From Ammoniphilus oxalaticus (GTDB lineage: Bacteria > Bacillota > Bacilli > Aneurinibacillales > RAOX-1): a DNA stretch of 64,000 nucleotides. The DNA lies in the NCBI RefSeq assembly GCF_003609605.1, contig NZ_MCHY01000008.1, forward strand, positions 806,001-870,000, in the 5' to 3' direction. Within the stretch, counting starts at the first letter, position 1; each line of letters begins with the position of its first letter. Shown here piece after piece: positions 1 through 64,000 of this stretch. Under the pieces are notes generated by a model that was not told where the DNA came from, did not search any database, and worked only from the letters and a program-made list of their open reading frames with translations. The position numbers and the translations under genes were made by a program.

Positions 1-1
1 T

Positions 2-325
2 TCCTATCAAGGTTTGTGGTGTTTGCCCTGTGGATATGTGGAATGGAAAGAAGATGTGGAAGAAGCGTGCAAACGAGAGTTTGAAGAAGAAACGGGGCTG
101 CGTGTGGAGCTGGAACGGGTGTATGCGGTCCACTCCAACTTTCACAATCCACAGCAACATACGGTCGGGATCTGGTATTTAATGAAAGAAATGGGGGGAC
201 AGTTGGCTGCCGATGATGATTTGGAACAGGTGGATTTTTTTAGCTATCAGCAATTGCCAGAACTTGCTTTTCCAACGGATCGAAAAGTACTGGATCAGCT
301 AGCGGCAGACGGACTGCTGAAATAG
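2..325 (+). CDS. Nudix hydrolase, 5'-truncated by window edge
   Basis: C-terminal part of a Nudix hydrolase, a family that cleaves nucleoside diphosphates linked to another moiety. The frame is open to the window edge, so the real start lies upstream. A complete Nudix box is readable: G-Y-V-E-W-K-E, seven residues, then REFEEETGL, which fits the G-x5-E-x7-REUxEExGU consensus and supplies the metal-binding glutamates. The residue before the box glycine is Cys (LPCGYVEW), where most relatives have Gly. A beta-rich tail follows (VHSNFHNPQQHTVGIWYL). The substrate cannot be told from sequence. The gene ends 15 bp before sbcD. Confidence 0.88.
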   Translation, partial: SYQGLWCLPCGYVEWKEDVEEACKREFEEETGLRVELERVYAVHSNFHNPQQHTVGIWYLMKEMGGQLAADDDLEQVDFFSYQQLPELAFPTDRKVLDQLAADGLLK

Positions 326-340
326 AAAAAGGGGGAAACG

Positions 341-1501
341 ATGAAGATTTTTCATACGGCCGATTGGCACTTAGGGAAACTGGTCAAGGAAGTGTACATG
401 ACGGAAGATCAGCGTTACGTGTTGGATCAATTTGTGAGCGCGGCTCGCGAGGAAAAACCAGACGTGATTATTATCGCGGGAGATTTATACGACCGCTCAG
501 TCCCGCCGCATGATGCGGTCGCTTTGTTTCACGATATTTTAACCGAGCTCGTTGTTAAGTTGAAGATCCCGGTGTTGGCGATCGCGGGTAATCATGATAG
601 CCCTGAACGAATCCATTTTGCCCATTCGATTATGGAAAAACAAGGCTTGCATATGCGCGGAAAAATCACGACGGAAATGCAACCGATTGTACTGGACGAT
701 GAGCATGGTCCGGTTCATTTTCATCTTGTTCCTTTTGCCGATCCAGGGCAAGTTCGCCACCTTTTCGATGAAGCAGAGGGACCGATTCGGACACACGACG
801 ATGCGATGCGAGCGATTATCGGGCGGCTGAAACAAACGATGGATCCGACGGCCCGTCACGTGTTTGTCGGTCATGCCTTTGTGACGCCGACAGGCGGGCA
901 AGGAGAACACATTTGCGATTCAGAGCGACCACTATCGATCGGTGGAGCGGATACGGTTAGCGCGGAATATTTCGCCGACTTTCATTACACGGCTCTCGGT
1001 CATTTGCATCAGGCGCATTATGTTCGCAATGAAACGATTCAATATGCGGGTTCGCCTTTGAAATATTCGATTAGCGAAGAAAACCATCGCAAAGGTTTTC
1101 ACATCGTGCATCTCGATCAAACGGGACAGATTGAGGTCGAGCGAAGGATGTTGCAGCCGCGTCGCGATCTGCGGACGGTCACAGCGACCATTGACGAGTT
1201 GAAGGAACATCCGCGTTCCGATGATTACGTGTTCGTGTCGTTATTGGATGAACAAGTCGTGTTGTTCCCGATGGAACAAATTCGAGCGGTCTATCCGAAT
1301 GCGATGCATGTCAGTCGGGCCGTGACACACCTTCCAAGCGCATCGACAACATCATCTGTTGAGCGAAAAAATATGGATCCCTTTACGTTATTCCAATCGT
1401 TCGCGGAAGAAATGATCGGAAAAGAACCGCCCGCAGAAATGGAAGAGTTATTCAAGGAAATTTTACAAGAAGTATGGAAGGAAGAGGAGGAGCGCGCATG
1501 A
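341..1501 (+). CDS. sbcD: Exonuclease subunit SbcD (Mre11-type)
   Basis: Nuclease subunit of the SbcCD complex, which opens hairpins and processes protein-blocked DNA ends in the cytoplasm. The 386-residue protein has the calcineurin-like metallophosphoesterase motifs in order: DWHLG near residue 8, GDLYDR near 47, GNHDS near 83, a VGHAF segment near 178 and GHLHQ near 226. These carry the metal-binding Asp, Asn and His residues. Length is normal for the family. The ATG at 341 follows a GGGGGAAACG ribosome site. The stop overlaps the sbcC start (ATGA), so the two are translationally coupled. Confidence 0.97.
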   Translation: MKIFHTADWHLGKLVKEVYMTEDQRYVLDQFVSAAREEKPDVIIIAGDLYDRSVPPHDAVALFHDILTELVVKLKIPVLAIAGNHDSPERIHFAHSIMEKQGLHMRGKITTEMQPIVLDDEHGPVHFHLVPFADPGQVRHLFDEAEGPIRTHDDAMRAIIGRLKQTMDPTARHVFVGHAFVTPTGGQGEHICDSERPLSIGGADTVSAEYFADFHYTALGHLHQAHYVRNETIQYAGSPLKYSISEENHRKGFHIVHLDQTGQIEVERRMLQPRRDLRTVTATIDELKEHPRSDDYVFVSLLDEQVVLFPMEQIRAVYPNAMHVSRAVTHLPSASTTSSVERKNMDPFTLFQSFAEEMIGKEPPAEMEELFKEILQEVWKEEEERA

Positions 1502-4500
1502 GACCGTTAAAAATGACGATGACCGCGTTTGGCCCTTATCGCGACCACCAAAAGATTGACTTTTCTGAAATTAAAGATTACCAGTTGTTTGTCATCTCGG
1601 GGAAAACAGGGGCGGGCAAAACGACCATTTTTGACGCGCTTTGTTTTGCGATCTATGGGGAAGCGAATGGGGAAGATCGACGTGAAACGCGACTTTTGCG
1701 CAGCGATTTTGCCGATGATGAGACGTATACGTCGGTGGAGTTGGATTTCGAATTGCGGGGTCGCCAGTATCGGGTGATTCGGGAATTGCCGCACGTGAAA
1801 GAAGGTCGCAAAACAGCGAGCGGGGGAAAAGCGGAACTGTATGAAATTACGACAGGAACACCGATCCCCTTTTTAGATAAATTTTATAAGCGGGAAGTCG
1901 ATCGCAGCTTAGTCGAACTGGTCGGTTTGGACAAAGATCAATTTTCGCAAATTGTGATGTTGCCGCAAGGGGAATTTCGCAAGTTATTGACATCGGAAAC
2001 CGATAACAAAGAGCAAATCTTGCGCCGCATTTTCAAAACGGATTCGTTCAAAATGATTACAGAAGCGCTTGATCGCCGTCGAAGAGCGGCAATGGACAAA
2101 GCCCGTGAAAAGCGGGGACAGCTGGACCTTTACATTGAACAAATTTCGACGACACTTGAGCGCCGCGACGACTCCGAGTTGTTTGCGACGTTAGCCGAAG
2201 AACATTACAGTCCGCAACAGGTGATCCATGGCTTAGCCGAGGAGATTCAATTTTACTTAGGACGCGGGCAAGCGATCAAACAACAACTGGACCAGGCGGA
2301 TGCCACCTATAAACAGAAAGAAGCGGCGCTTCATGCCGCCAAAGCGCTCAATGAACGTTTCGCATTGTTGGAAAGTTATCAGAGTCAATCGGTCCAATTG
2401 GAACAGCGACAAGCGGAGATGAAGGAGCAAGAAGGGCGTTTGCGACAAGCGGAAAAAGCGTCCTTTATCGAACCGTATGAGCAGCAATTTTTGACGAGTC
2501 AAGAACAGGCAAGGCAAAGGAAAGGCCAGTTCGAGCAAAAAACGAACGCGTTGCAAGCGGCCCAGACAGCGATTGAGCAAGCGGAACAATTTTTTCAACA
2601 AGAGGCGGAAAAAGAGACGGCGCGCGAACAAGCAAAGAGGCAGGTTCAACAGCTGGCGGAGTGGGCCCCTGCTGTGGCCAAATTGGCAGAAAGAAAGCAA
2701 CATCTGCTGAAACAGCGCCACCAATTACAACACATCGAACAACAGCTAGAGCAACGCGAGGCGCAAATGAAAACGTTGCAAACGAATGGCGAGTCGTTAA
2801 AACAGATGATCCGACAAGCGGAAGAACAGCTCGAACAACTGCCTGTTTGGCAAAAGAAACAAATGGACGCCGCCGCGCGGGAAAAACTGCTGAAACAGCA
2901 TCTGGACAATCTGCGGGAGGCTGAACGGTTACGGCAACAGGAAGCGACAGAGGCGAGCAACTTCAAGCAATTACATACGGCTTACGAACAGCTTGAAGCC
3001 GATTGGTTAGCGGGGCAAGCGAGTATGCTGGCCCAGTCATTGCAGGCGGGCGATCCCTGCCCCGTTTGCGGCAGTCATGACCATCCTGAAAAAGCGGGAG
3101 GCGGCGAAGGTGAAGGCCAACTGCCAACGAAGGAACAATTGGATGAGCTTAGGGAGAAGCGGGATCGTCAATCCGCAGCCCAACAACGAGTGGGGGCGCT
3201 GCTGGCTGCATTGCGCATGACGATGCAGCAAGAGCGGGAGCAGATCGGTCAGGTGGAGGATATTGCGTCCGCTTATGAACAAGCAAAACGAGCCCATGCC
3301 GAAGCGACCGCGGCGCTCCAACAATTGGAACAGACACACCGCCAGCTGACTCACAACCGAAGCCGATTTACTGAGCTAGAAGCCCAGCTTACTGAACAAC
3401 AAACGGAGCAGGAAGCGGAGCGAAAAAAGCATCAAGCGCTTCAGGTGGAATATTCAACAGAGGTTGCTGTGCTCAAAAATGATTTACAAGCGATTCCAGA
3501 GCAAGTTCGAGAATTGGAACAGTTGCAAGCGAAGCTACGTGAGGCAAAGCAAGCGTCTGATGCCTTGGAAGCAAGCTGGAAACAAGCCCAAGAAACGCGC
3601 CAGCAAGCGCAAATCAAGTTAACCAGGGCAGAGAGCGAACAACAAAGCGCGAGCAACGCCTTGCAAGAGGCTGAGCAACAACAACGGAACCATGCTGAAG
3701 TGTATGAGCGCGAATGGAAATTAGCCGAATTTGAAACAGAACAGCACTATCAGGCGGCAAAATTAGACCGTGATCGTCGTGAACAGCTACGGCAGGAAAT
3801 CGAAACGTACAAGACAAAGCTGCATACGGCGCGGACCCAATTAACGGAGATCCAAAGCGAGCTAGCGGGCAAGCAACGGCAGGATCTCGAACAGTTAAGC
3901 GCTGAAGTCAATCAGTGGGAAATTCAGCGCAACCAATATGTAGAAGATTTGCACCGCGCGCAGCGGGCCCGCGAAGACGCTGTGAAATTGAAGGATCAGA
4001 TTTCACGCTTGTACGCCGCGTCGGGTGAGGCTGCCCAGGAAGCGCAGATGATTGTTCATCTGCACGATTTGGTGCGCGGCGATAACGAATACAGACTTTC
4101 GTTTGAACGCTACTTACAAATTGCCTACTTAGAATCAATCATTGAAGCGGCAAACGTTCGCTTACAGAAAATGACGAATGGGCAGTTCCAACTCGATCGT
4201 CGGGCAGATCGGGAAGCGCGCGGACGACAGAGCGGACTCGGGTTAGATGTGTTGGACGCCTACACTGGTCAATATCGTGATGTGAAATCACTGTCCGGAG
4301 GGGAAAAGTTCAAAGCTTCCTTGTGTCTAGCCTTAGGCTTATCCGATGTGATCCAAGCCCATGACGGCGGAATCTCGATCGAGACGATGTTTATTGATGA
4401 GGGATTCGGTTCTTTAGATGAAGAATCGTTGCAGGAAGCGGTTGACATTTTGGTGGAATTGCAACAATCGGGACGCACAATAGGGGTCATTTCTCACGTG

Positions 4501-4587
4501 CAAGAATTAAAAGATGCTATCCCTGCGGTGTTAGAAGTGCAGAAAACGAGGGAAGGCTACAGTCAAGCGCAATTTATAATCCGATAA
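1498..4587 (+). CDS. sbcC: Exonuclease subunit SbcC (Rad50-type ATPase)
   Basis: SMC-like ATPase partner of SbcD. Of 1029 residues, the N-terminal lobe has Walker A GKTGAGKT (about 35-42), followed by a Gln/Glu-rich coiled coil, a zinc-hook CPVC (about 521-524) at the turn, and a returning coil. The C-terminal lobe has LSGGEK (about 932) and Walker B ending IDEGFGSLD (about 964). The start at 1498 is chosen over an in-frame ATG at 1474 because AGGAGG lies just upstream, the product begins MRPLKMTMTAFGPY as in relatives, and it gives the usual ATGA overlap with sbcD. Confidence 0.97.
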   Translation: MRPLKMTMTAFGPYRDHQKIDFSEIKDYQLFVISGKTGAGKTTIFDALCFAIYGEANGEDRRETRLLRSDFADDETYTSVELDFELRGRQYRVIRELPHVKEGRKTASGGKAELYEITTGTPIPFLDKFYKREVDRSLVELVGLDKDQFSQIVMLPQGEFRKLLTSETDNKEQILRRIFKTDSFKMITEALDRRRRAAMDKAREKRGQLDLYIEQISTTLERRDDSELFATLAEEHYSPQQVIHGLAEEIQFYLGRGQAIKQQLDQADATYKQKEAALHAAKALNERFALLESYQSQSVQLEQRQAEMKEQEGRLRQAEKASFIEPYEQQFLTSQEQARQRKGQFEQKTNALQAAQTAIEQAEQFFQQEAEKETAREQAKRQVQQLAEWAPAVAKLAERKQHLLKQRHQLQHIEQQLEQREAQMKTLQTNGESLKQMIRQAEEQLEQLPVWQKKQMDAAAREKLLKQHLDNLREAERLRQQEATEASNFKQLHTAYEQLEADWLAGQASMLAQSLQAGDPCPVCGSHDHPEKAGGGEGEGQLPTKEQLDELREKRDRQSAAQQRVGALLAALRMTMQQEREQIGQVEDIASAYEQAKRAHAEATAALQQLEQTHRQLTHNRSRFTELEAQLTEQQTEQEAERKKHQALQVEYSTEVAVLKNDLQAIPEQVRELEQLQAKLREAKQASDALEASWKQAQETRQQAQIKLTRAESEQQSASNALQEAEQQQRNHAEVYEREWKLAEFETEQHYQAAKLDRDRREQLRQEIETYKTKLHTARTQLTEIQSELAGKQRQDLEQLSAEVNQWEIQRNQYVEDLHRAQRAREDAVKLKDQISRLYAASGEAAQEAQMIVHLHDLVRGDNEYRLSFERYLQIAYLESIIEAANVRLQKMTNGQFQLDRRADREARGRQSGLGLDVLDAYTGQYRDVKSLSGGEKFKASLCLALGLSDVIQAHDGGISIETMFIDEGFGSLDEESLQEAVDILVELQQSGRTIGVISHVQELKDAIPAVLEVQKTREGYSQAQFIIR

Positions 4588-4711
4588 AGATATCGCGGCG
4601 GAGGGGCCCCTGGCGTTTTTCAGCGAAGGGATTTGAGCAGGATTGAAAAACGGTAAGGGACGGCCTATTTGGTTGTAGCTTAATTATTATCCGAATTGGA
4701 GGCTGAAAAAC

Positions 4712-5287
4712 TTGTCAGAACGACGTTTTGATCCCGCAAAATTTGCGAAATTAGACAATCCAGAGCGGCGAAAAGCGTTGCCGCCAAAAAAGTTGCTAGG
4801 TATGCTGGCTATCCAGGAAAATGATGACATCCTTGATTTAGGCGCGGGTACCGGCTACTTTTCGTTACCCGCGGCGACAATGACCAAAGGAACGATCTAT
4901 GCCCTTGATGTGGAACCGCAAATGTTAGAGATGTTGAAGGAACGAAGCGCTGAGCAGGGGGTCGTCAACATTCAGTTTATAGAAGGAAAGATCGAGGAGC
5001 TGCCGCTTGCGGATGCGTTGGTGGACCATGTAATCGCCTCGTATGTACTGCATGAAATTGACCCATTGTCAGCCGGATTAACCGAGATTCATCGCGCATT
5101 AAAAAAGGGCGGCAAATGCCTCTGTTTAGAATGGGAGAAAAAAGAGACGGAACAAGGCCCCCCGCTGCATCACCGTATTCATTCCAGTGATCTGCAACAA
5201 GCGATGGAAGCGGCAGGCTTTACGATTATCGAAAAGTCATTTCCAACGGATCAACACTACATTTTGATCGCTCAAAAGAACGGCTGA
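4712..5287 (+). CDS. Class I SAM-dependent methyltransferase
   Basis: A 191-residue methyltransferase with the SAM-binding motif DLGAGTGYF (about 42-50), the acidic residue of motif II (LDVEPQML) and a post-motif region SYVLHEIDPL. It resembles the UbiE/Methyltransf_11 group, but the methyl acceptor cannot be named. Translation starts at TTG 4712, preceded by TTGGAGG. The spacer from sbcC (124 bp) shows no strong terminator, so co-transcription is possible. Confidence 0.9.
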   Translation: MSERRFDPAKFAKLDNPERRKALPPKKLLGMLAIQENDDILDLGAGTGYFSLPAATMTKGTIYALDVEPQMLEMLKERSAEQGVVNIQFIEGKIEELPLADALVDHVIASYVLHEIDPLSAGLTEIHRALKKGGKCLCLEWEKKETEQGPPLHHRIHSSDLQQAMEAAGFTIIEKSFPTDQHYILIAQKNG

Positions 5288-5314
5288 CGGACGGGGACGG
5301 AGGGGAGTGGACGT

Positions 5315-5626
5315 GTAAAGGCCTCAACTCCCGTTACAGCGCTGGAATCATCGCGATTGCCCGCTGTAGTGGCCTGAAGTCCCTTTACAATCGCCGCCAG
5401 CCTGCGAATTCGTTGGCGGTTCCCGTTTGTAAAGGCCTCAACTCCCGTTACAGCGCTGGAATCAACGGTGTTGCCCGCTGTAGTGGTCCGAAGTCCCTTT
5501 ACAATCGCCGCCAGCCCGAATTCGTTGGCGATTCCCGTTTGTAAGGGTCTCAACTCCCGTTACAGCGCTGGAATCATCGTCATTGTCCGCTGTAGTGGTC
5601 CGAAGTCCCTTTACAATCGCCGCCAA
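5315..5626. repeat. Three tandem ~113-bp units with 86-bp hairpin-forming core
   Basis: An 86-bp core occurs at 5315-5400, 5429-5514 and 5541-5626 with few differences. The copies are separated by 28- and 26-bp linkers that are also related (GAATTCGTTGGCG). The periods are 114 and 112 bp, so reading frames are not kept and this is not protein coding. Each core starts GTAAAGG...TTACAGCG and ends with the inverted counterpart GCTGTA...CCTTTAC, so each can fold into a long imperfect stem-loop. A degenerate linker follows the last copy up to about 5660. It is probably a dispersed intergenic repeat. Confidence 0.85.
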
Positions 5627-5718
5627 TCGCAAATTCAGTCGAACTTGCATTGGATTCCCCTGTAGCCAAGCAAAGATGCGCTATAATGGGGAAAAATGGC
5701 GAGGGAGAGGGATCGGGG

Positions 5719-6495
5719 TTGTTACCGTATGAGATTGTATTTTTCGATATTGATGGAACGCTTTTAAATGAACAACAGCAAATTCCAGAGGACACCAAAG
5801 CGGCCATTCGACAGTTGCAAAAATCAAGTGTGGAGGTCGTTTTGGCTACGGGTCGAGCGCCTTACCATTTGCTGGATATCGCGGAGGAACTTGGGATTGA
5901 TTCACACATCAGCTTTAACGGGACCTATGCGATTCATCACGGTCGAGTGATCCATTCACAACCACTGCCCATCGCAGCGGTCGAATCCGTGCGCGCCTTT
6001 GCTCGGGAACATAATCATCGACTGGTTTACCTTGGGGACAAGCAATATGTGGCGAGTCATCAGCAAGATGAAAAGATTGAGCAATCTTTTGTGGAGTTGG
6101 AACTTGCTGTTCCTGCTTACGACGCTCAATTTTCCCAGACGAACGATGTATACCAGATCGTAATCTATGGCGATCAGCAGTTGCAGCAAACGTATCAACA
6201 TCAATTTTCGGAATTGAATTTTGTACGCTGGCATCCACAGGCGTTTGATGTGATTCGGGCTGACACATCCAAAGCGGGCGGGATTGAAACGCTACTCGCT
6301 CACCTAAATATCTCCCGCGAAAAAGCGGTCGCGTTTGGAGATGGCCTCAATGATCGAGAAATGCTCGCTTATGTGGGAATGGGGATTGCAATGGGGAACG
6401 CTCATGAGGAGTTGAAATCGTTAGCTGATTTTACGACAAAGCATGTGAACGACGGGGGAATTACGCACGGTCTGCAAAAAATAGGAATGATTTAA
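5719..6495 (+). CDS. Cof-type HAD family hydrolase
   Basis: Cytosolic haloacid-dehalogenase phosphatase of the Cof/YwpJ type (258 residues). It has the nucleophile motif FDIDGTLL near residue 9, a Ser/Thr motif in VLATGRAPYH, a C2 cap region and the metal-binding motif GDGLNDREML. Such enzymes dephosphorylate sugar phosphates or cofactors such as FMN or PLP; the substrate is unknown. TTG 5719 is preferred because GAGGGAGAGGG lies just upstream and the product begins directly at the first strand of the fold. An upstream in-frame ATG at 5686 overlaps a TATAAT box (5682-5687). Confidence 0.9.
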   Translation: MLPYEIVFFDIDGTLLNEQQQIPEDTKAAIRQLQKSSVEVVLATGRAPYHLLDIAEELGIDSHISFNGTYAIHHGRVIHSQPLPIAAVESVRAFAREHNHRLVYLGDKQYVASHQQDEKIEQSFVELELAVPAYDAQFSQTNDVYQIVIYGDQQLQQTYQHQFSELNFVRWHPQAFDVIRADTSKAGGIETLLAHLNISREKAVAFGDGLNDREMLAYVGMGIAMGNAHEELKSLADFTTKHVNDGGITHGLQKIGMI

Positions 6496-6544
6496 GCGGA
6501 AAGAGTCGCATGAACAACAGGATTTGGCTGACGAATCAATAATC

Positions 6545-6581
6545 AAAATCACCCACGCCGAAAAGGTAGGGTGATTTTTTT
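6545..6581 (+). terminator. Rho-independent terminator after HAD gene
   Basis: AATCACCC pairs with GGGTGATT across a 14-nt loop and is followed by a run of T. Confidence 0.85.
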
Positions 6582-6665
6582 AGTACGCGAACTATTTCTA
6601 AGCTTCGATAGAAAGACGCCCCCTTTGCCATGAAACACAATAATTTAATCTCTAGAAGCGCTACC

Positions 6666-6695
6666 TTTACATACCCTACAAGGGTATAGTACAAT
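6666..6695 (+). promoter_or_regulatory. csoR-copA promoter with CsoR operator
   Basis: A perfect 7-3-7 inverted repeat ATACCCT-ACA-AGGGTAT (6671-6687) matches the known CsoR operator type. It sits between a -35 box TTTACA (6666-6671) and a -10 box TACAAT (6690-6695), spacer 18. Bound repressor would block RNA polymerase, and Cu(I) would release it. The placement directly upstream of csoR and copA supports autoregulation of the operon. Confidence 0.88.
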
Positions 6696-6772
6696 CTAGG
6701 TAAGCTACTTTTAGCGCTCATTGGATGAAATCGATCTATTTCCATAAAATAAGTGAAAAGGTAGGCTGGTCC

Positions 6773-7102
6773 ATGGCTGATAAAGAACAAGATAAACAGG
6801 GTAACGATGAAGAACGAACGGCGAAGAGGAAAAGTGGTTCGTCTGATAAAACAAAAAAGAACTTGGCAACGCGACTAAATCGGATCGAAGGTCAAATTAG
6901 AGGGATCAAAGGGATGATTGAAAAAGATGTCTACTGCGATGATGTGCTTAATCAAATTGCCGCGGCTCAATCTGCTTTGAATTCGGTTGGAAAAATCTTG
7001 CTGGAATCTCATTTGAGAAGCTGTGTGACAGAACGCATTCAAAAGGGAGACAGTGAGGTCATCGATGAATTGTTAAAAACGGTCCATAAATTGTTGAAAT
7101 AG
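6773..7102 (+). CDS. csoR: Copper-sensing repressor CsoR
   Basis: Four-helix DNA-binding copper sensor (109 residues). The Cu(I) ligands Cys55, His80 and Cys84 keep the exact C-x24-H-x3-C spacing of B. subtilis CsoR. The body (RLNRIEGQIRGIKGMIEKD, AAAQSALNSVG) is typical. The N-terminus is a long charged, probably disordered extension. ATG 6773 is preferred over an in-frame ATG at 6725, because AAAGGTAGG lies 8 bp upstream. It lies 39 bp ahead of copA and behind the CsoR operator, so it most likely represses its own operon. Confidence 0.93.
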   Translation: MADKEQDKQGNDEERTAKRKSGSSDKTKKNLATRLNRIEGQIRGIKGMIEKDVYCDDVLNQIAAAQSALNSVGKILLESHLRSCVTERIQKGDSEVIDELLKTVHKLLK

Positions 7103-7141
7103 TTTTGAAGGCCCACAAACCTTAGTTAAGGAGGGAGCGAG

Positions 7142-9583
7142 ATGGCCGTTGAAATGAAAGTGAGAAATGAAACGGAAGCAGCGTCAATAGAGAGCGTTGC
7201 GCTCGGCATTTCAGGAATGACCTGCGCTGCTTGTTCGAATCGCGTTGAAAAAGTCTTGTCGAGAACGGAAGGGATTCAGAAAGTAGGTGTCAATCTGGCC
7301 ACCGAAAAAGCTGTGATCGAATATGACAAGAAACGGATCTCAATGGATCAAATTCTCGAAAAAATCGAACAAACAGGCTATCAGGTGAAGACCGAAAAAA
7401 TAACGCTGCAGGTGAACGGGATGACTTGCGCCGCTTGCGTCAATCGCGTAGAAAAAGTGTTGAGCCGAGTGGACGGCGTCACGAAAGCAGTGGTCAATTT
7501 ATCGACGGAAACGGCAAGCGTTGAATTTATTCCAGCGCAAACGGAGCTCAGCGCGTTGATTGCTGTGATTAAACGAGCGGGCTTTGACGCGAAGCTAAAA
7601 ACGGAGGCGGCTGCGGCTGAAGAGCAGCATCAGAAGGAAGAACAGTTGAAGCAACTACGGCTAAAATTTATTGTAGGAGCGATCATTTCCGCTTTTTTCT
7701 TGATTCAAATGGTCGCGGACATTTCAATGGAATACGGACGCGCCTTCAATTTTCATATGAATCCGTGGCTGCAATTGGCGTTAGCGACCCCCGTGCAGTT
7801 TTATGTCGGAGGGAGTTATTATCGCGATGCGTATAACTCCGTTCGCGGGGGGAGCGCCAACATGGCGGTACTTGTCGTGCTAGGAACTTCCGCGGCTTAT
7901 CTTTACAGTATCGTCGTAACCTTGCTTGGGACGGGACAGATGTTGTATTTTGAAGCGGCAGTGGTCGTGCTCACCTTGATTATCCTTGGAAAAATGTTGG
8001 AAACGCGGGCGAAAGGTCAAACATCGGCAGCGATCAAAACGTTGATGGGGCTGCAAGCGAAAACGGCCCGTGTGATTCGGGATGGCGTGGAAATGGATAT
8101 TCCAATTGAAGACGCGCTAGCGGGGGACCTCATTTTTGTGCGGGCGGGCGAGAGGATTCCTGTCGATGGAACAGTCATTGAAGGAAATAGTTCGGTTGAT
8201 GAATCGATGTTAACCGGCGAAAGTATGCCTGTCGTAAAAAATAGCGGTGATGCGGTGATCGGGGCGACGGTGAATAAACACGGTTCTTTAACAATCAAAG
8301 CGGAAAAGGTAGGAAAAGAAACGGCCCTCGCCCAGATTATTAAGTTGGTTGAAGACGCGCAAGGGTCGAAAGCGCCCATTCAACGTCTCGCGGATACGAT
8401 CTCAGGGATTTTTGTGCCGATCGTTGTCGGGATTGCATTGCTCACGTTTGCGGTTACGTATTTCGTTGTTGGCTTCACAGCCGCTTTGGTTAGTACGGTG
8501 GCCGTGTTGGTCATCGCTTGTCCTTGCGCCTTAGGGTTGGCGACGCCGACCGCCGTGATGGTCGGTACAGGGAAGGGCGCGGAAAACGGCATTTTGATCA
8601 AAGGCGCTGAACATTTGGAGCGCGCTCATCGCATTACAACGGTACTGTTAGATAAAACGGGTACGATTACAAAAGGGGAACCCGAAGTGACCGACCTAAT
8701 TGCGTTCGGCGGTTTGTCGGACGAAAAGCTTCTTCAACTCGCGGCTTCAGCTGAAAAAGGATCCGAACATCATTTAGGTAAAGCGATTGTCAACCTAGCT
8801 GAAGAGAAACAATTGCCGCTTCAAAACGTCACAAACTTCCAGGCAATACCCGGGTACGGTATTCAAGTCGAAATTGATAACGAGCTTGTTTTAATCGGGA
8901 ATAAGCGGCTAATGGCGCAACATAACGTCGCGCTTTTAGATGAAACGTTGTCCCAATTGAAGGCGCTTGAAGCGCAAGCGAAAACAGCTGTACTGATTGC
9001 GATCAACAACAATGTGTCGGGCATGATTGCGGTCGCTGATACGGTAAAGGAGACGTCTGCGGAAGCGATTAGCCAATTGAAAAAGCTTGGCTTAGAAGTG
9101 TTGATGATCACAGGGGACAATCGTTTGACAGCGGAAGCGATTGCCGAGCAAGTCGGGATTGAGCGTGTGCTTGCGGAAGTGTTACCTGAGGACAAGTCTG
9201 CGGAAGTGGAACGGCTCAAGCAAGCAGGAAAAATTGTGGCGATGGTTGGCGATGGGATCAATGATGCGCCCGCGTTGGCTGCCGCTGATGTTGGAATCGC
9301 GATCGGAACAGGGACAGATGTGGCGATGGAAGCGGCAGATGTAACCTTGATGCGCGGGGATCTCATGGGCATCGTCGATACGGTGCGTTTGTCCAAAGCG
9401 ACGATCCGAAAAATTCGCCAAAATCTATTTTGGGCGTTTGCGTACAATGTCGTGCTCATTCCCGTTGCGGCGTTTGGACTGCTTAATCCCATTCTTGCTG
9501 GCGCCGCGATGTCATTTAGTTCCGTCTCTGTCGTCGGTAACACGTTATTTTTGCGAAAGTGGAAACCGATTCGATCGGCTTGA
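7142..9583 (+). CDS. copA: Cu(I)-exporting P1B-type ATPase CopA
   Basis: Membrane copper exporter, 813 residues. Two N-terminal heavy-metal domains carry GMTCAAC motifs (C28/C31 and C96/C99). Then come the membrane helices, the actuator motif TGES, the transmembrane CPC metal site (460-462), the phosphorylation motif DKTGT (Asp504), an HP dipeptide region, and the hinge [10 protein letters not shown] (near 704). The order and length are those of bacterial CopA. AAGGAGGG precedes the ATG. No copZ chaperone gene is adjacent, unlike the B. subtilis copZA operon. Confidence 0.97.
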
Positions 9584-9590
9584 TGGTTAT

Positions 9591-9632
9591 AGACCAAACC
9601 TCCTTTTTTACGGAGGCGCGGTCTTATTTTTT
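9591..9632 (+). terminator. Terminator of csoR-copA
   Basis: AGACC...CCTCC pairs with GGAGG...GGTCT with a small internal mismatch, then TATTTTTT. Confidence 0.8.
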
Positions 9633-9687
9633 CGCATCAAGCAATAGTAAATTTGGGTAAAATGACCTCATTTAAAGGAGAAAAGGT

Positions 9688-10389
9688 ATGTTGAGAAAAG
9701 TCGATAGTAAAAATATGGGAGCCAGTGATCACGGCTGGTTAAAAAGTAAGTTTCATTTTTCATTTGCTGACTATTATGATCCGAACAACATTCAATTTGG
9801 CGCTTTACGGGTGATCAATGATGACTTGATTGAGCCCAAAATGGGATTTGACATGCACCCGCACCGGGATATGGAGATCATATCTTACATTGTTGATGGA
9901 GAATTGACCCATCGGGATAGTATGGGAAATCAACGTACGCTTTCACGTGGGCATGTCCAATACATGAGCGCGGGGACAGGTGTTCAACATAGTGAATTTA
10001 ATTTGGGCGAAAATATTTTAAGACTTTTACAAATTTGGATTTTACCTGACCAAGTTGGCTACACGCCGCAATATGGCGACTTTAAATTTGATTGGGATGC
10101 GCGAACCAACCAATGGCTGCCGCTCGTCTCTGGGAAAAATGGGGATGCGCCGATCGAAATTAATCAAGACGCGAACCTGTATGCCGTGGCATTAGATGAA
10201 GAGAACGAAATTCATTTTGCGGTAAATGAAGGCAGACAAGCCTATTTGGTACAAATCGAAGGGACCTCGAACATTAATGGAATCGAACTTTCCGACAGCG
10301 ATGGCTTAGAAATAATCGAAGAGGACATTACGATTAAATCCGCAACATCATCACACATTCTTTTAATAGAAATGAAAAAGCCTGAATAA
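9688..10389 (+). CDS. Pirin family protein (bicupin)
   Basis: 233-residue pirin-like protein related to the YhhW/quercetinase group. The first cupin keeps the metal-binding residues: HPHRDME, then a histidine in THRDSMG, and GTGVQHSEFN. The C-terminal cupin-like half has no obvious metal site. Family members are metal-dependent dioxygenases or redox sensors; the substrate here is unknown. AAAGGAG precedes the ATG. It is probably monocistronic. Confidence 0.92.
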   Translation: MLRKVDSKNMGASDHGWLKSKFHFSFADYYDPNNIQFGALRVINDDLIEPKMGFDMHPHRDMEIISYIVDGELTHRDSMGNQRTLSRGHVQYMSAGTGVQHSEFNLGENILRLLQIWILPDQVGYTPQYGDFKFDWDARTNQWLPLVSGKNGDAPIEINQDANLYAVALDEENEIHFAVNEGRQAYLVQIEGTSNINGIELSDSDGLEIIEEDITIKSATSSHILLIEMKKPE

Positions 10390-10496
10390 AGCGCAGCTGT
10401 ACTTTTGCTTTCCTATATATGGGCTCAGTATAAGAATTTGATGGCTCGATCCTAATCAAATATCAGAGCAGTTGTATTATATTTTTCAATTTGTTA

Positions 10497-10700
10497 TTGA
10501 CAAACTACTGTAAAAGATTTACATTTAGATGTGTTAGACAAATTGGACAAAGTCAAAGGCGCGCGAAACAGTACAATGGGGTTGGCGTGTTGCAGACGAC
10601 TGCTTTGTGGAACACAGCCGACTACGATTACTTGGTTGACTATTTAGCAAATTAGATGAAGGAAATGTCCAAAAAAATCTCCTTAATGGGGATTTTTTTT
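10497..10700 (+). ncRNA. Possible short transcript with own promoter and terminator
   Basis: This 374-bp gap holds TTGACA (10497-10502), a 17-bp spacer and TACATT (10520-10525). A strong terminator follows at 10671-10700, giving a predicted RNA of about 160 nt. No well-placed ribosome site and start were found. One frame reads a protein-like tail ending YDYLVDYLAN before a stop, so this could equally be the remnant of a decayed gene. Confidence 0.3.
10671..10700 (+). terminator. Terminator upstream of chemoreceptor gene
   Basis: AAAAAAATCTCC pairs with GGGGATTTTTTT around a short TTAAT loop and ends in a T run. It insulates the chemoreceptor gene from upstream transcription. Confidence 0.8.
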
Positions 10701-10763
10701 GTAGTATAGCGTGATCGGTTGAAGATTGTATAACAAAATATGAAGTTGTGAGGGCCGAGCCAG

Positions 10764-12497
10764 ATGAAACATATATCAACAAAAATGTTGTTTTCCATAG
10801 CCGTTCTTATTTTATTATTAGGGACAAGCACTGGTTTTTCCGCTTATTATTTTGCAAAAAAACAACTCGTTGAAAGTGGAAAATTAAATATTAAGCATGT
10901 TGTTGAAAACGCTGTCTCTTTGATGACTTATTTAGACAAACAGGTGGAGGAAGGCGATTTAACCCTTGAGGAAGCGAAAGAGATTGCGCGAGAAATGATT
11001 TCGGGCCCAAAATTGAGTGGGGCGCAGGGGTTAGTTCATGACTATTCCCAATCCTCTTTTGTATACAAAAATGACGGCTATATCTATGCGAGTTATTCGG
11101 ATGGCCGAGGAGCGATGAGTCCATTTCTGACTTCAAAGGAAGATAGTGAGGCAATCCTAGCCGTTCGTAAGATGAACATTCAAGCGGCGCAACATCCTGA
11201 CGAACATCAGCGATATACAGAGTATTCCTGGCGCGATTTTGGTCAAGAGCCACGCGACAAAATTACGTATAATACATATTTTGCCCCTTGGGACTGGAAT
11301 GTTGGATTAGGCGCCTATGCAGATGAATTTTATGAGGGGCTGTCTATACTTAAATGGATTATCGGTAGTATCACGGGTGGGATGATGGCAATTAGTTTGG
11401 CCTTCTTTTATTTGCTGTCTAGGGGTAAATTTGCCTTGCTTCATCAGATTACAAAAAACTCAGAACAAATTGCCAACGGTGATTTAACGCTGACTAGGTT
11501 GCCAGAATCCGATGATGAATTTGGAAAGATGAGTCAATCTTTTAATAGGATGAATCAGAATTTACGAAATTTAATCTCGGATATGCGTACAATTACAATT
11601 AATCTAGTGCAGTCTGCGAATACACTCCATACCAATTCTTTTGAAACGAGTAAAACGAGCAATGAGATCACGTTGGTAATGAACGAAATCGCGGCGGGAT
11701 CCGCAAATCAATCGTTGGAAGTGGAAGGACTGTTGGAAACCAATGGAGTTTTGGTCAAGGCGATGAAGCAGATGAGTGTACAAAATGAACGAATGATCGA
11801 AGCGACCACGCACTCCAAGGAACGGACAGCCAAAGGTTTAATCGTTGTTCAGAAGTTGAAGGAGAGGAATCAGCACTCTATTTCCGCCTCGAATGAAATC
11901 GACAAACATATTTCTTCATTGTATAAAAGGGTGCGCGATATCGCTTCTGTCACCAAATCGGTTCAAGCAGTGAGCGATCAAACGAATTTGCTGGCATTAA
12001 ATGCTAGTATTGAAGCGGCTAGAGCGGGGGCGAGCGGAAGAGGATTTTCTGTAGTGGCGGACGAAATTCGAAAACTAGCGGCGCAATCTAATCAAGCGAC
12101 ACGCGATATCCAAAAAATGATCGAAGAAATTGAGGATGAGGCGGAAGTGACCGTGAAAGCAATGGACGATTCTAACTTGGCTTTCCAACATTTAAATGAA
12201 GTTGTCGGAGACGTCGAAACCGATTTTCGACATATTTCAGAAGCGGTGGACGACACGATGCAGTCGATCGAACAATTAAGCAGTGAAATCTATACTGTCA
12301 CCAAACAAAGCGATGGCATTAGACTGGCAATCCAGGAAATCCTGACGGTATCGGCAGAAAGCGCCGTAGCTGTGGACCGAATTATAGCTGCAGTGGACGA
12401 ACATCGCCATTCGATCGAAAGTAATGCAGAGCTTGCTCGGGGCTTAAGTGAAACGAGTGAAATCATTCGTTCGATCATCCAGCGTTATCAATATTAA
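10764..12497 (+). CDS. Methyl-accepting chemotaxis protein (single-Cache)
   Basis: Transmembrane chemoreceptor of 577 residues. TM1 is near residues 7-28. It is followed by an extracellular single-Cache domain, recognisable by [14 protein letters not shown] and [12 protein letters not shown], and TM2 near 192-215. A HAMP domain ends around [13 protein letters not shown]. The cytoplasmic signalling hairpin has the conserved tip [19 protein letters not shown] near residue 405. Cache receptors of this type often sense small organic acids, but the ligand is unknown. No che genes are nearby, so it is an orphan receptor. GTGAGG lies upstream of the ATG. Confidence 0.95.
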
Positions 12498-12536
12498 AAA
12501 GCGCGCTTACATCACATTATGTTTTCACTCGGATTA

Positions 12537-12572
12537 AAAAGAGTAAGTCATCGTCAGGGGACTTACTCTTTT
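12537..12572 (+). terminator. Terminator after chemoreceptor gene
   Basis: AAAAGAGTAAGT...ACTTACTCTTTT is a 12-bp perfect stem with an A-rich start and a T-rich end, so it could work in both directions. Confidence 0.85.
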
Positions 12573-12637
12573 CATATTCCCTCCTATTTGGTATTTTAAT
12601 GGGACAGCAAAGAGAGACCGGTAGGAGGGAATAAAAT

Positions 12638-13759
12638 TTGATTGAGATGAAAGAAAAAGAGAATCTGAAATATTCGAATGAGATCCCGCGTTGGGCTAAG
12701 ATTGCCCATCTGCTCTTGATGATGTTCTTTTATTTTGTGGCGTTCGCCGCCTTCATTTTTGGCGTGGCATGTTGCTATTGGCAAGAATGGTTCGGTGGTG
12801 TGGCTAGTTTTGCAGTGGGGGCGGCTTTCGTTTGGTTAGCGCGGATTTCAAAGATGACGCGTCAATTATACACCGAGCTTGACATCAAGAACGAGTTACA
12901 AGAGGAAGGATACTACACATATGTAAAGAATCTGACAACAGGAGAAAAATGGGAGCAGCTCATTCCTTTTCATGACATGCAAGAAGTCGTGATCGCTCGT
13001 ACAACGCGTTATCAATCAAGGGGATCGGATCGATTGGGTTACCACATCATTGGAGCCAAAGTGATCATGAGATGGACCGATGAGCAGGGACGCGCGAATT
13101 ACTCCTTGTTTGGGTTGGAAGATTTAGAAAAGGTACAGGAGTGGGTCCAACGCTTCCAGAAAAATGGGATTCCCGTTTACAGTTCAGGCGTGAATGTAAA
13201 TGAAGTCAGCTTGGAAGATTATCAAGAAGCATATGAGCAATTGCCAAAGATGCCTTATGACGAAGATACAACCTCACCTAAAATTGGTACGGTCCATTAT
13301 CGGAATATAAAAATTTGGCGCAGCGCGGAGATGATGGAAAAGAAACGGAAACGACAACTCCAACGTGATAAAAAGCTGTTTCACCCCCTTTTGCTAGCGA
13401 TGTTGATCGGAAATTTTCTTGTCGCATACGGTTGGATGCCGTCTTGGCAGTTGGATGATGGGGCATTTGGAGACCACTCGCCTTCATTTGGTTTCGCTAT
13501 CCTTAATTTCATGCTTCTAATTGTCGTCGGAACGTACTGGCGCGAACACGTAAAATGGTACCGTTCCATCCGAGACATTGGATTGATCCTATGCGCGCAA
13601 CTAGCGGGATGGAAAGTGGCTTCACTGATTCAAACCGTCCCAGATGAGATGTTAGATGCCATCGTCATTGAAATGTTCGTTTTGGCGTTTTTCAATAGCG
13701 TTACATTCACGTTTGTCCGCCTACTGCGACTGTTTCATGAACGATTCTTCACGATATAG
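12638..13759 (+). CDS. Unknown multi-pass membrane protein
   Basis: 373 residues; family not recognised. Two hydrophobic helices near residues 20-70 are followed by a long soluble central region (about 75-245). That region has a beta-rich part (GYHIIGAKVIMRWTDEQG, YSLFGLEDLEKVQEW) reminiscent of PH-like membrane-associated domains, then a basic stretch. Four more hydrophobic segments lie at about 250-365. TTG 12638 is preferred, with AGGAGG 9 bp upstream; an ATG at 12647 is 18 bp away. Flanked by terminators, so monocistronic. Confidence 0.75.
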   Translation: MIEMKEKENLKYSNEIPRWAKIAHLLLMMFFYFVAFAAFIFGVACCYWQEWFGGVASFAVGAAFVWLARISKMTRQLYTELDIKNELQEEGYYTYVKNLTTGEKWEQLIPFHDMQEVVIARTTRYQSRGSDRLGYHIIGAKVIMRWTDEQGRANYSLFGLEDLEKVQEWVQRFQKNGIPVYSSGVNVNEVSLEDYQEAYEQLPKMPYDEDTTSPKIGTVHYRNIKIWRSAEMMEKKRKRQLQRDKKLFHPLLLAMLIGNFLVAYGWMPSWQLDDGAFGDHSPSFGFAILNFMLLIVVGTYWREHVKWYRSIRDIGLILCAQLAGWKVASLIQTVPDEMLDAIVIEMFVLAFFNSVTFTFVRLLRLFHERFFTI

Positions 13760-13800
13760 TTCGGTAAAATCTCGTATTTAAAAACCCGACTCAGATCGAT

Positions 13801-13842
13801 AAAAATGGATTGTCCCTTTATGAGACAATCCATTTTGTTTTA
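13801..13842. terminator. Bidirectional terminator between convergent genes
   Basis: AAAATGGATTGTC pairs perfectly with GACAATCCATTTT, with A and T runs on either side. It serves the membrane protein gene on the plus strand and the PPOX gene on the minus strand. Confidence 0.88.
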
Positions 13843-13844
13843 CA

Positions 13845-14321
13845 TTAATGCCATTCGATTGTTCGATTCATTTCTGACGCGTCTGAATGTTGGCCTGTCA
13901 TCCGTTTATAGAAAAAGGCGATTTGCTTCGTGAAGTCATCGGTTTCCCAATATTCGGCTGCTTCCGTTTTTACTTTAATCAAGACGACGTCAGGATCATC
14001 ATATGAGGTTTGCATGATGCTCTCGTACGTGTCGCTCCACAACTCTTTCTTTTTACTTAGATCTTCAATGATTTCCGCTTTTCCTCGGACGGAAACATAG
14101 GACTTACCGGCATAAGCAACATTGACATCTTGATCGTGTAAGATTTCTTCATATTTGTTTGTGTCTTTTTTGGTGAAAAACCATAAGTCACCATCAAACT
14201 CAACTTCTTGCGTTTTCATCGGACGAGAAACAAGTCCTTCCTCGGTTACCGTAGTCAGCATTGCCGTGTCTACGTCTTTAATCAGCTCCCTGAATGTTTC
14301 CAATTCCTTTTGATTCACCAT
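13845..14321 (-). CDS. Pyridoxamine 5'-phosphate oxidase-like general stress protein
   Basis: A 158-residue PPOX-type split-barrel flavoprotein like B. subtilis YdaG/general stress protein 26. Landmarks are TAMLTTVTEEGLVSRPM, DGDLWFFTKKDTNKYEEI, VNVAYAGKSYVSVRGKAEI and EYWETDDF. Family members bind FMN or a related flavin; their physiological substrate is not settled. ATG 14321 has GAGGTGG about 10 bp upstream. A GTG six codons earlier overlaps that ribosome site and is less likely. Confidence 0.88.
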   Translation of the reverse strand: MVNQKELETFRELIKDVDTAMLTTVTEEGLVSRPMKTQEVEFDGDLWFFTKKDTNKYEEILHDQDVNVAYAGKSYVSVRGKAEIIEDLSKKKELWSDTYESIMQTSYDDPDVVLIKVKTEAAEYWETDDFTKQIAFFYKRMTGQHSDASEMNRTIEWH

Positions 14322-14523
14322 ATTGGATATTTCCACCACCTCATGAATGTTTTATAGAGGTAAAATCCCCTTTTGCAGCATTTTTTATGCGCCGAATGAA
14401 TCCCGTAGCCATCTTTGGGCGGGTAGTCGTCTCCAATTTTCACCTGGAAAGAAAAGGAACGTGTAGTGTAATCCCCAATGCCTTTCAGAGTATCATTTTG
14501 CAAAATTCGATTCACATTCTCTT

Positions 14524-14552
14524 TTGACTATGATAAAGTTTTATTATATAAA
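14524..14552 (+). promoter_or_regulatory. Sigma-A promoter of the flavoprotein/PhnD/OsmC operon
   Basis: TTGACT (14524-14529), a 17-bp spacer and TATAAA (14547-14552) form a near-consensus promoter about 40 bp upstream of the first start codon. Confidence 0.75.
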
Positions 14553-14590
14553 AATTAACAAAATATTATACTTGGAGAGGGAAAGTTATC

Positions 14591-15718
14591 ATGGACAATG
14601 TTTATCAGGAAGGCAGGCAGTTCGCAACGTCATACATTCTGCCGCACACGGAAATGACCGATCTGGAGTCGCGTTTTCCAAAGGAATCTTTTCAGGAGTT
14701 GGGCGCGCAAGGATTTCTAAAATTGCTCGTACCTGAAGAATATGGTGGACAGGGCAAGGGTCTTGTGGAACATACGGAGGCTGTGCTCGCCTTTGCTGAG
14801 ACGTGCTCGACGACAGCTCTTTGCTATATGATGCACAATGTTGCGTTGATGTGCATTTTAACGCACGGGAGTGACGAGCTGAAGAAACAGATTTTTACGG
14901 ACGTCGTTGAAAATGGGAAGTTTTTGGCGTTAGCTTACAGCGAGATCGGCACGGGAACTCACTTTTATAATCCTGAAATCCGAGCTGATCTGAATGGCGA
15001 ATATACCACATTTAATGGTGTAAAAAGCATGGTGACATCGGCAACACACGCGTCCTACTATCTCGTTCTAGCGCCGTCTGTTGAGGAAGGAAAAATAAAC
15101 AACTGGGCGCTGCCGATTGAGGCGGAAGGATTAAGTTTCGACATGTCGGAATGGAATGGGCTGGGCATGAGGGGTAATTCATCTTGCCCGATGCGGTTGG
15201 AAAATGTGACCCTAGATTCCTCTTATCGAATTGGCGCGGAAGGTTCGGGCGCGCAGCAAGTATTCGAAGTGGTTGCTCCCTTTTTTATCGCGGGATTAGG
15301 CGCTGTATACAGTGGGGTTTCGATGCATCTGTTTGAAATTACGAGCCAATATGCGGTCGATCGGAAATATCCAGATGGCAGTTCGCTGTCAAATATTGAG
15401 ACGGTTCAAATTCATATCGGCGATATTTATAAAAGCGCGGCCGCCGCAAAAGCTTTCGTTTTGGATGCGGCTCGGGCAGGAGCAAATGGGGACGCGGACG
15501 GTCTTGCCAAAATATTGGGCGCTAGAATTGTCGCTTCGGAGTCCGCAATTGAATGTGGAAGACTCGCGATGAGAATTGGCGGAGGAAAAGCTTACAATAA
15601 AGCATTGCCGACAGAAAGGCTGTTAAGGGATGCCTATGCGGGGCAAGTGATGGCGCCTAGTGTCGATGTGTTGAATGTGTGGCTGGGCAAGGCGTTGACA
15701 GGTCAACCGATTCCATAA
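14591..15718 (+). CDS. Acyl-CoA dehydrogenase-family flavoprotein, atypical active site
   Basis: A 375-residue protein with the full acyl-CoA dehydrogenase fold. The N-terminal helical domain has KLLVPEEYGGQGKGL, the middle domain has ALAYSEIGTGTHF and GVKSMVTSATHASYY, and a C-terminal helical domain follows. Where many dehydrogenases place the catalytic Glu near the C-terminus (YEGT-type motif), this protein reads RDAYAGQVMAPSVD with no Glu, so ordinary acyl-CoA dehydrogenation is doubtful. Flavin-dependent monooxygenases of the DszC/SfnC kind share this fold. First gene of an operon with PhnD-like and OsmC-like genes. GGAGAGGG precedes the ATG. Confidence 0.88.
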   Translation: MDNVYQEGRQFATSYILPHTEMTDLESRFPKESFQELGAQGFLKLLVPEEYGGQGKGLVEHTEAVLAFAETCSTTALCYMMHNVALMCILTHGSDELKKQIFTDVVENGKFLALAYSEIGTGTHFYNPEIRADLNGEYTTFNGVKSMVTSATHASYYLVLAPSVEEGKINNWALPIEAEGLSFDMSEWNGLGMRGNSSCPMRLENVTLDSSYRIGAEGSGAQQVFEVVAPFFIAGLGAVYSGVSMHLFEITSQYAVDRKYPDGSSLSNIETVQIHIGDIYKSAAAAKAFVLDAARAGANGDADGLAKILGARIVASESAIECGRLAMRIGGGKAYNKALPTERLLRDAYAGQVMAPSVDVLNVWLGKALTGQPIP

Positions 15719-15747
15719 AGATTATTACTTAAGAGGAGAGAGAGTAA

Positions 15748-16563
15748 ATGAATCATGCGAAAATAAAAATTGGGGCGGTTATTTATGATCCAAAGGTGAC
15801 CGTCATTTGGGAGATCATCGCTAACTTTTTTAGAGAGGAAGGCGTCGAAATCGAATGTGTTTTCTATAAAGATTACGAAAAACAAGTGGACGGGCTATTA
15901 AACAAAGAGATTGACATTGCTTGGAATTCGCCGCTCGCATGGCTGGACGCCTATTTGAGAACGGATGGAAAATGTCAAATGGGGTCGATGCGGGACACGG
16001 ATTGCGATCGGAAAACCCACTTTTTTGTTCGAAAATACAGCGGAATTACCGATCTCAAGGAGCTTAAAGGGAAGACGATCGGATTTGGCGCGATCGATTC
16101 ACCGCAAGCGCGATTGATCCCGATCAATCATTTACGAAGAAATGGACTCGAGTTTGGCGTTGATTACACGGAAAAAAGATTTGACGTTGGCGTCGGTCTG
16201 CATGGCGATCATGTGGGCGGGGAGCTGGATGCGCTGAAAGCGTTGATGGAAGGAACGGTAGACGCGGCAGTCGCCATTGATTTGAACTGGGAAGCGTGGA
16301 AGGAGAACGGGGAAGTCAACGAAAACCAATTGATTTGCATTGACACGACCGATGCCTTTGACCATTGCATTTTTGTTGCTCATCCAGATTTTTCAACGGA
16401 GAGGTTTAATGAGTGGCTGGAAGTGCTGCATCGTATGGATTATAACAACGAAGACCATCGCAATATGATGGATTTGGAAGGGTTGAAAGAGTGGGTTCCG
16501 GGAAGAATCACAGGCTTTGAACAACTGCGTGAAGCCAATGACTATTTGAAATTTTTTCACTAG
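15748..16563 (+). CDS. PhnD/SsuA-like substrate-binding protein without signal peptide
   Basis: A 271-residue protein with the fold of phosphonate/sulfonate/transferrin-type binding proteins. Landmarks are DIAWNSPLAWLDAYL, LKELKGKTIGFGAIDSPQAR and a second-lobe motif ALMEGTVDAAVAIDLNW. It begins MNHAKIKIGAVIYDP, with no hydrophobic leader and no lipobox, so it should stay in the cytoplasm. No ABC permease or ATPase is nearby. It may therefore bind or act on a small molecule for the flanking enzymes rather than feed a transporter. AAGAGGAGAGAG precedes the ATG. Confidence 0.85.
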   Translation: MNHAKIKIGAVIYDPKVTVIWEIIANFFREEGVEIECVFYKDYEKQVDGLLNKEIDIAWNSPLAWLDAYLRTDGKCQMGSMRDTDCDRKTHFFVRKYSGITDLKELKGKTIGFGAIDSPQARLIPINHLRRNGLEFGVDYTEKRFDVGVGLHGDHVGGELDALKALMEGTVDAAVAIDLNWEAWKENGEVNENQLICIDTTDAFDHCIFVAHPDFSTERFNEWLEVLHRMDYNNEDHRNMMDLEGLKEWVPGRITGFEQLREANDYLKFFH

Positions 16564-16711
16564 CGACTTGCGCAAGGTATCCATAGAAAAAAAGAGAGTG
16601 TAGATAGAATTAGGCTGCAAGTTAGGAGAATGAAATGGCTGCTCCCTGATCATCGAGGTCGTCGCGATCAGGCGCAGACAGTGGGTCGGGAATGAGGAGA
16701 GAGGGTAAAAT

Positions 16712-17191
16712 ATGAGTAACAAACAGGCATGGGTAGATGAGTCTAAGCATTATACGATGCGATTTCGGTGCGCAACGCAAGATCTCTCCTCTGTCAAATT
16801 TTACACAACAAAAAATAGCATCGAGATTGAACAGCAAATTAGCTTTGATCGAGAGTATGAACCGATCAGCGCGATTGAATATTTTGCTGGTTCCGCGCTG
16901 AGCAGCATCCTATTGACGCTATTAGAATATTCGAGGAAACAGGGTTCAATCATCGAGGAAATTGAAGGCGTTTTGGATGTTTTACTGGAAAATCCTCTGA
17001 CGATGATTGGGGTAAAGGGGTATGAGGAAGAACCCTTTATCCGTAAAATGACGGTAACCGTTTTTTTGTATGCGAATCTCGAGGATGACGCATTGAATGA
17101 ATTTTGCGCTAAGGCGCTTCAATTTTCGCCAGTATATAATACGTTAAAGAAAGCAGTGGAATTTGAAGTGATATTTAAAAATTCCGTGTGA
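16712..17191 (+). CDS. OsmC-like protein with both catalytic Cys replaced by Ser
   Basis: 159 residues with the OsmC/Ohr topology: an N-terminal beta region, a central helix in SAIEYFAGSALSSILLTLL, and a C-terminal segment FSPVYNTLKK. In peroxide-reducing OsmC/Ohr proteins the central helix ends in a catalytic Cys (GSC) and the C-terminal motif is CPV. Here both positions read as Ser (about Ser65 and Ser139), so thiol peroxidase activity is unlikely. It shares an operon with the two upstream genes and has a strong GAGGAGAGAGGG ribosome site. Function unknown. Confidence 0.82.
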   Translation: MSNKQAWVDESKHYTMRFRCATQDLSSVKFYTTKNSIEIEQQISFDREYEPISAIEYFAGSALSSILLTLLEYSRKQGSIIEEIEGVLDVLLENPLTMIGVKGYEEEPFIRKMTVTVFLYANLEDDALNEFCAKALQFSPVYNTLKKAVEFEVIFKNSV

Positions 17192-17233
17192 GTGGCGTGA
17201 ATTTTGGGCGGCTTGAAAACGGAAGAAGTGGAG

Positions 17234-17262
17234 AAAGGACGGGATTCCCCGTCCTTTTCAAT
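17234..17262 (+). terminator. Terminator of the flavoprotein/PhnD/OsmC operon
   Basis: AAAGGACGGG pairs with CCCGTCCTTT around a 4-nt loop, followed by T. Confidence 0.85.
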
Positions 17263-17305
17263 TAAAATCCTAACTATCGTCAGACGGGGGACACATGCCG
17301 CGCGC

Positions 17306-17689
17306 TTAAGAACTTTGTTGTTTTTTGAGTAGGTCGCGAATTTCTGTCAATAGTTTTTCTTCTTGAGACGGTTCTGGCGGGGACTCTTCCTTTTCCTCTT
17401 TCTTTTGTTTAAATTTATTGAGGCCTTTGATTGCAAGGAAGATTGAGAAAGCAATGATCAAAAAGTCGATCACGCTTTGAATAAATACCCCGTATTTTAA
17501 GGCGGCATCGCCAACCGGTACTTCCAGTGTTGTAAAATCGACTCCGCCCAAAATAAAACCGAACAAAGGCATGACAATATCTTCAACCAATGAGCTAACA
17601 ATATTTCCAAAGGCAGCCCCGATGATCACACCAATGGCTAGATCAAGCACATTTCCTTTTAAGGCGAATTTTTTAAATTCTTCCCACAT
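17306..17689 (-). CDS. mscL: Large-conductance mechanosensitive channel MscL
   Basis: A 127-residue inner-membrane safety valve that opens under membrane tension in hypo-osmotic shock. It has the family signature [18 protein letters not shown] in TM1, the periplasmic-side loop with [13 protein letters not shown]2 [17 protein letters not shown], and a charged cytoplasmic helix. ATG 17689 is chosen because it yields the standard MWEEFKKF start and has GAGAGGTG upstream; a GTG four codons earlier overlaps that site. Confidence 0.96.
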
Positions 17690-17725
17690 GAAATCGATCA
17701 CCTCTCTATTTTTACTAGTATATCA

Positions 17726-18109
17726 TCAGAACCCCTTTTTAAAAAAGGGGTTCATCTCTTCCGGAACAATCTGTACATTTACAATTTTATATTGACCTTC
17801 CTCTCCTGAGGATGGCAAGAATGCGACTAACAACATTTCTCCATTCTCAAAAGTAAGCAATTCATAAGTTTGATAGCCGGCGCCCGCGGTGGTTATCTCG
17901 CCGAATCGTTGAAAATCTTCCATAGACACAACATGTTCATAGCCCTCACCAAACAAGGATTGGAAATCACTATAATCTTGGAAATCAATTCGAAGCTTCA
18001 TTAAATGGGCCGCATTCATTGGCGTGTTCGGACGTACGATTTTCTCAGAGCTACATCCAAACAGTGTAAACAGGAATATTACGATGTAAGCAGTGGTCAG
18101 CCTTTTCAA
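17726..18109 (-). CDS. Putative lipoprotein of unknown function
   Basis: 127 residues starting at TTG 18109, with GAGGG about 8 bp upstream. Lys-Arg is followed by a hydrophobic leader and a lipobox ending LFGC, so it is probably anchored outside the membrane. The mature part (DFQSLFGEGYEHVVSMEDFQ, TFENGEMLLVAFLPSSGEEG) is not recognised. The open frame runs another 92 codons upstream, but that part has no ribosome site. The gap 18110-18409 shows no gene. It does contain a sequence that resembles 27.33-27.42 kb. Confidence 0.7.
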   Translation of the reverse strand: MKRLTTAYIVIFLFTLFGCSSEKIVRPNTPMNAAHLMKLRIDFQDYSDFQSLFGEGYEHVVSMEDFQRFGEITTAGAGYQTYELLTFENGEMLLVAFLPSSGEEGQYKIVNVQIVPEEMNPFFKKGF

Positions 18110-18409
18110 GATGTATCCCTCTTCATTAAATTTATCTCTATTTTCGTGCCTGTGGCTGCCGAATGCAAGTAGATTCTTGGAAAGGACAAAAATGGGACTA
18201 ATGGTATACATCGTTTTATATTGCCTAGGGGAGGTACTAGGAAAAATGAGTACTTCTTCATTTTCGAATGACGCGTCATTCTTTAAAAATGGGAGCAGGA
18301 AGGTCTGTAAACAGGGGGAAGGATCCATTTTTTTAGCGTAAAAGATGGATAGATTGAAGCAAAACGGAACAGGACGGTCCTCCATCCTGTTTCATTCAAA
18401 AATCATCGC

Positions 18410-19396
18410 TCAAATCCGTAATTTTTCAAAAAGCCGTTCCGCCGCCGCAACACCCGATAAAAAGGCGCTCTCAATGCGAGTCCGCCCCGCTGGATCGTCC
18501 GCATGCAAAAACGCGTCGCCGCCAACGAGCAATGGGTGGGTAACGCCGACTTCTATAAAAGGTGAACGAAGCGGAAGAGCGGTTTCTGCATAATCCCATC
18601 TTTTTAATTGAACGGCTTGAATGTTGGTCGAAGCGATAAACGGTGTCGAGAGGGCAATGATTTGCTCGATGACCTCGGGATCAGCGTGATGGAAATGCCG
18701 CGCGGCCCAGTCGCCCGTCATATACACGCTAGCCGATGGAACCAAACTGACACCCTTTTGACGCTGATCCGCAATGCGCTCAATTTCGCGTGGCAATCCT
18801 TGATCGAGATGCCCGCTTACGGAAATATCGAGCGGTTGTTTCAGCCTGAATAGGGCGACTAGACTTGGCTGAAAGGCAATCGATTAAATTTTTGTTCGTA
18901 AAGCGTTATCGATCGGGATATTCCCCTTTTGTAAAAGTTGAAAAGAAATGGGAGCGGGCGGGGTAAGCAGTACCGCTTTGGAAGCGATTGATTCGCCTGT
19001 ATGTAAAACACAACGCCAGCCTTGCTTGGTTTGTTCGATCCGTTTCACTGCGGCGTTCAACTGAATCGGCAACGGTCTGGCCAACGCCTTCATCAGCTGG
19101 TCCATCCCCGCGACACCTGCATACCTTGGATAACGATCGCCAAACCACTTTTTGATCCAACCTTGTTCGAGCCAGCTCGCAACAGCGGATTGAAATAGGG
19201 GAGAACGAACGGTAAAAAACTGGGCGCCGCTATCCCACCGCGCTTGTTCCCGATGAAACGTTGTGACGCGACCGCCGATCACGGATTCTTTTTCGAGTAA
19301 CAAGATGTCGGTGACACCTTTGTCCCGCAATGTTGTAGCAGCGGTAATCCCTGTCAGCCCACCGCCCACAATAACAACATCGAATGATTTAGTCAT
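18410..19396 (-). pseudogene. NAD(P)/FAD-dependent oxidoreductase, interrupted by one in-frame stop
   Basis: The N-terminal part (19396-18887) has the dinucleotide-binding motif VVIVGGGLTGITAA and SVIGGRVTT, typical of renalase-like amine-oxidase-family flavoproteins. A TAA at 18884-18886 interrupts the frame. The same frame continues SIAFQPSLVALFRL and runs on to GVTHPLLVGGDAFLH and the C-terminus at 18410. Total length would be about 328 residues, normal for the family, with no other lesion. It is therefore a recent nonsense mutant (possibly CAA or AAA to TAA) or a sequencing error. Shine-Dalgarno and ATG at 19396 are intact. Confidence 0.85.
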
Positions 19397-19411
19397 ATGC
19401 TCACCCCTGTT

Positions 19412-19957
19412 TTACTGATTTAATGAAGATTGAATCTTTCTATCTAGTTCTTGTGCTTGTTTTATAAAATAATCCATATTTCCGCTGATTGTTATGCCTA
19501 AACCCAATCCCACTTCACGAAGCATTTCCCTCAATTTTTCAAAGTTCCGCTTATCTTCGTCAGTAACATCAACAAATCTATATAATTCATCATTTGGATA
19601 GTAGTTAAATTTCGAATACAAACTCAACAAAGTCTTTTTATCGGCATTTGAAAGTGTTCCTAATTGTTCTCCAATAGTTATACCAAGCAAAATTCCATCT
19701 AACACATCTCCGAGTTCAGTTGTAACCAAATTTGGATTTGACCAATCATTATTAATCTGATGCGCAATCAAACCCTCCAATTCAACTAGATTAGTTTGAA
19801 CTTCAGTAAGTAGAACCTGTTCTTTAACAAAATTCATCTTAAACATTCCCCAAGCTATAACACCAATGAATAGTAGATTTATTGCAGCGGATACTCTGAA
19901 GAAAATCCTTTGTTTTTTATCGATCACTCTCTTCTTTTCTAGACACTCCTCATTCAT
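19412..19957 (-). CDS. Unknown membrane-anchored protein
   Basis: About 181 residues. A charged N-terminus is followed by one transmembrane helix (about 22-45), then a helical soluble domain with VQTNLVELEGLIAHQ, ELGDVLDGILLGITIGEQL and LREMLREVGLGLGI. Family not recognised. The start at ATG 19957 lies two bases past the stop of the upstream gene, with GGAAATC ahead of it. An alternative ATG at 19978 would overlap that gene by 19 bp. Co-transcribed with 19960-20235. Confidence 0.65.
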   Translation of the reverse strand: MNEECLEKKRVIDKKQRIFFRVSAAINLLFIGVIAWGMFKMNFVKEQVLLTEVQTNLVELEGLIAHQINNDWSNPNLVTTELGDVLDGILLGITIGEQLGTLSNADKKTLLSLYSKFNYYPNDELYRFVDVTDEDKRNFEKLREMLREVGLGLGITISGNMDYFIKQAQELDRKIQSSLNQ

Positions 19958-19959
19958 AA

Positions 19960-20235
19960 TTAGATTTCCATAATCCATTGGCGAAACGTGTTCGTTGCAG
20001 CATCAATATTTTCAAAGCTCTCTTCTTTCTCCAATTCGTACGCTGGAAAATCAGTGATCCTATTTTTTCTTACGACAACCTTATTGTCTAAGCATTGAAT
20101 CTCAACAAAATAGGGCGCGGGTTCATCGTTAACATATTCATACGTCCTCACATGCTCTAAAATGGTAATTTCGTTTGGTTTTAAGACCAGAGCATTCTCA
20201 ATCGACATAATGGTTTCGTTCGCAAAATAATGCAA
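19960..20235 (-). CDS. Unknown small protein
   Basis: 91 residues, soluble, acidic; no recognised domain. It reads like a short beta-rich protein (LKPNEITILEHVRTYEYV, YFVEIQCLDNKVVVRKN). TTG 20235 is preferred because AGGAGG lies 9 bp upstream; ATGs further upstream overlap or precede that site. It is immediately followed by the membrane-anchored protein gene, probably in one operon. Confidence 0.65.
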   Translation of the reverse strand: MHYFANETIMSIENALVLKPNEITILEHVRTYEYVNDEPAPYFVEIQCLDNKVVVRKNRITDFPAYELEKEESFENIDAATNTFRQWIMEI

Positions 20236-20444
20236 ATATGATAACCTCCTCATGATTAAGTTAATCATCATTATAACGTAAGTTTACGATTAATCTAACG
20301 CGCTCTTGGATAAACGTTAAACTAGATTCATAGGTAAGAAAGGATTGCTGTATCGATCGTTCTTTTAAAAAGAGCGCGGTTGTTATAAAATGGATGAGAT
20401 AACATTCAGAGAAGATTGACTGCTCATCAAGGGGGGAATAAAAC

Positions 20445-20750
20445 ATGGTCGTTGATGAATTTAGATTGATTTTCCTACTGTTTATTGTCCTGCTGTCATT
20501 GTTTATCGTCGGTTCCGTTTTGTATAAAGGGAGGTACAAAGCGAGATTCAAAGAAGTTGGTATGATGGCTGCTATTGTTTGTCCGATTTTATCCGCTAAG
20601 TTTATGTGGGATATTGGGATTATCGCGGATGAAACAGGAAGGGGCGGTGATCCTGTATCGAGTCTGATGTTTTTCGTCATTGTTGGCTTGTCATTTTCAA
20701 TCTTCATCTTTACAAAAAGTAGGGCAGCTGTAGATGAAACATGGGTTTAG
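20445..20750 (+). CDS. Small three-helix membrane protein
   Basis: 101 residues with hydrophobic helices at about 8-27, 38-60 and 73-91; family not recognised. AAGGGGGGAAT precedes the ATG. The stop overlaps the start of the next gene by 17 bp, so the two are coupled and may form a complex. Confidence 0.7.
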   Translation: MVVDEFRLIFLLFIVLLSLFIVGSVLYKGRYKARFKEVGMMAAIVCPILSAKFMWDIGIIADETGRGGDPVSSLMFFVIVGLSFSIFIFTKSRAAVDETWV

Positions 20751-21252
20751 AAAATTGCTCCGAAATAAATGGACGTTGAATGGGGTCTCCCTCGTCTTTG
20801 TGACAGTTGTGTTATGCGTTGTTATTTTTTATGTTAATTTTAAGTATTATGCTGGTGTGATTGGCATGGGCTTCTTTGCGCCACTTCTTTGCGTCGCTCT
20901 GTTTAGGGGGACGCAAGGCATAGTCAAAGCGGAAAAACGGAGACGAATTGTCTTTGTTAATAGCGGATTGATCGGTTTGATCATAGTCATGTTTGTTATT
21001 GCGCTCCCTCGTTATACATACAAAGATTCACAGGAAATGGTCTTATCTTATCATTTGAACGATAGTAATGGCGACGTGACGATGCCTTCATTAGAGCATA
21101 AGACTGTGCCAACGACTAGACAGTATTCCTGGTTACTAAATGGTCGGTTATATTACGTGGGGATCAAGGAAGATCAACTAGATCAAATACTATATTACGT
21201 TGTTCACCCCATCCGAGGACAGGTAACGAAATTAGAGAGACCCTATTGGTAG
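20734..21252 (+). CDS. Unknown membrane protein with extracytoplasmic tail
   Basis: 172 residues with three hydrophobic segments (about 17-36, 40-58, 72-90). An 80-residue hydrophilic tail includes EMVLSYHLNDSNGDVTMPS and RQYSWLLNGRLYYVGIKED. Not recognised. Its start overlaps the preceding gene, so they are very likely functional partners. The operon ends at the hairpin at 21270. Confidence 0.65.
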   Translation: MKHGFRKLLRNKWTLNGVSLVFVTVVLCVVIFYVNFKYYAGVIGMGFFAPLLCVALFRGTQGIVKAEKRRRIVFVNSGLIGLIIVMFVIALPRYTYKDSQEMVLSYHLNDSNGDVTMPSLEHKTVPTTRQYSWLLNGRLYYVGIKEDQLDQILYYVVHPIRGQVTKLERPYW

Positions 21253-21269
21253 GCTTTCTTCATAGCAAG

Positions 21270-21310
21270 ACCATCCCGCGTGATGAAAGAATCGCGGGAT
21301 GGTTTTTATA
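21270..21310. terminator. Terminator between convergent genes
   Basis: ACCATCCCGCG pairs with CGCGGGATGGT and is followed by TTTTATATTTT. Confidence 0.85.
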
Positions 21311-21332
21311 TTTTATATTTTTTTATTAAAAA

Positions 21333-22262
21333 TTAGTTTTCGCCAAGAAAGGCGGTTTTGAAAATACTCAACAAATGTTCCAATGTAATCGGATCACTGT
21401 AGGTAGATGCTTTTGTATCGATTTCAATGACACGATTGTTCTGAACGGCGGGGATTCGTTGCCAAATTTCTGAGTCCATGAAGGATGCTTCGCTATCTAA
21501 GTCTCTACTAAGCACGATATAATCACCTGCGTACTCGGGTAACACCTCTTGTGAAAGTGTATAGTAGCCCGATCCGAGCGCATCTTTTTTAACCGAATCT
21601 GGCATTTGTAACTTCATTGTTTGATATAAAATTTCCGTGCCGCGGGCCCATTTGTCGCCAAATACATAAAAACTTTTCCCATCTGTCTCAAAAACAGAAA
21701 CAGTAAACGCATCTCCAAGCTGGGCTTTGATCTCGTTTCCAACTGCCGCGGCCCGTTGCTCGAAATCATCGATCCAAGCGCGCGCTTCATCTTCCTTGTT
21801 AATCAGCCTTCCAATTTCCAAGTGTTGCGTTAAATAATCGTTTTTGCCCCACGTGTAAACAACGGTAGGAGCAATTTTACTCATTTCCGCAATGTTTTTC
21901 AGCTCAGCTCCGACAATGATCAGATCTGGATTTTGGGCCGTGATCCTTTCCAAATCCGTACCCGAAACAATCTCAACTTCCTCTAGCTTCTTTGTAAACA
22001 ACGGGTTTTTCTTTGACCATTGATCTACCCCAACGAGTGTTCCCCCGAGCGCAAGCACATTCGGAGCATTCGTCAAAGCGACAATCCGTTCAGGATTCGC
22101 GGGGACCTGAATTGGACCTTGTTCCGATTGATACGTGATTGTGTCAGCGCCATTAGAATTCGGTGATGACACCGCATTGTTTCGGTTGTTGGGCTCTTTG
22201 CCGCAAGCGGTTGACACGACCAGTATGAACAGCATCATCACGACTAACCAGTTCCGTTTCAT
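21333..22262 (-). CDS. Iron-siderophore ABC transporter substrate-binding lipoprotein
   Basis: 309 residues, FhuD/BtuF-type (peripheral binding protein 2). The lipoprotein leader ends VVSTACG. The body has NPERIVALTNAPNVLALGG in the first lobe, DLIIVGAELKNIAEMSKIAPTV, and the second lobe with ILYQTMKLQMPDS. It delivers a ferric siderophore to the FecCD permeases encoded upstream. Its ATG overlaps the ATPase gene (ATGA), placing it last in a four-gene operon under the Fur-type site at 25178. The exact siderophore is not deducible. Confidence 0.93.
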   Translation of the reverse strand: MKRNWLVVMMLFILVVSTACGKEPNNRNNAVSSPNSNGADTITYQSEQGPIQVPANPERIVALTNAPNVLALGGTLVGVDQWSKKNPLFTKKLEEVEIVSGTDLERITAQNPDLIIVGAELKNIAEMSKIAPTVVYTWGKNDYLTQHLEIGRLINKEDEARAWIDDFEQRAAAVGNEIKAQLGDAFTVSVFETDGKSFYVFGDKWARGTEILYQTMKLQMPDSVKKDALGSGYYTLSQEVLPEYAGDYIVLSRDLDSEASFMDSEIWQRIPAVQNNRVIEIDTKASTYSDPITLEHLLSIFKTAFLGEN

Positions 22263-23089
22263 CTTCCGTTCTCCTCATTGTGTGTATTTTCTTCTATGCA
22301 GGCCTTCGCTAACAAATCATATGTAATGCAAACGGGATGCCCGCATCGTGGATCGTAAATGATTTCAGCGTCAATTTGAAAGACTTTCTTTAATACATCC
22401 GTTGTCATGACTTCATTTGGGGCGCCCTCCTTGATGATTGTTCCATTATTTAAGGCCACCATATGGTCGGCGAAACGCGCTGCATGGTTTAGATCATGCA
22501 AGACCATAACAATTGTTCGCTTTTCTTGTTTATTAAGATTGTTTAGTAACTGGAGTATCTCTAGCTGATGAGCCAAGTCGAGGTAGGTGGTTGGTTCATC
22601 TAATAACAATAAATCCGTTTCTTGAGCAAGCGCCATTGCAATCCAGACGCGTTGACGTTGCCCACCTGATAATGCTTCGATTGGTCGGTCATAGAACGCG
22701 GATAATCCGGTTTGTTCAATCGCCCAGCTAACGATGTGACGATCGTGATCGCGCAAGCTTCCGAACCCTTTCTGGTGTGGAAATCTACCGTATGTTACAA
22801 GTTCGGCGACTGTTAAGCCGTTTGGCGCTTGCGGCGTTTGCGGTAAGATCGCCATCTGTTTGGCGATGTCTTTTGTTGATAACTTATGAATCGCTTTGCC
22901 GTCTAAATAAATGCCGCCTGATTTCGGATTGATAATTCTAGCTAACGTTTTTAAAATTGTCGATTTACCGCATCCATTTGACCCGATGATCGTTGTGATT
23001 TTTCCTTCTGGTATGTTTAATGTTAAGTCTTTGACAATCGGAACATTGCCATAGGCGATGTTTAGTTCTTTTGCTGCTAGAGTCGTCAT
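22259..23089 (-). CDS. Iron-siderophore ABC transporter ATP-binding protein
   Basis: 276-residue FecE/FepC-type ATPase. It has Walker A GSNGCGKST near 36-44, Q-loop ILPQTPQAP, signature LSGGQRQRVWIAMALAQ, Walker B LLLLDEPTTYLDL and switch His in VLHDLNHA. It powers uptake by the adjacent permeases. GGGAGTGGTG lies upstream of the ATG. Confidence 0.95.
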   Translation of the reverse strand: MTTLAAKELNIAYGNVPIVKDLTLNIPEGKITTIIGSNGCGKSTILKTLARIINPKSGGIYLDGKAIHKLSTKDIAKQMAILPQTPQAPNGLTVAELVTYGRFPHQKGFGSLRDHDRHIVSWAIEQTGLSAFYDRPIEALSGGQRQRVWIAMALAQETDLLLLDEPTTYLDLAHQLEILQLLNNLNKQEKRTIVMVLHDLNHAARFADHMVALNNGTIIKEGAPNEVMTTDVLKKVFQIDAEIIYDPRCGHPVCITYDLLAKACIEENTHNEENGR

Positions 23090-23105
23090 TGTTCACCACT
23101 CCCAT

Positions 23106-24125
23106 CTATGTTTTCATTAACAAATAAATAAAATAAGGCGCGCTTAAGGTTGAAACGACGAGTCCAACCGGAATTTCCGACGGGGCCAGAGCGGTTCTAC
23201 CGATCGCATCTGCGACTAGCAGTAATAAGGCGCCGATTAACGCGGCGGTTGGAAGTAGCATTTGGTATTTTGGCCCAACCAATCCTTTTGCTAGGTGTGG
23301 AGCAACTAAGCCTAGAAAGGCAATACCACCGCCTACGGCAACCGCAGATCCCGCCAAAGCTACTGACACAAGCAGTAAGATTCTTCGTTCCCTTTCCACA
23401 TTGGTTCCTAATCCAATCGCAATTTCATCCCCGAGATGAAGCGCGTTTAAAAACCGCGCTTTATAAATTGCATATGGAATGAGTAGGATGGTCCACGGTA
23501 AAATCGCCCATACAAATGGCCAACTTGTCCCTCCAATGCTTCCAGAGAGCCAGACTAATGCTTGCATAAAATCATTCGGATTCATTCTTAGTTGAATGAT
23601 CATGAGCGCTGCCCCAAATGCCGCATTGACTCCGATTCCGACCAATAGCAATCGAACCGATGTGATCCCTTTATTCCAGGCAAGTATATAGATGAGAAAG
23701 GCGGCGCTCATCCCGCCGACAAGAGCTGCGACAGGCATTATAAATGGGTAAAACACGCCGAAAATAGCGGTAGCTGGTCCTTGAAACAAATAGATAAATA
23801 ACACGACGGCAAGACCTGAACCGGCATTGATACCGAGTACACCCGGATCAGCCAACCCATTTTGGGAGACACCTTGTAAAATAGAGCCAGAAATCGCAAG
23901 CGCGGAGCCAATCAGTAAAGCAATTACCATCCGCGGCAAACGGAAATCTAAGACGATTAGCCGATTTTGCTCCGTACCCGCGCCGACTAACGTTTTCAAC
24001 AAATCAACGGTTGGAATTTTGATAAATCCCGTATTTAAGCTGATCAAAAAAACGATTACGATGAATAGAAGAATGATAGCCATGACAGTGAAAGGATTCC
24101 TGCCCGCTCGATGTATCCGTTGCAT
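23106..24125 (-). CDS. FecCD-family siderophore permease (second subunit)
   Basis: 339 residues, about nine to ten transmembrane helices. It has the family motifs RLPRMVIALLIGSALAISG, GVSQNGLADPGVLGINAGSG and the ATPase-coupling region GLGTNVERERR, followed by AFLGLVAPHLAK. It pairs with the next permease in a heterodimeric channel. The start overlaps the stop of the upstream permease by one base (TAATG). Confidence 0.94.
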   Translation of the reverse strand: MQRIHRAGRNPFTVMAIILLFIVIVFLISLNTGFIKIPTVDLLKTLVGAGTEQNRLIVLDFRLPRMVIALLIGSALAISGSILQGVSQNGLADPGVLGINAGSGLAVVLFIYLFQGPATAIFGVFYPFIMPVAALVGGMSAAFLIYILAWNKGITSVRLLLVGIGVNAAFGAALMIIQLRMNPNDFMQALVWLSGSIGGTSWPFVWAILPWTILLIPYAIYKARFLNALHLGDEIAIGLGTNVERERRILLLVSVALAGSAVAVGGGIAFLGLVAPHLAKGLVGPKYQMLLPTAALIGALLLLVADAIGRTALAPSEIPVGLVVSTLSAPYFIYLLMKT

Positions 24126-25153
24126 TACAGAACGCTCCTTTCTCTGCGCGCTAGATAGAGAAAGAAAGGGACACCGATTAGAGCGGTAATCGCTCCGACC
24201 GGGGTTTCAAAAGGAGGATTGATTATTCTCGCTCCCACATCAGCTAACACGAGTAGAAGGGCGCCTAAAATTGCGGCGCAAGGGATGATCCAACGATAAT
24301 CCATGCCTACTAAAAATCTTGTAATATGCGGGATTACCAGTCCGATGAAGCCAATCGTTCCCGCAATCGAAACAGCGGCGCCTGTTAACAGTAATACAAC
24401 ACAGATGCCTGAAATTTTTACCATTGAAGTCCGCTGTCCGAGTCCCTTTGCCACCTCGTCTCCTAAACTCAACACTGTGATTGATCGAGCTAAGATAAAG
24501 GCAAGCGCCAAGCCAATCGCTACGATCGGCATGATGAATTTAATACTGAGCCATTGGATCCCTGCAACGCCCCCCGCAAACCAAAAACTAACATCTTGAG
24601 CCACGTCAAAATGAATCGCGAGCGAAGTCGAGATCGACTGCAATAGGGCAGTGACGGCAGTGCCGGCCAATGCGAGCTTAACCGGCGTTAAACCGCCTTT
24701 TGCAAAGGAACCGATCCCAAACACGATAGCCGCTCCGATTCCCGCCCCGATAAAAGACCAAACGATCAGTCCACCTGAAGACGTTTTCGGAAAAAAAGCA
24801 AAAGAAACCGCGATCATAAACGAGGCTCCAGCCGTGATTCCCATGATGGAAGGGGAGGCTAACGGATTGCGTGTCATACCTTGCATGATCGAGCCCGAAA
24901 CCGCTAATGAGGCGCCGACTAAAGCGGCGGCGATTGCTCGCGGAATGCGAAGTTCTCGAATAATTTGATGGGCGGTCATCTCAGCTTCGAAATGGAACAC
25001 GCCATCCCATATACTCTTTAAATCAATTTCAGCAGCGCCGATTGTTATGGAAGAAATCATACTCAGCGCTAACATAATTATCCCGACCAACAGAATGATC
25101 GATCCAACGAGCGGACGCGAGGAATAGGGCTGGCTACGAATCGCTTTCGTCAT
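24125..25153 (-). CDS. FecCD-family siderophore permease (first subunit)
   Basis: 342 residues, polytopic, with RELRIPRAIAAALVGASLAVSG, IMQGMTRNPLASPSIMGI, GLGQRTSMVKISG and GTIGFIGLVIPHITRF. First gene of the operon permease-permease-ATPase-binding protein, transcribed leftward from the Fur-type operator about 25 bp upstream. Confidence 0.94.
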   Translation of the reverse strand: MTKAIRSQPYSSRPLVGSIILLVGIIMLALSMISSITIGAAEIDLKSIWDGVFHFEAEMTAHQIIRELRIPRAIAAALVGASLAVSGSIMQGMTRNPLASPSIMGITAGASFMIAVSFAFFPKTSSGGLIVWSFIGAGIGAAIVFGIGSFAKGGLTPVKLALAGTAVTALLQSISTSLAIHFDVAQDVSFWFAGGVAGIQWLSIKFIMPIVAIGLALAFILARSITVLSLGDEVAKGLGQRTSMVKISGICVVLLLTGAAVSIAGTIGFIGLVIPHITRFLVGMDYRWIIPCAAILGALLLVLADVGARIINPPFETPVGAITALIGVPFFLYLARRERSVL

Positions 25154-25177
25154 AAAGAAATATACCTCATCTCAAAT

Positions 25178-25196
25178 AATAATGATTCTCACTATC
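25178..25196. promoter_or_regulatory. Fur box of the leftward siderophore operon
   Basis: AATAATGATTCTCACTATC matches 16 of 19 positions of the classical Fur consensus. It lies between the leftward permease gene and the rightward binding protein gene, so Fur-Fe(II) probably represses this operon. Confidence 0.85.
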
Positions 25197-25294
25197 AACC
25201 AATTATATGGGTCCTTTACGTGGGGGTCAATATGTGTATGAAAGATTATATTTTTAAAATAAGTGTCCATCGCAGACGGGTTGTAAAAGAGAAT

Positions 25295-25313
25295 GAATAT
25301 TGTTATCATTTAG
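25295..25313. promoter_or_regulatory. Second, weaker Fur-like site before binding protein gene
   Basis: The stretch with core TTGTTATCATT matches about 12 of 19 Fur consensus positions, with a good right half. It lies 40 bp before the start at 25353. Confidence 0.45.
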
Positions 25314-25352
25314 AAGGCGCTCATTTATGCTTAAATTTGGAGGAGTAGTAGG

Positions 25353-26324
25353 ATGTTTAAACATTGCATTAAAAATCTTTTAGTGACTAGTTTGCTGGCG
25401 ATGTTCATTTTGCTTACAGCTTGTGGAACGCGCGCGGATGAAAATACGCAACAACCGCGTCCAGAGCAAACAAGTCAATCAGAACAACGTGTGAAAACGG
25501 ATGCGTTGGGACATCCCGTCGCGATTCCAAATCATCCGCAAAGGATTATTGCTTCTTACCTTGAGGATCATTTGATTGCGCTTGGGATCACTCCGATTGC
25601 TCAATGGTCTGTTAAGAACGGTCAATCTATCCAAAATTATTTGCAGGAGTATTTAGCGGGGGTGGACACGATTCCGCATGATCTCCCTCTTGAAACGGTA
25701 TCACAGTTTGAGCCTGATTTGATTATCATCGGTTCAGCGGCAGCAGTAGAGGGTGGTAAATATGAGCAATATTCTAAAATAGCTCCGACCTATGTTGTTG
25801 CCCAAGAAACGAATGAAAATTGGCGGGAAACTTTACGAAGAATCGCCGTCCTAATGGAACTCGAGCAGCAAGCGGAGCAAGTCCTTACTGCGTATGATGA
25901 AAAAGCGGACAAGAACAAAGCTCTTCTACACGAAGCGATTGGCGATGAGTCTGCCGCAGTAATTTGGTTAACGGGCGGTAATTTCTTTATCGTTAGTGAA
26001 AATGTATCAAGTGGAGATGTGCTATACCATGATCTCGGACTGAGCGTACCAAAGGTAGTGGAAGAAATTTCGCGTGTTGCTACGGGGAATTGGTCCGCGG
26101 TTTCTCTTGAGAAACTAGCTACACTTGACGCAGATCACCTTTTCTTAATTAATAGCGATTCGGGAGATGGCGCCGAATGGTTGCAAGATCCGCTATGGAA
26201 AAACATCCCTGCTGTAAAAAAAGGGAATGTCTATGAATACGGCTCGGAGAAGAGCTGGTTATATTCAGGAGCGATCGCGAATGAACAAATTATGGATGCT
26301 GTTTTGAAAAGTTTGATTAAATAA
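25353..26324 (+). CDS. Second iron-siderophore substrate-binding lipoprotein
   Basis: 323-residue FhuD/FeuA-type protein. The leader MFKHCIKNLLVTSLLAMF leads to a lipobox LLTACG, then a Gln/Glu-rich linker. The first lobe has GHPVAIPNHPQRIIASYLEDH and EPDLIIIGSAA; the second lobe has GDVLYHDLGLSVPK. It is divergent from the permease operon, so the transporter may use two binding proteins with different ligands. AATTTGGAGGAG precedes the ATG. Confidence 0.92.
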   Translation: MFKHCIKNLLVTSLLAMFILLTACGTRADENTQQPRPEQTSQSEQRVKTDALGHPVAIPNHPQRIIASYLEDHLIALGITPIAQWSVKNGQSIQNYLQEYLAGVDTIPHDLPLETVSQFEPDLIIIGSAAAVEGGKYEQYSKIAPTYVVAQETNENWRETLRRIAVLMELEQQAEQVLTAYDEKADKNKALLHEAIGDESAAVIWLTGGNFFIVSENVSSGDVLYHDLGLSVPKVVEEISRVATGNWSAVSLEKLATLDADHLFLINSDSGDGAEWLQDPLWKNIPAVKKGNVYEYGSEKSWLYSGAIANEQIMDAVLKSLIK

Positions 26325-26362
26325 GTGACTTAGCTTGAGAATTATATAGGAGGATTATTTTT

Positions 26363-26959
26363 TTGAATAGTATTAATTTCTCACAGTATGCGGTTACGTC
26401 AGAGGATGAGTTAAGAAGGATCGTTAAAGCGCCACACGAACACGTTGTAAAAAAGAGCGTCACCACGATCAATGAACAGTGTAAGCAGTTTATCAAAATG
26501 TCTCCGCTCTTTTTTCTTTCTACTTCAAACAAAGACGGAACATGTGATGTTTCACCGCGGGGGGATCTGCCGAGCCCTATCAAAGTTATCAATTCACATC
26601 AGTTGGTTATTCCCGATCGTCCAGGTAATAGACGACTAGATTCTATCACGAATATCATATCTAACCCACATGTTGGTCTTGTCTTTCTCATTCCTGGTTT
26701 AGAAGAAGTCCTGCGTATAAATGGGCGGGCTACAGTTATAAAAAATGGACCGATACTAAATGACATGCAGATGAACGGGGCATCCCCTTTACTCGGGATC
26801 GGCGTGGATGTGGAAGAATGCTATATTCATTGTTCACGCGCGTTAAATCAATCAAAAATCTGGGATGCGCAAACGTGGCAAAAGGCCGAGAATCTTCCAA
26901 TCGGAAAGGAAATTTTTCGTGACCATCTCAAGATGAACGGAATTGAATTAAAGGCGTAA
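26363..26959 (+). CDS. PPOX-type FMN-binding flavoprotein (MSMEG_1061-like)
   Basis: 198 residues with the split-barrel pattern MSPLFFLSTSNKDGTCDVSPRGDLPS, LVIPDRPGNRRLDSITNII, VGLVFLIPGLEEVLRINGRA and a C-terminal ECYIHCSRAL. It resembles the PPOX-class flavoproteins annotated MSMEG_1061-type. TTG 26363 has AGGAGG 9 bp upstream. It lies 38 bp after the siderophore binding protein, so co-expression under iron limitation is likely. A reductive role in iron release is only a guess. Confidence 0.85.
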   Translation: MNSINFSQYAVTSEDELRRIVKAPHEHVVKKSVTTINEQCKQFIKMSPLFFLSTSNKDGTCDVSPRGDLPSPIKVINSHQLVIPDRPGNRRLDSITNIISNPHVGLVFLIPGLEEVLRINGRATVIKNGPILNDMQMNGASPLLGIGVDVEECYIHCSRALNQSKIWDAQTWQKAENLPIGKEIFRDHLKMNGIELKA

Positions 26960-27618
26960 ACGGAAAGCAATGCGAAGGTGATATGACGTTTTTTCTCTCT
27001 TTTCAGACTATTTTCATCCGATTGAGACAGTGTAGAATTTGAACTGGCTGTGGAGGAGTCGGCTAAACCGAGTGTCATGTCATAAAAGTAGACGGGTTTT
27101 CTTTTCTTATTACTGAGGATCAAGAAGAGACGTTCCGGCATACGACATTGGAATATAAAATTGAAAGAGCGGGCGGTGTTGGTTTCGTGAGTATCCACTG
27201 AGTTTTGTAAAATTGCTGTGTATTCCATGAGGCCCCGCCTTCAATTCGTGGAAATCTGTTCATCGATGGTTCGGATCTTGTTAAAATGGGTGATACGTCG
27301 CACTAATAGTGGTCTGTAATTAGGTAAACAGAAATGATCTTTTTCAAAATGTACCCATCTTCTTCGTTTAATTATATTTTGTTAGGATATAAAGAATCGC
27401 TTCCAAATGCGCCAGATCTGTAAAGCTCGACCATCCTCTTCGAAATTAGGCTCCATTCCGAAAAGGTCCTCTCTCTTCTATGATAGAGATTAAACAAACC
27501 AGTGTCCATACATCCACACTGTAAGTATATTTTTCAAAATGTATCCCCCTCGTAGGCTTGCGTTATAATGAGGCTAGTACCGATTGTAATCCTTTTGTGA
27601 AATGATAGGTGGAGTGAA
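26960..27618. other. Gene-free 659-bp spacer with decayed fragments
   Basis: No convincing intact gene. On the minus strand, two places (about 27336 and 27536, reading left) carry a leader GGRTACATTTTGAAAAA like the ribosome site and TTG start of the lipoprotein at 18109. Both frames close within 11-16 codons. Sequence next to the 27336 copy also resembles the region upstream of 18109. A plus-strand frame of about 45 codons without a start reads VDGFSFLITEDQEETF (around 27090-27200). TATAAT at 27564-27569 may be the -10 of the downstream regulator gene. Confidence 0.4.
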
Positions 27619-28293
27619 ATGTTTAAAATTATGATTGTGGAGGATGATCAAAAACTACGGGAGTTGATTGTCCAGCATCTCAGCAAATGGGAATTTGATC
27701 TGTTTGCGGTGGAGGCGTTCGATGATGTGTTTCGCGCGTTTATTGAATATAAACCGCACCTGGTGATCCTCGATATTAACCTTCCAGCTTTCAATGGTTT
27801 TCATTGGTGTCAGCAAATTCGGGAAGTATCGAAAACGCCTATTTTGTTTCTTTCCTCTCGAAATGATGCGATGGATATTGTGATGGCGATTCAAATGGGC
27901 GGCGATGATTTCGTTCAAAAACCATTTTCTTTTGAAGTGCTCGTCGCAAAGATTCAAGCCCTGCTGCGTAGAACGTATTCCTATGCGGATGCGCGTACAG
28001 ATGTAATGGAGTATAAACGAGCGATACTCAATCTGAAGGATGCTACTTTATCCTATAATGAACAAAAGGTTGAACTCACCAAAAACGAGTTTAAAATATT
28101 GTATTTGTTGTTTAAGGATAGCGGACAAATTGTGGGGCGTAACACACTGATCAAAGGTTTATGGGACGAAGAAAGTTTCGTGGATGATAACACGTTGACG
28201 GTCAATGTGAACAGATTAAGAAAGAAACTCGGGGAAATTGGGCTAGGTGAGATGATCGCAACGAAGAAAGGACAGGGTTATCTTCTACGATGA
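27619..28293 (+). CDS. OmpR-family response regulator, BceR-type
   Basis: 224 residues. The receiver domain has the acidic pocket EDD (8-10), phosphoacceptor Asp52 in ILDINLPAF and Lys in VQKPF. The C-terminal winged helix (LTKNEFKILYLLFKDSGQIVG, DDNTLTVNVNRLRKKL) is OmpR/PhoB-type. In the order RR-HK-ABC ATPase-permease this matches Bce modules that sense and expel peptide antibiotics. A matching TGACA-N4-TGTAA box lies before the ABC genes. The stop overlaps the kinase ATG. Confidence 0.93.
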   Translation: MFKIMIVEDDQKLRELIVQHLSKWEFDLFAVEAFDDVFRAFIEYKPHLVILDINLPAFNGFHWCQQIREVSKTPILFLSSRNDAMDIVMAIQMGGDDFVQKPFSFEVLVAKIQALLRRTYSYADARTDVMEYKRAILNLKDATLSYNEQKVELTKNEFKILYLLFKDSGQIVGRNTLIKGLWDEESFVDDNTLTVNVNRLRKKLGEIGLGEMIATKKGQGYLLR

Positions 28294-29327
28294 TGAAAAT
28301 CACGCGTTTTATTTCCGATCAGAAGTGGCTGCTCTGTTTTTATGTTGCGCTTATGATTTTTATAACAGCGGTCGTTTACGCGGATCCGCAAAGTCGTATT
28401 ACGTTAAGTAGTTTATTGTACCTCCATGGAATCGGTTTGTTGTTTTTGCTGCTTTATCTTGGGATAACCTATACGCGACAGAGAAACTATTTGCGGACGG
28501 TTGCCTATCTTTTAGACGATCCACATGCAGATCTTGTTTCGCGCTTGCCATCTGCGCAAACGGGAGAACAGGAAGCGTTTTTTCAGCTGATCGCGCTTGA
28601 ACACCGGCAACGGATGGCGGATATTAACAAATTGGAGATGGAAAAGAAGGAATGGATTGACTTTACAACTTCCTGGTTTCACGATATTAAAACGCCGATC
28701 GCGGTTGCTCGTCTTCTACTAGAAGATACACGCGAGAATGTACATGAACAAATGGAAAGTTTACAAGAAGAATTGGATCGGATTGAATTTCAGGTGGAGC
28801 AGGCGTTGTATTATGCGCGCGCCGATGAATTTTCGAAAGATTACTTTATTCAAGAGATTGACTTGGAGAAGCTAGTGAAGGCCACCGTGAAATCAAACGC
28901 AAAGACTTTTATCCATAAGCAAATTCAGATCGAGCTAAATTGTGAACCGCCGCTTGAGGTGTTAAGCGACGGCAAATGGCTTACCTTTATTATCAATCAA
29001 GCGCTGGTGAATGCGCTCAAATACACACCGAACGGCGGGAAAATTAAAATCTCGACGACGGAGGACGAACGAGCAAAATACTTGTCCATTTGGGATAACG
29101 GAATCGGCATCCAGTCGGAGGACTTAAATCGTGTGTTTGAAAAAGGTTTTACGGGCTACAATGGACGTGGGCAGCATCAAAAAGCGACGGGGATGGGATT
29201 GTTTCTCGCCAAAAAACTAGCTGAAAAACTCGGACACCACCTTACGATTACATCGATATGGGATCAATACACGGAAGTAACGATTCTGTTCCCTCGATTG
29301 ATTGATTTCTATCAACCAAGTAAATAA
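28290..29327 (+). CDS. Intramembrane-sensing histidine kinase, BceS-type
   Basis: 345 residues. Two transmembrane helices (about 13-31 and 40-61) have only a short loop between them, so it has no sensory domain of its own. That is typical of BceS kinases, which read transporter activity. The phosphoacceptor His131 lies in SWFHDIKTPIA. ATP-binding boxes are NQALVNALKYTPNGG (N), WDNGIGI (G1) and TGMGLFLAKKLAEKLG (G2). Confidence 0.93.
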   Translation: MMKITRFISDQKWLLCFYVALMIFITAVVYADPQSRITLSSLLYLHGIGLLFLLLYLGITYTRQRNYLRTVAYLLDDPHADLVSRLPSAQTGEQEAFFQLIALEHRQRMADINKLEMEKKEWIDFTTSWFHDIKTPIAVARLLLEDTRENVHEQMESLQEELDRIEFQVEQALYYARADEFSKDYFIQEIDLEKLVKATVKSNAKTFIHKQIQIELNCEPPLEVLSDGKWLTFIINQALVNALKYTPNGGKIKISTTEDERAKYLSIWDNGIGIQSEDLNRVFEKGFTGYNGRGQHQKATGMGLFLAKKLAEKLGHHLTITSIWDQYTEVTILFPRLIDFYQPSK

Positions 29328-29328
29328 T

Positions 29329-29374
29329 AAATCGGAAAAAGGCTTGTCGATCAGCTAATTTCCGATTTTTTTTG
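29329..29374 (+). terminator. Terminator between kinase and ABC genes
   Basis: AAATCGGAAA pairs with TTTCCGATTT, then TTTTT. It separates the regulatory genes from the inducible transporter genes. Confidence 0.83.
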
Positions 29375-29393
29375 TTTATAACGAACGGTAAAG

Positions 29394-29407
29394 TGACAAA
29401 AATGTAA
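29394..29407 (+). promoter_or_regulatory. BceR-type response regulator binding site
   Basis: TGACA-AAAA-TGTAA fits exactly the TNACA-N4-TGTAA operator described for BceR-like regulators. A degenerate second copy (TGGAC...TGTAA) follows about 22 bp downstream. It lies about 105 bp before the ATPase gene. Confidence 0.8.
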
Positions 29408-29512
29408 GCCAGACGTGGACTTTTGTAAGCGAATGAAATGGTTCCTTTCCTGAATATCTAGTTTAATAAAGATAAGCCGATACTATTTACAACACGGCAA
29501 GGAGGCATAAAC

Positions 29513-30277
29513 ATGTCAACGGTTTTACGAGCTGATCATGTAACAAAAACGTATGGCTCTCGCTCCAATGCGCGCACAGCGTTAGATGATATTAGCTTTC
29601 AAATAACAGAAGGTGAATTTGTCGGGATTATGGGTCCTTCCGGTTCAGGCAAAACAACGTTGCTGAATTTAGTGGCGACGATTGACGAACCGACAAGCGG
29701 TCACATTTTCATTGATGGCGACCCGATCCTTGGGATGAAGGAAGCGAAGTTGGCGTCTTTCCGACGTGAAAAGCTAGGCTTTATTTTTCAGGATTTCAAT
29801 CTACTCGACACGCTTACATTACGCGAAAACATTGCGCTTCCCTTGGCGTTGGCAGCTGTAAAAGCGGAGGAATTGGAACAGCGGACACATTCGGTTGCGG
29901 ATACACTCGGTCTTGCGGAGCTACTTGATAAATATCCTTACGAAGTATCGGGCGGTCAGAAGCAACGAGCCGCGGCGGCAAGGGCGATGATTACCCATCC
30001 GAAGCTGATTCTAGCCGATGAACCGACGGGAGCGCTCGATTCGCGATCAGCTACTGAATTGTTGGAATGTCTGATGGGTATGAACAAACAACAACAGGCG
30101 ACGATTATGATGGTTACACACGACCCTTTTGCCGCAAGTTATTGCCAGCGTATTCTGTTTTTAAAAGATGGACGTTGGTTTACGGAATTGGTGAAGAGGG
30201 GTTCGCGCCAAGATTTTTACCAAAAGATTATCGATACGCTGTCAGTTATGGGGGGCGGCAAAGATGAACATCTATAA
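29513..30277 (+). CDS. ABC transporter ATPase, BceA-type
   Basis: 254 residues, MacB/LolD-like: Walker A GPSGSGKTT (41-49), Q-loop IFQDFNLLDTLT, signature SGGQKQRAAAARAM, Walker B LILADEPTGALDS and H-loop VTHDPF. It energises the BceB-type permease for resistance to, and sensing of, cell-wall-active peptides. AAGGAGGC precedes the ATG, and the 3' end overlaps the permease gene by 14 bp. The specific antibiotic cannot be inferred. Confidence 0.93.
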   Translation: MSTVLRADHVTKTYGSRSNARTALDDISFQITEGEFVGIMGPSGSGKTTLLNLVATIDEPTSGHIFIDGDPILGMKEAKLASFRREKLGFIFQDFNLLDTLTLRENIALPLALAAVKAEELEQRTHSVADTLGLAELLDKYPYEVSGGQKQRAAAARAMITHPKLILADEPTGALDSRSATELLECLMGMNKQQQATIMMVTHDPFAASYCQRILFLKDGRWFTELVKRGSRQDFYQKIIDTLSVMGGGKDEHL

Positions 30278-32153
30278 GCTTGCCGCGACAAACGTAAGGC
30301 GCAACGTACGCAATTATTCACTCTATTTCTTTTCGATTGTGTTTAATGTCATGATTTATTATATGTTCGTTTCCGCGCGCTTTAACGAGCAAATCATGGC
30401 ATTCACCGCGGGAGATGAAAAAATTACTGCGATGTTCCATTTTGCCTCCGTCCTGATCGCTTTGTTTTCAGCTCTTTTTATATGGTATTCCAGCTCTTTT
30501 TTCCTGCAAAAGAGAAAGCAAGAATTGGGTTTGTATGCGCTGCTCGGTGTTAGAAGGAGAACGATTGGCCAGCTGATGTTTGGCGAAAACGTGATCATGG
30601 GTCTTCTTGCTTTATTGATAGGGATGGGTTTGGGGACCCTTTTTTCAAAATTGCTCTTGATGTTGTTGTTAAAGGTGATGGGTATTCATCAACCGATTGC
30701 TTTCGCCATAAGCGCGGATGCGGTCCTGTCTACTTTTTTTGTGTTTGGGTTGTTGTTTTTGGTTGTTTCTGCGTTTTCGTCCAATGTGATCTACCGCGCC
30801 AAGCTGATTGAGCTCTTTGCGGCTAGAAAAATGGGGCAACCGCCTGTCAAGCCATCTTGGATTGGAGCGTTGATTTCTCTTGTAATCCTCGCTGGCGGTT
30901 ATGCGGCGGGTCTTCTATGGGAACAGCAAGAAACCTTCGTTCAGCGCATGACGATCACGTTGATCTTTACGGTATGGGGCACATTTTTGTTTTTTCGTTA
31001 TGGTTTAGGATTCTTCATGAATCAACTCCGTAAAAATAGAACGATCTATTTTCATCGAATGAATCTGATTGATATCTCGCAATTTATTTATCGCATCCGT
31101 TCCAATGCGCGCATGTTGTCAACGATTACTGTATTAACAGCGGTGACGCTTACTTCCGTAGGGATTACGTATGCGGTGAATTATCAGGTGCAGACGAACA
31201 TTCGAACGATGTACCCTTTCTCCTTTTCCTATGCGAGCGATAACCTGTCGATTGACCGTCAGGTGGAACAGGCGATTGAGCAGTATCCTCAACACCAGTT
31301 GCTTGAGAGTGTTGAAGCGAGCTTCATTCCTGTCGAGACTGACGCTTCCGAAATACAAAAGGAAATGTATCTGATGTCCATACGTGATTATCGTCAGGTT
31401 ATAGCGGTAAAAGGAGAAAAAGAAGCCATTTCTTTCACCGATTCAGATCAGGCGGTTTTACTTTATTACGGAAGCAAGTCTTATCGGGATATGATCGGAA
31501 AATCTATGACCATCGAAGCGAATGACCGGACAGAATCGATAACGGTGATCGACTGGAAGCCGATTTCCGCAATGGGCGCATCTCAGTTCGAGTATGTGCT
31601 TGTCGCGTCAGACAAACTATATGATCAACTGTACAGCGAGGAACAAGCCAAAAGGGCAAAAGGTTATATCGTTGAAAATCAGCTGGATAGCCGTTTGTTG
31701 ACGAAGGACATTATTCGCATTGTTCCAATGGAAGCCAATTTAAGGGCAATAATGGACGATAGCGGTGTCCTGATCTGGACCGCCATTTTAAATTTTATCG
31801 GTGTGTTGCTCGGACTTGTTTTTTTGTTATCCACGGGAAGTATGATCTTCTTTAAACAATTGACAGAAGCCGAAAACGATCGAGCGAGATATGACATTTT
31901 GCAAAAGATGGGGGTTACCTCCAAGCAAATCAAAAAATCAATTTCGCGGCAAATGTTGCTCTTGTTTGGGGCTCCGTTACTACTTGGTAGTTGTCATTAT
32001 TTAGTGGCCATGTCGATCTTGTGGCGAATCATTAACTTTGGCAACATTGTTATTCCCACTCTCGTTACGTTGCTTGGCTATGCTGGCATTTATTTATTCT
32101 ATTATGCGCTGACCGTAAACGCCTACTTTCGGTTGGTTATGCGCAAATCGTGA
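30264..32153 (+). CDS. ABC transporter permease, BceB-type
   Basis: 629 residues, FtsX-type permease with about ten transmembrane helices and a large extracellular domain (roughly residues 310-510) between TM7 and TM8, as in BceB. The N-terminus NIYKLAATNVRRNVRNYSLYFFS is characteristic. Motifs such as RKQELGLYALLGVRRR in the first half and ARYDILQKMGVTSKQIKKS in the second are coupling helices. It forms the sensing and flux unit with the BceS kinase. Confidence 0.93.
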   Translation: MNIYKLAATNVRRNVRNYSLYFFSIVFNVMIYYMFVSARFNEQIMAFTAGDEKITAMFHFASVLIALFSALFIWYSSSFFLQKRKQELGLYALLGVRRRTIGQLMFGENVIMGLLALLIGMGLGTLFSKLLLMLLLKVMGIHQPIAFAISADAVLSTFFVFGLLFLVVSAFSSNVIYRAKLIELFAARKMGQPPVKPSWIGALISLVILAGGYAAGLLWEQQETFVQRMTITLIFTVWGTFLFFRYGLGFFMNQLRKNRTIYFHRMNLIDISQFIYRIRSNARMLSTITVLTAVTLTSVGITYAVNYQVQTNIRTMYPFSFSYASDNLSIDRQVEQAIEQYPQHQLLESVEASFIPVETDASEIQKEMYLMSIRDYRQVIAVKGEKEAISFTDSDQAVLLYYGSKSYRDMIGKSMTIEANDRTESITVIDWKPISAMGASQFEYVLVASDKLYDQLYSEEQAKRAKGYIVENQLDSRLLTKDIIRIVPMEANLRAIMDDSGVLIWTAILNFIGVLLGLVFLLSTGSMIFFKQLTEAENDRARYDILQKMGVTSKQIKKSISRQMLLLFGAPLLLGSCHYLVAMSILWRIINFGNIVIPTLVTLLGYAGIYLFYYALTVNAYFRLVMRKS

Positions 32154-32160
32154 GGTGTAA

Positions 32161-32694
32161 ATGATGAAAAAGATGGGAATGTTCTTCCTTTTTGTTATCC
32201 TTTGTTTAACGGCAGTCGGATGCGGATCAAATGCGGATGAAGACCCGACAGGAAACGCATCTGACCTTTTTCCACGTTTCGAAACAGTCGATATCGATGA
32301 TCAACCTGTGACAGATGACATTTTTGCTGAGCATACGTTGACGCTTGTCAATGTATGGGGCACATACTGCGAGCCTTGTAAAGATGAACTTCCCGCGTTG
32401 CAAAAACTGTCGCAAGAGGTGGAAGAATTGAACGTCGGGGTGGTCGGGCTTGTATCCGACGGGATTGGAAACAACACGATCGCCTTGCGCATGTTGCAGG
32501 AATATGGCGTTACTTATTTAAATATCGTTCCGAGCGATGAGCTAAATAAGCAACTTATTTCCCGCCTGCCGGGAATTCCGTCCAGTCTCTTCGTCAATAG
32601 CAAAGGTGAAATTGTCGGAGATCTCGTGGTGGGGGCGCGCGCGCAGGAGCAATTTAGGGAAATGATTAACCAACAGTTAGCGGAAATAAGGTAG
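32161..32694 (+). CDS. TlpA/ResA-like thioredoxin-fold lipoprotein
   Basis: 177 residues. The signal peptide ends in lipobox TAVGC (Cys21), so it is membrane-anchored outside the cell. The thioredoxin fold has active site WGTYCEPCK (Cys70, Cys73) and cis-Pro region GIPSSLFVNSKG. It is a probable extracytoplasmic disulfide reductase in the ResA family. It starts 7 bp after the permease gene and 12 bp before the CcdA gene, which would supply its electrons. Confidence 0.92.
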   Translation: MMKKMGMFFLFVILCLTAVGCGSNADEDPTGNASDLFPRFETVDIDDQPVTDDIFAEHTLTLVNVWGTYCEPCKDELPALQKLSQEVEELNVGVVGLVSDGIGNNTIALRMLQEYGVTYLNIVPSDELNKQLISRLPGIPSSLFVNSKGEIVGDLVVGARAQEQFREMINQQLAEIR

Positions 32695-32706
32695 GGGGTG
32701 GGAACG

Positions 32707-33426
32707 ATGCATGATGTCGGTTTTGGAATTGCTTTTGTCGCTGGGCTCGTTTCCTTCTTCTCCCCTTGTGTTTTTCCGTTAGTGCCCGCTTATTTGGCGC
32801 AATTAACGGGCGGAAATATAGCCAATCAGCAACTGCAAGTAAAGTGGAACGTGGTGATGTCGCGAAGCATCGGGTTTGTCCTTGGATTCAGTCTCATTTT
32901 CTTATTGCTTGGCGCATCGAGCGCCTACATCGGGAAAATATTTTTTGCTTATCGCGATTGGGTAGAAAAAATAGGCGGAATTGTGATCGTTTTATTTGGC
33001 TTACAGATGACGGGGGTGTTGTCGCTTCGTTTCCTCATGCGAGAAAAAAGAGCGGATTTCGGGACATCTAAAAACGAAACGATGTCCTTCTTTCGTTCGG
33101 CGTTGATGGGACTTGCATTCGGAGCGGGTTGGTCCCCTTGTATTGGGCTCGTTCTGTCGTCGATTCTCATCTTAGCAAGTCAGGGCGACACGATGTGGGA
33201 AGGGGTTCGATTGTTGCTTGTTTATTCCGGCGGATTAGGCGTTCCTTTTCTGTTGATCGCAGCGCTTTGGACTCAATCGTTACAACGGATTCGTCAAATG
33301 AACAAGTGGCTTCCGATGATTCAAAAGGTAAGCGGCGGCCTGATGATTATACTTGGCGTCTTGCTTTTTACGGGCTTGTTCAAGCAAATATCCTTTTATT
33401 TTTCGAAATTTCCCCCACTTTGGTAA
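32707..33426 (+). CDS. ccdA: CcdA-type thiol-disulfide transmembrane electron carrier
   Basis: 239 residues, six transmembrane helices. The two redox cysteines lie in FFSPCVFPLVPAY (TM1, about Cys21) and GAGWSPCIGLVL (TM4). It carries reducing equivalents from cytosolic thioredoxin to extracytoplasmic partners, here most likely the adjacent TlpA-like lipoprotein. ATG 32707 is preferred over GTG 32698, because AGGGGGTGG overlaps the latter and is well placed for the former. Confidence 0.92.
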   Translation: MHDVGFGIAFVAGLVSFFSPCVFPLVPAYLAQLTGGNIANQQLQVKWNVVMSRSIGFVLGFSLIFLLLGASSAYIGKIFFAYRDWVEKIGGIVIVLFGLQMTGVLSLRFLMREKRADFGTSKNETMSFFRSALMGLAFGAGWSPCIGLVLSSILILASQGDTMWEGVRLLLVYSGGLGVPFLLIAALWTQSLQRIRQMNKWLPMIQKVSGGLMIILGVLLFTGLFKQISFYFSKFPPLW

Positions 33427-33446
33427 AGATCTTAGGAGTGAAATCT

Positions 33447-33491
33447 TTGGAAAATGCAGATCCGCAAAAATGGAAGTGTAAGGTTCGTTGA
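33447..33491 (+). CDS. Possible 14-codon ORF after ccdA
   Basis: TTG 33447 follows TAGGAG at an 8-9 bp distance and opens a frame of 14 codons reading ENADPQKWKCKVR after the start. The KWKCKV end looks like the beginning of a rubredoxin-type zinc or iron knuckle cut short. It could be a truncated gene start or chance. Confidence 0.25.
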   Translation: MENADPQKWKCKVR

Positions 33492-33527
33492 CCTGCTGAA
33501 AGGAATCATTCGTGGAGATTATTCTCG

Positions 33528-34115
33528 TTAGGAAGCTTCAACTTGCTTTTTGATTCGAGCGATTTCACGCTCATTTTGATTCGATTTTTCAATTGCGAAA
33601 TCAACATCCGCTTCGATGCGCGTAAAGTGTTCCATGATTTCCTCATGTCGTTCACGAGCGATTCGGTCTCTGGTGTCAGATTCAAGTCGGCTTTCTCGCA
33701 ATAAGTTGTGAAAAGTAAGTTGATTCGATTCAAACATGTCAAACCGTGTGGCCAGTCCATCCACAGTTCCTTTAAGTTTGTGAACCTCCTTTTCCAACCC
33801 ATCAAACCTTTGTTCTAGTCCATCGAACCTAGCTTCCAACCCATCAAACCTTTGTTCTAATCCGTCGAACCTAGCTTCCAACCCATCAAACCTTTGTTCT
33901 AGTCCGTCGAACCTAGCTTCTAACCCATCAAACCTTTGTTCTAATCCATCAAATCTTTTTTCTAAGCTATCTACTTTTGTTTCTAGTCGATCAAATCTGA
34001 CTTCGATTGCATCCACTTTTACCTCTAGTTTGTCGAATCTTTTTTCCAACATATCTACTCGCGTATCAATCGAACTAACCTTTTCCAAAATTTGCAACAA
34101 GATGTCTTGACTCAT
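33528..34115 (-). CDS. Coiled-coil protein built of RFDGLEx heptads
   Basis: 195 residues, almost entirely coiled coil. From about residue 25 it is a run of seven-residue repeats (KVDSLEK, RFDGLEQ, RFDGLEA), with eight near-identical copies in the centre. A helical tail with NQNEREIARIKKQVEAS follows. Similar proteins of unknown function occur in Bacillales. ATG 34115 has AAAGGAG upstream at 8-9 bp; a GTG at 34127 overlaps that site. Length should vary between strains by 14-residue steps because of the DNA repeats. Confidence 0.8.
   Translation of the reverse strand: MSQDILLQILEKVSSIDTRVDMLEKRFDKLEVKVDAIEVRFDRLETKVDSLEKRFDGLEQRFDGLEARFDGLEQRFDGLEARFDGLEQRFDGLEARFDGLEQRFDGLEKEVHKLKGTVDGLATRFDMFESNQLTFHNLLRESRLESDTRDRIARERHEEIMEHFTRIEADVDFAIEKSNQNEREIARIKKQVEAS
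33798..33965. repeat. Four in-frame 42-bp tandem repeats
   Basis: Units at 33798, 33840, 33882 and 33924 are nearly identical over 42 bp; the last is degenerate at its end. Each encodes two heptads (RFDGLEA-RFDGLEQ on the minus strand). The near-identity at DNA level suggests recent slippage or recombination. Confidence 0.9.
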
Positions 34116-34271
34116 TAATGTGTTCACTCCTTTCTACAAAATTACCTACATTATATCATACACCACGCTAACCTTGGCAGGCTTTGGCAAAAATAATAGT
34201 TTTGAATTTCGCGGCGGATTAGTGGATACTTTTGGAGGATAAATGACAGGAAGTAAGGGGATTGAAACAAG

Positions 34272-34991
34272 ATGAACGAGTTAATGGAAGAGAGACGGTG
34301 TCCGTCGTGCCAAACGACCAATCGGGTCAAAGTGGACCAGGTGATGGACGCTGTTTGCGCGTCTTGCGGTCAAAAATTGATTCGCCATCATTATGATTTA
34401 TTGCAGGTTCCAACGAATGCGGATCCGCATGAAATGAAACAAGCGTATCGTAAGCAAGCGATGAAATGGCATCCGGATAAACATTCGGATCCAGTTCAAT
34501 TTTCGGCGGCAAATGCGTATTTTCGGGCGATCAATGAAGCCTATGCGGTCCTTTCAAAAGAAGCGCGGCGAAACGAATCTGCTTCCGAGGTTAAAGAAGG
34601 ACGGACAGACTCGGCATCGATGGACCTCAGTCAACAAGCAGCGAGGCGGCAGTTCATGGATGAAATGTACACACTCGCATTGGAACTCGCATTGGATAGC
34701 TTGAACACAAAACAAATTGCGCTGCGCTTGAAAGAACAAGGCTGCGATCCAAAAGTAGCGGACATTGTCGCCCAGGCGAGCGTTTCTTATCGTAAACGAC
34801 AAGCGCGCAAAAAGGCGCGCAAACCGCTTGCCCTCGCGGTATTTTGGTTTTTGTTCGGCAGCTTCATTCTTTACAAAGTGGGCCCTCCGTTCCATGTTGT
34901 CGCATGGCTGCTGTTTATGTATGCCAGTTACCACGGGTTGCGGGCTATGTTCATGATCATCGCGGGTAGAGAATCAGTCAGGCTGAAATAG
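34272..34991 (+). CDS. J-domain protein with zinc ribbon and membrane anchor
   Basis: 239 residues. The N-terminal CPSC...CASC (Cys10, 13, 29, 32) forms a probable zinc ribbon. The J-domain (about 41-100) carries the HPD motif (67-69) that stimulates DnaK. A basic helix region leads to two C-terminal hydrophobic segments (about 183-225). It is not DnaJ itself, because the Gly/Phe and Cys-rich central domains are missing. It is a likely membrane-tethered DnaK cochaperone with unknown clients. Confidence 0.88.
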   Translation: MNELMEERRCPSCQTTNRVKVDQVMDAVCASCGQKLIRHHYDLLQVPTNADPHEMKQAYRKQAMKWHPDKHSDPVQFSAANAYFRAINEAYAVLSKEARRNESASEVKEGRTDSASMDLSQQAARRQFMDEMYTLALELALDSLNTKQIALRLKEQGCDPKVADIVAQASVSYRKRQARKKARKPLALAVFWFLFGSFILYKVGPPFHVVAWLLFMYASYHGLRAMFMIIAGRESVRLK

Positions 34992-35168
34992 GGAATAGCT
35001 TAGGGCAAGGATTAACAGCGGTCAAAATAATGAATCATATCCGAATAATATATGGCATTTGTAAATTTAGTGTAAAGATTGCGCGATATTGCTTTACAAT
35101 GGATCGACTTTTCATAATAATCAGGATGTACGACATTATTTGACAAAGTTTGAAGGGACAGATTGCTT

Positions 35169-36800
35169 GTGGAATTAGATGCGCAAACGATTCTTTTTGA
35201 ATTTATTGGCGGGCTGGGCATTTTCCTGTTAGGCATCAAGTTTATGGGAGATGGATTACAACAGTCGGCCGGGGATGGTTTAAGGGATACACTTGATAAA
35301 CTAACAGGCAATCCTTTTCTAGGTGTGCTAGCTGGGATTATCGTTACGGTATTGATCCAGAGCAGCTCGGGCACGACCGTATTGACCGTCGGGCTAGTCA
35401 ATGCCGGTTTCATGACTTTACGTCAGGCGATCGGTGTCATTATGGGAGCCAACATTGGCACGACGATTACAGCATTCATCATAGGTTTAAATATCGGAGA
35501 GTATGCGTTGCCGATTATAGCGATCGGTTGTTTTTTACTGTTCTTCTTTAAAAACAAAAAGGTCACAGCAATCGGACAAGCGGTGTTCGGTTTTGGCGCG
35601 CTTTTTTTTGGATTGGATTTAATGGGCGGCGGGATGGAACCATTGCGTCATTTGGACACCTTTCATGAATTAACGGTAAAAATGAGCGACAACGCGGCGC
35701 TCGGCGTTTTGATCGGCACGATCTTTACGCTGATTGTGCAAAGTTCCAGCGCGACGATCGGGATTCTGCAAGGATTGTTTGCGGAAGGGGCCATTAATCT
35801 AAAAGCGGCGCTTCCTGTCTTGTTGGGGGATAACATCGGCACGACGATTACGGCTGTATTGGCGGGGATCGGGGCCTCTGTTGCTGCCAAACGAGCGGCG
35901 CTCACCCATGTTACGTTTAACTTGATTGGGGCTGTTATCTTCGTCCTGTTTTTAAGTCAATTTACGGCTTTCATCAGCTTTTTACAAATAAAACTGAATT
36001 TGAATCCAGAAATGACGCTCGCTTTTGCGCATGGCGGTTTTAACGTCATCAACACGATCATCCAGTTTCCATTTATCGCGGCGCTCGCTTGGATGGTAAC
36101 GAAAATCATACCGGGTGAAGACACGCTAATTGAGTATCGTCCGCAGCATCTCGATCCCGTTTTCATCCAGCAATCCGCTAGTGTCGCGTTGGACCAAGCA
36201 AAGAAGGAAATAGTCAGGATGGGGGAGTACGCATGCAATGGGCTGCGAGAAACGAATGCTTATTCCATGACGCACCAGCAAAAACATTCGGATTTAGCGA
36301 TTCAGATTGAAGGCGCCTTAAATAATTTGGATCGGCATATTACCGAATATTTAGTCGTGTTATCTGGTGAAGTGATGTCCGACGCGGATAGCGCCAAACA
36401 TATCGCTTTGATGGACACGGTTCGCGATATAGAGCGGATCGGCGATCATTTTGAGAATATTATTGAATTAATCGATTATAAAATAACGAATAAAGTGACG
36501 ATTACGGAGCAAGCCCAAGAGGACTTAAATCACATGTTTGAACTGACGATTTCGACTGTGGAACAAGCGATTAAAGCGCTCGAAGACACGAACAAAGAAG
36601 ATGCCGAAGCCGTGCTCGAAAAAGAAAATGAGATCGATAAATTGGAAAAGATGAATCGCAGAAGACACATTTTGCGTATGAATGAAGGGTTGTGCAATGG
36701 CTCAGCAGGCGTTGTTTTTATTGATATCATCAGTAACTTGGAACGGATCGGCGACCATGCCGTTAACATCGTCGAAGAGGTTCTGTTGAGAACCGGTTGA
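35169..36800 (+). CDS. Na/Pi cotransporter family protein with PhoU-like domain
   Basis: 543 residues. The N-terminal half has the duplicated Na/Pi motifs LIQSSSGTTVLTVGLVNAG with GANIGTTITAF, and LIVQSSSATIGILQGLF with GDNIGTTITAVLAG, in about eight membrane helices. The C-terminal 200 residues are helical and PhoU-like (LMDTVRDIERIGDHFENI, SNLERIGDHAVNI). This is the YjbB/NptA type of sodium-dependent phosphate transporter. GTG 35169 is 10 bp from GAAGGGA; TTG 35163 is closer and also possible. Confidence 0.92.
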   Translation: MELDAQTILFEFIGGLGIFLLGIKFMGDGLQQSAGDGLRDTLDKLTGNPFLGVLAGIIVTVLIQSSSGTTVLTVGLVNAGFMTLRQAIGVIMGANIGTTITAFIIGLNIGEYALPIIAIGCFLLFFFKNKKVTAIGQAVFGFGALFFGLDLMGGGMEPLRHLDTFHELTVKMSDNAALGVLIGTIFTLIVQSSSATIGILQGLFAEGAINLKAALPVLLGDNIGTTITAVLAGIGASVAAKRAALTHVTFNLIGAVIFVLFLSQFTAFISFLQIKLNLNPEMTLAFAHGGFNVINTIIQFPFIAALAWMVTKIIPGEDTLIEYRPQHLDPVFIQQSASVALDQAKKEIVRMGEYACNGLRETNAYSMTHQQKHSDLAIQIEGALNNLDRHITEYLVVLSGEVMSDADSAKHIALMDTVRDIERIGDHFENIIELIDYKITNKVTITEQAQEDLNHMFELTISTVEQAIKALEDTNKEDAEAVLEKENEIDKLEKMNRRRHILRMNEGLCNGSAGVVFIDIISNLERIGDHAVNIVEEVLLRTG

Positions 36801-36803
36801 TTT

Positions 36804-36838
36804 GGGAGGCTAAACGATACCTTGTTCAAGGGCCTCCC
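36804..36838 (+). terminator. Hairpin after Na/Pi gene
   Basis: GGGAGGC pairs with GCCTCCC across a 21-nt loop, but only a poor T run follows. A weak terminator candidate. Confidence 0.4.
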
Positions 36839-36874
36839 ATATGTTAAAATAAAAGTAATGAAATATAAATAGTT

Positions 36875-37020
36875 GCATAGAATAAAAAGGGTCACAGGCG
36901 ATTATCAATGCCTATGACCCCGATAAATTGCATAACAGACGACACCTCATGGTGATCAGCTCAGTTTGGCAACAGAAATAGACCATTAACCTTTGTCCGA
37001 GGGTGGTCTATTTCTTTTTG
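36875..37020 (+). ncRNA. Candidate antisense RNA antitoxin for the 37.0 kb toxin
   Basis: The plus strand opposite the toxin's 3' region contains an AT-rich TATAAATAG box (about 36865) and a strong hairpin GGGTCAcAGGC...GCCTaTGACCC (36889-36920). A terminator stem AAATAGACCAT...GGTCTATTT with a following TTTTT (about 36976-37020) overlaps the toxin stop codon. Convergent RNAs that share the 3' end match the layout of TxpA/RatA- and BsrG/SR4-type loci. The promoter is weak by eye, so this is inference from layout. Confidence 0.4.
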
Positions 37021-37103
37021 GTCAGCGCGACAATAAGACGAAGTAACGCTACGATGAATAATCCGAACGTTAGCATAACTGTGATAGCTTCATAAATTGT
37101 CAC
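37008..37103 (-). CDS. Putative holin-like type I toxin
   Basis: A 31-residue ORF starting at GTG 37103 with AAGGGGGTG six bases upstream. It begins MTIYEAITVMLTFG, continues as one hydrophobic helix and ends in a Lys-rich tail ALTKKK. This is the hallmark of the small holin-like toxin family (TxpA/BsrG-like), which inserts in the membrane. A possible promoter TTATTA-17-CATAAT lies near 37160-37195. The terminator hairpin overlaps its stop codon. Confidence 0.82.
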   Translation of the reverse strand: MTIYEAITVMLTFGLFIVALLRLIVALTKKK

Positions 37104-37438
37104 GAATTCACCCCCTTCCAAATGGAATAGGAGTGAGCCGACCACCACCCAAGGTTAGCCGATTCTATTATGCAATACCAGTTATATCATAATAAGAATA
37201 AATAGCGGGGTTGTCCGTGAATATCAGTACAGACTGAGTTCGCGTACAGCCCCTATTTTATGCCTGAACCACAACATGATTTTGTAAAAGTCGGTGACGT
37301 TGAGTAGGCGCAGTGTCATAGTTGACAAAAGTCCATCTAATTCTCAGCTTTCGAAAATTTTTCATAGATAAGTGGACTTTGGACACTTAACTCGCCCAAG
37401 GCCCTGCCAAAATGGACGAGCTATAGCCAACAAACAGT
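37104..37438. other. Gene-free spacer with two long hairpins
   Basis: Apart from the toxin leader, the stretch holds a long imperfect stem-loop with ends AAATAGCGGGG and GCCCCTATTTT (about 37200-37260). A second one has arms AAAGTCCA and TGGACTTT (about 37326-37378). No ORF was found. Confidence 0.6.
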
Positions 37439-37490
37439 AAAAGATTGAATCCCTCGCAACTAATGCTGCTGAAAGGTTCAATCTTTTATT
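37439..37490. terminator. Terminator downstream of cupin gene
   Basis: AAAAGATTGAA pairs with TTCAATCTTTT around a 27-nt loop. On the minus strand it lies just past the cupin stop codon. Confidence 0.7.
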
Positions 37491-37513
37491 TTATTCCTTG
37501 TTTCCCCAAGGAG

Positions 37514-38152
37514 CTATCTCATTGTTGGATCGTGTGGTCCATATCTTGGATAGCTGTGATGCGGATGATGTTGCGGAGGAGTTGGGCGTTGATGGTGAAG
37601 GTATGCTTGGGGTTGTTGATGACAATTTTTTGGTGGACCGATCACGACGCGTTCTTTGATCGGGCTTAACGTTTCTTTCACTTGCTGTTCATTTAAACAG
37701 TACGTATGGGCGAACACTTGCGGCGGCAGTAGACGCAACAGATCTGAAAACCAAACGGTTTGCAACAGCGGCGTATCATGCGTCGCCAACAGGTGAGTCC
37801 GATCTTCCGTCGCCGTCGCGTAATGCAGCCAACCTTGCGGGAAGCTGGCGACTTGACCGGGTTTAAGCGGAAAGTTGCGCAGTTCATTTGTAAACGGATT
37901 AATAAAGGAAGCAACGGCCGCGCCGGATACACAATAGAGTAATTCAGACGCATTCGGGTGGGAGTGGGGTTCCACCACGTTGCCCGCATCGAGAAACACA
38001 TCAAGCAAAAAGATGTTCCCGATCGTGTTCAGTTGCTGAATCCCGACCCCATTGACAAAATTGCGCGGATCCTTTTGATAAATCGGGTTGTTCCGCAAAT
38101 CGTACGTGTAGCGCGCATTTGGCGACGCAAAATCCATATAAGAAACAGCCAT
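37514..38152 (-). CDS. Cupin protein with His/Pro-rich tail, possible spore-coat protein
   Basis: 212 residues. A single cupin barrel has metal-binding residues in VEPHSHPNASELLY and a second-motif histidine in GWLHYA. After residue 165 comes a low-complexity tail rich in Pro, His and Gln (HHQRPTPPQHHPHHSYP), as seen in Bacillales spore-coat proteins. The enzymatic role is unknown. GAGGTG precedes the ATG. Confidence 0.82.
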   Translation of the reverse strand: MAVSYMDFASPNARYTYDLRNNPIYQKDPRNFVNGVGIQQLNTIGNIFLLDVFLDAGNVVEPHSHPNASELLYCVSGAAVASFINPFTNELRNFPLKPGQVASFPQGWLHYATATEDRTHLLATHDTPLLQTVWFSDLLRLLPPQVFAHTYCLNEQQVKETLSPIKERVVIGPPKNCHQQPQAYLHHQRPTPPQHHPHHSYPRYGPHDPTMR

Positions 38153-38472
38153 TTAAATCAACACCTCGTTCAAAAGTAATAACCTGTCATAGCCTATGCG
38201 AGCAGTTGAGCGAAGGTGTAGTTCGTCGCGCAAAATAAAAACGGGGCTGATTGAAATATGATTTGAAGAATTGTGTAGCTTTTGTATGCAGGTAAACCTA
38301 ACTTCGATAAGTTTCGTTATCTCCGGCGTCCTTTTTTGGAGAAACAAAAGAAATTTGTGGGGATCGCGCAGAACGTCGGGATGAGGAGAGTGGCTTTCCC
38401 ACAATGAGTGATCGGTCTTTCACAATTATTTCTTGTCCTTTTTGATTAAGGGTTTAGCCTGCTGTTATCTTT
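38153..38472. other. Gene-free 320-bp spacer
   Basis: No supported gene. A plus-strand frame 38282-38407 starting at TTG reads 41 protein-like residues (GKPNFDKFRYLRRPFLEKQ ... RRVAFPQ) but lacks a good ribosome site. It may be a gene remnant. Confidence 0.35.
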
Positions 38473-38706
38473 TTATGATTTCGGATAAAAGACAGCCTTC
38501 ACCTTATCTACTGTGATTCCAATAATAAAGAACGACAATAGGTGATGAATATAATACGATTCAATCCGATCAAACTTGATAGGGATAATGAAATAACCTG
38601 GATTCAAACCAATTAACACAAGATTTCCTTCATCAAATCCAAAAGCGTGAAAAAGGCAAATCCCGATACTTAATATGGATAACCAAAAAGAAAACTTTTT
38701 GAGCAT
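38473..38706 (-). CDS. Small two-helix membrane protein
   Basis: 77 residues with hydrophobic segments at about 5-22 and 53-66; not recognised. A perfect AGGAGGT lies six bases upstream of ATG 38706, which makes the call solid despite its size. Confidence 0.72.
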   Translation of the reverse strand: MLKKFSFWLSILSIGICLFHAFGFDEGNLVLIGLNPGYFIIPIKFDRIESYYIHHLLSFFIIGITVDKVKAVFYPKS

Positions 38707-38919
38707 GACTACCTCCTATGATTCCACCCATATAAGGGAACGACCTGGCCTTCATTTTTAAAGTGTCGATGATTATAAGCTTAATGGTTCACTTCAAAAT
38801 CGGTAAGTACTCATGTTTTCTGGTACCTTTTAAACGCATTTAATTGTATTGCAAGAATGGCCTCGTTGGCGTAGGTTGACAGCAGAAACAACGGTTTGTC
38901 ACGCTAGAGTTAATATAAG
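38707..38919. other. Short spacer
   Basis: Nothing recognisable apart from AT-rich sequence. Confidence 0.5.
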
Positions 38920-39063
38920 GTGAACCTAGTACTTATTTTAGTTGTCATTATAATAGGGAGCTGTCTAATTGAAAATCAAGTCACGCGCGTACATGGAGCC
39001 GAAGTGATAGCCCCCTTCATTCTGTGTGTGATGAAGTTGGGGCTGGACATCGTTTTTGGATGA
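38920..39063 (+). CDS. Possible small membrane peptide
   Basis: A frame of 47 codons from GTG 38920 begins with a strongly hydrophobic stretch (VLILVVIIIGSC) and continues IENQVTRVHGAEVIAPF to a second hydrophobic segment. It looks like a protein, but no clear ribosome site precedes it. It could be an unannotated small membrane protein or a remnant. Confidence 0.3.
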   Translation: MNLVLILVVIIIGSCLIENQVTRVHGAEVIAPFILCVMKLGLDIVFG

Positions 39064-39078
39064 ATTCATCACCCGATA

Positions 39079-39489
39079 TTATAGGGATCCTATTTCCTCT
39101 AAAAACGTTGGAAGCATTTCATCGGCTAATTGAGACCAATTCGTTAGCAATTCGTCCCTTTGCTGCTCATCTAAATAGGTATTAAAAAAGGCATAGTATC
39201 GATTTTGGACGCCGTCGTATTGGATCATGCCTGAATCAGTCAATCGTTTTAACTGTCCTTTTTTTCGTTTTCTATCTGTCTTGGATAAATCTTCAAACAT
39301 ATGTTTGTGGGAAATTCCCTCTTCCTCTGCGCTGCATAGCAGTAAAAGAACATAATAATCAGGGGCTTTTAGGATCGTGTCATCTGGAGAGATAATTGCG
39401 TCTTTTGTCCACCCTTTGGGCATATACGTGTGTGTCTCGTCTTGAAAAAATAAAACCTTGCCGTTGTGTGTAAAGGCGTTCTTTTTCAT
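39079..39489 (-). CDS. Unknown soluble protein
   Basis: 136 residues, family not recognised. The central part (DDTILKAPDYYVLLLLCSAEEEGISHKHMFEDLS, LKRLTDSGMIQYDG) is compatible with a winged-helix fold, which would suggest a regulator, but that is weak. AAAGGAAG lies 8 bp before ATG 39489. Confidence 0.65.
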   Translation of the reverse strand: MKKNAFTHNGKVLFFQDETHTYMPKGWTKDAIISPDDTILKAPDYYVLLLLCSAEEEGISHKHMFEDLSKTDRKRKKGQLKRLTDSGMIQYDGVQNRYYAFFNTYLDEQQRDELLTNWSQLADEMLPTFLEEIGSL

Positions 39490-39648
39490 GAGTTAACTTC
39501 CTTTCTTTATGTAGGTTACATGAAAGAGGTTACTTTATAGATTATATCATTCTGTTACAGTTTAATAAAAATTTAAAAAAGGTATCGGGAACGATTATGT
39601 GAAGTATATAGGACGCGAAGTGAAAAATAGCGAAAGGGGGATTTAAAG

Positions 39649-39954
39649 ATGCTAGAGTTCAGTATTATTTCAGTTATTATTTCCTTACTCGTCGGCGTTT
39701 TTTTATCGGTTCGCGCAAAAAAGAAGGTCAAAGTGGATAAAGGTTTTAAAATTAATTACTTTGGATTATCATACAGAAGAAAGATGATCCGAACCATAAT
39801 AAATTTCCCTGTAGTCGCTTCATTGCTTTTTGCAATGAATTATTTTAGATATTGGAGTTTAAAGACAGTTTTACTATGGGGACTATTATTTTTTCTAGTT
39901 AATATGGTCCAACTACTATACAATTACAATAAGTGGAAGAGGCATGAAGCGTAA
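39649..39954 (+). CDS. Small membrane protein
   Basis: 101 residues. TM1 lies at about 4-22, then a Lys-rich segment, then TM2 (about 50-66) and TM3 (about 71-92). Not recognised. GAAAGGGGG precedes the ATG at 8 bp. Monocistronic as far as can be seen. Confidence 0.7.
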   Translation: MLEFSIISVIISLLVGVFLSVRAKKKVKVDKGFKINYFGLSYRRKMIRTIINFPVVASLLFAMNYFRYWSLKTVLLWGLLFFLVNMVQLLYNYNKWKRHEA

Positions 39955-39973
39955 TCGAATTTCATGTCAACTC

Positions 39974-40234
39974 TTATTCACGTTCTTCAGCAATTTTTCC
40001 CTTGCCTGCTTTATCGAAGTCAATGTACCACTCTATTTCGGAAATATATTTTATATGCCCTGCCTTGACGGCTCGATCCCACGTTTGTTTGACTATATCA
40101 TCGAGAACCTTTTTCTCATGTTCACTTCTTTCTCTTCTACGGATTTTAGGTGTGGAGCCCTTAGATTCCTATATTTTCCTCTCTACTTCTTTTTGTTTGG
40201 ATTTAATGTTTTCTTTAAGACGGTTAAAATCCAT
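39974..40234 (-). pseudogene. Decayed small gene with in-frame amber stop
   Basis: From ATG 40234 the minus strand reads MDFNRLKENIKSKQKEVERK, then a TAG at 40169-40171. The same frame goes on for 64 codons of clearly protein-like, charged sequence (RRRERSEHEKKVLDDIVKQTW ends a helix; later YISEIEWYIDFDKAGKGK) to TAA 39974. TTAGGAG lies upstream. The family is not recognised. A long plus-strand frame here (39944-40309) is its shadow. Confidence 0.6.
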
Positions 40235-40366
40235 TTCTCGCAAGAGATTCAACTCCTAACTGCTCAAACCAATTCAATATCCCTTTCCGATATTAGGTTC
40301 CTTTCCTGAAAGCGATTGCAGATCCATCCAAAACCCGCGTTCTTTGTTACCTTCATTGAGGTTCAT
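40224..40366 (-). pseudogene. Frameshifted small gene upstream of 40234
   Basis: ATG 40366 opens MNLNEGNKERGFWMDLQSLS and stops at 40274. In another frame the sequence continues ILNWFEQLGVESLARNGF to a stop at 40224, overlapping the start of the next gene. One missing base in the GGG near 40280 would join the two parts into a 47-residue protein. The layout suggests a two-gene unit that has decayed. Confidence 0.5.
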
Positions 40367-40572
40367 CTAGTAGTTTGACTGATTAAGCCGCTTTGGGTCC
40401 TCGTTGAAAAGGGAGGGTGAGCTTTTATTATAACATTTTTCATTTCTATTTGTTTAAAAATGTAAATGCGCTAAAGGATAGTATTCCATATAATCTTTGT
40501 GGAACGATGTAGAACCATGTAAGCTTAAGTATGGTAAAAAAGGGACAAAAGTCCAGGTGAGGAGTAAACGTT

Positions 40573-40710
40573 ATTATTGTTCAGGGAATTAAGCAGGATG
40601 TTCCCATATATACAGGAGATCGAAAAGCCCGTATATTTTGGGACTTGCTGGCTAGTTATCGCATAAATCAGATTAATTTGGGAATTTTGTATAAAGTATA
40701 TTTAAAATAG
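40573..40710 (+). CDS. Possible 45-codon ORF with ATT start
   Basis: AGGTGAGGAG (40555-40564) is an excellent ribosome site, yet the codon at the right distance is ATT. The frame runs 45 codons: IKQDVPIYTGDRKARIFWD, then LLASYRINQINLGILYK. There is no ATG, GTG or TTG in frame before it. It is either a gene using a rare ATT start, which is known for infC, or a decayed one. It lies directly upstream of the methyltransferase gene. Confidence 0.35.
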   Translation: MIVQGIKQDVPIYTGDRKARIFWDLLASYRINQINLGILYKVYLK

Positions 40711-40722
40711 AAGGAGTAGATT

Positions 40723-41319
40723 ATGGAGAATAACGTGTTTGATCAAGTAGCTAAAAAATACGATACAGAAAAACAAATTGAACTAGCTAACGTTATTGTT
40801 GAGGAAGTGAGGCGAGAACTACAAAATAGCACATCAAAATCTTTAATCGATTATGGGGGTGGCACTGGCCTAGTCGGTTTAAACTTATCAGACCAAGTGA
40901 GTTCTGTTTTGTTGGTGGATTCGTCGAAACAAATGCTAGAATTTGCAAAAGAAAAAATCTCTGAAATGGGAATTACAAACTCAAAAGCGCTACGATCAGA
41001 CTTTACGGAGGAGAGCTCCGATCTTAAGGCGGACATCATTTTAATGTCCCTGGTTCTTCTACATATCCCAGATACTAAAAAGATTATTCACGCATTGTAT
41101 CGCGCTTTAAATGATGGCGGTAAGCTCATTATTGTTGACTTTGATAAAAATGATAACGTTCATCATCCAAAAGTTCATAATGGTTTTTCCCATGAAAGCT
41201 TGAAAAGTATATTAGCGAGTGTCGGATTTAAATCCACCGAAATTAGGACATTTTATCATGGGAATCGGATCTTTATGAACCAAGATGCTTCAATGTTTAT
41301 AGCGACTAGCATAAAGTGA
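40723..41319 (+). CDS. Class I SAM-dependent methyltransferase
   Basis: 198 residues with motif I LIDYGGGTGLVGL (about 42-54), motif II VLLVDSSKQML and the post-motif MSLVLLHIPDTKKII. The acceptor is unknown. It is more AT-rich than the methyltransferase gene at 4.7 kb and only distantly related to it. AGAAGGAG precedes the ATG. Confidence 0.9.
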   Translation: MENNVFDQVAKKYDTEKQIELANVIVEEVRRELQNSTSKSLIDYGGGTGLVGLNLSDQVSSVLLVDSSKQMLEFAKEKISEMGITNSKALRSDFTEESSDLKADIILMSLVLLHIPDTKKIIHALYRALNDGGKLIIVDFDKNDNVHHPKVHNGFSHESLKSILASVGFKSTEIRTFYHGNRIFMNQDASMFIATSIK

Positions 41320-41463
41320 CTTTTTTAGCCTTCATCAACACTTCAATCATCTTATTACATTGACGTAATTTTCCATTAACTATATATAAAAAGTAGATTT
41401 AGTATATGCGCTAGGGGTTAGGGGTGTTATTTAACTGAGATGAGTCATGAACTTAAACCCTTC

Positions 41464-41502
41464 GGACCCGAACACGGTGGATAGTCATTGATGTTCGGGT
41501 CC
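41464..41502. terminator. Perfect 11-bp inverted repeat between convergent genes
   Basis: GGACCCGAACA...TGTTCGGGTCC with a 17-nt loop. No T run follows on either strand, so the terminator role is uncertain. Confidence 0.4.
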
Positions 41503-41544
41503 TCAGCATGTTAGATGTCATCTGGTAAAATGTCTATTCGGGGA

Positions 41545-41955
41545 TCAAGAAGATTTATCTCTAACTCCGAGATAGATCTTCAATGCATCCTGAAGCACAT
41601 ATGAGAAATTGACATTGTTTTCTTGCGCTAAATTGTCGAGCCACTTTGGGATCGTTAATGTCTTTTTAACCGATTTGTTCTCTATTTCATGTCGGAAGGG
41701 GGGCATCCACGCTTCTACAAGTACAACCACTTGATTATGTCCCACACTGATTGACTTTACTTTTGAAGGTTGTGGAATCATATCCTTATCTTGTTCTAAC
41801 CCGTATAAATGTAAAGCCATTGCCTCTTTCGCCATACGTAAAGCTTCTTCCTCCGTATTCCCGCACGTATAGCAACCAGGGAGATCGGGGAATTCAATTG
41901 AAATCCCATCTTCCGCATAATCAAATATTGCGGGATAAATATATCGATCGCTCAT
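41545..41955 (-). CDS. hicB: HicB-family antitoxin
   Basis: 136 residues. The N-terminal HicB fold has YPAIFDYAEDGISIEFPDLPGCYTCGNTEEEAL; a C-terminal ribbon-helix-helix segment (SVKKTLTIPKWLDNLAQENNVNFSYVLQDAL) should bind the operator. It normally neutralises HicA, an mRNA interferase. The upstream hicA is a pseudogene, so this antitoxin appears orphaned. Confidence 0.9.
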   Translation of the reverse strand: MSDRYIYPAIFDYAEDGISIEFPDLPGCYTCGNTEEEALRMAKEAMALHLYGLEQDKDMIPQPSKVKSISVGHNQVVVLVEAWMPPFRHEIENKSVKKTLTIPKWLDNLAQENNVNFSYVLQDALKIYLGVRDKSS

Positions 41956-42012
41956 TTATATCAGCTCCAGTTGATCTATTATAATTTATATATAGACTTG
42001 CTGGAATGAAGG

Positions 42013-42208
42013 TTATACCTTTATTCCAGCTTGTTTTAAAATGCTTTTTTGCGTTCGAATAGGAAGGTCTTTCTTTGGATGAGGGGTGGTAACGAACCCA
42101 GGCTTCACGGAATGTTTAAATTAATGATAATCGCCTTTTAACTCGCACTAACACCCACCCATCTACTTCAATGAGCTTCATAATCTCTCTCGATGAATAT
42201 GCCTTCAA
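42013..42208 (-). pseudogene. hicA: hicA toxin pseudogene
   Basis: From TTG 42208 (GAGAGGAAA upstream) the minus strand encodes YSSREIMKLIEVDGWVLVRVK, the HicA N-terminus. One extra A in the following AAAA run shifts the frame. In the new frame comes GDYH, a TAA where Gln is expected, then FKHSVKPGFVTTPHPKKDLP and SILKQAGIKV. The double-stranded-RNA-binding-like HicA domain with its active histidine is recognisable but carries two lesions. The overlapping hicB is intact. Confidence 0.85.
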
Positions 42209-42312
42209 TTTCCTCTCTTCCCTTTAAATCGCATCTTACCATAAAACACGTGTTGTTATACGTGTTGAACCAAAAAGGGGAATGAACAAATCAAGAATTG
42301 ATTGATCACCTC

Positions 42313-42502
42313 CATCACGACGCGTAATCCGAGATTCCAGAGCTCAACGCGTCGTGACGCCATCAATCATGACGCATCCAACGATATTTCGGGTACGAAT
42401 GCGTCGTGATCCCCCTCATCACGACGCGTAATCTGAGATTCCAGAGCTCAACGCGTCGTGACGCCATCGATCATGACGTATCCAACGAGATCCCAGGTTC
42501 AA
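42313..42502. repeat. Two 104-bp direct repeats made of palindromes
   Basis: Copies start at 42313 and 42417; the second is complete for about 85 bp. Each has an 11-bp perfect inverted pair TCACGACGCGT...ACGCGTCGTGA (42315-42325/42347-42357 and 42419-42429/42451-42461). Copy 1 also has ATCATGACGCAT...ATGCGTCGTGAT (42366-42377/42399-42410). The motif CGTCGTGA thus recurs on both strands. The repeats lie 150 bp before the TPP enzyme gene and cannot code. Confidence 0.88.
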
Positions 42503-42645
42503 ACCGTCTTTCCGGCCATCCCCCTTTTCCACGAATGACAGATAGTAACGATCCCAGCTATACGGAAATTTTATCGCCGCGAATGGAAAGACTTGGCTTG
42601 GGGATAATGACATTATCCATCGAAGTTTTGAAAGGGTTGAGTTGC

Positions 42646-44316
42646 GTGAAAGATGTGGAACCTTTTATCTCAAAAACAGCCCGACCCGTTCCCGACGCGA
42701 AGACGCCGTTCACTACACCCACTGTTGCGGAGGGCATCGTCGAACAGCTGGCTATGTGGGGAGTGGAAAGGATCTACGGGGTGATTGGGGATGCTATTTT
42801 TGGTTTAATGGATGCCATCGCGCGGCAGGATAAAATTAAATTTATCGCCGTTAAACATGAATCCGTCGCTTCACTCATGGCTTCCGCCGAGGCGAAGTTA
42901 ACGGGCAAGCTCGGTGTCTGTATTTCACAAATGGGTCCAGGTCTCGGAAATCTGTTAAACGGATTGGGGAATGCTTCCATCGATCAGACGCCAGTGTTGG
43001 CGATCACGGGTCAGGCTCCGCTTCATAAGATCGGAACGGATTATAAACAATATGTGGACCAGCAAGAAGCGGTGAAACCATTTGCTACTTTTTCTTCGCT
43101 CGTTGTTCATCCGGATACATGCCCCAGTTTATTGGGAAAAGCGATGAACATTGCTTTATCGGAGAGCGCGGTCACCCATTTATCCATTCCAGAGGATGTC
43201 TTTTCGATGCCACTGAGTAAACCGCTATTCCCGCCTCCCCTTTTTCCGAATCAGACCTTGACGAACCCCAATGAAGAGACAATCGCGCAAGTCGTCAATA
43301 CGATGAAGACAGCCAAACAACCGATGATTTTACTTGGCTATGGGGCTAAGGGCGCGGGCAACTCGATTGAGGCTTTGGCCGAACAGTGGGGCGCGGGCAT
43401 TGTCACCGATTGGGAAGGGAAGGGGATCGTTGCCGATTCTTCGCCTTTTCTATTGGGCGGGATTGGGACAGGCGGCAATCCGCATGCCGCATATCTTTTT
43501 GAAAGGGCGGATGTCGTCCTAAGTGTCGGGACCACATGGTGGAATGAGAACGACACCCCACGGAAGGTTAAAATCATTCAAATCGCAAATCATCAAACGA
43601 AGGTACTAAAATCGACCCCAATCGAGATAGGGATTTGCGGGAATCTAGAAACGATCCTCCTCTCCAATCTACGAGACTATCAATCTAACACAGGGTGGAT
43701 GGACCGCATTCGCGACGTTAAAAAGATGTGGGATCGGGAGAATGAAAACGAGGGGAATGTGAGCGGGTCCCCCGTTCCGCCCCCAGCGATTGTTCGAGCG
43801 CTTGAAAAAACAATCGAATCAGACGCGATTGTGACCTTGGATTTAGGAAATGTAACGATTTGGTTTACCCGAAATTTTCGCGCTCAACAACAGAAGGTGA
43901 TCACTTCCAGTCGCTGGCGGACAATGGGATTTTCCCTTCCCGCCGCGATGGCAGCCCAACTTTGTTATCCGACAAAAAGAGTGGTTGCTGTTGTCGGTGA
44001 TGGGGGATTGGAAATGGTCTTGGCGGATTTACTTACAGCAACGCGTTATCAATTGCCGATTACGATTGTTTTGTTTAATAACGGGGGCTTGCAAATGGAA
44101 CGGGATAAAATGCTTATGAAAGGCCTGATCCCCGAAGGGACGGATTTGACGAACCCCGATTTTGCAATACTTGCGGAGGCATGTGGTTGGACAGCTTTTA
44201 AGGTAGACCACAGCGACCAGCTGGTATCGGTATTTCAGCAGGCATTTGCGACTAACGCCCCTTGCTTGATCGATATATGCGCGGCGCCTGTGACTCATCC
44301 AGATTTTAAAAAATAA
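42646..44316 (+). CDS. Thiamine pyrophosphate enzyme, pyruvate oxidase/acetolactate synthase-like
   Basis: 556 residues with the three-domain TPP fold. The N-terminal PYR domain has GVIGDAIFGLMDAIA and the catalytic Glu in KHESVASLMA. The central domain has LLGYGAKGAGNSIEAL. The C-terminal PP domain has the cofactor motif GDGGLEMVLADL ending in LFNNGGLQMER. It resembles B. subtilis YdaP (pyruvate oxidase-like) more than biosynthetic IlvB. The frame is open to 42406 through the repeats. GTG 42646 is preferred, with AAAGGG 9 bp upstream; ATG 42583 or 42607 are alternatives. It is followed closely by an SDR gene, possibly a stress unit. Confidence 0.88.
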   Translation: MKDVEPFISKTARPVPDAKTPFTTPTVAEGIVEQLAMWGVERIYGVIGDAIFGLMDAIARQDKIKFIAVKHESVASLMASAEAKLTGKLGVCISQMGPGLGNLLNGLGNASIDQTPVLAITGQAPLHKIGTDYKQYVDQQEAVKPFATFSSLVVHPDTCPSLLGKAMNIALSESAVTHLSIPEDVFSMPLSKPLFPPPLFPNQTLTNPNEETIAQVVNTMKTAKQPMILLGYGAKGAGNSIEALAEQWGAGIVTDWEGKGIVADSSPFLLGGIGTGGNPHAAYLFERADVVLSVGTTWWNENDTPRKVKIIQIANHQTKVLKSTPIEIGICGNLETILLSNLRDYQSNTGWMDRIRDVKKMWDRENENEGNVSGSPVPPPAIVRALEKTIESDAIVTLDLGNVTIWFTRNFRAQQQKVITSSRWRTMGFSLPAAMAAQLCYPTKRVVAVVGDGGLEMVLADLLTATRYQLPITIVLFNNGGLQMERDKMLMKGLIPEGTDLTNPDFAILAEACGWTAFKVDHSDQLVSVFQQAFATNAPCLIDICAAPVTHPDFKK

Positions 44317-44335
44317 GAAAGAGTAGGTGGAAATC

Positions 44336-45205
44336 ATGAATAATCAGTGTAATCAAACGTCCGCATTCCCGCCACAACATCAGGACCAACAACCGGGCAT
44401 TGAATCGTTAATGAATCCGCGTCCCATTTTTGATAACCCAAACTATAAGGCGTCCGACAAACTTTTGAATAAAGTGGCGATTGTAACGGGCGGCGATAGC
44501 GGTCTAGGCAGGGCGATCTCGGTAGCCTTTGCAAAAGAGGGGGCCGACGTCGTGATTGTTTATTACAACGAACACGAGGATGCAAAGGAAACCCAACACT
44601 ATGTGGAGAGTCAAGGTCGGCGCTGCCTGCTTCTTCCGGGGGACATCGGCGATGAAAACTTCTGTAGGAAAGTGGTCGATCAAACAATCCAGAAATTCAA
44701 TAAAATTGATATTCTTGTAAATAACGCGGCTGAGCAACACGTGCAACAAAATCTTGAAGACATCACAACAGATCAATTAATGAAAACGTTCCAAACGAAC
44801 TTTTTCGGACTATTTTTCCTAACCAAATTAGTTTTACCACACTTGGGGCAAGGTTCCGCCATCATTAATTCCGCCTCGCTAACAGCGTACGAAGGAAACA
44901 AACTTCTAATGGATTACTCAGCTACAAAAGGGGCGATCGTTTCGTTCACGCGTTCGTTATCCAAGTCATTGGCAGAAAAAGGGATTCGCGTCAATGGGGT
45001 CGTGCCCGGTACCGTTTGGACTCCGTTGATTCCAGCGTCTTTTCCCGCGGATCAGGTGGCTGATTGGGGGAATACGAACCCGATGAAACGAGCCGGGCAA
45101 CCGTCGGAAATCGCCCCTGCCTATGTTTTCCTCGCTTCCGATGATGCCTCTTATATTACGGGTCAGATGATTCATGCGACAGGCGGCGTCGTGGTCAACG
45201 GTTAA
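44336..45205 (+). CDS. SDR family oxidoreductase (YhdF/YdaD-like)
   Basis: 289 residues, with a 45-residue N-terminal extension (Gln/Pro-rich, GIESLMNPRPIFDNPNY) typical of the general-stress SDRs of Bacillus. NAD(P) motif is VTGGDSGLGRA, the NNAAEQH motif is present, the catalytic Ser lies in NSASLTAYEG and the active site is YSATKGA. The C-terminal GQMIHATGG is conserved. ATG 44336 follows GTAGGTGG; a GTG at 44327 overlaps that site. Confidence 0.9.
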   Translation: MNNQCNQTSAFPPQHQDQQPGIESLMNPRPIFDNPNYKASDKLLNKVAIVTGGDSGLGRAISVAFAKEGADVVIVYYNEHEDAKETQHYVESQGRRCLLLPGDIGDENFCRKVVDQTIQKFNKIDILVNNAAEQHVQQNLEDITTDQLMKTFQTNFFGLFFLTKLVLPHLGQGSAIINSASLTAYEGNKLLMDYSATKGAIVSFTRSLSKSLAEKGIRVNGVVPGTVWTPLIPASFPADQVADWGNTNPMKRAGQPSEIAPAYVFLASDDASYITGQMIHATGGVVVNG

Positions 45206-45232
45206 AAACATCAATTATATGGAGGATTTGGA

Positions 45233-46210
45233 ATGAAAAGAGGACTCATCATCTCGGCATTATCCTTGTGCGTCTTCATCGTTGGACTGAGTAGTCTTAT
45301 TGAACCAACTGTTGTTGCGGCAAAGACATCAGTTACCGATCCTCTTTTTGAAAGGGAACAAAATGACGAGCTGTATAAAAAAATCAAAGCGTTTCAAGAG
45401 GAGCATCGGGTTGCTCCTACTGACGCGAAGATTGATCGGATCTGGAAAGCGATCCCCGGATATAATGGGTTAGAGGTTGATATTGAAAAAAGTTATGAAA
45501 AGATGAAGGAAAGCGGCGCATTCGATTCAACAAAGATTGTGTTTAAAGAAGTGCCTCCTAACGTTCATCTCAACGATTTAGCGGCGGAACCGATCTATCG
45601 GGGCAATCAGCAGAAACCCATGGCCGCTTTATTAATCAACGTAGCTTGGGGAAATGAATATATACTGCCGATTCTGAAAGCCTTGCAAGAAGCGGACGTG
45701 AAAGCCACCTTCTTTTATGATGGGAGCTGGGTCAAAAAGAACCCGGAACTGGCGATGATGATTTATATGGAAGGGCATGAAATTGGCAACCACGCCTACA
45801 GTCATCCTGATTTACAAAGACGTTCCAAAACCGAAACCTATCAGGAAATAGACAAAACGAATGATGTTATTGTGGAAACGATTGGAGTCCGACCGACCTG
45901 GTTTGCGCCGCCAAGCGGGAGTTTTAATCAGACAACCATCGAAGTTGCGGATGAACTTGAGATGAAAACGATCCTATGGACGATCGACACCGTCGATTGG
46001 AAAAAGCCCGCAACGGAAGAAATGGTCAATCGAATTTTGAAAGGGATAGATAAGGGGTATATGGTTCTGATGCATCCGACAAAGCCCGTTGCGGAAGGGT
46101 TTGCCGACATGATCGCGGGAATCAAAGCAAAAGGGCTGCAGCTTGGAACAGTCAGCGAACTGATGAGTGAAAAGCGGATTGATCAACTGAAGGATGCTCA
46201 ACAAGAATGA
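45233..46210 (+). CDS. Polysaccharide deacetylase-like protein (YlxY-type)
   Basis: 325 residues. A signal peptide ends around VVAAK, then an alpha-rich stretch, then a NodB homology domain (about 125-310). Motif 2 GHEIGNHAYSHPD keeps the metal histidines. Motif 1 reads LLINVAWGNEYI, where active enzymes have TFDDG, so the catalytic Asp pair is missing. This matches sporulation proteins YlxY/PdaB-like, some of which may be inactive. Exported; probable cell-wall or cortex role. Confidence 0.88.
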   Translation: MKRGLIISALSLCVFIVGLSSLIEPTVVAAKTSVTDPLFEREQNDELYKKIKAFQEEHRVAPTDAKIDRIWKAIPGYNGLEVDIEKSYEKMKESGAFDSTKIVFKEVPPNVHLNDLAAEPIYRGNQQKPMAALLINVAWGNEYILPILKALQEADVKATFFYDGSWVKKNPELAMMIYMEGHEIGNHAYSHPDLQRRSKTETYQEIDKTNDVIVETIGVRPTWFAPPSGSFNQTTIEVADELEMKTILWTIDTVDWKKPATEEMVNRILKGIDKGYMVLMHPTKPVAEGFADMIAGIKAKGLQLGTVSELMSEKRIDQLKDAQQE

Positions 46211-46231
46211 TAATTTCAACAGATATGCAGG

Positions 46232-46266
46232 AAAACAGACTTATAGACGAGTCTGTTTTTTTTATT
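46232..46266 (+). terminator. Terminator after deacetylase gene
   Basis: AAACAGACT pairs with AGTCTGTTT around an 8-nt loop and is followed by TTTTTT. Confidence 0.88.
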
Positions 46267-46450
46267 TTCCCACGTGGACGTCATAATGGACGAGGAATAG
46301 GGAATACAATCTAACCGTTGGGATCACTCAGGACCTTGGTCACGTAGTTATGAAGTATTTTAAATAAGCGATAGATGAATGAGCATGCAATGCGAAATTC
46401 AGTCAAGGATCAACGATAACATGTCAAAAATGAATAAGGGGTGTGGAATA

Positions 46451-47227
46451 GTGAAGGGATATACGGATAACTACGAAAGGGACACCTATGGGATTATTGC
46501 CTTTTGGCTACGAAATGACTATGACCATGGTCGTTTTTTTGATAGGGAGATCAGCCATTACGAAACAGAATTGGCCCGCGCAAACTTGAACAACATCCAA
46601 CGTTTAGGGGAGGTATGGAAAAAGGCAAGTACGAAACAAGGCGATATTGGAAATTTATTAAAAGAAGCTAAACATGTTACTCGTGAATTTCACCGTTTGC
46701 TTACTTATACAATGGATAAATCATTGCGCTGTGAGGTTATTATTTCTACGCCGGTATCACTACTAGATCATATGGTACGGGAAGCCGAGGAATCCCAGAG
46801 GGTCTTTAAACTAATTGAACGGGGCGCAAAAATTTCACCCTCAGACGCAATTATCCATGAAAGCGTCTTTTGGTTAAGACAAATGGCAGATCACTTAGGC
46901 TATATTCTTCATTATTCGGATGTATCAAATTACGATGTAAACTTTCAAGTCATGGAAATGATGCAAAAATTCGAACGCCTGTATATGCAAGCAACCGCGC
47001 TTCAAACAATGATACGTACCCCAAGGAAAGATACTTTACCGATCCTAACTCAATTTAAAAATATGATTATTAAAGAGGCTAAAAGCTTAGAGGATTTTAA
47101 ATTGCAGTTGAGTGACTTAATCAAGAGATGCGCCATTGCGACAACATCACCGCCGGATCTACTAGAACACATTGCCAGGGAAGCCCATCATTTATGGAGG
47201 AACTTAGAGGAGGAAAGAATAACGTAG
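46451..47227 (+). CDS. DUF2935-type helical protein
   Basis: 258 residues, all alpha, with an internal duplication: IIAFWLRNDYDHGRFFDREI in the first half and ESVFWLRQMADHLGYILHY in the second. The His and acidic residues in FWLR...DH are the family hallmark and may bind metal. Function unknown; these proteins are common in spore formers. GTG 46451 has AAGGGGTG upstream and gives the usual N-terminus; ATGs at 46379 and 46421 are in frame but weakly supported. Confidence 0.78.
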   Translation: MKGYTDNYERDTYGIIAFWLRNDYDHGRFFDREISHYETELARANLNNIQRLGEVWKKASTKQGDIGNLLKEAKHVTREFHRLLTYTMDKSLRCEVIISTPVSLLDHMVREAEESQRVFKLIERGAKISPSDAIIHESVFWLRQMADHLGYILHYSDVSNYDVNFQVMEMMQKFERLYMQATALQTMIRTPRKDTLPILTQFKNMIIKEAKSLEDFKLQLSDLIKRCAIATTSPPDLLEHIAREAHHLWRNLEEERIT

Positions 47228-47332
47228 CCTTTGTCTCGAGGGGAATGACTAGTCTATAGGTTAAATATTAAAATACTTAAATCGGATGAACAAAACCAAT
47301 CCCATCAATTTTGTTGATAGAATTATTTTTTT

Positions 47333-47383
47333 AAAAAACGGCGTCCAAACGTAGGGAGTTCAGAACCCTATCATTTGGGCGCC
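47333..47383 (-). terminator. Terminator of the coat-like gene
   Basis: Read leftward: GGCGCCCAAA...TTTGGACGCC with an inner pair ATAGGG...CCCTA, then GTTTTTT. Confidence 0.85.
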
Positions 47384-47403
47384 TTATTTTCAGGTTGCTC
47401 GTT

Positions 47404-47799
47404 TTATCGATAGCGCCCGTATCCAAAGGACGGATACATAGGATAACGATGGCGCCAGCAATTACATTTAGGCATGACAGCTTGATAGTGATTTCCCGAA
47501 CCTTGATTGTAATTGTAATACCATGGGTAAGCTGGAATCGCGTAAACGGGACCAAGATCATTTTTCAGTTGCTGTTGACCGAACAGGGTGGGATGATTTC
47601 CGAGCGGTTGCCCATCATAACTCTCCATCATTTGCGCGTGGCTATCTTCCCCTGGGATAGAAAGATCCGGACCTACAGCATTTATAAAATCATTAGAGCA
47701 TTGAGCTGGGAACACCATTCCTTCACGAGCATTTTCGTCTAAAACGTATTGTTGTCCAGCGTAGTCCACTCGCCATTTTTCATCGGCATGATTGTTCAT
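47404..47799 (-). CDS. Coat-like protein, Tyr/Pro/His-rich C-terminus
   Basis: 131 residues. The N-terminal half is polar (EKWRVDYAGQQYVLDENAREG). The last 40 residues are aromatic and cysteine-containing (AYPWYYNYNQG, KCNCWRHRYPMYPSFGYG). This composition is typical of spore-coat or crust proteins, but there is no recognised domain. ATG 47799 is 7 bp from AAAGGGG; the ATG two codons earlier is too close. Confidence 0.7.
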   Translation of the reverse strand: MNNHADEKWRVDYAGQQYVLDENAREGMVFPAQCSNDFINAVGPDLSIPGEDSHAQMMESYDGQPLGNHPTLFGQQQLKNDLGPVYAIPAYPWYYNYNQGSGNHYQAVMPKCNCWRHRYPMYPSFGYGRYR

Positions 47800-48324
47800 A
47801 TTCATTCCCCTTTCTAGATACTGCCCATCATATTCAAGCTGCGTTCATTGGGAACAATATCCTATAAAATAACTGGGGTCTTTTATCAGCATCAGATGAA
47901 AGCGCTGTTCGATCGCGTGAACGATTCAAGACCATATAGCGAACCTTTTGCGCCAAATTTAAAACCCAGCCGTTTTCTTAGCAGAAAATGTGGCTCGGTT
48001 TATCAATGTCGTTTGAGGGGAGTTATGAGACATGACAATGTTAATCGAAAGCATTCGAGTCAAAGCAAAAGGGAGGCCGCGCGCTAAAAAGTGATCCCAT
48101 TCGGCTTTTTAGATGCGGCGCTCCCTTGCTTCTGATCTGTTCTGAATTCTGATTCTTTTGGAAGCTTTTCATAAGACTGATAGGAGGTCTACCATTTTTT
48201 CATTCTTCAGAACGCATTGCATTAGGCAAACACTGTTAGGTTAGGGAAACAATGTTTACTTAGGGCAATATTATCTAATTTAAAATGGATTGTCAACCGT
48301 TTTTCCGACTCCTTTTTCAGAAAA
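47800..48324. other. Gene-free 525-bp spacer
   Basis: No convincing gene. A plus-strand frame of 79 codons at 47848-48087 lacks a ribosome site and a protein-like composition. TAATAGGAGG-like sequence near 48180 is not followed by an ORF. Confidence 0.5.
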
Positions 48325-48368
48325 TAAAAAAGACCCAAACCCCAAGCGGGTATGCAGGGTGTGGGTCC
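48325..48368 (-). terminator. Hairpin ahead of the 35-codon ORF, reads as minus-strand terminator
   Basis: GACCCA(A)ACCCC...GGGTGTGGGTC. On the minus strand it is followed by TTTTTTATTTT, so it should terminate leftward transcription. On the plus strand it could form in the leader of the small ORF. Confidence 0.7.
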
Positions 48369-48397
48369 TAGATCAAGAAGTGAGGTGACAAGCTGGT

Positions 48398-48505
48398 ATG
48401 GGTGGAACGGATTGGGAAAAGGCAGATAGAAGGCGCAAACGGGAAATCTTTTACTTGGATTCCACCGTAAATAGAACAGCGTCAAGGTTTAAGCAATATG
48501 GCTAA
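48398..48505 (+). CDS. Small charged protein, 35 codons
   Basis: ATG 48398 follows AGGTGA at 9 bp. The product reads MGGTDWEKADRRRKREIFYL, then DSTVNRTASRFKQYG. It is basic, helical in its centre and has protein-like codon use. The stop lies inside a strong hairpin (48476-48518), as in small monocistronic genes. No homologue is recognised. Flanking inverted segments GGTGGAA (48401) and TTCCACC (48460) may also pair in the mRNA. Confidence 0.5.
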   Translation: MGGTDWEKADRRRKREIFYLDSTVNRTASRFKQYG

Positions 48506-48518
48506 ACCTTGATGCTGT
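48476..48518. terminator. 16-bp stem-loop after the 35-codon ORF
   Basis: ACAGCgTCAAGGTTTA pairs with TAAACCTTGAtGCTGT; on the plus strand TGTTGTTTG follows. Confidence 0.65.
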
Positions 48519-48867
48519 TGTTGTTTGTGATTCATTTTAATCACTTCATTTTAATCACTTTATTTCAATCACTAGTTTTCCTCGGGCTTGACGGCTTTAA
48601 GCCTAATTCATAAAACGATTTTTACGTATGAGATACTCATCCGATTGAATGCGCGTCCACGGTAATGTCAAAGTTTTAGCCTCGCTGAATAGCTTTGTTT
48701 TTCCGACCTAATTTCCACAGAAAAGGGGAAGTGAATCTCTCAAACTACCATTATTGAATATGATATAATAGACCCATATTTTGGACGTGAAGTAGTTATG
48801 CGTTTCACCACAGTAAAAGGACAAGCATCCATATTTTTTGTCCGATTATAAGGAGTAGTAAATAATT
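48519..48867 (+). promoter_or_regulatory. Spacer with extended -10 promoter of the helicase gene
   Basis: Contains three short direct repeats of TTTTAATCACTT type (about 48536-48575). An extended -10 promoter TGATATAAT lies at 48761-48769, about 100 bp before the start codon. No gene. Confidence 0.6.
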
Positions 48868-51141
48868 ATGGCTCAAATGATACCTGATTCTATTCCTAGG
48901 CAGGCAACATCAGGGGAGAAACTTGTTTTTAAAACGTTGAAATCATCATTACCTGATGATTTCATTGTCTATTATGAACCCGAAGTGAATGGAAGAAGAC
49001 CTGATTTTCTAATCATAGCTCCTCACTTAGGATTACTCGTTCTTGAAGTGAAAGACTATACGAAAAATACGCTTGTAAAAATAAACAAAGATGAATGGTT
49101 TATCCAGCATGGGGAGGCTCAATTAACAACGGTTAAAAGTCCGTTGAAACAAGCGCGGGATAACATGTTTCATATAGCGAGTTATCTTCAAAAAGAGAAG
49201 TCTTTGCTTACGTGGGACGGAGAATATAAAGGAAGGCTCAAGTTTCCGTACGGGTATGGAACGGTTTTTACGCGTATTACACAGGCAGAATGTGTTGAAC
49301 ATCAAATCTATCATATAAATGAACCACATTTTACACTCACGCGAGATGAACTCGATTTGGACCACGATACTTTTTCGCGTGAACACTTCATTGAAAAATT
49401 GTACGGCATGTTTCCTTTTAAACATGTGAAAAGACAATATCTAACAGTAGAAGATATTGAGACAATTCGATTTTACCTTTTCCCCGAGGTCCGCATTAGC
49501 GCAAAATGGAATGAACCGCGCAAATATCGAGAGGACTGGCTGCTATCGCTAACCGATTTAAAGACGATGGATGTTCACCAAGAAAATTTGGCAAAACAGA
49601 TCGGGGAAGAGCATCGTCTGATTCGAGGCGTTGCCGGAAGTGGAAAAACGCTCATTCTAGCAAGTCGTGTAAAAACATTGCAAATGAACAATCCAGATTG
49701 GAAGATTCTTGTCCTTTGTTACAACATCTCGTTGGCGACGATGATCAGACAAATGATTGAGGAAAAATTAAGAGAGCCAGCAGACATGATCGATTTCATT
49801 TCAACGAAAAATAGCGACAAGACCGACCATAATGTCGAGGTCTTTCATTATCACGGGTTTATTTCGAAAAAGAGGATAAAAGAGGACGGCGAAATGCCTG
49901 AAGGTTCCTATCCTTTGTACGACGCCATTTTGATCGACGAAGGCCAAGACTTTGAACCCGAGTGGCTCAACATGATTAGCAAGTGTTTAAATCCTGAAAC
50001 AAAATCGTTATTAATCGTTGAAGATCGAGCCCAAAATATTTATAAAAGAAAGTGGAATTTGCGAAAGCTGACAGGTCTTGATTTCAGGGGAAGGTCCCGT
50101 TACTTAAGCATTAATTATCGAAATACGGCGGAGATCCTTCAGTTTGCTTGGCGGTTTTATGAGATGCATACGTATGATGGCGACAAAACAGATCAGAGCA
50201 AGGCGGAAGTGATCCCACCCCGACAAACAGAACGAACAGGACCAGAACCGATCGTATATAAAGCGTCGAATTTTGAAGAGGAAGTGGATTTCGTCGCGAG
50301 GAGTATACATAAATTACATCAGGAATATGACATCCCTTTTTCAGAAATGATTATCCTTTATCGGATCAGAAGAGATCGTAATCATTCCTATGTCGACATT
50401 CTTAAGCGCGTTTTAAAACAGCATCAACTCCCTTATTTTTGGCTGTCTGAAAATAATGAAACGAAAAGACAATTCATCAAAAAGGAAGAGAGCATTAAAA
50501 TTTCAACGATTGACAGTTCCAAAGGGTTGGATTTCCAGGCTGTATTCGTTGTTAACCTTGATAATATGCCTTTTGTATTGGAAGAGGATGAGGAAAGAGA
50601 AGCTGCCTTGCTCTATATTGCGATGACAAGAGCATTAGAATGGCTGTTTTTAAGTTACAGCGGGGTGTCCAAGTATACGAACTATTTGGAATCTGTTTCT
50701 CATGTGAATCAACCGAATGTAAAAGAACAACTAGAGCAAGAACTAGCGTCCACTGTCTGGACCGAAGAAACGGCCGCGACGACTGAACTAGAAGCAACTG
50801 AAATCATTGAAACGGAAGAGAGTGAGCAAACCATGGCGAAAACGTCGTTTGATGTACATGCTTTTTCAGAGGAGAATCATAACCCACTCGTCTTTGAAAC
50901 CCTAAGAGGTTGGCGTAAAAAGAGGGCGGCGGCAAACAAGGTCCCAGCCTATACAATTATTGAAAACAAGTCGCTCATGATCCTTGCGACATTCATCCCG
51001 CATACCCAGGAAGAATTCATGTCCTTGCCGTTCTTTAAAGAGAAAAGATGGGAGATGTATGGTGATGAACTATTGGAAATTCTGAAAACTATGAAAAAAA
51101 GTACGACATCTTTGAATATTTTCCGCGATACGTTTTCTTAA
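48868..51141 (+). CDS. NERD domain-SF1 helicase-HRDC fusion
   Basis: 757 residues. The N-terminal NERD nuclease-like domain (about 12-130) has GRRPDFLIIAP and LVLEVKDY, the D-x-n-E-x-K arrangement. A UvrD/Rep-like superfamily 1 helicase follows, with Walker A GVAGSGKT (about 254), Walker B LIDEGQDF (about 355), INYRNTAEIL, and the late motifs TIDSSKGLDF and LLYIAMTRA. The last 90 residues (VFETLRGWRKKRAAANKVPAY, EEFMSLPF) form an HRDC domain. It is probably DNA repair or phage defence, given the neighbouring restriction genes. Confidence 0.92.
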   Translation: MAQMIPDSIPRQATSGEKLVFKTLKSSLPDDFIVYYEPEVNGRRPDFLIIAPHLGLLVLEVKDYTKNTLVKINKDEWFIQHGEAQLTTVKSPLKQARDNMFHIASYLQKEKSLLTWDGEYKGRLKFPYGYGTVFTRITQAECVEHQIYHINEPHFTLTRDELDLDHDTFSREHFIEKLYGMFPFKHVKRQYLTVEDIETIRFYLFPEVRISAKWNEPRKYREDWLLSLTDLKTMDVHQENLAKQIGEEHRLIRGVAGSGKTLILASRVKTLQMNNPDWKILVLCYNISLATMIRQMIEEKLREPADMIDFISTKNSDKTDHNVEVFHYHGFISKKRIKEDGEMPEGSYPLYDAILIDEGQDFEPEWLNMISKCLNPETKSLLIVEDRAQNIYKRKWNLRKLTGLDFRGRSRYLSINYRNTAEILQFAWRFYEMHTYDGDKTDQSKAEVIPPRQTERTGPEPIVYKASNFEEEVDFVARSIHKLHQEYDIPFSEMIILYRIRRDRNHSYVDILKRVLKQHQLPYFWLSENNETKRQFIKKEESIKISTIDSSKGLDFQAVFVVNLDNMPFVLEEDEEREAALLYIAMTRALEWLFLSYSGVSKYTNYLESVSHVNQPNVKEQLEQELASTVWTEETAATTELEATEIIETEESEQTMAKTSFDVHAFSEENHNPLVFETLRGWRKKRAAANKVPAYTIIENKSLMILATFIPHTQEEFMSLPFFKEKRWEMYGDELLEILKTMKKSTTSLNIFRDTFS

Positions 51142-51259
51142 AAGAGGAAAAAAATCCGTCTTTGATACAAAAGATCATGGGGATCTTTAAGTAAACTGAA
51201 TCGCAAGAACACTCCTCTTTAGATCGAGATTCTTTGCGAAGTGAAAGGGGAGAGTTAGT

Positions 51260-51631
51260 GTGAACTGTCCTTTTTGCGCGATGCCACGAGAACAAATCCT
51301 ATTAGAAAATGAATTAGCGATCGCCTTTTTTGATAAATATCCCGTACAAGAAGGGCATCTGCTCGTCATTCCAAAACGGCATGCGATCACTTACTTTGAT
51401 GCGACAGAGGAAGAAATCGTTGCCATCCATCAGCTGATATATAAAGGCAAGCAACACATCGATCAACAGTACCAACCCAACGGATACAACATTGGCGTCA
51501 ACATCGGAGAACATGGCGGACAAACGATCATGCATCTGCACTTTCATCTGATCCCGCGTTATAAAGGTGATGTTGCCGATCCGCGCGGCGGGATTCGCAA
51601 AGCGATTCCGAATTTGGTGGCGTATCCGTGA
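51260..51631 (+). CDS. HIT family hydrolase
   Basis: 123 residues. The histidine triad is MHLHFHLIPR (His92, 94, 96), with the nucleophilic His in the middle, plus an N-terminal CPFC (Cys3, Cys6) that likely binds zinc with a downstream His. Members hydrolyse nucleotide-P-N or dinucleoside polyphosphate bonds. GTG 51260 has AAAGGGGAGAG upstream. It is 12 bp from the HNH gene, so co-transcribed with it. Confidence 0.93.
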   Translation: MNCPFCAMPREQILLENELAIAFFDKYPVQEGHLLVIPKRHAITYFDATEEEIVAIHQLIYKGKQHIDQQYQPNGYNIGVNIGEHGGQTIMHLHFHLIPRYKGDVADPRGGIRKAIPNLVAYP

Positions 51632-51643
51632 GAGGGAAGGAGG

Positions 51644-52525
51644 ATGAACCCTTTGAATGCAGAGGAACTTAAACAAAAAATCGCAGACCTTAAAATATGG
51701 AAAAAGAGGGACGAGCGAGCCCCGCATAAACCCCTGACTATTTTGTACGCCCTTGGGCGCCTGCAAAATGAAAATACACGTGAATTTCATTACGAGGAAG
51801 CAAGGGAGAAGCTGACGAATCTATTAATGGAATTTGGACCGCCTCGTAAATCCTATCATCCGGAACAACCATTCGTTCGCTTGCAAGGCGATGGGATTTG
51901 GAAGTTAAACCAACGTGTTGATAGGCCTCAAATAAAAAACCGTTATCTCATCGAAAATGATGTGATCGGTGGGTTTAAAGAGTCGGTTTATGACTTGTTT
52001 AAGCAAGATGCTACGCTAGTAAGAGAGGTTGCTGAATTCCTATTAAATGAACATTTTCCAGACACGATCCATGAAGATATATTGCTCGAAGTCGGATTAA
52101 ACTTAGGTACATACAGACGTAGAACCAGAGATCCGAGATTTCGCGAAAAAATTCTACGCGCTTATGAATTTAGCTGCGCTGTCTGTGGGTTTAATGTTCG
52201 TTTAGGTCACAACCTCGTTGCGATTGAAGCGGCGCATATTAAATGGCACCAATCGGGCGGGCCAGACGAAGAAGAGAATGGAATCGCCCTATGTTCGTTG
52301 CACCATAAACTATTTGATCGCGGCGTGTTTACCTTTAACAAATCAAAAAAATTGCTCGTATCCGAAAAAGCCCATGGAACGAACGGATTCGAAGAATGGC
52401 TATTACGCTATCATGGTCAACCCATCCGCGAACCCATCTCGCCACACTATCAGCCAAAACAAAGTTACCTCGATTGGCATGTGCATGAAGTATTTAAAGG
52501 AGAGGCTAGGTATGTGAGTGGGTGA
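51644..52525 (+). CDS. HNH endonuclease, phosphorothioate-DNA-binding type IV restriction enzyme-like
   Basis: 293 residues. The N-terminal part (about 15-150; RDERAPHKPLTILYALGRLQ, FGPPRKSYHPEQPFVRLQGDGIW) matches the sulfur-binding domain type found in restriction enzymes that recognise phosphorothioate-modified DNA (ScoMcrA/SprMcrA class). The C-terminal HNH nuclease has CAVC (178-181), EAAHIKWH, ENGIALCSLHHKLFDRGVF. It should cut foreign DNA that carries the modification. No dnd genes are in the window, which fits a host that lacks the modification. Confidence 0.88.
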   Translation: MNPLNAEELKQKIADLKIWKKRDERAPHKPLTILYALGRLQNENTREFHYEEAREKLTNLLMEFGPPRKSYHPEQPFVRLQGDGIWKLNQRVDRPQIKNRYLIENDVIGGFKESVYDLFKQDATLVREVAEFLLNEHFPDTIHEDILLEVGLNLGTYRRRTRDPRFREKILRAYEFSCAVCGFNVRLGHNLVAIEAAHIKWHQSGGPDEEENGIALCSLHHKLFDRGVFTFNKSKKLLVSEKAHGTNGFEEWLLRYHGQPIREPISPHYQPKQSYLDWHVHEVFKGEARYVSG

Positions 52526-52888
52526 ATTAAAATTAACACAAATCTTCCTGCACCTACTTATAAGGTGAATTAACTTACAAGTAGGTCTATCTCTAGGATT
52601 CCAACAGTGTCTTTGGAGATACTATGTAACAATCTCTTGAAAAAACTATCTTACGAAGAAAAGTTTGTAGGAATCCTTATGTATGGTATATTTAGAGTAA
52701 TTAGAAAAATATGGTTTTTAGTTTTCAATGAGGTATTAAATTTAAAAATAGAGTGTCTTCAGATTGATCGTTAATGTTAATAAGTGAATTTACAAAAAAA
52801 ATAGACATAATTAATACAATGACTAAATGTTTCTAAGAACTTTGAGGTATATATGTCGGATAGGAAAAAATAAGTAAGGGCTGATGTA
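52526..52888. other. AT-rich spacer at the edge of the unknown cassette
   Basis: Holds one inverted repeat CCTACTTaTAAG...CTTAcAAGTAGG (about 52552-52586) that could end the HNH transcript. Then comes strongly AT-rich sequence with likely promoter elements. No gene. Confidence 0.5.
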
Positions 52889-54193
52889 ATGACTAGTAAA
52901 ATAAGAAGTTTTTTAAATAGAATTGCACCTAAATTGAATAAAGAAGAATTAGCTAGAATAATCTCTGAGAAAAAGATGGGCTGGAAGCCCTCTAAACGCA
53001 TAGATTATTTAAAAAGGGAGGAATTGGTAGATGACTTTTTAACCTTATCCACTATTATAGATGAGGATGAATTAGAGGAATTTCTGGAATTAGCATTGAC
53101 CAAGAGAACAATTGGTTATCCAGCTTATACTTTTCGCTTAACATCGATTAGGTCTCTAAGGGAAAATCAAATAGAGGAAAAACATAATTACACATTCCTA
53201 AATTCTAATCAGATAACGATAAGTTCCATTCAAAACAATAAGGATAGTTGTAGCTTTAAAATGTTCATAAAAGAACACAATGTGGCTAGAATGCAGGATA
53301 TTTTAAATTCAGACAGTTTGCAAGCGAGACATTCTATAGAAATACTTGTTGATAAAAAACAAGAAATATTAACAATGATTGTTGGCAAGGACACTACACA
53401 GGAAACGGCTAAACGCTTTTTGCAACAAGTATTGAGGTGGCCGATTTCAACTTTTGATATCACTGAAAATTATGCACAAAGCTATGAAGTTGGTAAGACT
53501 CATTTTAGAACAGCATTAATAATTGATTTTGTATACAACAGGCTGAAAAGAATAGGATATACAGCTAACTTTAAGGAGATAAAATTTTTAACAGGTAGTG
53601 AGTCGTCTAGAAGTACGGGGATAAGAAACGTTACTTTAAATGGGAATGATATTCTGTCTTCTCAACTAGCGTGTGAATATGTTACGGTAGGAAGTGCCGT
53701 ATTATCTTTTAAGTTAGACATAATATATAATGATATTAAATTTGCATCTTCCTTTTATTTTAAAGGGGATAATTATTCTCAGTTAAAAATTGTATTAATA
53801 GATGTTCCAGAGGAGTATCAAAGAACATTTATGTATACAATGCAAAATGAATACATTGATATGTGTAAAAGTGGTATTAGTAACGTTCAGGAAACCATAA
53901 CCAGACTTAATATTATTAAAGGAAAGTATTTAGCACCCGACAAATTTGTATTTGAATCGATTCAAAACGTAATTCACGAAAATAATCAGTATTTACTAGA
54001 GATTTTAGCAAAAGCTAGTGATGAGGGCATTCGTGAGCTAGTCGGCAAAACGGCCTATAATAATAAGATACTACTAGACAATACGGGATTTGGTGATGAG
54101 GACGTTAGCCTAAAGAAATTATCAGAACAATTAGAACTAGTGTTTGATACCTTGGGAGAACTTGAAGGTGAAGATAATATATTAAAAAAATAG
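52889..54193 (+). CDS. Unknown protein A of AT-rich cassette
   Basis: 434 residues; no family recognised. The N-terminal 75 residues are helical (LNKEELARIISEKKMGWKPS, REELVDDFLTLSTIIDEDEL) and may bind DNA or another protein. The middle has a beta-alpha pattern SIEILVDKKQEILTMIVGKD, then TAKRFLQQVLRWPIS; later comes TLNGNDILSSQLACEYVTVG and LSFKLDIIYNDIKF. The same two patterns occur in the next gene, so both may share a domain. The C-terminus is acidic. The gene is far more AT-rich than the chromosome around it. AAGGGCTGATGTA precedes the ATG. Confidence 0.72.
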   Translation: MTSKIRSFLNRIAPKLNKEELARIISEKKMGWKPSKRIDYLKREELVDDFLTLSTIIDEDELEEFLELALTKRTIGYPAYTFRLTSIRSLRENQIEEKHNYTFLNSNQITISSIQNNKDSCSFKMFIKEHNVARMQDILNSDSLQARHSIEILVDKKQEILTMIVGKDTTQETAKRFLQQVLRWPISTFDITENYAQSYEVGKTHFRTALIIDFVYNRLKRIGYTANFKEIKFLTGSESSRSTGIRNVTLNGNDILSSQLACEYVTVGSAVLSFKLDIIYNDIKFASSFYFKGDNYSQLKIVLIDVPEEYQRTFMYTMQNEYIDMCKSGISNVQETITRLNIIKGKYLAPDKFVFESIQNVIHENNQYLLEILAKASDEGIRELVGKTAYNNKILLDNTGFGDEDVSLKKLSEQLELVFDTLGELEGEDNILKK

Positions 54194-54229
54194 TATTCAA
54201 TTTAAATGTAATTAAGGGAGGGGGGGACA

Positions 54230-54850
54230 ATGAATAATGCTGTTGTATTTAAAATTGAAGTAGGTAAAACAGAAGTGTTGGATTATGTTCAGAGCCCTCC
54301 CTCTTTTTTTGAAAGTTTAACAGAAAAAAAGATTGCTTTAAATGTTGTTGAGATAACATTAAAGTGGATAGATTCGGTAAAGTTCAAAGATAAAATCATA
54401 AAAAGAGAACCTAAGGTTGTTAGAGCTGTGCTATTTAAAAAATACAATAGGCTCTTGCTGCTAAGTGAATCTGAAAGAGAAGTGCAGTACTTTATTTCAA
54501 GGGTTCAAAAAGAATATAATTTTATTTTAAAGGAAATGTCTTTATATAGTCATTTTATGAATAATTATATAAAGAATTCTAAGGATAAATGGAAGGTTAT
54601 AGCAATTAATATGAGGAGTAAGACTGGTGATGAAATCACTATTAATGTACGAGGTTTAAAGAAAAATACTGAAGGTGATATACTTAAAGGTTTTTCTGGA
54701 ATAGAGGATAGTATTTTGAGTATTACGTGTAAGATAGGGAATGACTATTATTTTACTGTAGATAAGAGATCATCTGTGTCAACGCCAGATAATATTACTG
54801 AAAACGAAGCTCTAGAAATGTATGAGGAGTTATTTAAGTTGTATGCGTAA
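54230..54850 (+). CDS. Unknown protein B of AT-rich cassette
   Basis: 206 residues, soluble, not recognised. VVRAVLFKKYNRLLLLSESE with REVQYFISRVQKEYNFI parallels the middle of protein A. EITINVRGLKKNTEGDILKG with DSILSITCKIGNDYYFTVDK parallels its later part. It looks like a shortened paralogue without the N-terminal helical region. GGGAGGGGGGG precedes the ATG. It overlaps the membrane protein gene by 8 bp, so they are translationally coupled. Confidence 0.72.
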   Translation: MNNAVVFKIEVGKTEVLDYVQSPPSFFESLTEKKIALNVVEITLKWIDSVKFKDKIIKREPKVVRAVLFKKYNRLLLLSESEREVQYFISRVQKEYNFILKEMSLYSHFMNNYIKNSKDKWKVIAINMRSKTGDEITINVRGLKKNTEGDILKGFSGIEDSILSITCKIGNDYYFTVDKRSSVSTPDNITENEALEMYEELFKLYA

Positions 54851-55931
54851 AATAGTAAGATGGTTTTTCCTAGTTCTAGCTACAATATCGCCGTTTTTTA
54901 TATTTATTTTTACGGATACATCGTTGCCAAACAGTAAATCTAATTTAATCGATATTAGGTTTGGAGCGGCTAGTTGGATGGTAACTGGAGTAGTCGGATT
55001 CTTGGGTTTTATAGTACTATACCTGACTATTATATTTGAAAATCGAATATTTAACAATATAAGGGGCATAGAAGAGTACTATTATCCTTATGCTTTAGAC
55101 TACTCGGATATCCAGAGGAACCTACAAAACTATGTAGCCAAGAGTAAAAAGAAAGACCTGATTTTTTTATATTACTCCTACTTACTTTCCGTGTGGTCAC
55201 TAAATATCATGTGGTGTACCTTGCTCAAGCACTATTCCCAGACGCCGCTCATTGATATCAAATTAATTTTAAAAGGGACTTTTAGTGTTTACGAATTAAG
55301 CGGGATTCTTATGTATGGGTTGGGTGTCAGCTTTTGGTTAATTACTTTACTTTTTGGAATAGTATTATGTTTAGTTATTAATCAAGTTAATATTTTGGGA
55401 AAGTCAAAATTACCTGACACAACCGATTTGACAAATGTTGGATACTTGTATAAATCTAATGCCGATACATCTGAGATAATCTTTAAATGTAGTCCACAAT
55501 TGAATATTTATAGGTTTGAGGATAAGTTTGAGGTATATTTGGAATCGAAATTATCATTTACTTATGTTACTTACCTATTTAAATTTTATAGGCATGGCGA
55601 AGATTTTAAATTCAATATATACTATAAAATAGAAGGCGAAAATAATAATAAATATTTAATTCTGCAAAATAAAATAAAGGAAATTAATTTTGAAGTAGAC
55701 AATAAAAACGAAATTATTGAATACATTATTCATGAAGATTTGACGTGTGAATTGGAGGTATTCACAAATTGTGGTGAAACTGTGGGGAGATACCTTTGCA
55801 TCATGACAAATGAGAATAAACATCATTATAATTTTAAAATATCAAAAAAGGTACTTTATGATAAGATGAATTTAGAAAAAACAAAAATTCCTCAGCTTAA
55901 TAAAGGCTCAACTGTTGAGGGTAGTTATTGA
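54843..55931 (+). CDS. Unknown membrane protein C of AT-rich cassette
   Basis: 362 residues with four hydrophobic helices (about 5-24, 41-65, 110-130 and 150-185). A roughly 165-residue, beta-rich, probably cytoplasmic domain follows (LNIYRFEDKFEVYLESKLSF, FKFNIYYKIEGENNNKYLI). Family not recognised. ATG 54843 is preferred (8-bp overlap, TGAGGAG upstream); an in-frame ATG at 54822 is possible. Soluble proteins followed by a membrane protein is a layout seen in abortive-infection systems, but the function is unknown. Confidence 0.72.
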   Translation: MRKIVRWFFLVLATISPFFIFIFTDTSLPNSKSNLIDIRFGAASWMVTGVVGFLGFIVLYLTIIFENRIFNNIRGIEEYYYPYALDYSDIQRNLQNYVAKSKKKDLIFLYYSYLLSVWSLNIMWCTLLKHYSQTPLIDIKLILKGTFSVYELSGILMYGLGVSFWLITLLFGIVLCLVINQVNILGKSKLPDTTDLTNVGYLYKSNADTSEIIFKCSPQLNIYRFEDKFEVYLESKLSFTYVTYLFKFYRHGEDFKFNIYYKIEGENNNKYLILQNKIKEINFEVDNKNEIIEYIIHEDLTCELEVFTNCGETVGRYLCIMTNENKHHYNFKISKKVLYDKMNLEKTKIPQLNKGSTVEGSY

Positions 55932-55962
55932 TTGGAAGTGTGGGTAAGTGTAGCTAGCGGTT

Positions 55963-56152
55963 ATGAATTTGGGTGAAATGTTTAGAGAAGAGGGTATCAG
56001 GAAAGGGATGGAACGTAGCATAGATGTAAGGGAAATTGGAAGTGGTTCGTAATGCCATAAGAGAAGGCCTGGAAGCCAAGGTAATCGCAAAATTAACTGG
56101 ATTTTTTTAAAAAAAAATGGAAAAGATAGCTGATGAAATTGAAATGCTGTAA
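55963..56152 (+). pseudogene. Remnant of Rpn-family nuclease/transposase, C-terminal end
   Basis: ATG 55963 opens MFREEGIRKGMERSIDV after five codons, then stops. In another frame EVVRNAIREGLEAKVIAKLT and, past a stop, KKMEKIADEIEML follow. This is the characteristic C-terminal tail of Rpn/YhgA-like PD-(D/E)XK proteins (REGLE...IAKLTGL). A frameshift and a stop make it non-functional, and the nuclease domain is absent. Confidence 0.7.
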
Positions 56153-56305
56153 AGCGCCTCACTTTGGCTATCAGTGTCTGTGCGGGTTAGTCGCCATAAT
56201 TAGCGCAAGACCATGCGGAAGCTGTTGCAATGGTCTGCGCTTTTGTTCTGTAAAAATATTACTGGCGATGTAAGACTTGCTAATTTTTACCATGACTATT
56301 GGAAA

Positions 56306-57997
56306 TCAGCCCAACAATTCACGTATTTTTTCCGTGAGTATTGCTTTTCTTGCTTCATAAAACGTACCGAAATCTTCTATTTCAAGCGAGAGATCTTGCG
56401 GAATCATAGCATGTTTATAAAAATCCGTTTTTTGTTCATCGTTCATGTCATTGTAATAATCAACGAGTCGCATATCGCTTTTACTGCCGTTACTTCTACC
56501 CTCAAGCAGATGTAAATTAGGCAAGCGATTACGCAATCCGCGCCAATTTCGCCAATCTTCAACAGAAACGGTTACGGGTTTGCTTTCATTGAATCTGTTA
56601 TCTGGATGAAGATGGTCCTGTTCGTATTTAAAGTTCCTATTTGTCCAGTCTAGATTCAAATAATATAAAACCTCGCCGGCGACTCTGCCTCCTTTTTCGG
56701 AGTTGAGTACATCCTCAATTTTACCATCTGTTACTCGCAAATCATTCATCTGGTCCAACATTTCAATGGTTATATCATAGTCATAGCTATTGATGTTACT
56801 CTTCATTTGTTGCAACTTACCTGTAGTCCCGGACTGGAAATAAGTAAAGAATATCGCCCTAAGTAAGTATGCGCGAACCCCTTTAATGTTTGTTTCGTAT
56901 TCAGGATTATAATAGATGTAGTAAATAATTGGTAATAATACGTTCCAGCTCCCTGAAAAACGACTTACATCAATTTTCATTTCCTTAAGTAAACTTTCTA
57001 AATTTATCAGCGCTTCCTTAAATCCGTTCCAATCATTTTTTAAATCCTCTGCGATTTTTTTGTTAATGTTAGATTTAACGACATCACCATACATCATCAG
57101 AGCTGCGCGGATAATGAAGTCTGTGCCAAAATCTTTATACGAGTCAACAAGAATCTTCCCAAACTCCGTTTTTGCGCTAGGCCAGTATGCTTCAAGAATT
57201 GACATCGTTATTTCGGACTTTCGCAGTGGTTTTCCACCACTATTAAATCTTACAAACATTTCAAGAGCATCATCTTGTTTCATATCAAGAATTTCCGTAA
57301 ATCTAACCAATTTCTCAACAAAAACCTTATCATACAACTTTTGCAAAATGTTTCTCGCATATTCCTTGCTGTCAGCTGGTACATTTACAATGGCTTCTTC
57401 AATTGCCTCTTCTCTCGTTATTTCATCATGAAATACTGGATCGAGGATGTTTTTTATCTCAAATTGTGTAGGACTCAACCTGCCAATTTTTTCGCTGAAT
57501 TTAATATCAAACTTTTTACTGTTATATTCCTCCGCATCGACGGATATCTTATTTTTGTTTAATTCTATTAAAAGTTTAGTTATAATCTTATTCCCAGAAT
57601 TTCTTCTAGCGTTCTTTGGACGTATGTATGCTTCTCCGAACAATGATAAAAACAATGATGTTAGCCTTTGCTGACCATCTAATACTGCCGTATCTGTATT
57701 TTCAACATCGATAGTTATTAACTCGTAATTAACGCTGTCAGCTTGCTTTCTGCTGTTAAAGGTCACTTCAGATAAAAAGTTACAAAAATAAGTATCTCCT
57801 GTAACATTAGAATTATCGACACGCCAAAATAGAAATGTCGCAATAGGATAATCCAATAGAATAGAGTCCCACAGTTTTTCAATTTGATCCATTCCCCAAA
57901 CAAATTGCCTTTGAAATGCGGGCATTACATATTTTCCGTCTTTAATGTTCTGCAACGCCTCGTATATGGTGATGCTGTTATCTATCAATCTACTCAA
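56306..57997 (-). CDS. DUF262 nuclease-like protein (GmrSD/GmrS-type)
   Basis: 563 residues. The N-terminal DUF262 domain (VMPAFQRQFVWGMDQIEKLWDSI, DTAVLDGQQRLTSLFLSLFG) has the ParB-like DGQQR motif that binds and hydrolyses NTP in GmrS. The middle is helical. The C-terminal region has DHLHPDNRF followed by NWRGLRNRLPNLHLL, a His-Me finger pattern as in DUF1524/GmrD. It is therefore probably a single-chain modification-dependent (type IV) restriction enzyme. TTG 57997 has a GGGGG run 8 bp upstream. It converges with the unknown cassette. Confidence 0.88.
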   Translation of the reverse strand: MSRLIDNSITIYEALQNIKDGKYVMPAFQRQFVWGMDQIEKLWDSILLDYPIATFLFWRVDNSNVTGDTYFCNFLSEVTFNSRKQADSVNYELITIDVENTDTAVLDGQQRLTSLFLSLFGEAYIRPKNARRNSGNKIITKLLIELNKNKISVDAEEYNSKKFDIKFSEKIGRLSPTQFEIKNILDPVFHDEITREEAIEEAIVNVPADSKEYARNILQKLYDKVFVEKLVRFTEILDMKQDDALEMFVRFNSGGKPLRKSEITMSILEAYWPSAKTEFGKILVDSYKDFGTDFIIRAALMMYGDVVKSNINKKIAEDLKNDWNGFKEALINLESLLKEMKIDVSRFSGSWNVLLPIIYYIYYNPEYETNIKGVRAYLLRAIFFTYFQSGTTGKLQQMKSNINSYDYDITIEMLDQMNDLRVTDGKIEDVLNSEKGGRVAGEVLYYLNLDWTNRNFKYEQDHLHPDNRFNESKPVTVSVEDWRNWRGLRNRLPNLHLLEGRSNGSKSDMRLVDYYNDMNDEQKTDFYKHAMIPQDLSLEIEDFGTFYEARKAILTEKIRELLG

Positions 57998-58326
57998 TTA
58001 CGAGCCCCCTAATCTATGCAAATTTCAACGCAGGATTTTTGCATAAAATTTATATCAGCCGTAAAGAACAAATTCTGACTCGTCGTTTACAACCGAGCAA
58101 TTATACCTATACTAACAAAAATTATATCATACTAAGTCGAATCTTGTTTGCCAACAACGATTTTAAAAGGAGAGGAGAAGGCGATTGAGTGTCGTCACTT
58201 ACTATGAACAATCCTAACTTTATGGCCTGTACTCAATTAACGGCAGGCGTGCATGTAAGGAAATGGGTAAAGGCTGGGAAGTCGGAAGATTTTGCGGAAG
58301 CCGCAATTAAATTGCGAATGTCAATA
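57998..58326. other. Spacer with unidentified fragment
   Basis: After the DUF262 promoter region, a GGAGAGGAG site (58170) is followed by short frames only. One reads ACTQLTAGVHVRKWVKAGKS then EDFAEAAIKLRMSIKK to a stop at 58337, without a start. It is probably the tail of a lost gene. Confidence 0.4.
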
Positions 58327-58421
58327 AAAAAGTAGGCCAGCTGATGAGAAAATAGTAGACCCGTCGCGCCTGTAAAATAATAGACCAGTTGAATTAAAAC
58401 GCTGAAAGAATTGTAGGCCAC
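58327..58421. repeat. IS21-type terminal binding repeats
   Basis: Four copies of AAWARTAGRCC (58327, 58349, 58375, 58408) lie downstream of the istB remnant, as the multiple transposase sites at IS21 ends do. They probably mark the right end of the element. Confidence 0.55.
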
Positions 58422-58517
58422 TTTAGGTTAAAAGGATGCACCTGAAAGATCGAAGGCTCATCTTTACAGATGCATCGTTTTCTTATAACATTCAATTATG
58501 GAAGCGTTTCGCTTTTA

Positions 58518-59010
58518 TTAATCTCCTTTCATGGTTTGTAATAATCGATATGAATCGTCAACATTCATATCGAGGAAATGAGAACGAAACGTAATACGAT
58601 CAATAAGAGCGGACACTATGATGTCATTTTCGAATAGCTCTGTCCACCTTGAAAATTAAAAATTGGTTGTTACAATAATGCTTGCTCGTTTGTTCGGATC
58701 GTTCTGAAATAACCTGGAACAGCAATTCAGATTGATGCCGATTAAATGTAAGATAAGATAATTCATCTAGGATTAACAAGTCTAGCTTGGACAGACTTTT
58801 TTCAAGTTTAGAAAGACGGTTGAACTGTAATGCTTCCGATAGTTCTAAGGCTAAATTGGCGGCTGTATAGAATTTAGCGGCAAAGCCAGCTTGACAAGCC
58901 TTCATTCCGAGACCGATCGAAAGATGAGTTTTCCCCGCAACCGGGTTTCCAATCATGACGATGTTTTGCCGATTAGTAATGAAATCGCAGGAAGATAACT
59001 CCCATACCGT
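58518..59010 (-). pseudogene. istB: IS21-family istB, degenerate
   Basis: Minus-strand frame with LSSCDFITNRQNIVMIGNP, Walker A GNPVAGKTHL, TAANLALELSEA and Walker B KLDLLILDELSYL. After ERSEQTSK a frameshift leads to SIIVTTNF, a TAA, then FSRWTELFENDIIVSALIDR and the C-terminal end at 58518. IstB is the ATPase helper of the IS21 transposase. The N-terminus and the istA that should precede it are missing. Confidence 0.85.
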
Positions 59011-59090
59011 TGCGCTAGAAACTTCTTAATTGTTGGAAACTGTTGAGTCTTAATTATCAAAAACTGTTTAATTCTACTTGACGGTTACAG

Positions 59091-59861
59091 TTGCAAACGA
59101 GAAATGCGACAAAACCAATCCATAGCGTGATCCGAACAGCGGAAGCGCTATCCAAGTTAGGCACGATTCCAGAAGTGTTAGACAATAAGCCGACCATTGA
59201 AAAAGTTTTAACAGAAGAATTCTGGGACAACGCGGATATTTTTGAACTGGATGAGGTCCGAGAAGCCTTAAGGGAACTCATTAAGTACATAGAAAGAGAA
59301 TCGCAACAACTCTACTATACAAACTTTCAAGATGAAGTGTTGGAAGTAAAAGAAAGCGGTCCGATGTTCCGCGCCAATGACCTACAAAGCTATCGGAAAA
59401 AAGTGCATCATTACCTTGTCCAACATAAAGATCAGCTGGCGATTTATAAGTTGAACCACAATAAGCCGTTAACGGCTCAAGATGTGGACATGCTGGAACA
59501 TATCCTTTGGAACGAACTCGGCACTAAAGACGATTACGAGCGGGATTTTGGGGATACGCCGATGCCGATTACGAAACTCGTCCGTCAGATTGTTGGTTTG
59601 GACCGCGAAGCCGCCAATGCCGCCTTTTCACAGTTCCTATCGGAAGAACGATTGAACCTTCAGCAAACCCGCTTTGTCAGACTGATCGTTGATTTCATCG
59701 TCAAGAACGGAACCCTCGATAAAAAAATATTACAACAAGAACCGTTCAAAACCGTCGGCAGCATCGTTGAATTGTTCAAAGATAACATCGACGACGCGAA
59801 AAACATCATCGGCATCATCGACGAGATCAATCGAAATGCGGAGGAGATTGCGGGGGCATAG
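59091..59861 (+). pseudogene. hsdR: Type I restriction enzyme HsdR, C-terminal fragment
   Basis: 256 residues matching the C-terminal (EcoEI_R_C-type) part of HsdR: RTAEALSKLGTIPEVL, SGPMFRANDLQSYRKKVHHY, ELGTKDDYERDFGDTPM, SEERLNLQQTRFVRLIVDF. The frame closes at a TGA at 59078 just upstream. The motor and nuclease domains are gone, removed at the junction with the IS21 debris. No hsdM or hsdS is present. No function expected. Confidence 0.85.
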
Positions 59862-60015
59862 AGAGGGATATAAACAGTTCATCGCATCATATGCCCGCTA
59901 TATTTTTTGCTTTGTGATAAATAGACGGTAAAGGAATAGTTTGCTAGAATAGAGAGGCAATTACATAAAGCAGTTGGGCGGTTGACCGCTTCCCTTATGA
60001 GGAGAGGTGGTAAAA

Positions 60016-60117
60016 ATGACGACATATGAAGCTATGATGGTAACTCTGACATCAAATTTAGTTTTGATCGGGGTACTTACGATTGTAATCATGCTCGTCA
60101 GGCAAAGAAAAAAGTAA
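60016..60117 (+). CDS. Second putative holin-like type I toxin
   Basis: 33 residues beginning MTTYEAMMVTLTSN, one hydrophobic helix, and a basic tail VRQRKK. Same family as the toxin at 37.0 kb (shared MT-YEA start). AGGTGG lies six bases upstream. An extended -10 TGCTAGAAT at 59942-59950 could drive it. The leader carries a small perfect inverted repeat GCGGTtgACCGC (59980-59991). Stem GTAACC...GGTTAC overlaps the stop. Confidence 0.8.
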   Translation: MTTYEAMMVTLTSNLVLIGVLTIVIMLVRQRKK

Positions 60118-60240
60118 CCGCCCGCTCCTGACCGAGATTTGGCTGGTTACCTTTTCAAAAGCCTAAAGTTGGTTGACCGCTTTAGACGGCATACGGTTGC
60201 ATAGCCAGGCGCTACCAACATCTGGCTCTTTTAGTATATC
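60105..60240 (-). ncRNA. Candidate antisense RNA antitoxin for the 60.0 kb toxin
   Basis: On the minus strand a region with hairpin AGCCAG...CTGGCT (about 60205-60230) ends at GGTAACC...GGTTAC followed by TTTTTT. That terminator is opposite the toxin's 3' end. An RNA starting near 60240 would overlap the toxin mRNA tail, as in type I systems. The promoter is not clear by eye. Confidence 0.35.
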
Positions 60241-60349
60241 CAATACTATATTTTGTGTATCTAATTTTAGCATGACTGTCGCATATAGACAACAAGGTAG
60301 ATATTACTCATTCACGCTTCACCTTTATTTCTAGCATTGATTATCCACA

Positions 60350-60478
60350 TCATGGGGGTTGATTTTCATCCGCAAACTTTTTCGCTGTTCTCCAATTAAT
60401 ATCTAGCGTTTTTGATATGTGATTAATAGATAATGATCTCTGATTTCTCATTAGTTTGATACAATTAACTTCAAGCAT
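60350..60478 (-). pseudogene. istA: IS21-family istA, N-terminal fragment
   Basis: From ATG 60478 (AAAGGAA upstream) 42 codons read MLEVNCIKLMRNQRSLSINH, then ISKTLDINWRTAKKFADENQ. This is the helix-turn-helix start of IstA. The frame then stops and the catalytic core is absent. Confidence 0.72.
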
Positions 60479-60583
60479 TGCCAGCGTTCCTTTCGACCTC
60501 CACTGCATTTGATTCGACACCAATACAGTAGAGAAATTTTGGAAGGCTAGAAAACTTTTTTTATGGGATTTAAGTTGCTACAT

Positions 60584-60629
60584 TATGTACTTTTCCTTTG
60601 CAAAACTATGTACTTCTATTCTGCAATAA
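60584..60629. repeat. Two 23-bp tandem repeats at an IS21 left end
   Basis: TATGTACTT... units at 60584 and 60607, about 70% alike, lie upstream of the istA start, as terminal transposase sites do. They differ from the TAGRCC repeats near istB, so the two remnants come from different elements. Confidence 0.6.
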
Positions 60630-61014
60630 ACATCATAGGAATCACTCCAATAATATAGTTTATAAATTTATGGGATAAACCCCCTAGTCAGCCTCTTCCC
60701 TTCTCTCCTTATCGTCATTAAACACACCTCTCATTAATCTAGGTAATTTACGGATAATCCGATAAGAGACTTTTTTAGAATATATTAAAAACCAGCATAT
60801 TTAGATCGTTATATAGGTCATGTGGAAACAAATACGTATTTGTTTGTGTTTATAAAAAAATATATCAATAGAGTGTACCCTATTGGGGCGCATCTAATAG
60901 ATACTATTTCAGATATAATTTAGGAACGTTTTGGATTAAAATATCGTCTTTATATAGACTTGCTTTTTGGATGGAGATCTACACGGTAAAACGAAGGGAC
61001 AGGAGGAATTGTTG
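60630..61014. other. Gene-free AT-rich spacer
   Basis: No gene or clear signal found apart from AT-rich sequence; the in-frame ATG at 60967 lacks a ribosome site. Confidence 0.5.
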
Positions 61015-61490
61015 TTGTTTATTAACCACCGTCAACGATGGTTTGTTTTTATCGTTAGTTTTTTTATTGTATTGATTTTTTCAGGGTGCAGTAAAGAAAA
61101 TAATGTGTTGTTTCTGTCTGGTGAAGGAGAAGATTGGAAGATTGAGTCTTACTCTTTAGAAATAACCCCCACAACAATAAAGACGGGAGGTGGGGAAATT
61201 ACAAAGAAATATGAATCAAGATATGATCTCCAATTTATTGGTATAGAAGTCTTTACTGAAATCGATGGAGTTGATCAGCATAAGTATCTTTCTGTATTAA
61301 GGAAATGGGTCCGGTGAACAAGGTTCAGGCCGATATAGGTAGATCTAACTTGGGGGTTCATTCCAATAAAGATGGGGATCCGATTACATTTGATGATATC
61401 CGTCAAATTTATATGATGATATATTGGATAAAGATTGGGGATGAAGAGGTGTTTGAAGAGAAAATTAAATTGATCCCCGAATCGATTTAA
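61015..61490 (+). pseudogene. Putative lipoprotein gene with a frameshift
   Basis: TTG 61015, 8 bp after AGGAGG, opens a leader ending LIFSGCS (lipobox). The mature part has GEGEDWKIESYSLEITPTTI and stops at 61317. In the -1 frame, from 61305, the sequence continues GPVNKVQADIGRSNLGVHSN and DIRQIYMMIYWIKIGDEEVF to 61490. A single missing base near 61303 would join them into about 158 residues. Not recognised beyond lipoprotein. Sequencing error is possible. Confidence 0.6.
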
Positions 61491-61554
61491 GATTATGGAT
61501 CTTTCAGCGATTTTCTCCTAAAAAATCATTTGTAGAAAGGATTATATCCATACT

Positions 61555-61932
61555 ATGCAGACCAAGAAAGTGCCCATTACGGCTTCTATGATCGCTATTT
61601 TGATTGTGATCGGAATCGTTATGGCGAAATCTAACCAGGATGATACGGATAAGGAAGTCCCAGATGACGAAGTACTAGCGGAGGTAATCGATAGGAACGG
61701 TGTACAAATCGAGCTTGTTCAGCCTGAAAAGATAGCATCTATCTTGATTGACGGACAACGAATGATGATTACCTCCGAGAGATCACCTATACATATATCA
61801 GCACAGATGTTGGAGTCGTTTTATGTCTTGTTAGTTTCCAACAATATATTGACGGAAGTTGAAGCAGAGAAAGATTACATGGAGAGAATAAAATGGCTTA
61901 AAAAGCAATCGATCTTTACGATAACGAAATAA
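61555..61932 (+). CDS. Small membrane-anchored protein
   Basis: 125 residues: N-terminal helix (about 8-24), then a polar Asp/Glu-rich linker (QDDTDKEVPDDEVLAEV) and a small extracytoplasmic domain. No known family. AAAGGA is 13 bp from the ATG, longer than usual. It belongs to a run of short secreted or anchored proteins (61.0-63.9 kb). Confidence 0.6.
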   Translation: MQTKKVPITASMIAILIVIGIVMAKSNQDDTDKEVPDDEVLAEVIDRNGVQIELVQPEKIASILIDGQRMMITSERSPIHISAQMLESFYVLLVSNNILTEVEAEKDYMERIKWLKKQSIFTITK

Positions 61933-62121
61933 AGGAATTACTCTAAAATTTTAATCAGTCATGAATGAATCGGGAGAAGAGACGGGCTGCTTTACAGGAA
62001 CGGCCTGTTATGTATGATGATTGCATGCAGGATGACATAAGCGTGATTTTGAATCGAGGTAATTTTTATGTAAAGAAATAATTATTAGAATAAATGACCG
62101 TCGAAAGGAGAGAGGAACGAC

Positions 62122-62310
62122 ATGGATCTAGAGATACAATGGGGAACTATGATTTATTCGCTCGTTGTCTTTTTTATTGTACTGGTTGTTATCGTTGGTA
62201 TTCCATGCTTGTTTATAATTCTATTTTTTCGAAGACGGAAAAATAGCGCAGCGGACTATGCAACGTTAGAAAAACGTGTGGAGCAGTTGGAAAAAGAGGT
62301 GCGAAAGTAA
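62122..62310 (+). CDS. Small membrane protein with coiled-coil tail (DUF4083-like)
   Basis: 62 residues: one long hydrophobic helix (about 10-36), RRRK stop-transfer, then a heptad tail YATLEKRVEQLEKEVRK. Resembles small Bacillus proteins of the DUF4083 kind. AAAGGAGAGAGG precedes the ATG. Confidence 0.7.
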   Translation: MDLEIQWGTMIYSLVVFFIVLVVIVGIPCLFIILFFRRRKNSAADYATLEKRVEQLEKEVRK

Positions 62311-62541
62311 TCATTTGTATAGGCGCTGCATTTAGGAAGACAATGTTTAGATTTTGTCTGGTTTGTTAAACACGGCGATGGAGCCGATCCCCTTGATTAC
62401 ATAGGATTTCTAACGTCTAAAGAATCCGTTTGTTTATGCGGGATCTTATACATCGCCCCTTTGAGGGGAAACCTGGGTGTTTAAGCGGTGTAGCATAATG
62501 GAAGGAGAAAGATTGGATTTACTTTAAAGAAAGGCAGTTGA

Positions 62542-63144
62542 ATGATGGCTAGAAAATGGTTGATTGGCATAATATCCGTTCTCATCGTTATTTTGGGGGG
62601 GATTTATCTTACGGGTTATGGATTCAAGCCAACCCATGGGAATCCGCAAAAAGGTAACATCGTACGGACTTTGGAAATGGCCGATGGAATGGCTATGTTG
62701 TTGGAAGATCCGGAAACTCACTCCTTTAGTGTCGCGCGAGTCAACCAAAAGCTTGGATTTCTTTATCGATTTGATGGCGGCTCCACCAATTGGTTAAAGA
62801 AAGAAGAACCGTTTCAAGCGGCGGGAATCGCGTCGGGTACAGTGAAGAAAGACCGTTTTATTTTAGGGATCAAAATAGCTGAGGATGCTGAAATCCAACA
62901 CATCGCGATTGGAAATAGCGAGTTAGGGATTCCGCTATATGAACCTTATTCTTTAACTTGGCATGAAGTAAAGGAACATCCGAACCAATATGAGACGCAA
63001 AAAGTTGTTGATGGGTACGCATTCTTTGTGTTCGATGACTTCACGGAAGATAAGTGGACGATTCGCGGCTTTGATGAACAGGGAAAATTAGTGGCCGACA
63101 AATTAAGCGGGGCCGATGCACGGTATATCGATTGGAATGAATAG
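62542..63144 (+). CDS. Unknown membrane-anchored extracytoplasmic protein
   Basis: 200 residues: signal anchor (about 5-24), then a beta-rich domain (SFSVARVNQKLGFLYRFDGGS, GIKIAEDAEIQHIAIGNSE, ETQKVVDGYAFFVFDDF). No recognised family, but the composition is that of secreted Bacillales proteins. AAAGAAAGGCAG precedes ATG 62542; a second ATG follows directly. Confidence 0.72.
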   Translation: MMARKWLIGIISVLIVILGGIYLTGYGFKPTHGNPQKGNIVRTLEMADGMAMLLEDPETHSFSVARVNQKLGFLYRFDGGSTNWLKKEEPFQAAGIASGTVKKDRFILGIKIAEDAEIQHIAIGNSELGIPLYEPYSLTWHEVKEHPNQYETQKVVDGYAFFVFDDFTEDKWTIRGFDEQGKLVADKLSGADARYIDWNE

Positions 63145-63440
63145 GGGAAGGAGTTAATGTTACTCTCTAGAAAAATGAACGTAGGATCTCAAAGCCGACC
63201 GTCTTGGGTTTATTTGGTGTGCGGATATAGTGATTGATGGATGGATGATTTTGGAGTGAGATTGTTCGTCTGCTTCCTACGCCCCCTCCTCTTTTTCGGG
63301 AAAAATGAGGGGAAAACGGCGCTTATGTCCGGAACAGTGTTACTCAGTAACTATGGTGGAGAGGGGGGGGCACGAACATTGCTTGTCCAAGAAACTATCT
63401 TACGTGCTATCCGTCCTATTTTATTGAGGGGGGCTTCTTT
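63145..63440. other. Spacer without supported gene
   Basis: A 73-codon plus-strand frame (63241-63462) has no ribosome site and overlaps the lipoprotein start; rejected. Nothing else seen. Confidence 0.5.
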
Positions 63441-63854
63441 CTGCGAAAATTATATTTCTTAGTTATAGCTTTGAGTATAGTTGTTGGTTGTTCATCAGGG
63501 GATCTTGAAAATATAAAAATTAATGAAATGAGTAGTTTTACGGAAATGAAAGAAAATTCGTTGATTACTTTTACAGACAAAAATATAGTTAACGATTTTA
63601 AGAAGGCATTCAAGGATGCTAAAAGGTTACCAGGAATGGTTAACGTAGTTGATCCTCAATATAGAGTTGAACTTGGAAGTGAAGCATATTTCCTATGGCT
63701 TAATGAGGCTGACGGGATGATTATGAATGTAGAAGAAACTCATACACTCCATATTATTTCAGAAAGTTCAACGGCTAAAATTAGAAACGTTACGACGATT
63801 AAGCCAAAACTAGAAATCAGGTCGACTAATCGCTTAATCTCACTTTTTATGTGA
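63441..63854 (+). CDS. Putative lipoprotein, probable CTG start
   Basis: The frame has a TTG at 63471, but that would delete the signal peptide. Ten codons earlier CTG 63441 lies 7 bp after AGGGGGG and gives MRKLYFLVIALSIVVGCSSG, a textbook lipoprotein leader with lipobox VVGC. The mature 117 residues (FTDKNIVNDFKKAFKDAKRL, SEAYFLWLNEADG) resemble small Bacillus lipoproteins of unknown role. If the leader is right, translation begins at the rare codon CTG. Confidence 0.65.
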   Translation: MRKLYFLVIALSIVVGCSSGDLENIKINEMSSFTEMKENSLITFTDKNIVNDFKKAFKDAKRLPGMVNVVDPQYRVELGSEAYFLWLNEADGMIMNVEETHTLHIISESSTAKIRNVTTIKPKLEIRSTNRLISLFM

Positions 63855-64000
63855 TCGAATCGGTTAAAAGTGGCTCACTTTTAAGTTATCAATGCGAATG
63901 GTATATAGTTCTAATAATAATACCCAAAATAGAGAAGATGTTTCATGAATACCCCTTAAAAGTGAAGAGAATGAAGACGTTTATTTCCTTAATAATCCAT

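Follow-up and report, generated by a model that had tools for sequence, protein, structure and literature searches.

Three genes of the cassette and their neighbours

Three open reading frames on the forward strand of the Ammoniphilus oxalaticus window (the whole stretch of DNA analysed, 64,000 nt long) form a compact cassette, which is listed here with the genes that flank it.

48868-51141, + strand: NERD and UvrD helicase with an HRDC domain, outside the cassette (PADLOC C3a187, E 2.8e-109; Pfam NERD, UvrD and HRDC)
51644-52525, + strand: HNH restriction enzyme of the type that binds phosphorothioated DNA, outside the cassette (NCBIfam NF045808, E 1.7e-115; Pfam HNH_2)
52889-54193, + strand: gene A, soluble protein of 434 aa, predicted to be a DNA-clamp sensor with the RdgC fold (RexA-like) (open reading frame, homologues, AlphaFold, Foldseek)
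54230-54850, + strand: gene B, soluble protein of 206 aa from a new family, proposed as adaptor or relay (open reading frame)
54843-55931, + strand: gene C, about 362 aa (369 from an upstream ATG at 54822); proposed membrane effector (open reading frame, alignment)
56306-57997, - strand: DUF262/GmrSD-type protein, outside the cassette (PADLOC HEC-05, E 2.4e-103; Pfam GmrSD_N, E 3.6e-31)

The three reading frames had originally been predicted from the sequence at 434, 206 and 369 codons with the last two overlapping, and this description was confirmed with one probable change. Counting C from the ATG at 54822 gives the 369 residues, but this start is probably 21 nt too early: in the family alignment most homologues start at Met8 of that reading, at 54843, and a start at 54843 leaves an 8-nt overlap with B that is identical in four homologous loci (L002, L007, L009 and L011, described below). 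A and B are separated by 36 nt, and B is preceded by a strong ribosome-binding site, GGGAGGGGGG. A promoter scan of the cassette gave nothing above shuffled sequences. At 30.6%, the GC content of the cassette is below the 43.3% of the window outside it and the 40-47% of nine 20-kb samples taken from the host genome, in agreement with the original prediction that the cassette is much more AT-rich than the chromosome.

None of the three proteins has a significant match in Pfam, PADLOC or NCBIfam, nor does A in PHROGs, and a search of PDB sequences with the family profiles returned nothing. Library matches to DBINO, FakA-like, RTasSLATT and Csx21 models were at chance level and confined to single members of the family. 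B was compared with A and with C, and no homology was found. The reading frames are not products of chance, since seven more genomes or contigs hold the same three intact frames in identical order.

The cassette was said to sit between a phosphorothioate-type HNH enzyme and a DUF262 enzyme, and the profile matches bear this out: the NF045808 restriction enzyme lies upstream and the DUF262/GmrSD protein downstream. The helicase at 48868-51141 also has weaker GajB- and DRT-type matches and is another candidate for a defence role in the island. A broken reading-frame tail at 55940-56170, after C and before the DUF262 gene, looks by eye like the C-terminal end of a transposon nuclease of the Rpn/PD-(D/E)XK type. 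The edge of the island (58624-59861) bears decayed restriction and insertion-sequence remnants, namely a fragment of an IS21-type IstB ATPase on the minus strand (58624-58956) and a C-terminal part of the R subunit of a type I restriction system (59091-59861).

Conservation of the operon

Searches with A found seven homologous loci: L002, L007 (G250), L008 (G196), L009 (G278), L011, L012 and L013. Together with the window they make eight complete A-B-C operons, always in the same order and on a single strand. Four of the seven are in other bacterial genomes, L002 in Saccharibacillus endophyticus, L007 and L008 in two genomes from one family and L009 in a genome from another family, and the remaining three (L011, L012 and L013) are viral contigs. 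The seven homologues of the window's A are full-length and share 28-35% identity with it. The distribution is patchy, for example 2 of 40 genomes of one family and 1 of 261 of one order. The cassette was absent from 50,697 phage records, and in 72,556 plasmid records one tblastn search gave only a distant two-gene pair (L006, see below) and a second gave none. Because the family is rare, its profiles are shallow, with eight members.

Several lines of evidence indicate that the three genes form one unit. In each of the eight loci B has its place between A and C. A was present in 4 of 400 genomes of the class and C in exactly those four, and independent searches with A and with C against 2.9 million viral contigs returned the identical three contigs. 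The survey of homologues proposed with the original prediction thus found both gene order and co-occurrence to be strict. Also, the pairwise distances of A, B and C co-vary (mirror-tree r 0.89-0.91, Mantel p < 0.001). The operon is under purifying selection: in a comparison of L007 with L011, synonymous differences have reached saturation (pS 0.77-0.86), with pN at 0.17 for A and 0.28 for both B and C; the identities of A, B and C are 70%, 53% and 56%, respectively. The libraries searched miss this family, and a literature search of open-licence papers gave no description of such a system.

Genomic sites of the homologues

The GC content of the cassette is 27-34% in all eight loci, against 34-55% in the surroundings, whatever the host. 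In L007 and L012 the cassette has a phage glycosyl-hydrolase lysin on one side and an Mrr-type restriction enzyme on the other; it is oriented like the lysin in L007 and opposite to it in L012, a difference suggestive of an inversion or of separate insertions. The L011 copy comes after the endolysin region of a prophage, and the L013 copy adjoins phage DNA-metabolism genes, not lysis genes. The L002 copy is a lone insertion of 29.5% GC in a 55% GC neighbourhood; this copy and that of L008 lie among chromosomal genes. In L008 the cassette begins 165 nt past rlmH, and a large serine recombinase gene lies 0.2 kb beyond C. In L009 it stands among AT-rich genes with restriction and candidate-defence matches. 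The best reading of these sites is that the cassette is mobile, mainly on prophages.

Some features of these sites are of interest in their own right. The enzyme beside the L007 and L012 cassettes, which joins an Mrr_cat domain to a topoisomerase zinc ribbon (L007 3714-4430, L012 7240-7989), occurs in two different phages at the same prophage end, on the side of the cassette away from the lysin, as at a shared site for defence cargo. In staphylococci rlmH is the attachment locus of SCC elements, and L008 8701-14097 is possibly a candidate SCC-like element outside the staphylococci. The AT-rich cluster upstream of the L009 cassette (3747-9505) has a PDC-M36A candidate-defence match and several proteins (326, 264 and 379 aa) without any Pfam match; it could hold more undescribed systems.

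Predicted fold of protein A

An AlphaFold model of A, built from the eight-member alignment (pLDDT 75.7, pTM 0.58), has an RdgC-like core with helical extensions at the N- and C-termini. When the model was compared with 350,542 PDB chains using Foldseek, the top three matches were E. coli RdgC (E 5e-6 to 2e-5, probability 1.00). CENP-N and Iml3 appear just below RdgC, and IML3 is a documented RdgC-fold relative (PMC11077077). Lambda RexA is absent among the 50 PDB matches listed. Among viral models (BFVD), four of the first seven matches are annotated as RdgC-type, recombination-associated or exonuclease, the last being another name under which phage RdgC homologues are deposited; the best has an E of 6e-8. 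A is therefore predicted to have the RdgC fold. The TM-scores between A and RdgC are modest (0.33/0.45), and would fit domains that are placed differently, as reported for RexA and RdgC.

Sequence profiles are blind to the link between A and RdgC, and the fold assignment accordingly rests on structure prediction. No connection of A to RdgC or RexA rose above background, and an hhalign match between A 150-193 and RdgC 126-170, which covers a beta-beta-alpha-beta unit, was discarded when 29 of 120 block-shuffled RdgC profiles scored equally high. The RdgC family PF04381 gave no match for A, nor for any protein of the host genome or 20 relatives, and the E. coli control was found. For comparison, profiles likewise fail between RexA and RdgC. 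RexA has the RdgC fold, and that kinship was detected only by structure (PMC11077077).

Membrane topology of protein C

Four membrane helices with a positive-inside pattern make up the family-wide topology of C. TM3 of the window's protein falls under the hydropathy threshold, yet aligns with the family. The cytoplasmic loop between TM2 and TM3 carries conserved residues E73, N74, R75, P89, L92 and Y104 (369-aa numbering), of which R75 is mostly Lys in the homologues. After TM4 follow about 180 residues, partly beta in a low-confidence model. B has no membrane helix. A fold search with the poor model of C gave no significant match (best C2B, E 0.087). A likeness, seen by eye, of the end of TM2 (YENKL) to actinophage RexB proteins (YNRVKD) is not significant.

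Comparison with RexAB and other systems

The original prediction that the proteins belong to no known family holds for the sequence libraries, but the predicted RdgC fold of A and the four helices of C point to systems of the RexAB kind. The systems compared were lambda RexAB, Sbash gp30/gp31, CarolAnn gp44/gp43, Pseudomonas putida RexAB and Butters gp30/gp31. Like the cassette, they encode a soluble protein with a reported or predicted RdgC fold (predicted in the case of A) beside a four-helix inner-membrane protein, and both they and the cassette are carried by temperate phages, in some cases near lysis genes; for example, Sbash gp30/31 lie close downstream of a holin gene. The order of the helices in RexB, Sbash gp31 and CarolAnn gp43 is the same as in C. 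The RexA-like proteins of the lambda, Sbash, CarolAnn and P. putida systems are considered the triggers of their membrane partners, so that membrane integrity or potential is lost and the infection is aborted (PMC11077077, PMC12894663, PMC6426596, PMC6426606). A paper of January 2026 puts the number of RexAB-like systems described at only five: lambda, P. putida and three actinobacteriophage systems (PMC12894663).

The cassette differs from all of these in having three genes, B being without a counterpart in Rex, in the helical ends added to A, and in being found in Bacillota. C has 350-370 aa and a large cytoplasmic domain, whereas RexB has 144 aa and gp31 and gp43 have 165-178 aa. Sequence similarity between the cassette and RexAB proteins was not detected. 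Since B is the third gene in eight of eight loci, we do not file the cassette as a member of RexAB.

Other known systems share less with the cassette. RdgC itself (PF04381) has the predicted fold of the core of A, but A is longer and is encoded in an operon with a membrane protein, whereas RdgC is a nucleoid and recombination protein. Kiwa, which combines a small membrane protein, KwaA, with a soluble protein, KwaB, has a general layout like that of the cassette; it differs from the three-gene cassette, and no KwaA or KwaB model in PADLOC matched any of the eight members. Pfam, PADLOC and NCBIfam gave no cyclase match among A, B and C, such as would be expected beside the membrane effector of a CBASS or Pycsar system.

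The most revealing intermediate is the distant pair L006 (NZ_CP144225.1 11379-13092), which lies between endolysin and serine recombinase genes on a phage-plasmid of Alkalihalophilus pseudofirmus. Its A is 357 aa long and is recovered reciprocally (E 3.7e-9; hhalign 81 against a null maximum of 27). It is followed directly by a 212-aa four-helix protein, with neither B nor the C-terminal domain of C. This membrane protein is not clearly a homologue of C and was not counted as one: it ranked at the top (27.1 against a null maximum of 22.5), but with TM1-TM2 aligned to TM3-TM4. L006 resembles the cassette in having a sequence-homologous A next to a four-helix protein, and differs in its two genes and lack of B. 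It shows that A can partner another membrane protein. By its layout, which is that of RexAB, L006 seems to be a RexAB-type system of two genes in Bacillota, though it is not annotated as one.

Proposed function and alternatives

That the cassette is a defence system of some kind seems to us likely. The original prediction had proposed an undescribed anti-phage system of sensor-like soluble proteins and a membrane effector, and the strict order and co-occurrence of the genes, their sites beside restriction enzymes, at prophage cargo sites and at the rlmH hotspot, their foreign composition and the predicted DNA-binding fold of A all argue in that direction. Our reading departs from it in two points. 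RexAB provides a relative in kind, and several homologues are found in prophages or as lone insertions and not in defence islands of bacteria. The latter fit defence cargo, yet the original prediction had itself counted homologues outside defence islands against the proposal.

As to the kind of defence, we lean, by a little, towards a mobile, three-component, Rex-like abortive exclusion system of Bacillota, on the predicted RdgC fold of A and the four helices of C. A would probably dimerise into a clamp on double-stranded DNA, and its cue would be a phage protein or some effect of the infecting phage on DNA. The signal from A might then be relayed or gated by B. C, activated via the TM2-TM3 loop in the cytoplasm and the C-terminal domain, would damage or depolarise the membrane, growth would stop and the infection would abort. 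The analysis shows an intact, ordered and co-occurring operon under purifying selection, its mobility, the four helices of C and the predicted fold of A; that A binds DNA, that phage sets the system off, that B is an adaptor, that the membrane is harmed and that the host is protected are inferences.

The system could instead be anti-phage but not Rex-like: B or the beta-rich domain of C would sense a phage protein or small molecule, and A, as a regulator or inhibitor, would hold C silent. Between L007 and L011 divergence is faster in B and C than in A, as expected for parts that recognise something. The division of roles seen in lambda is not obligatory: in phage Butters gp30/gp31 the roles are reversed, the RexA-like protein being the effector and its membrane partner restraining it (PMC12894663), and in tests of RexA point mutants exclusion did not depend strictly on DNA binding (PMC11077077). 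However, no ligand site was positively identified in B or C, and L006 keeps a distant A though it has neither B nor the C-terminal domain of C; we regard this arrangement as distinctly less likely than the Rex-like one.

Two further explanations assign the cassette no role in excluding phage. A toxin-antitoxin or lysogeny-maintenance module, with C as a membrane toxin restrained by A, B or both and with persistence of the element as the benefit, would suit compact, mobile, overlapping genes on prophages and islands and a membrane-bound C with a predicted cytoplasmic control domain. It is improbable in our judgement, in view of proteins that are large for a typical pair, a predicted RdgC fold in A that is not a usual antitoxin fold, and plasmid records that yielded just the distant L006 pair. 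An ordinary phage function, for example lysis control or recombination, with an RdgC-like recombination modulator and a holin-like partner, would make the chromosomal copies prophage remnants. The cassette does stand beside the lysin in several prophages, and RdgC genes do occur in phages (430 phage records). Against this, its orientation to the lysin differs between L007 and L012, the L013 copy adjoins DNA-metabolism genes, its GC content is far below that of the phage around it, the L002 and L008 copies sit among chromosomal genes, and the 50,697 phage records searched lack it, so that such a function is very unlikely.

A more specific extension of the Rex-like reading is offered tentatively, as a possibility that we hold well below even. 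The cassette would be a separate class of Bacillota immunity on prophages and islands, in which a DNA ring of the RdgC fold senses what state the DNA is in during infection, acts by way of B, an obligatory adaptor from a new family, and opens a large, regulated membrane effector from another new family (C). RexAB, the L006 pair and the cassette might then have elaborated a single core in parallel, a DNA clamp of the RdgC fold coupled to interchangeable four-helix membrane effectors.

Exclusion by RexAB has a history of some 70 years, and its trigger is still not understood. If the Rex-like reading is true, a Bacillota version with three genes, in which the middle protein is separate and the effector enlarged, would widen the RexAB class, and a defence family missed by the libraries searched would be added. 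Because their partner proteins already differ, members of the cassette and Rex families would allow a direct test of the RdgC-fold DNA clamp as the shared trigger.
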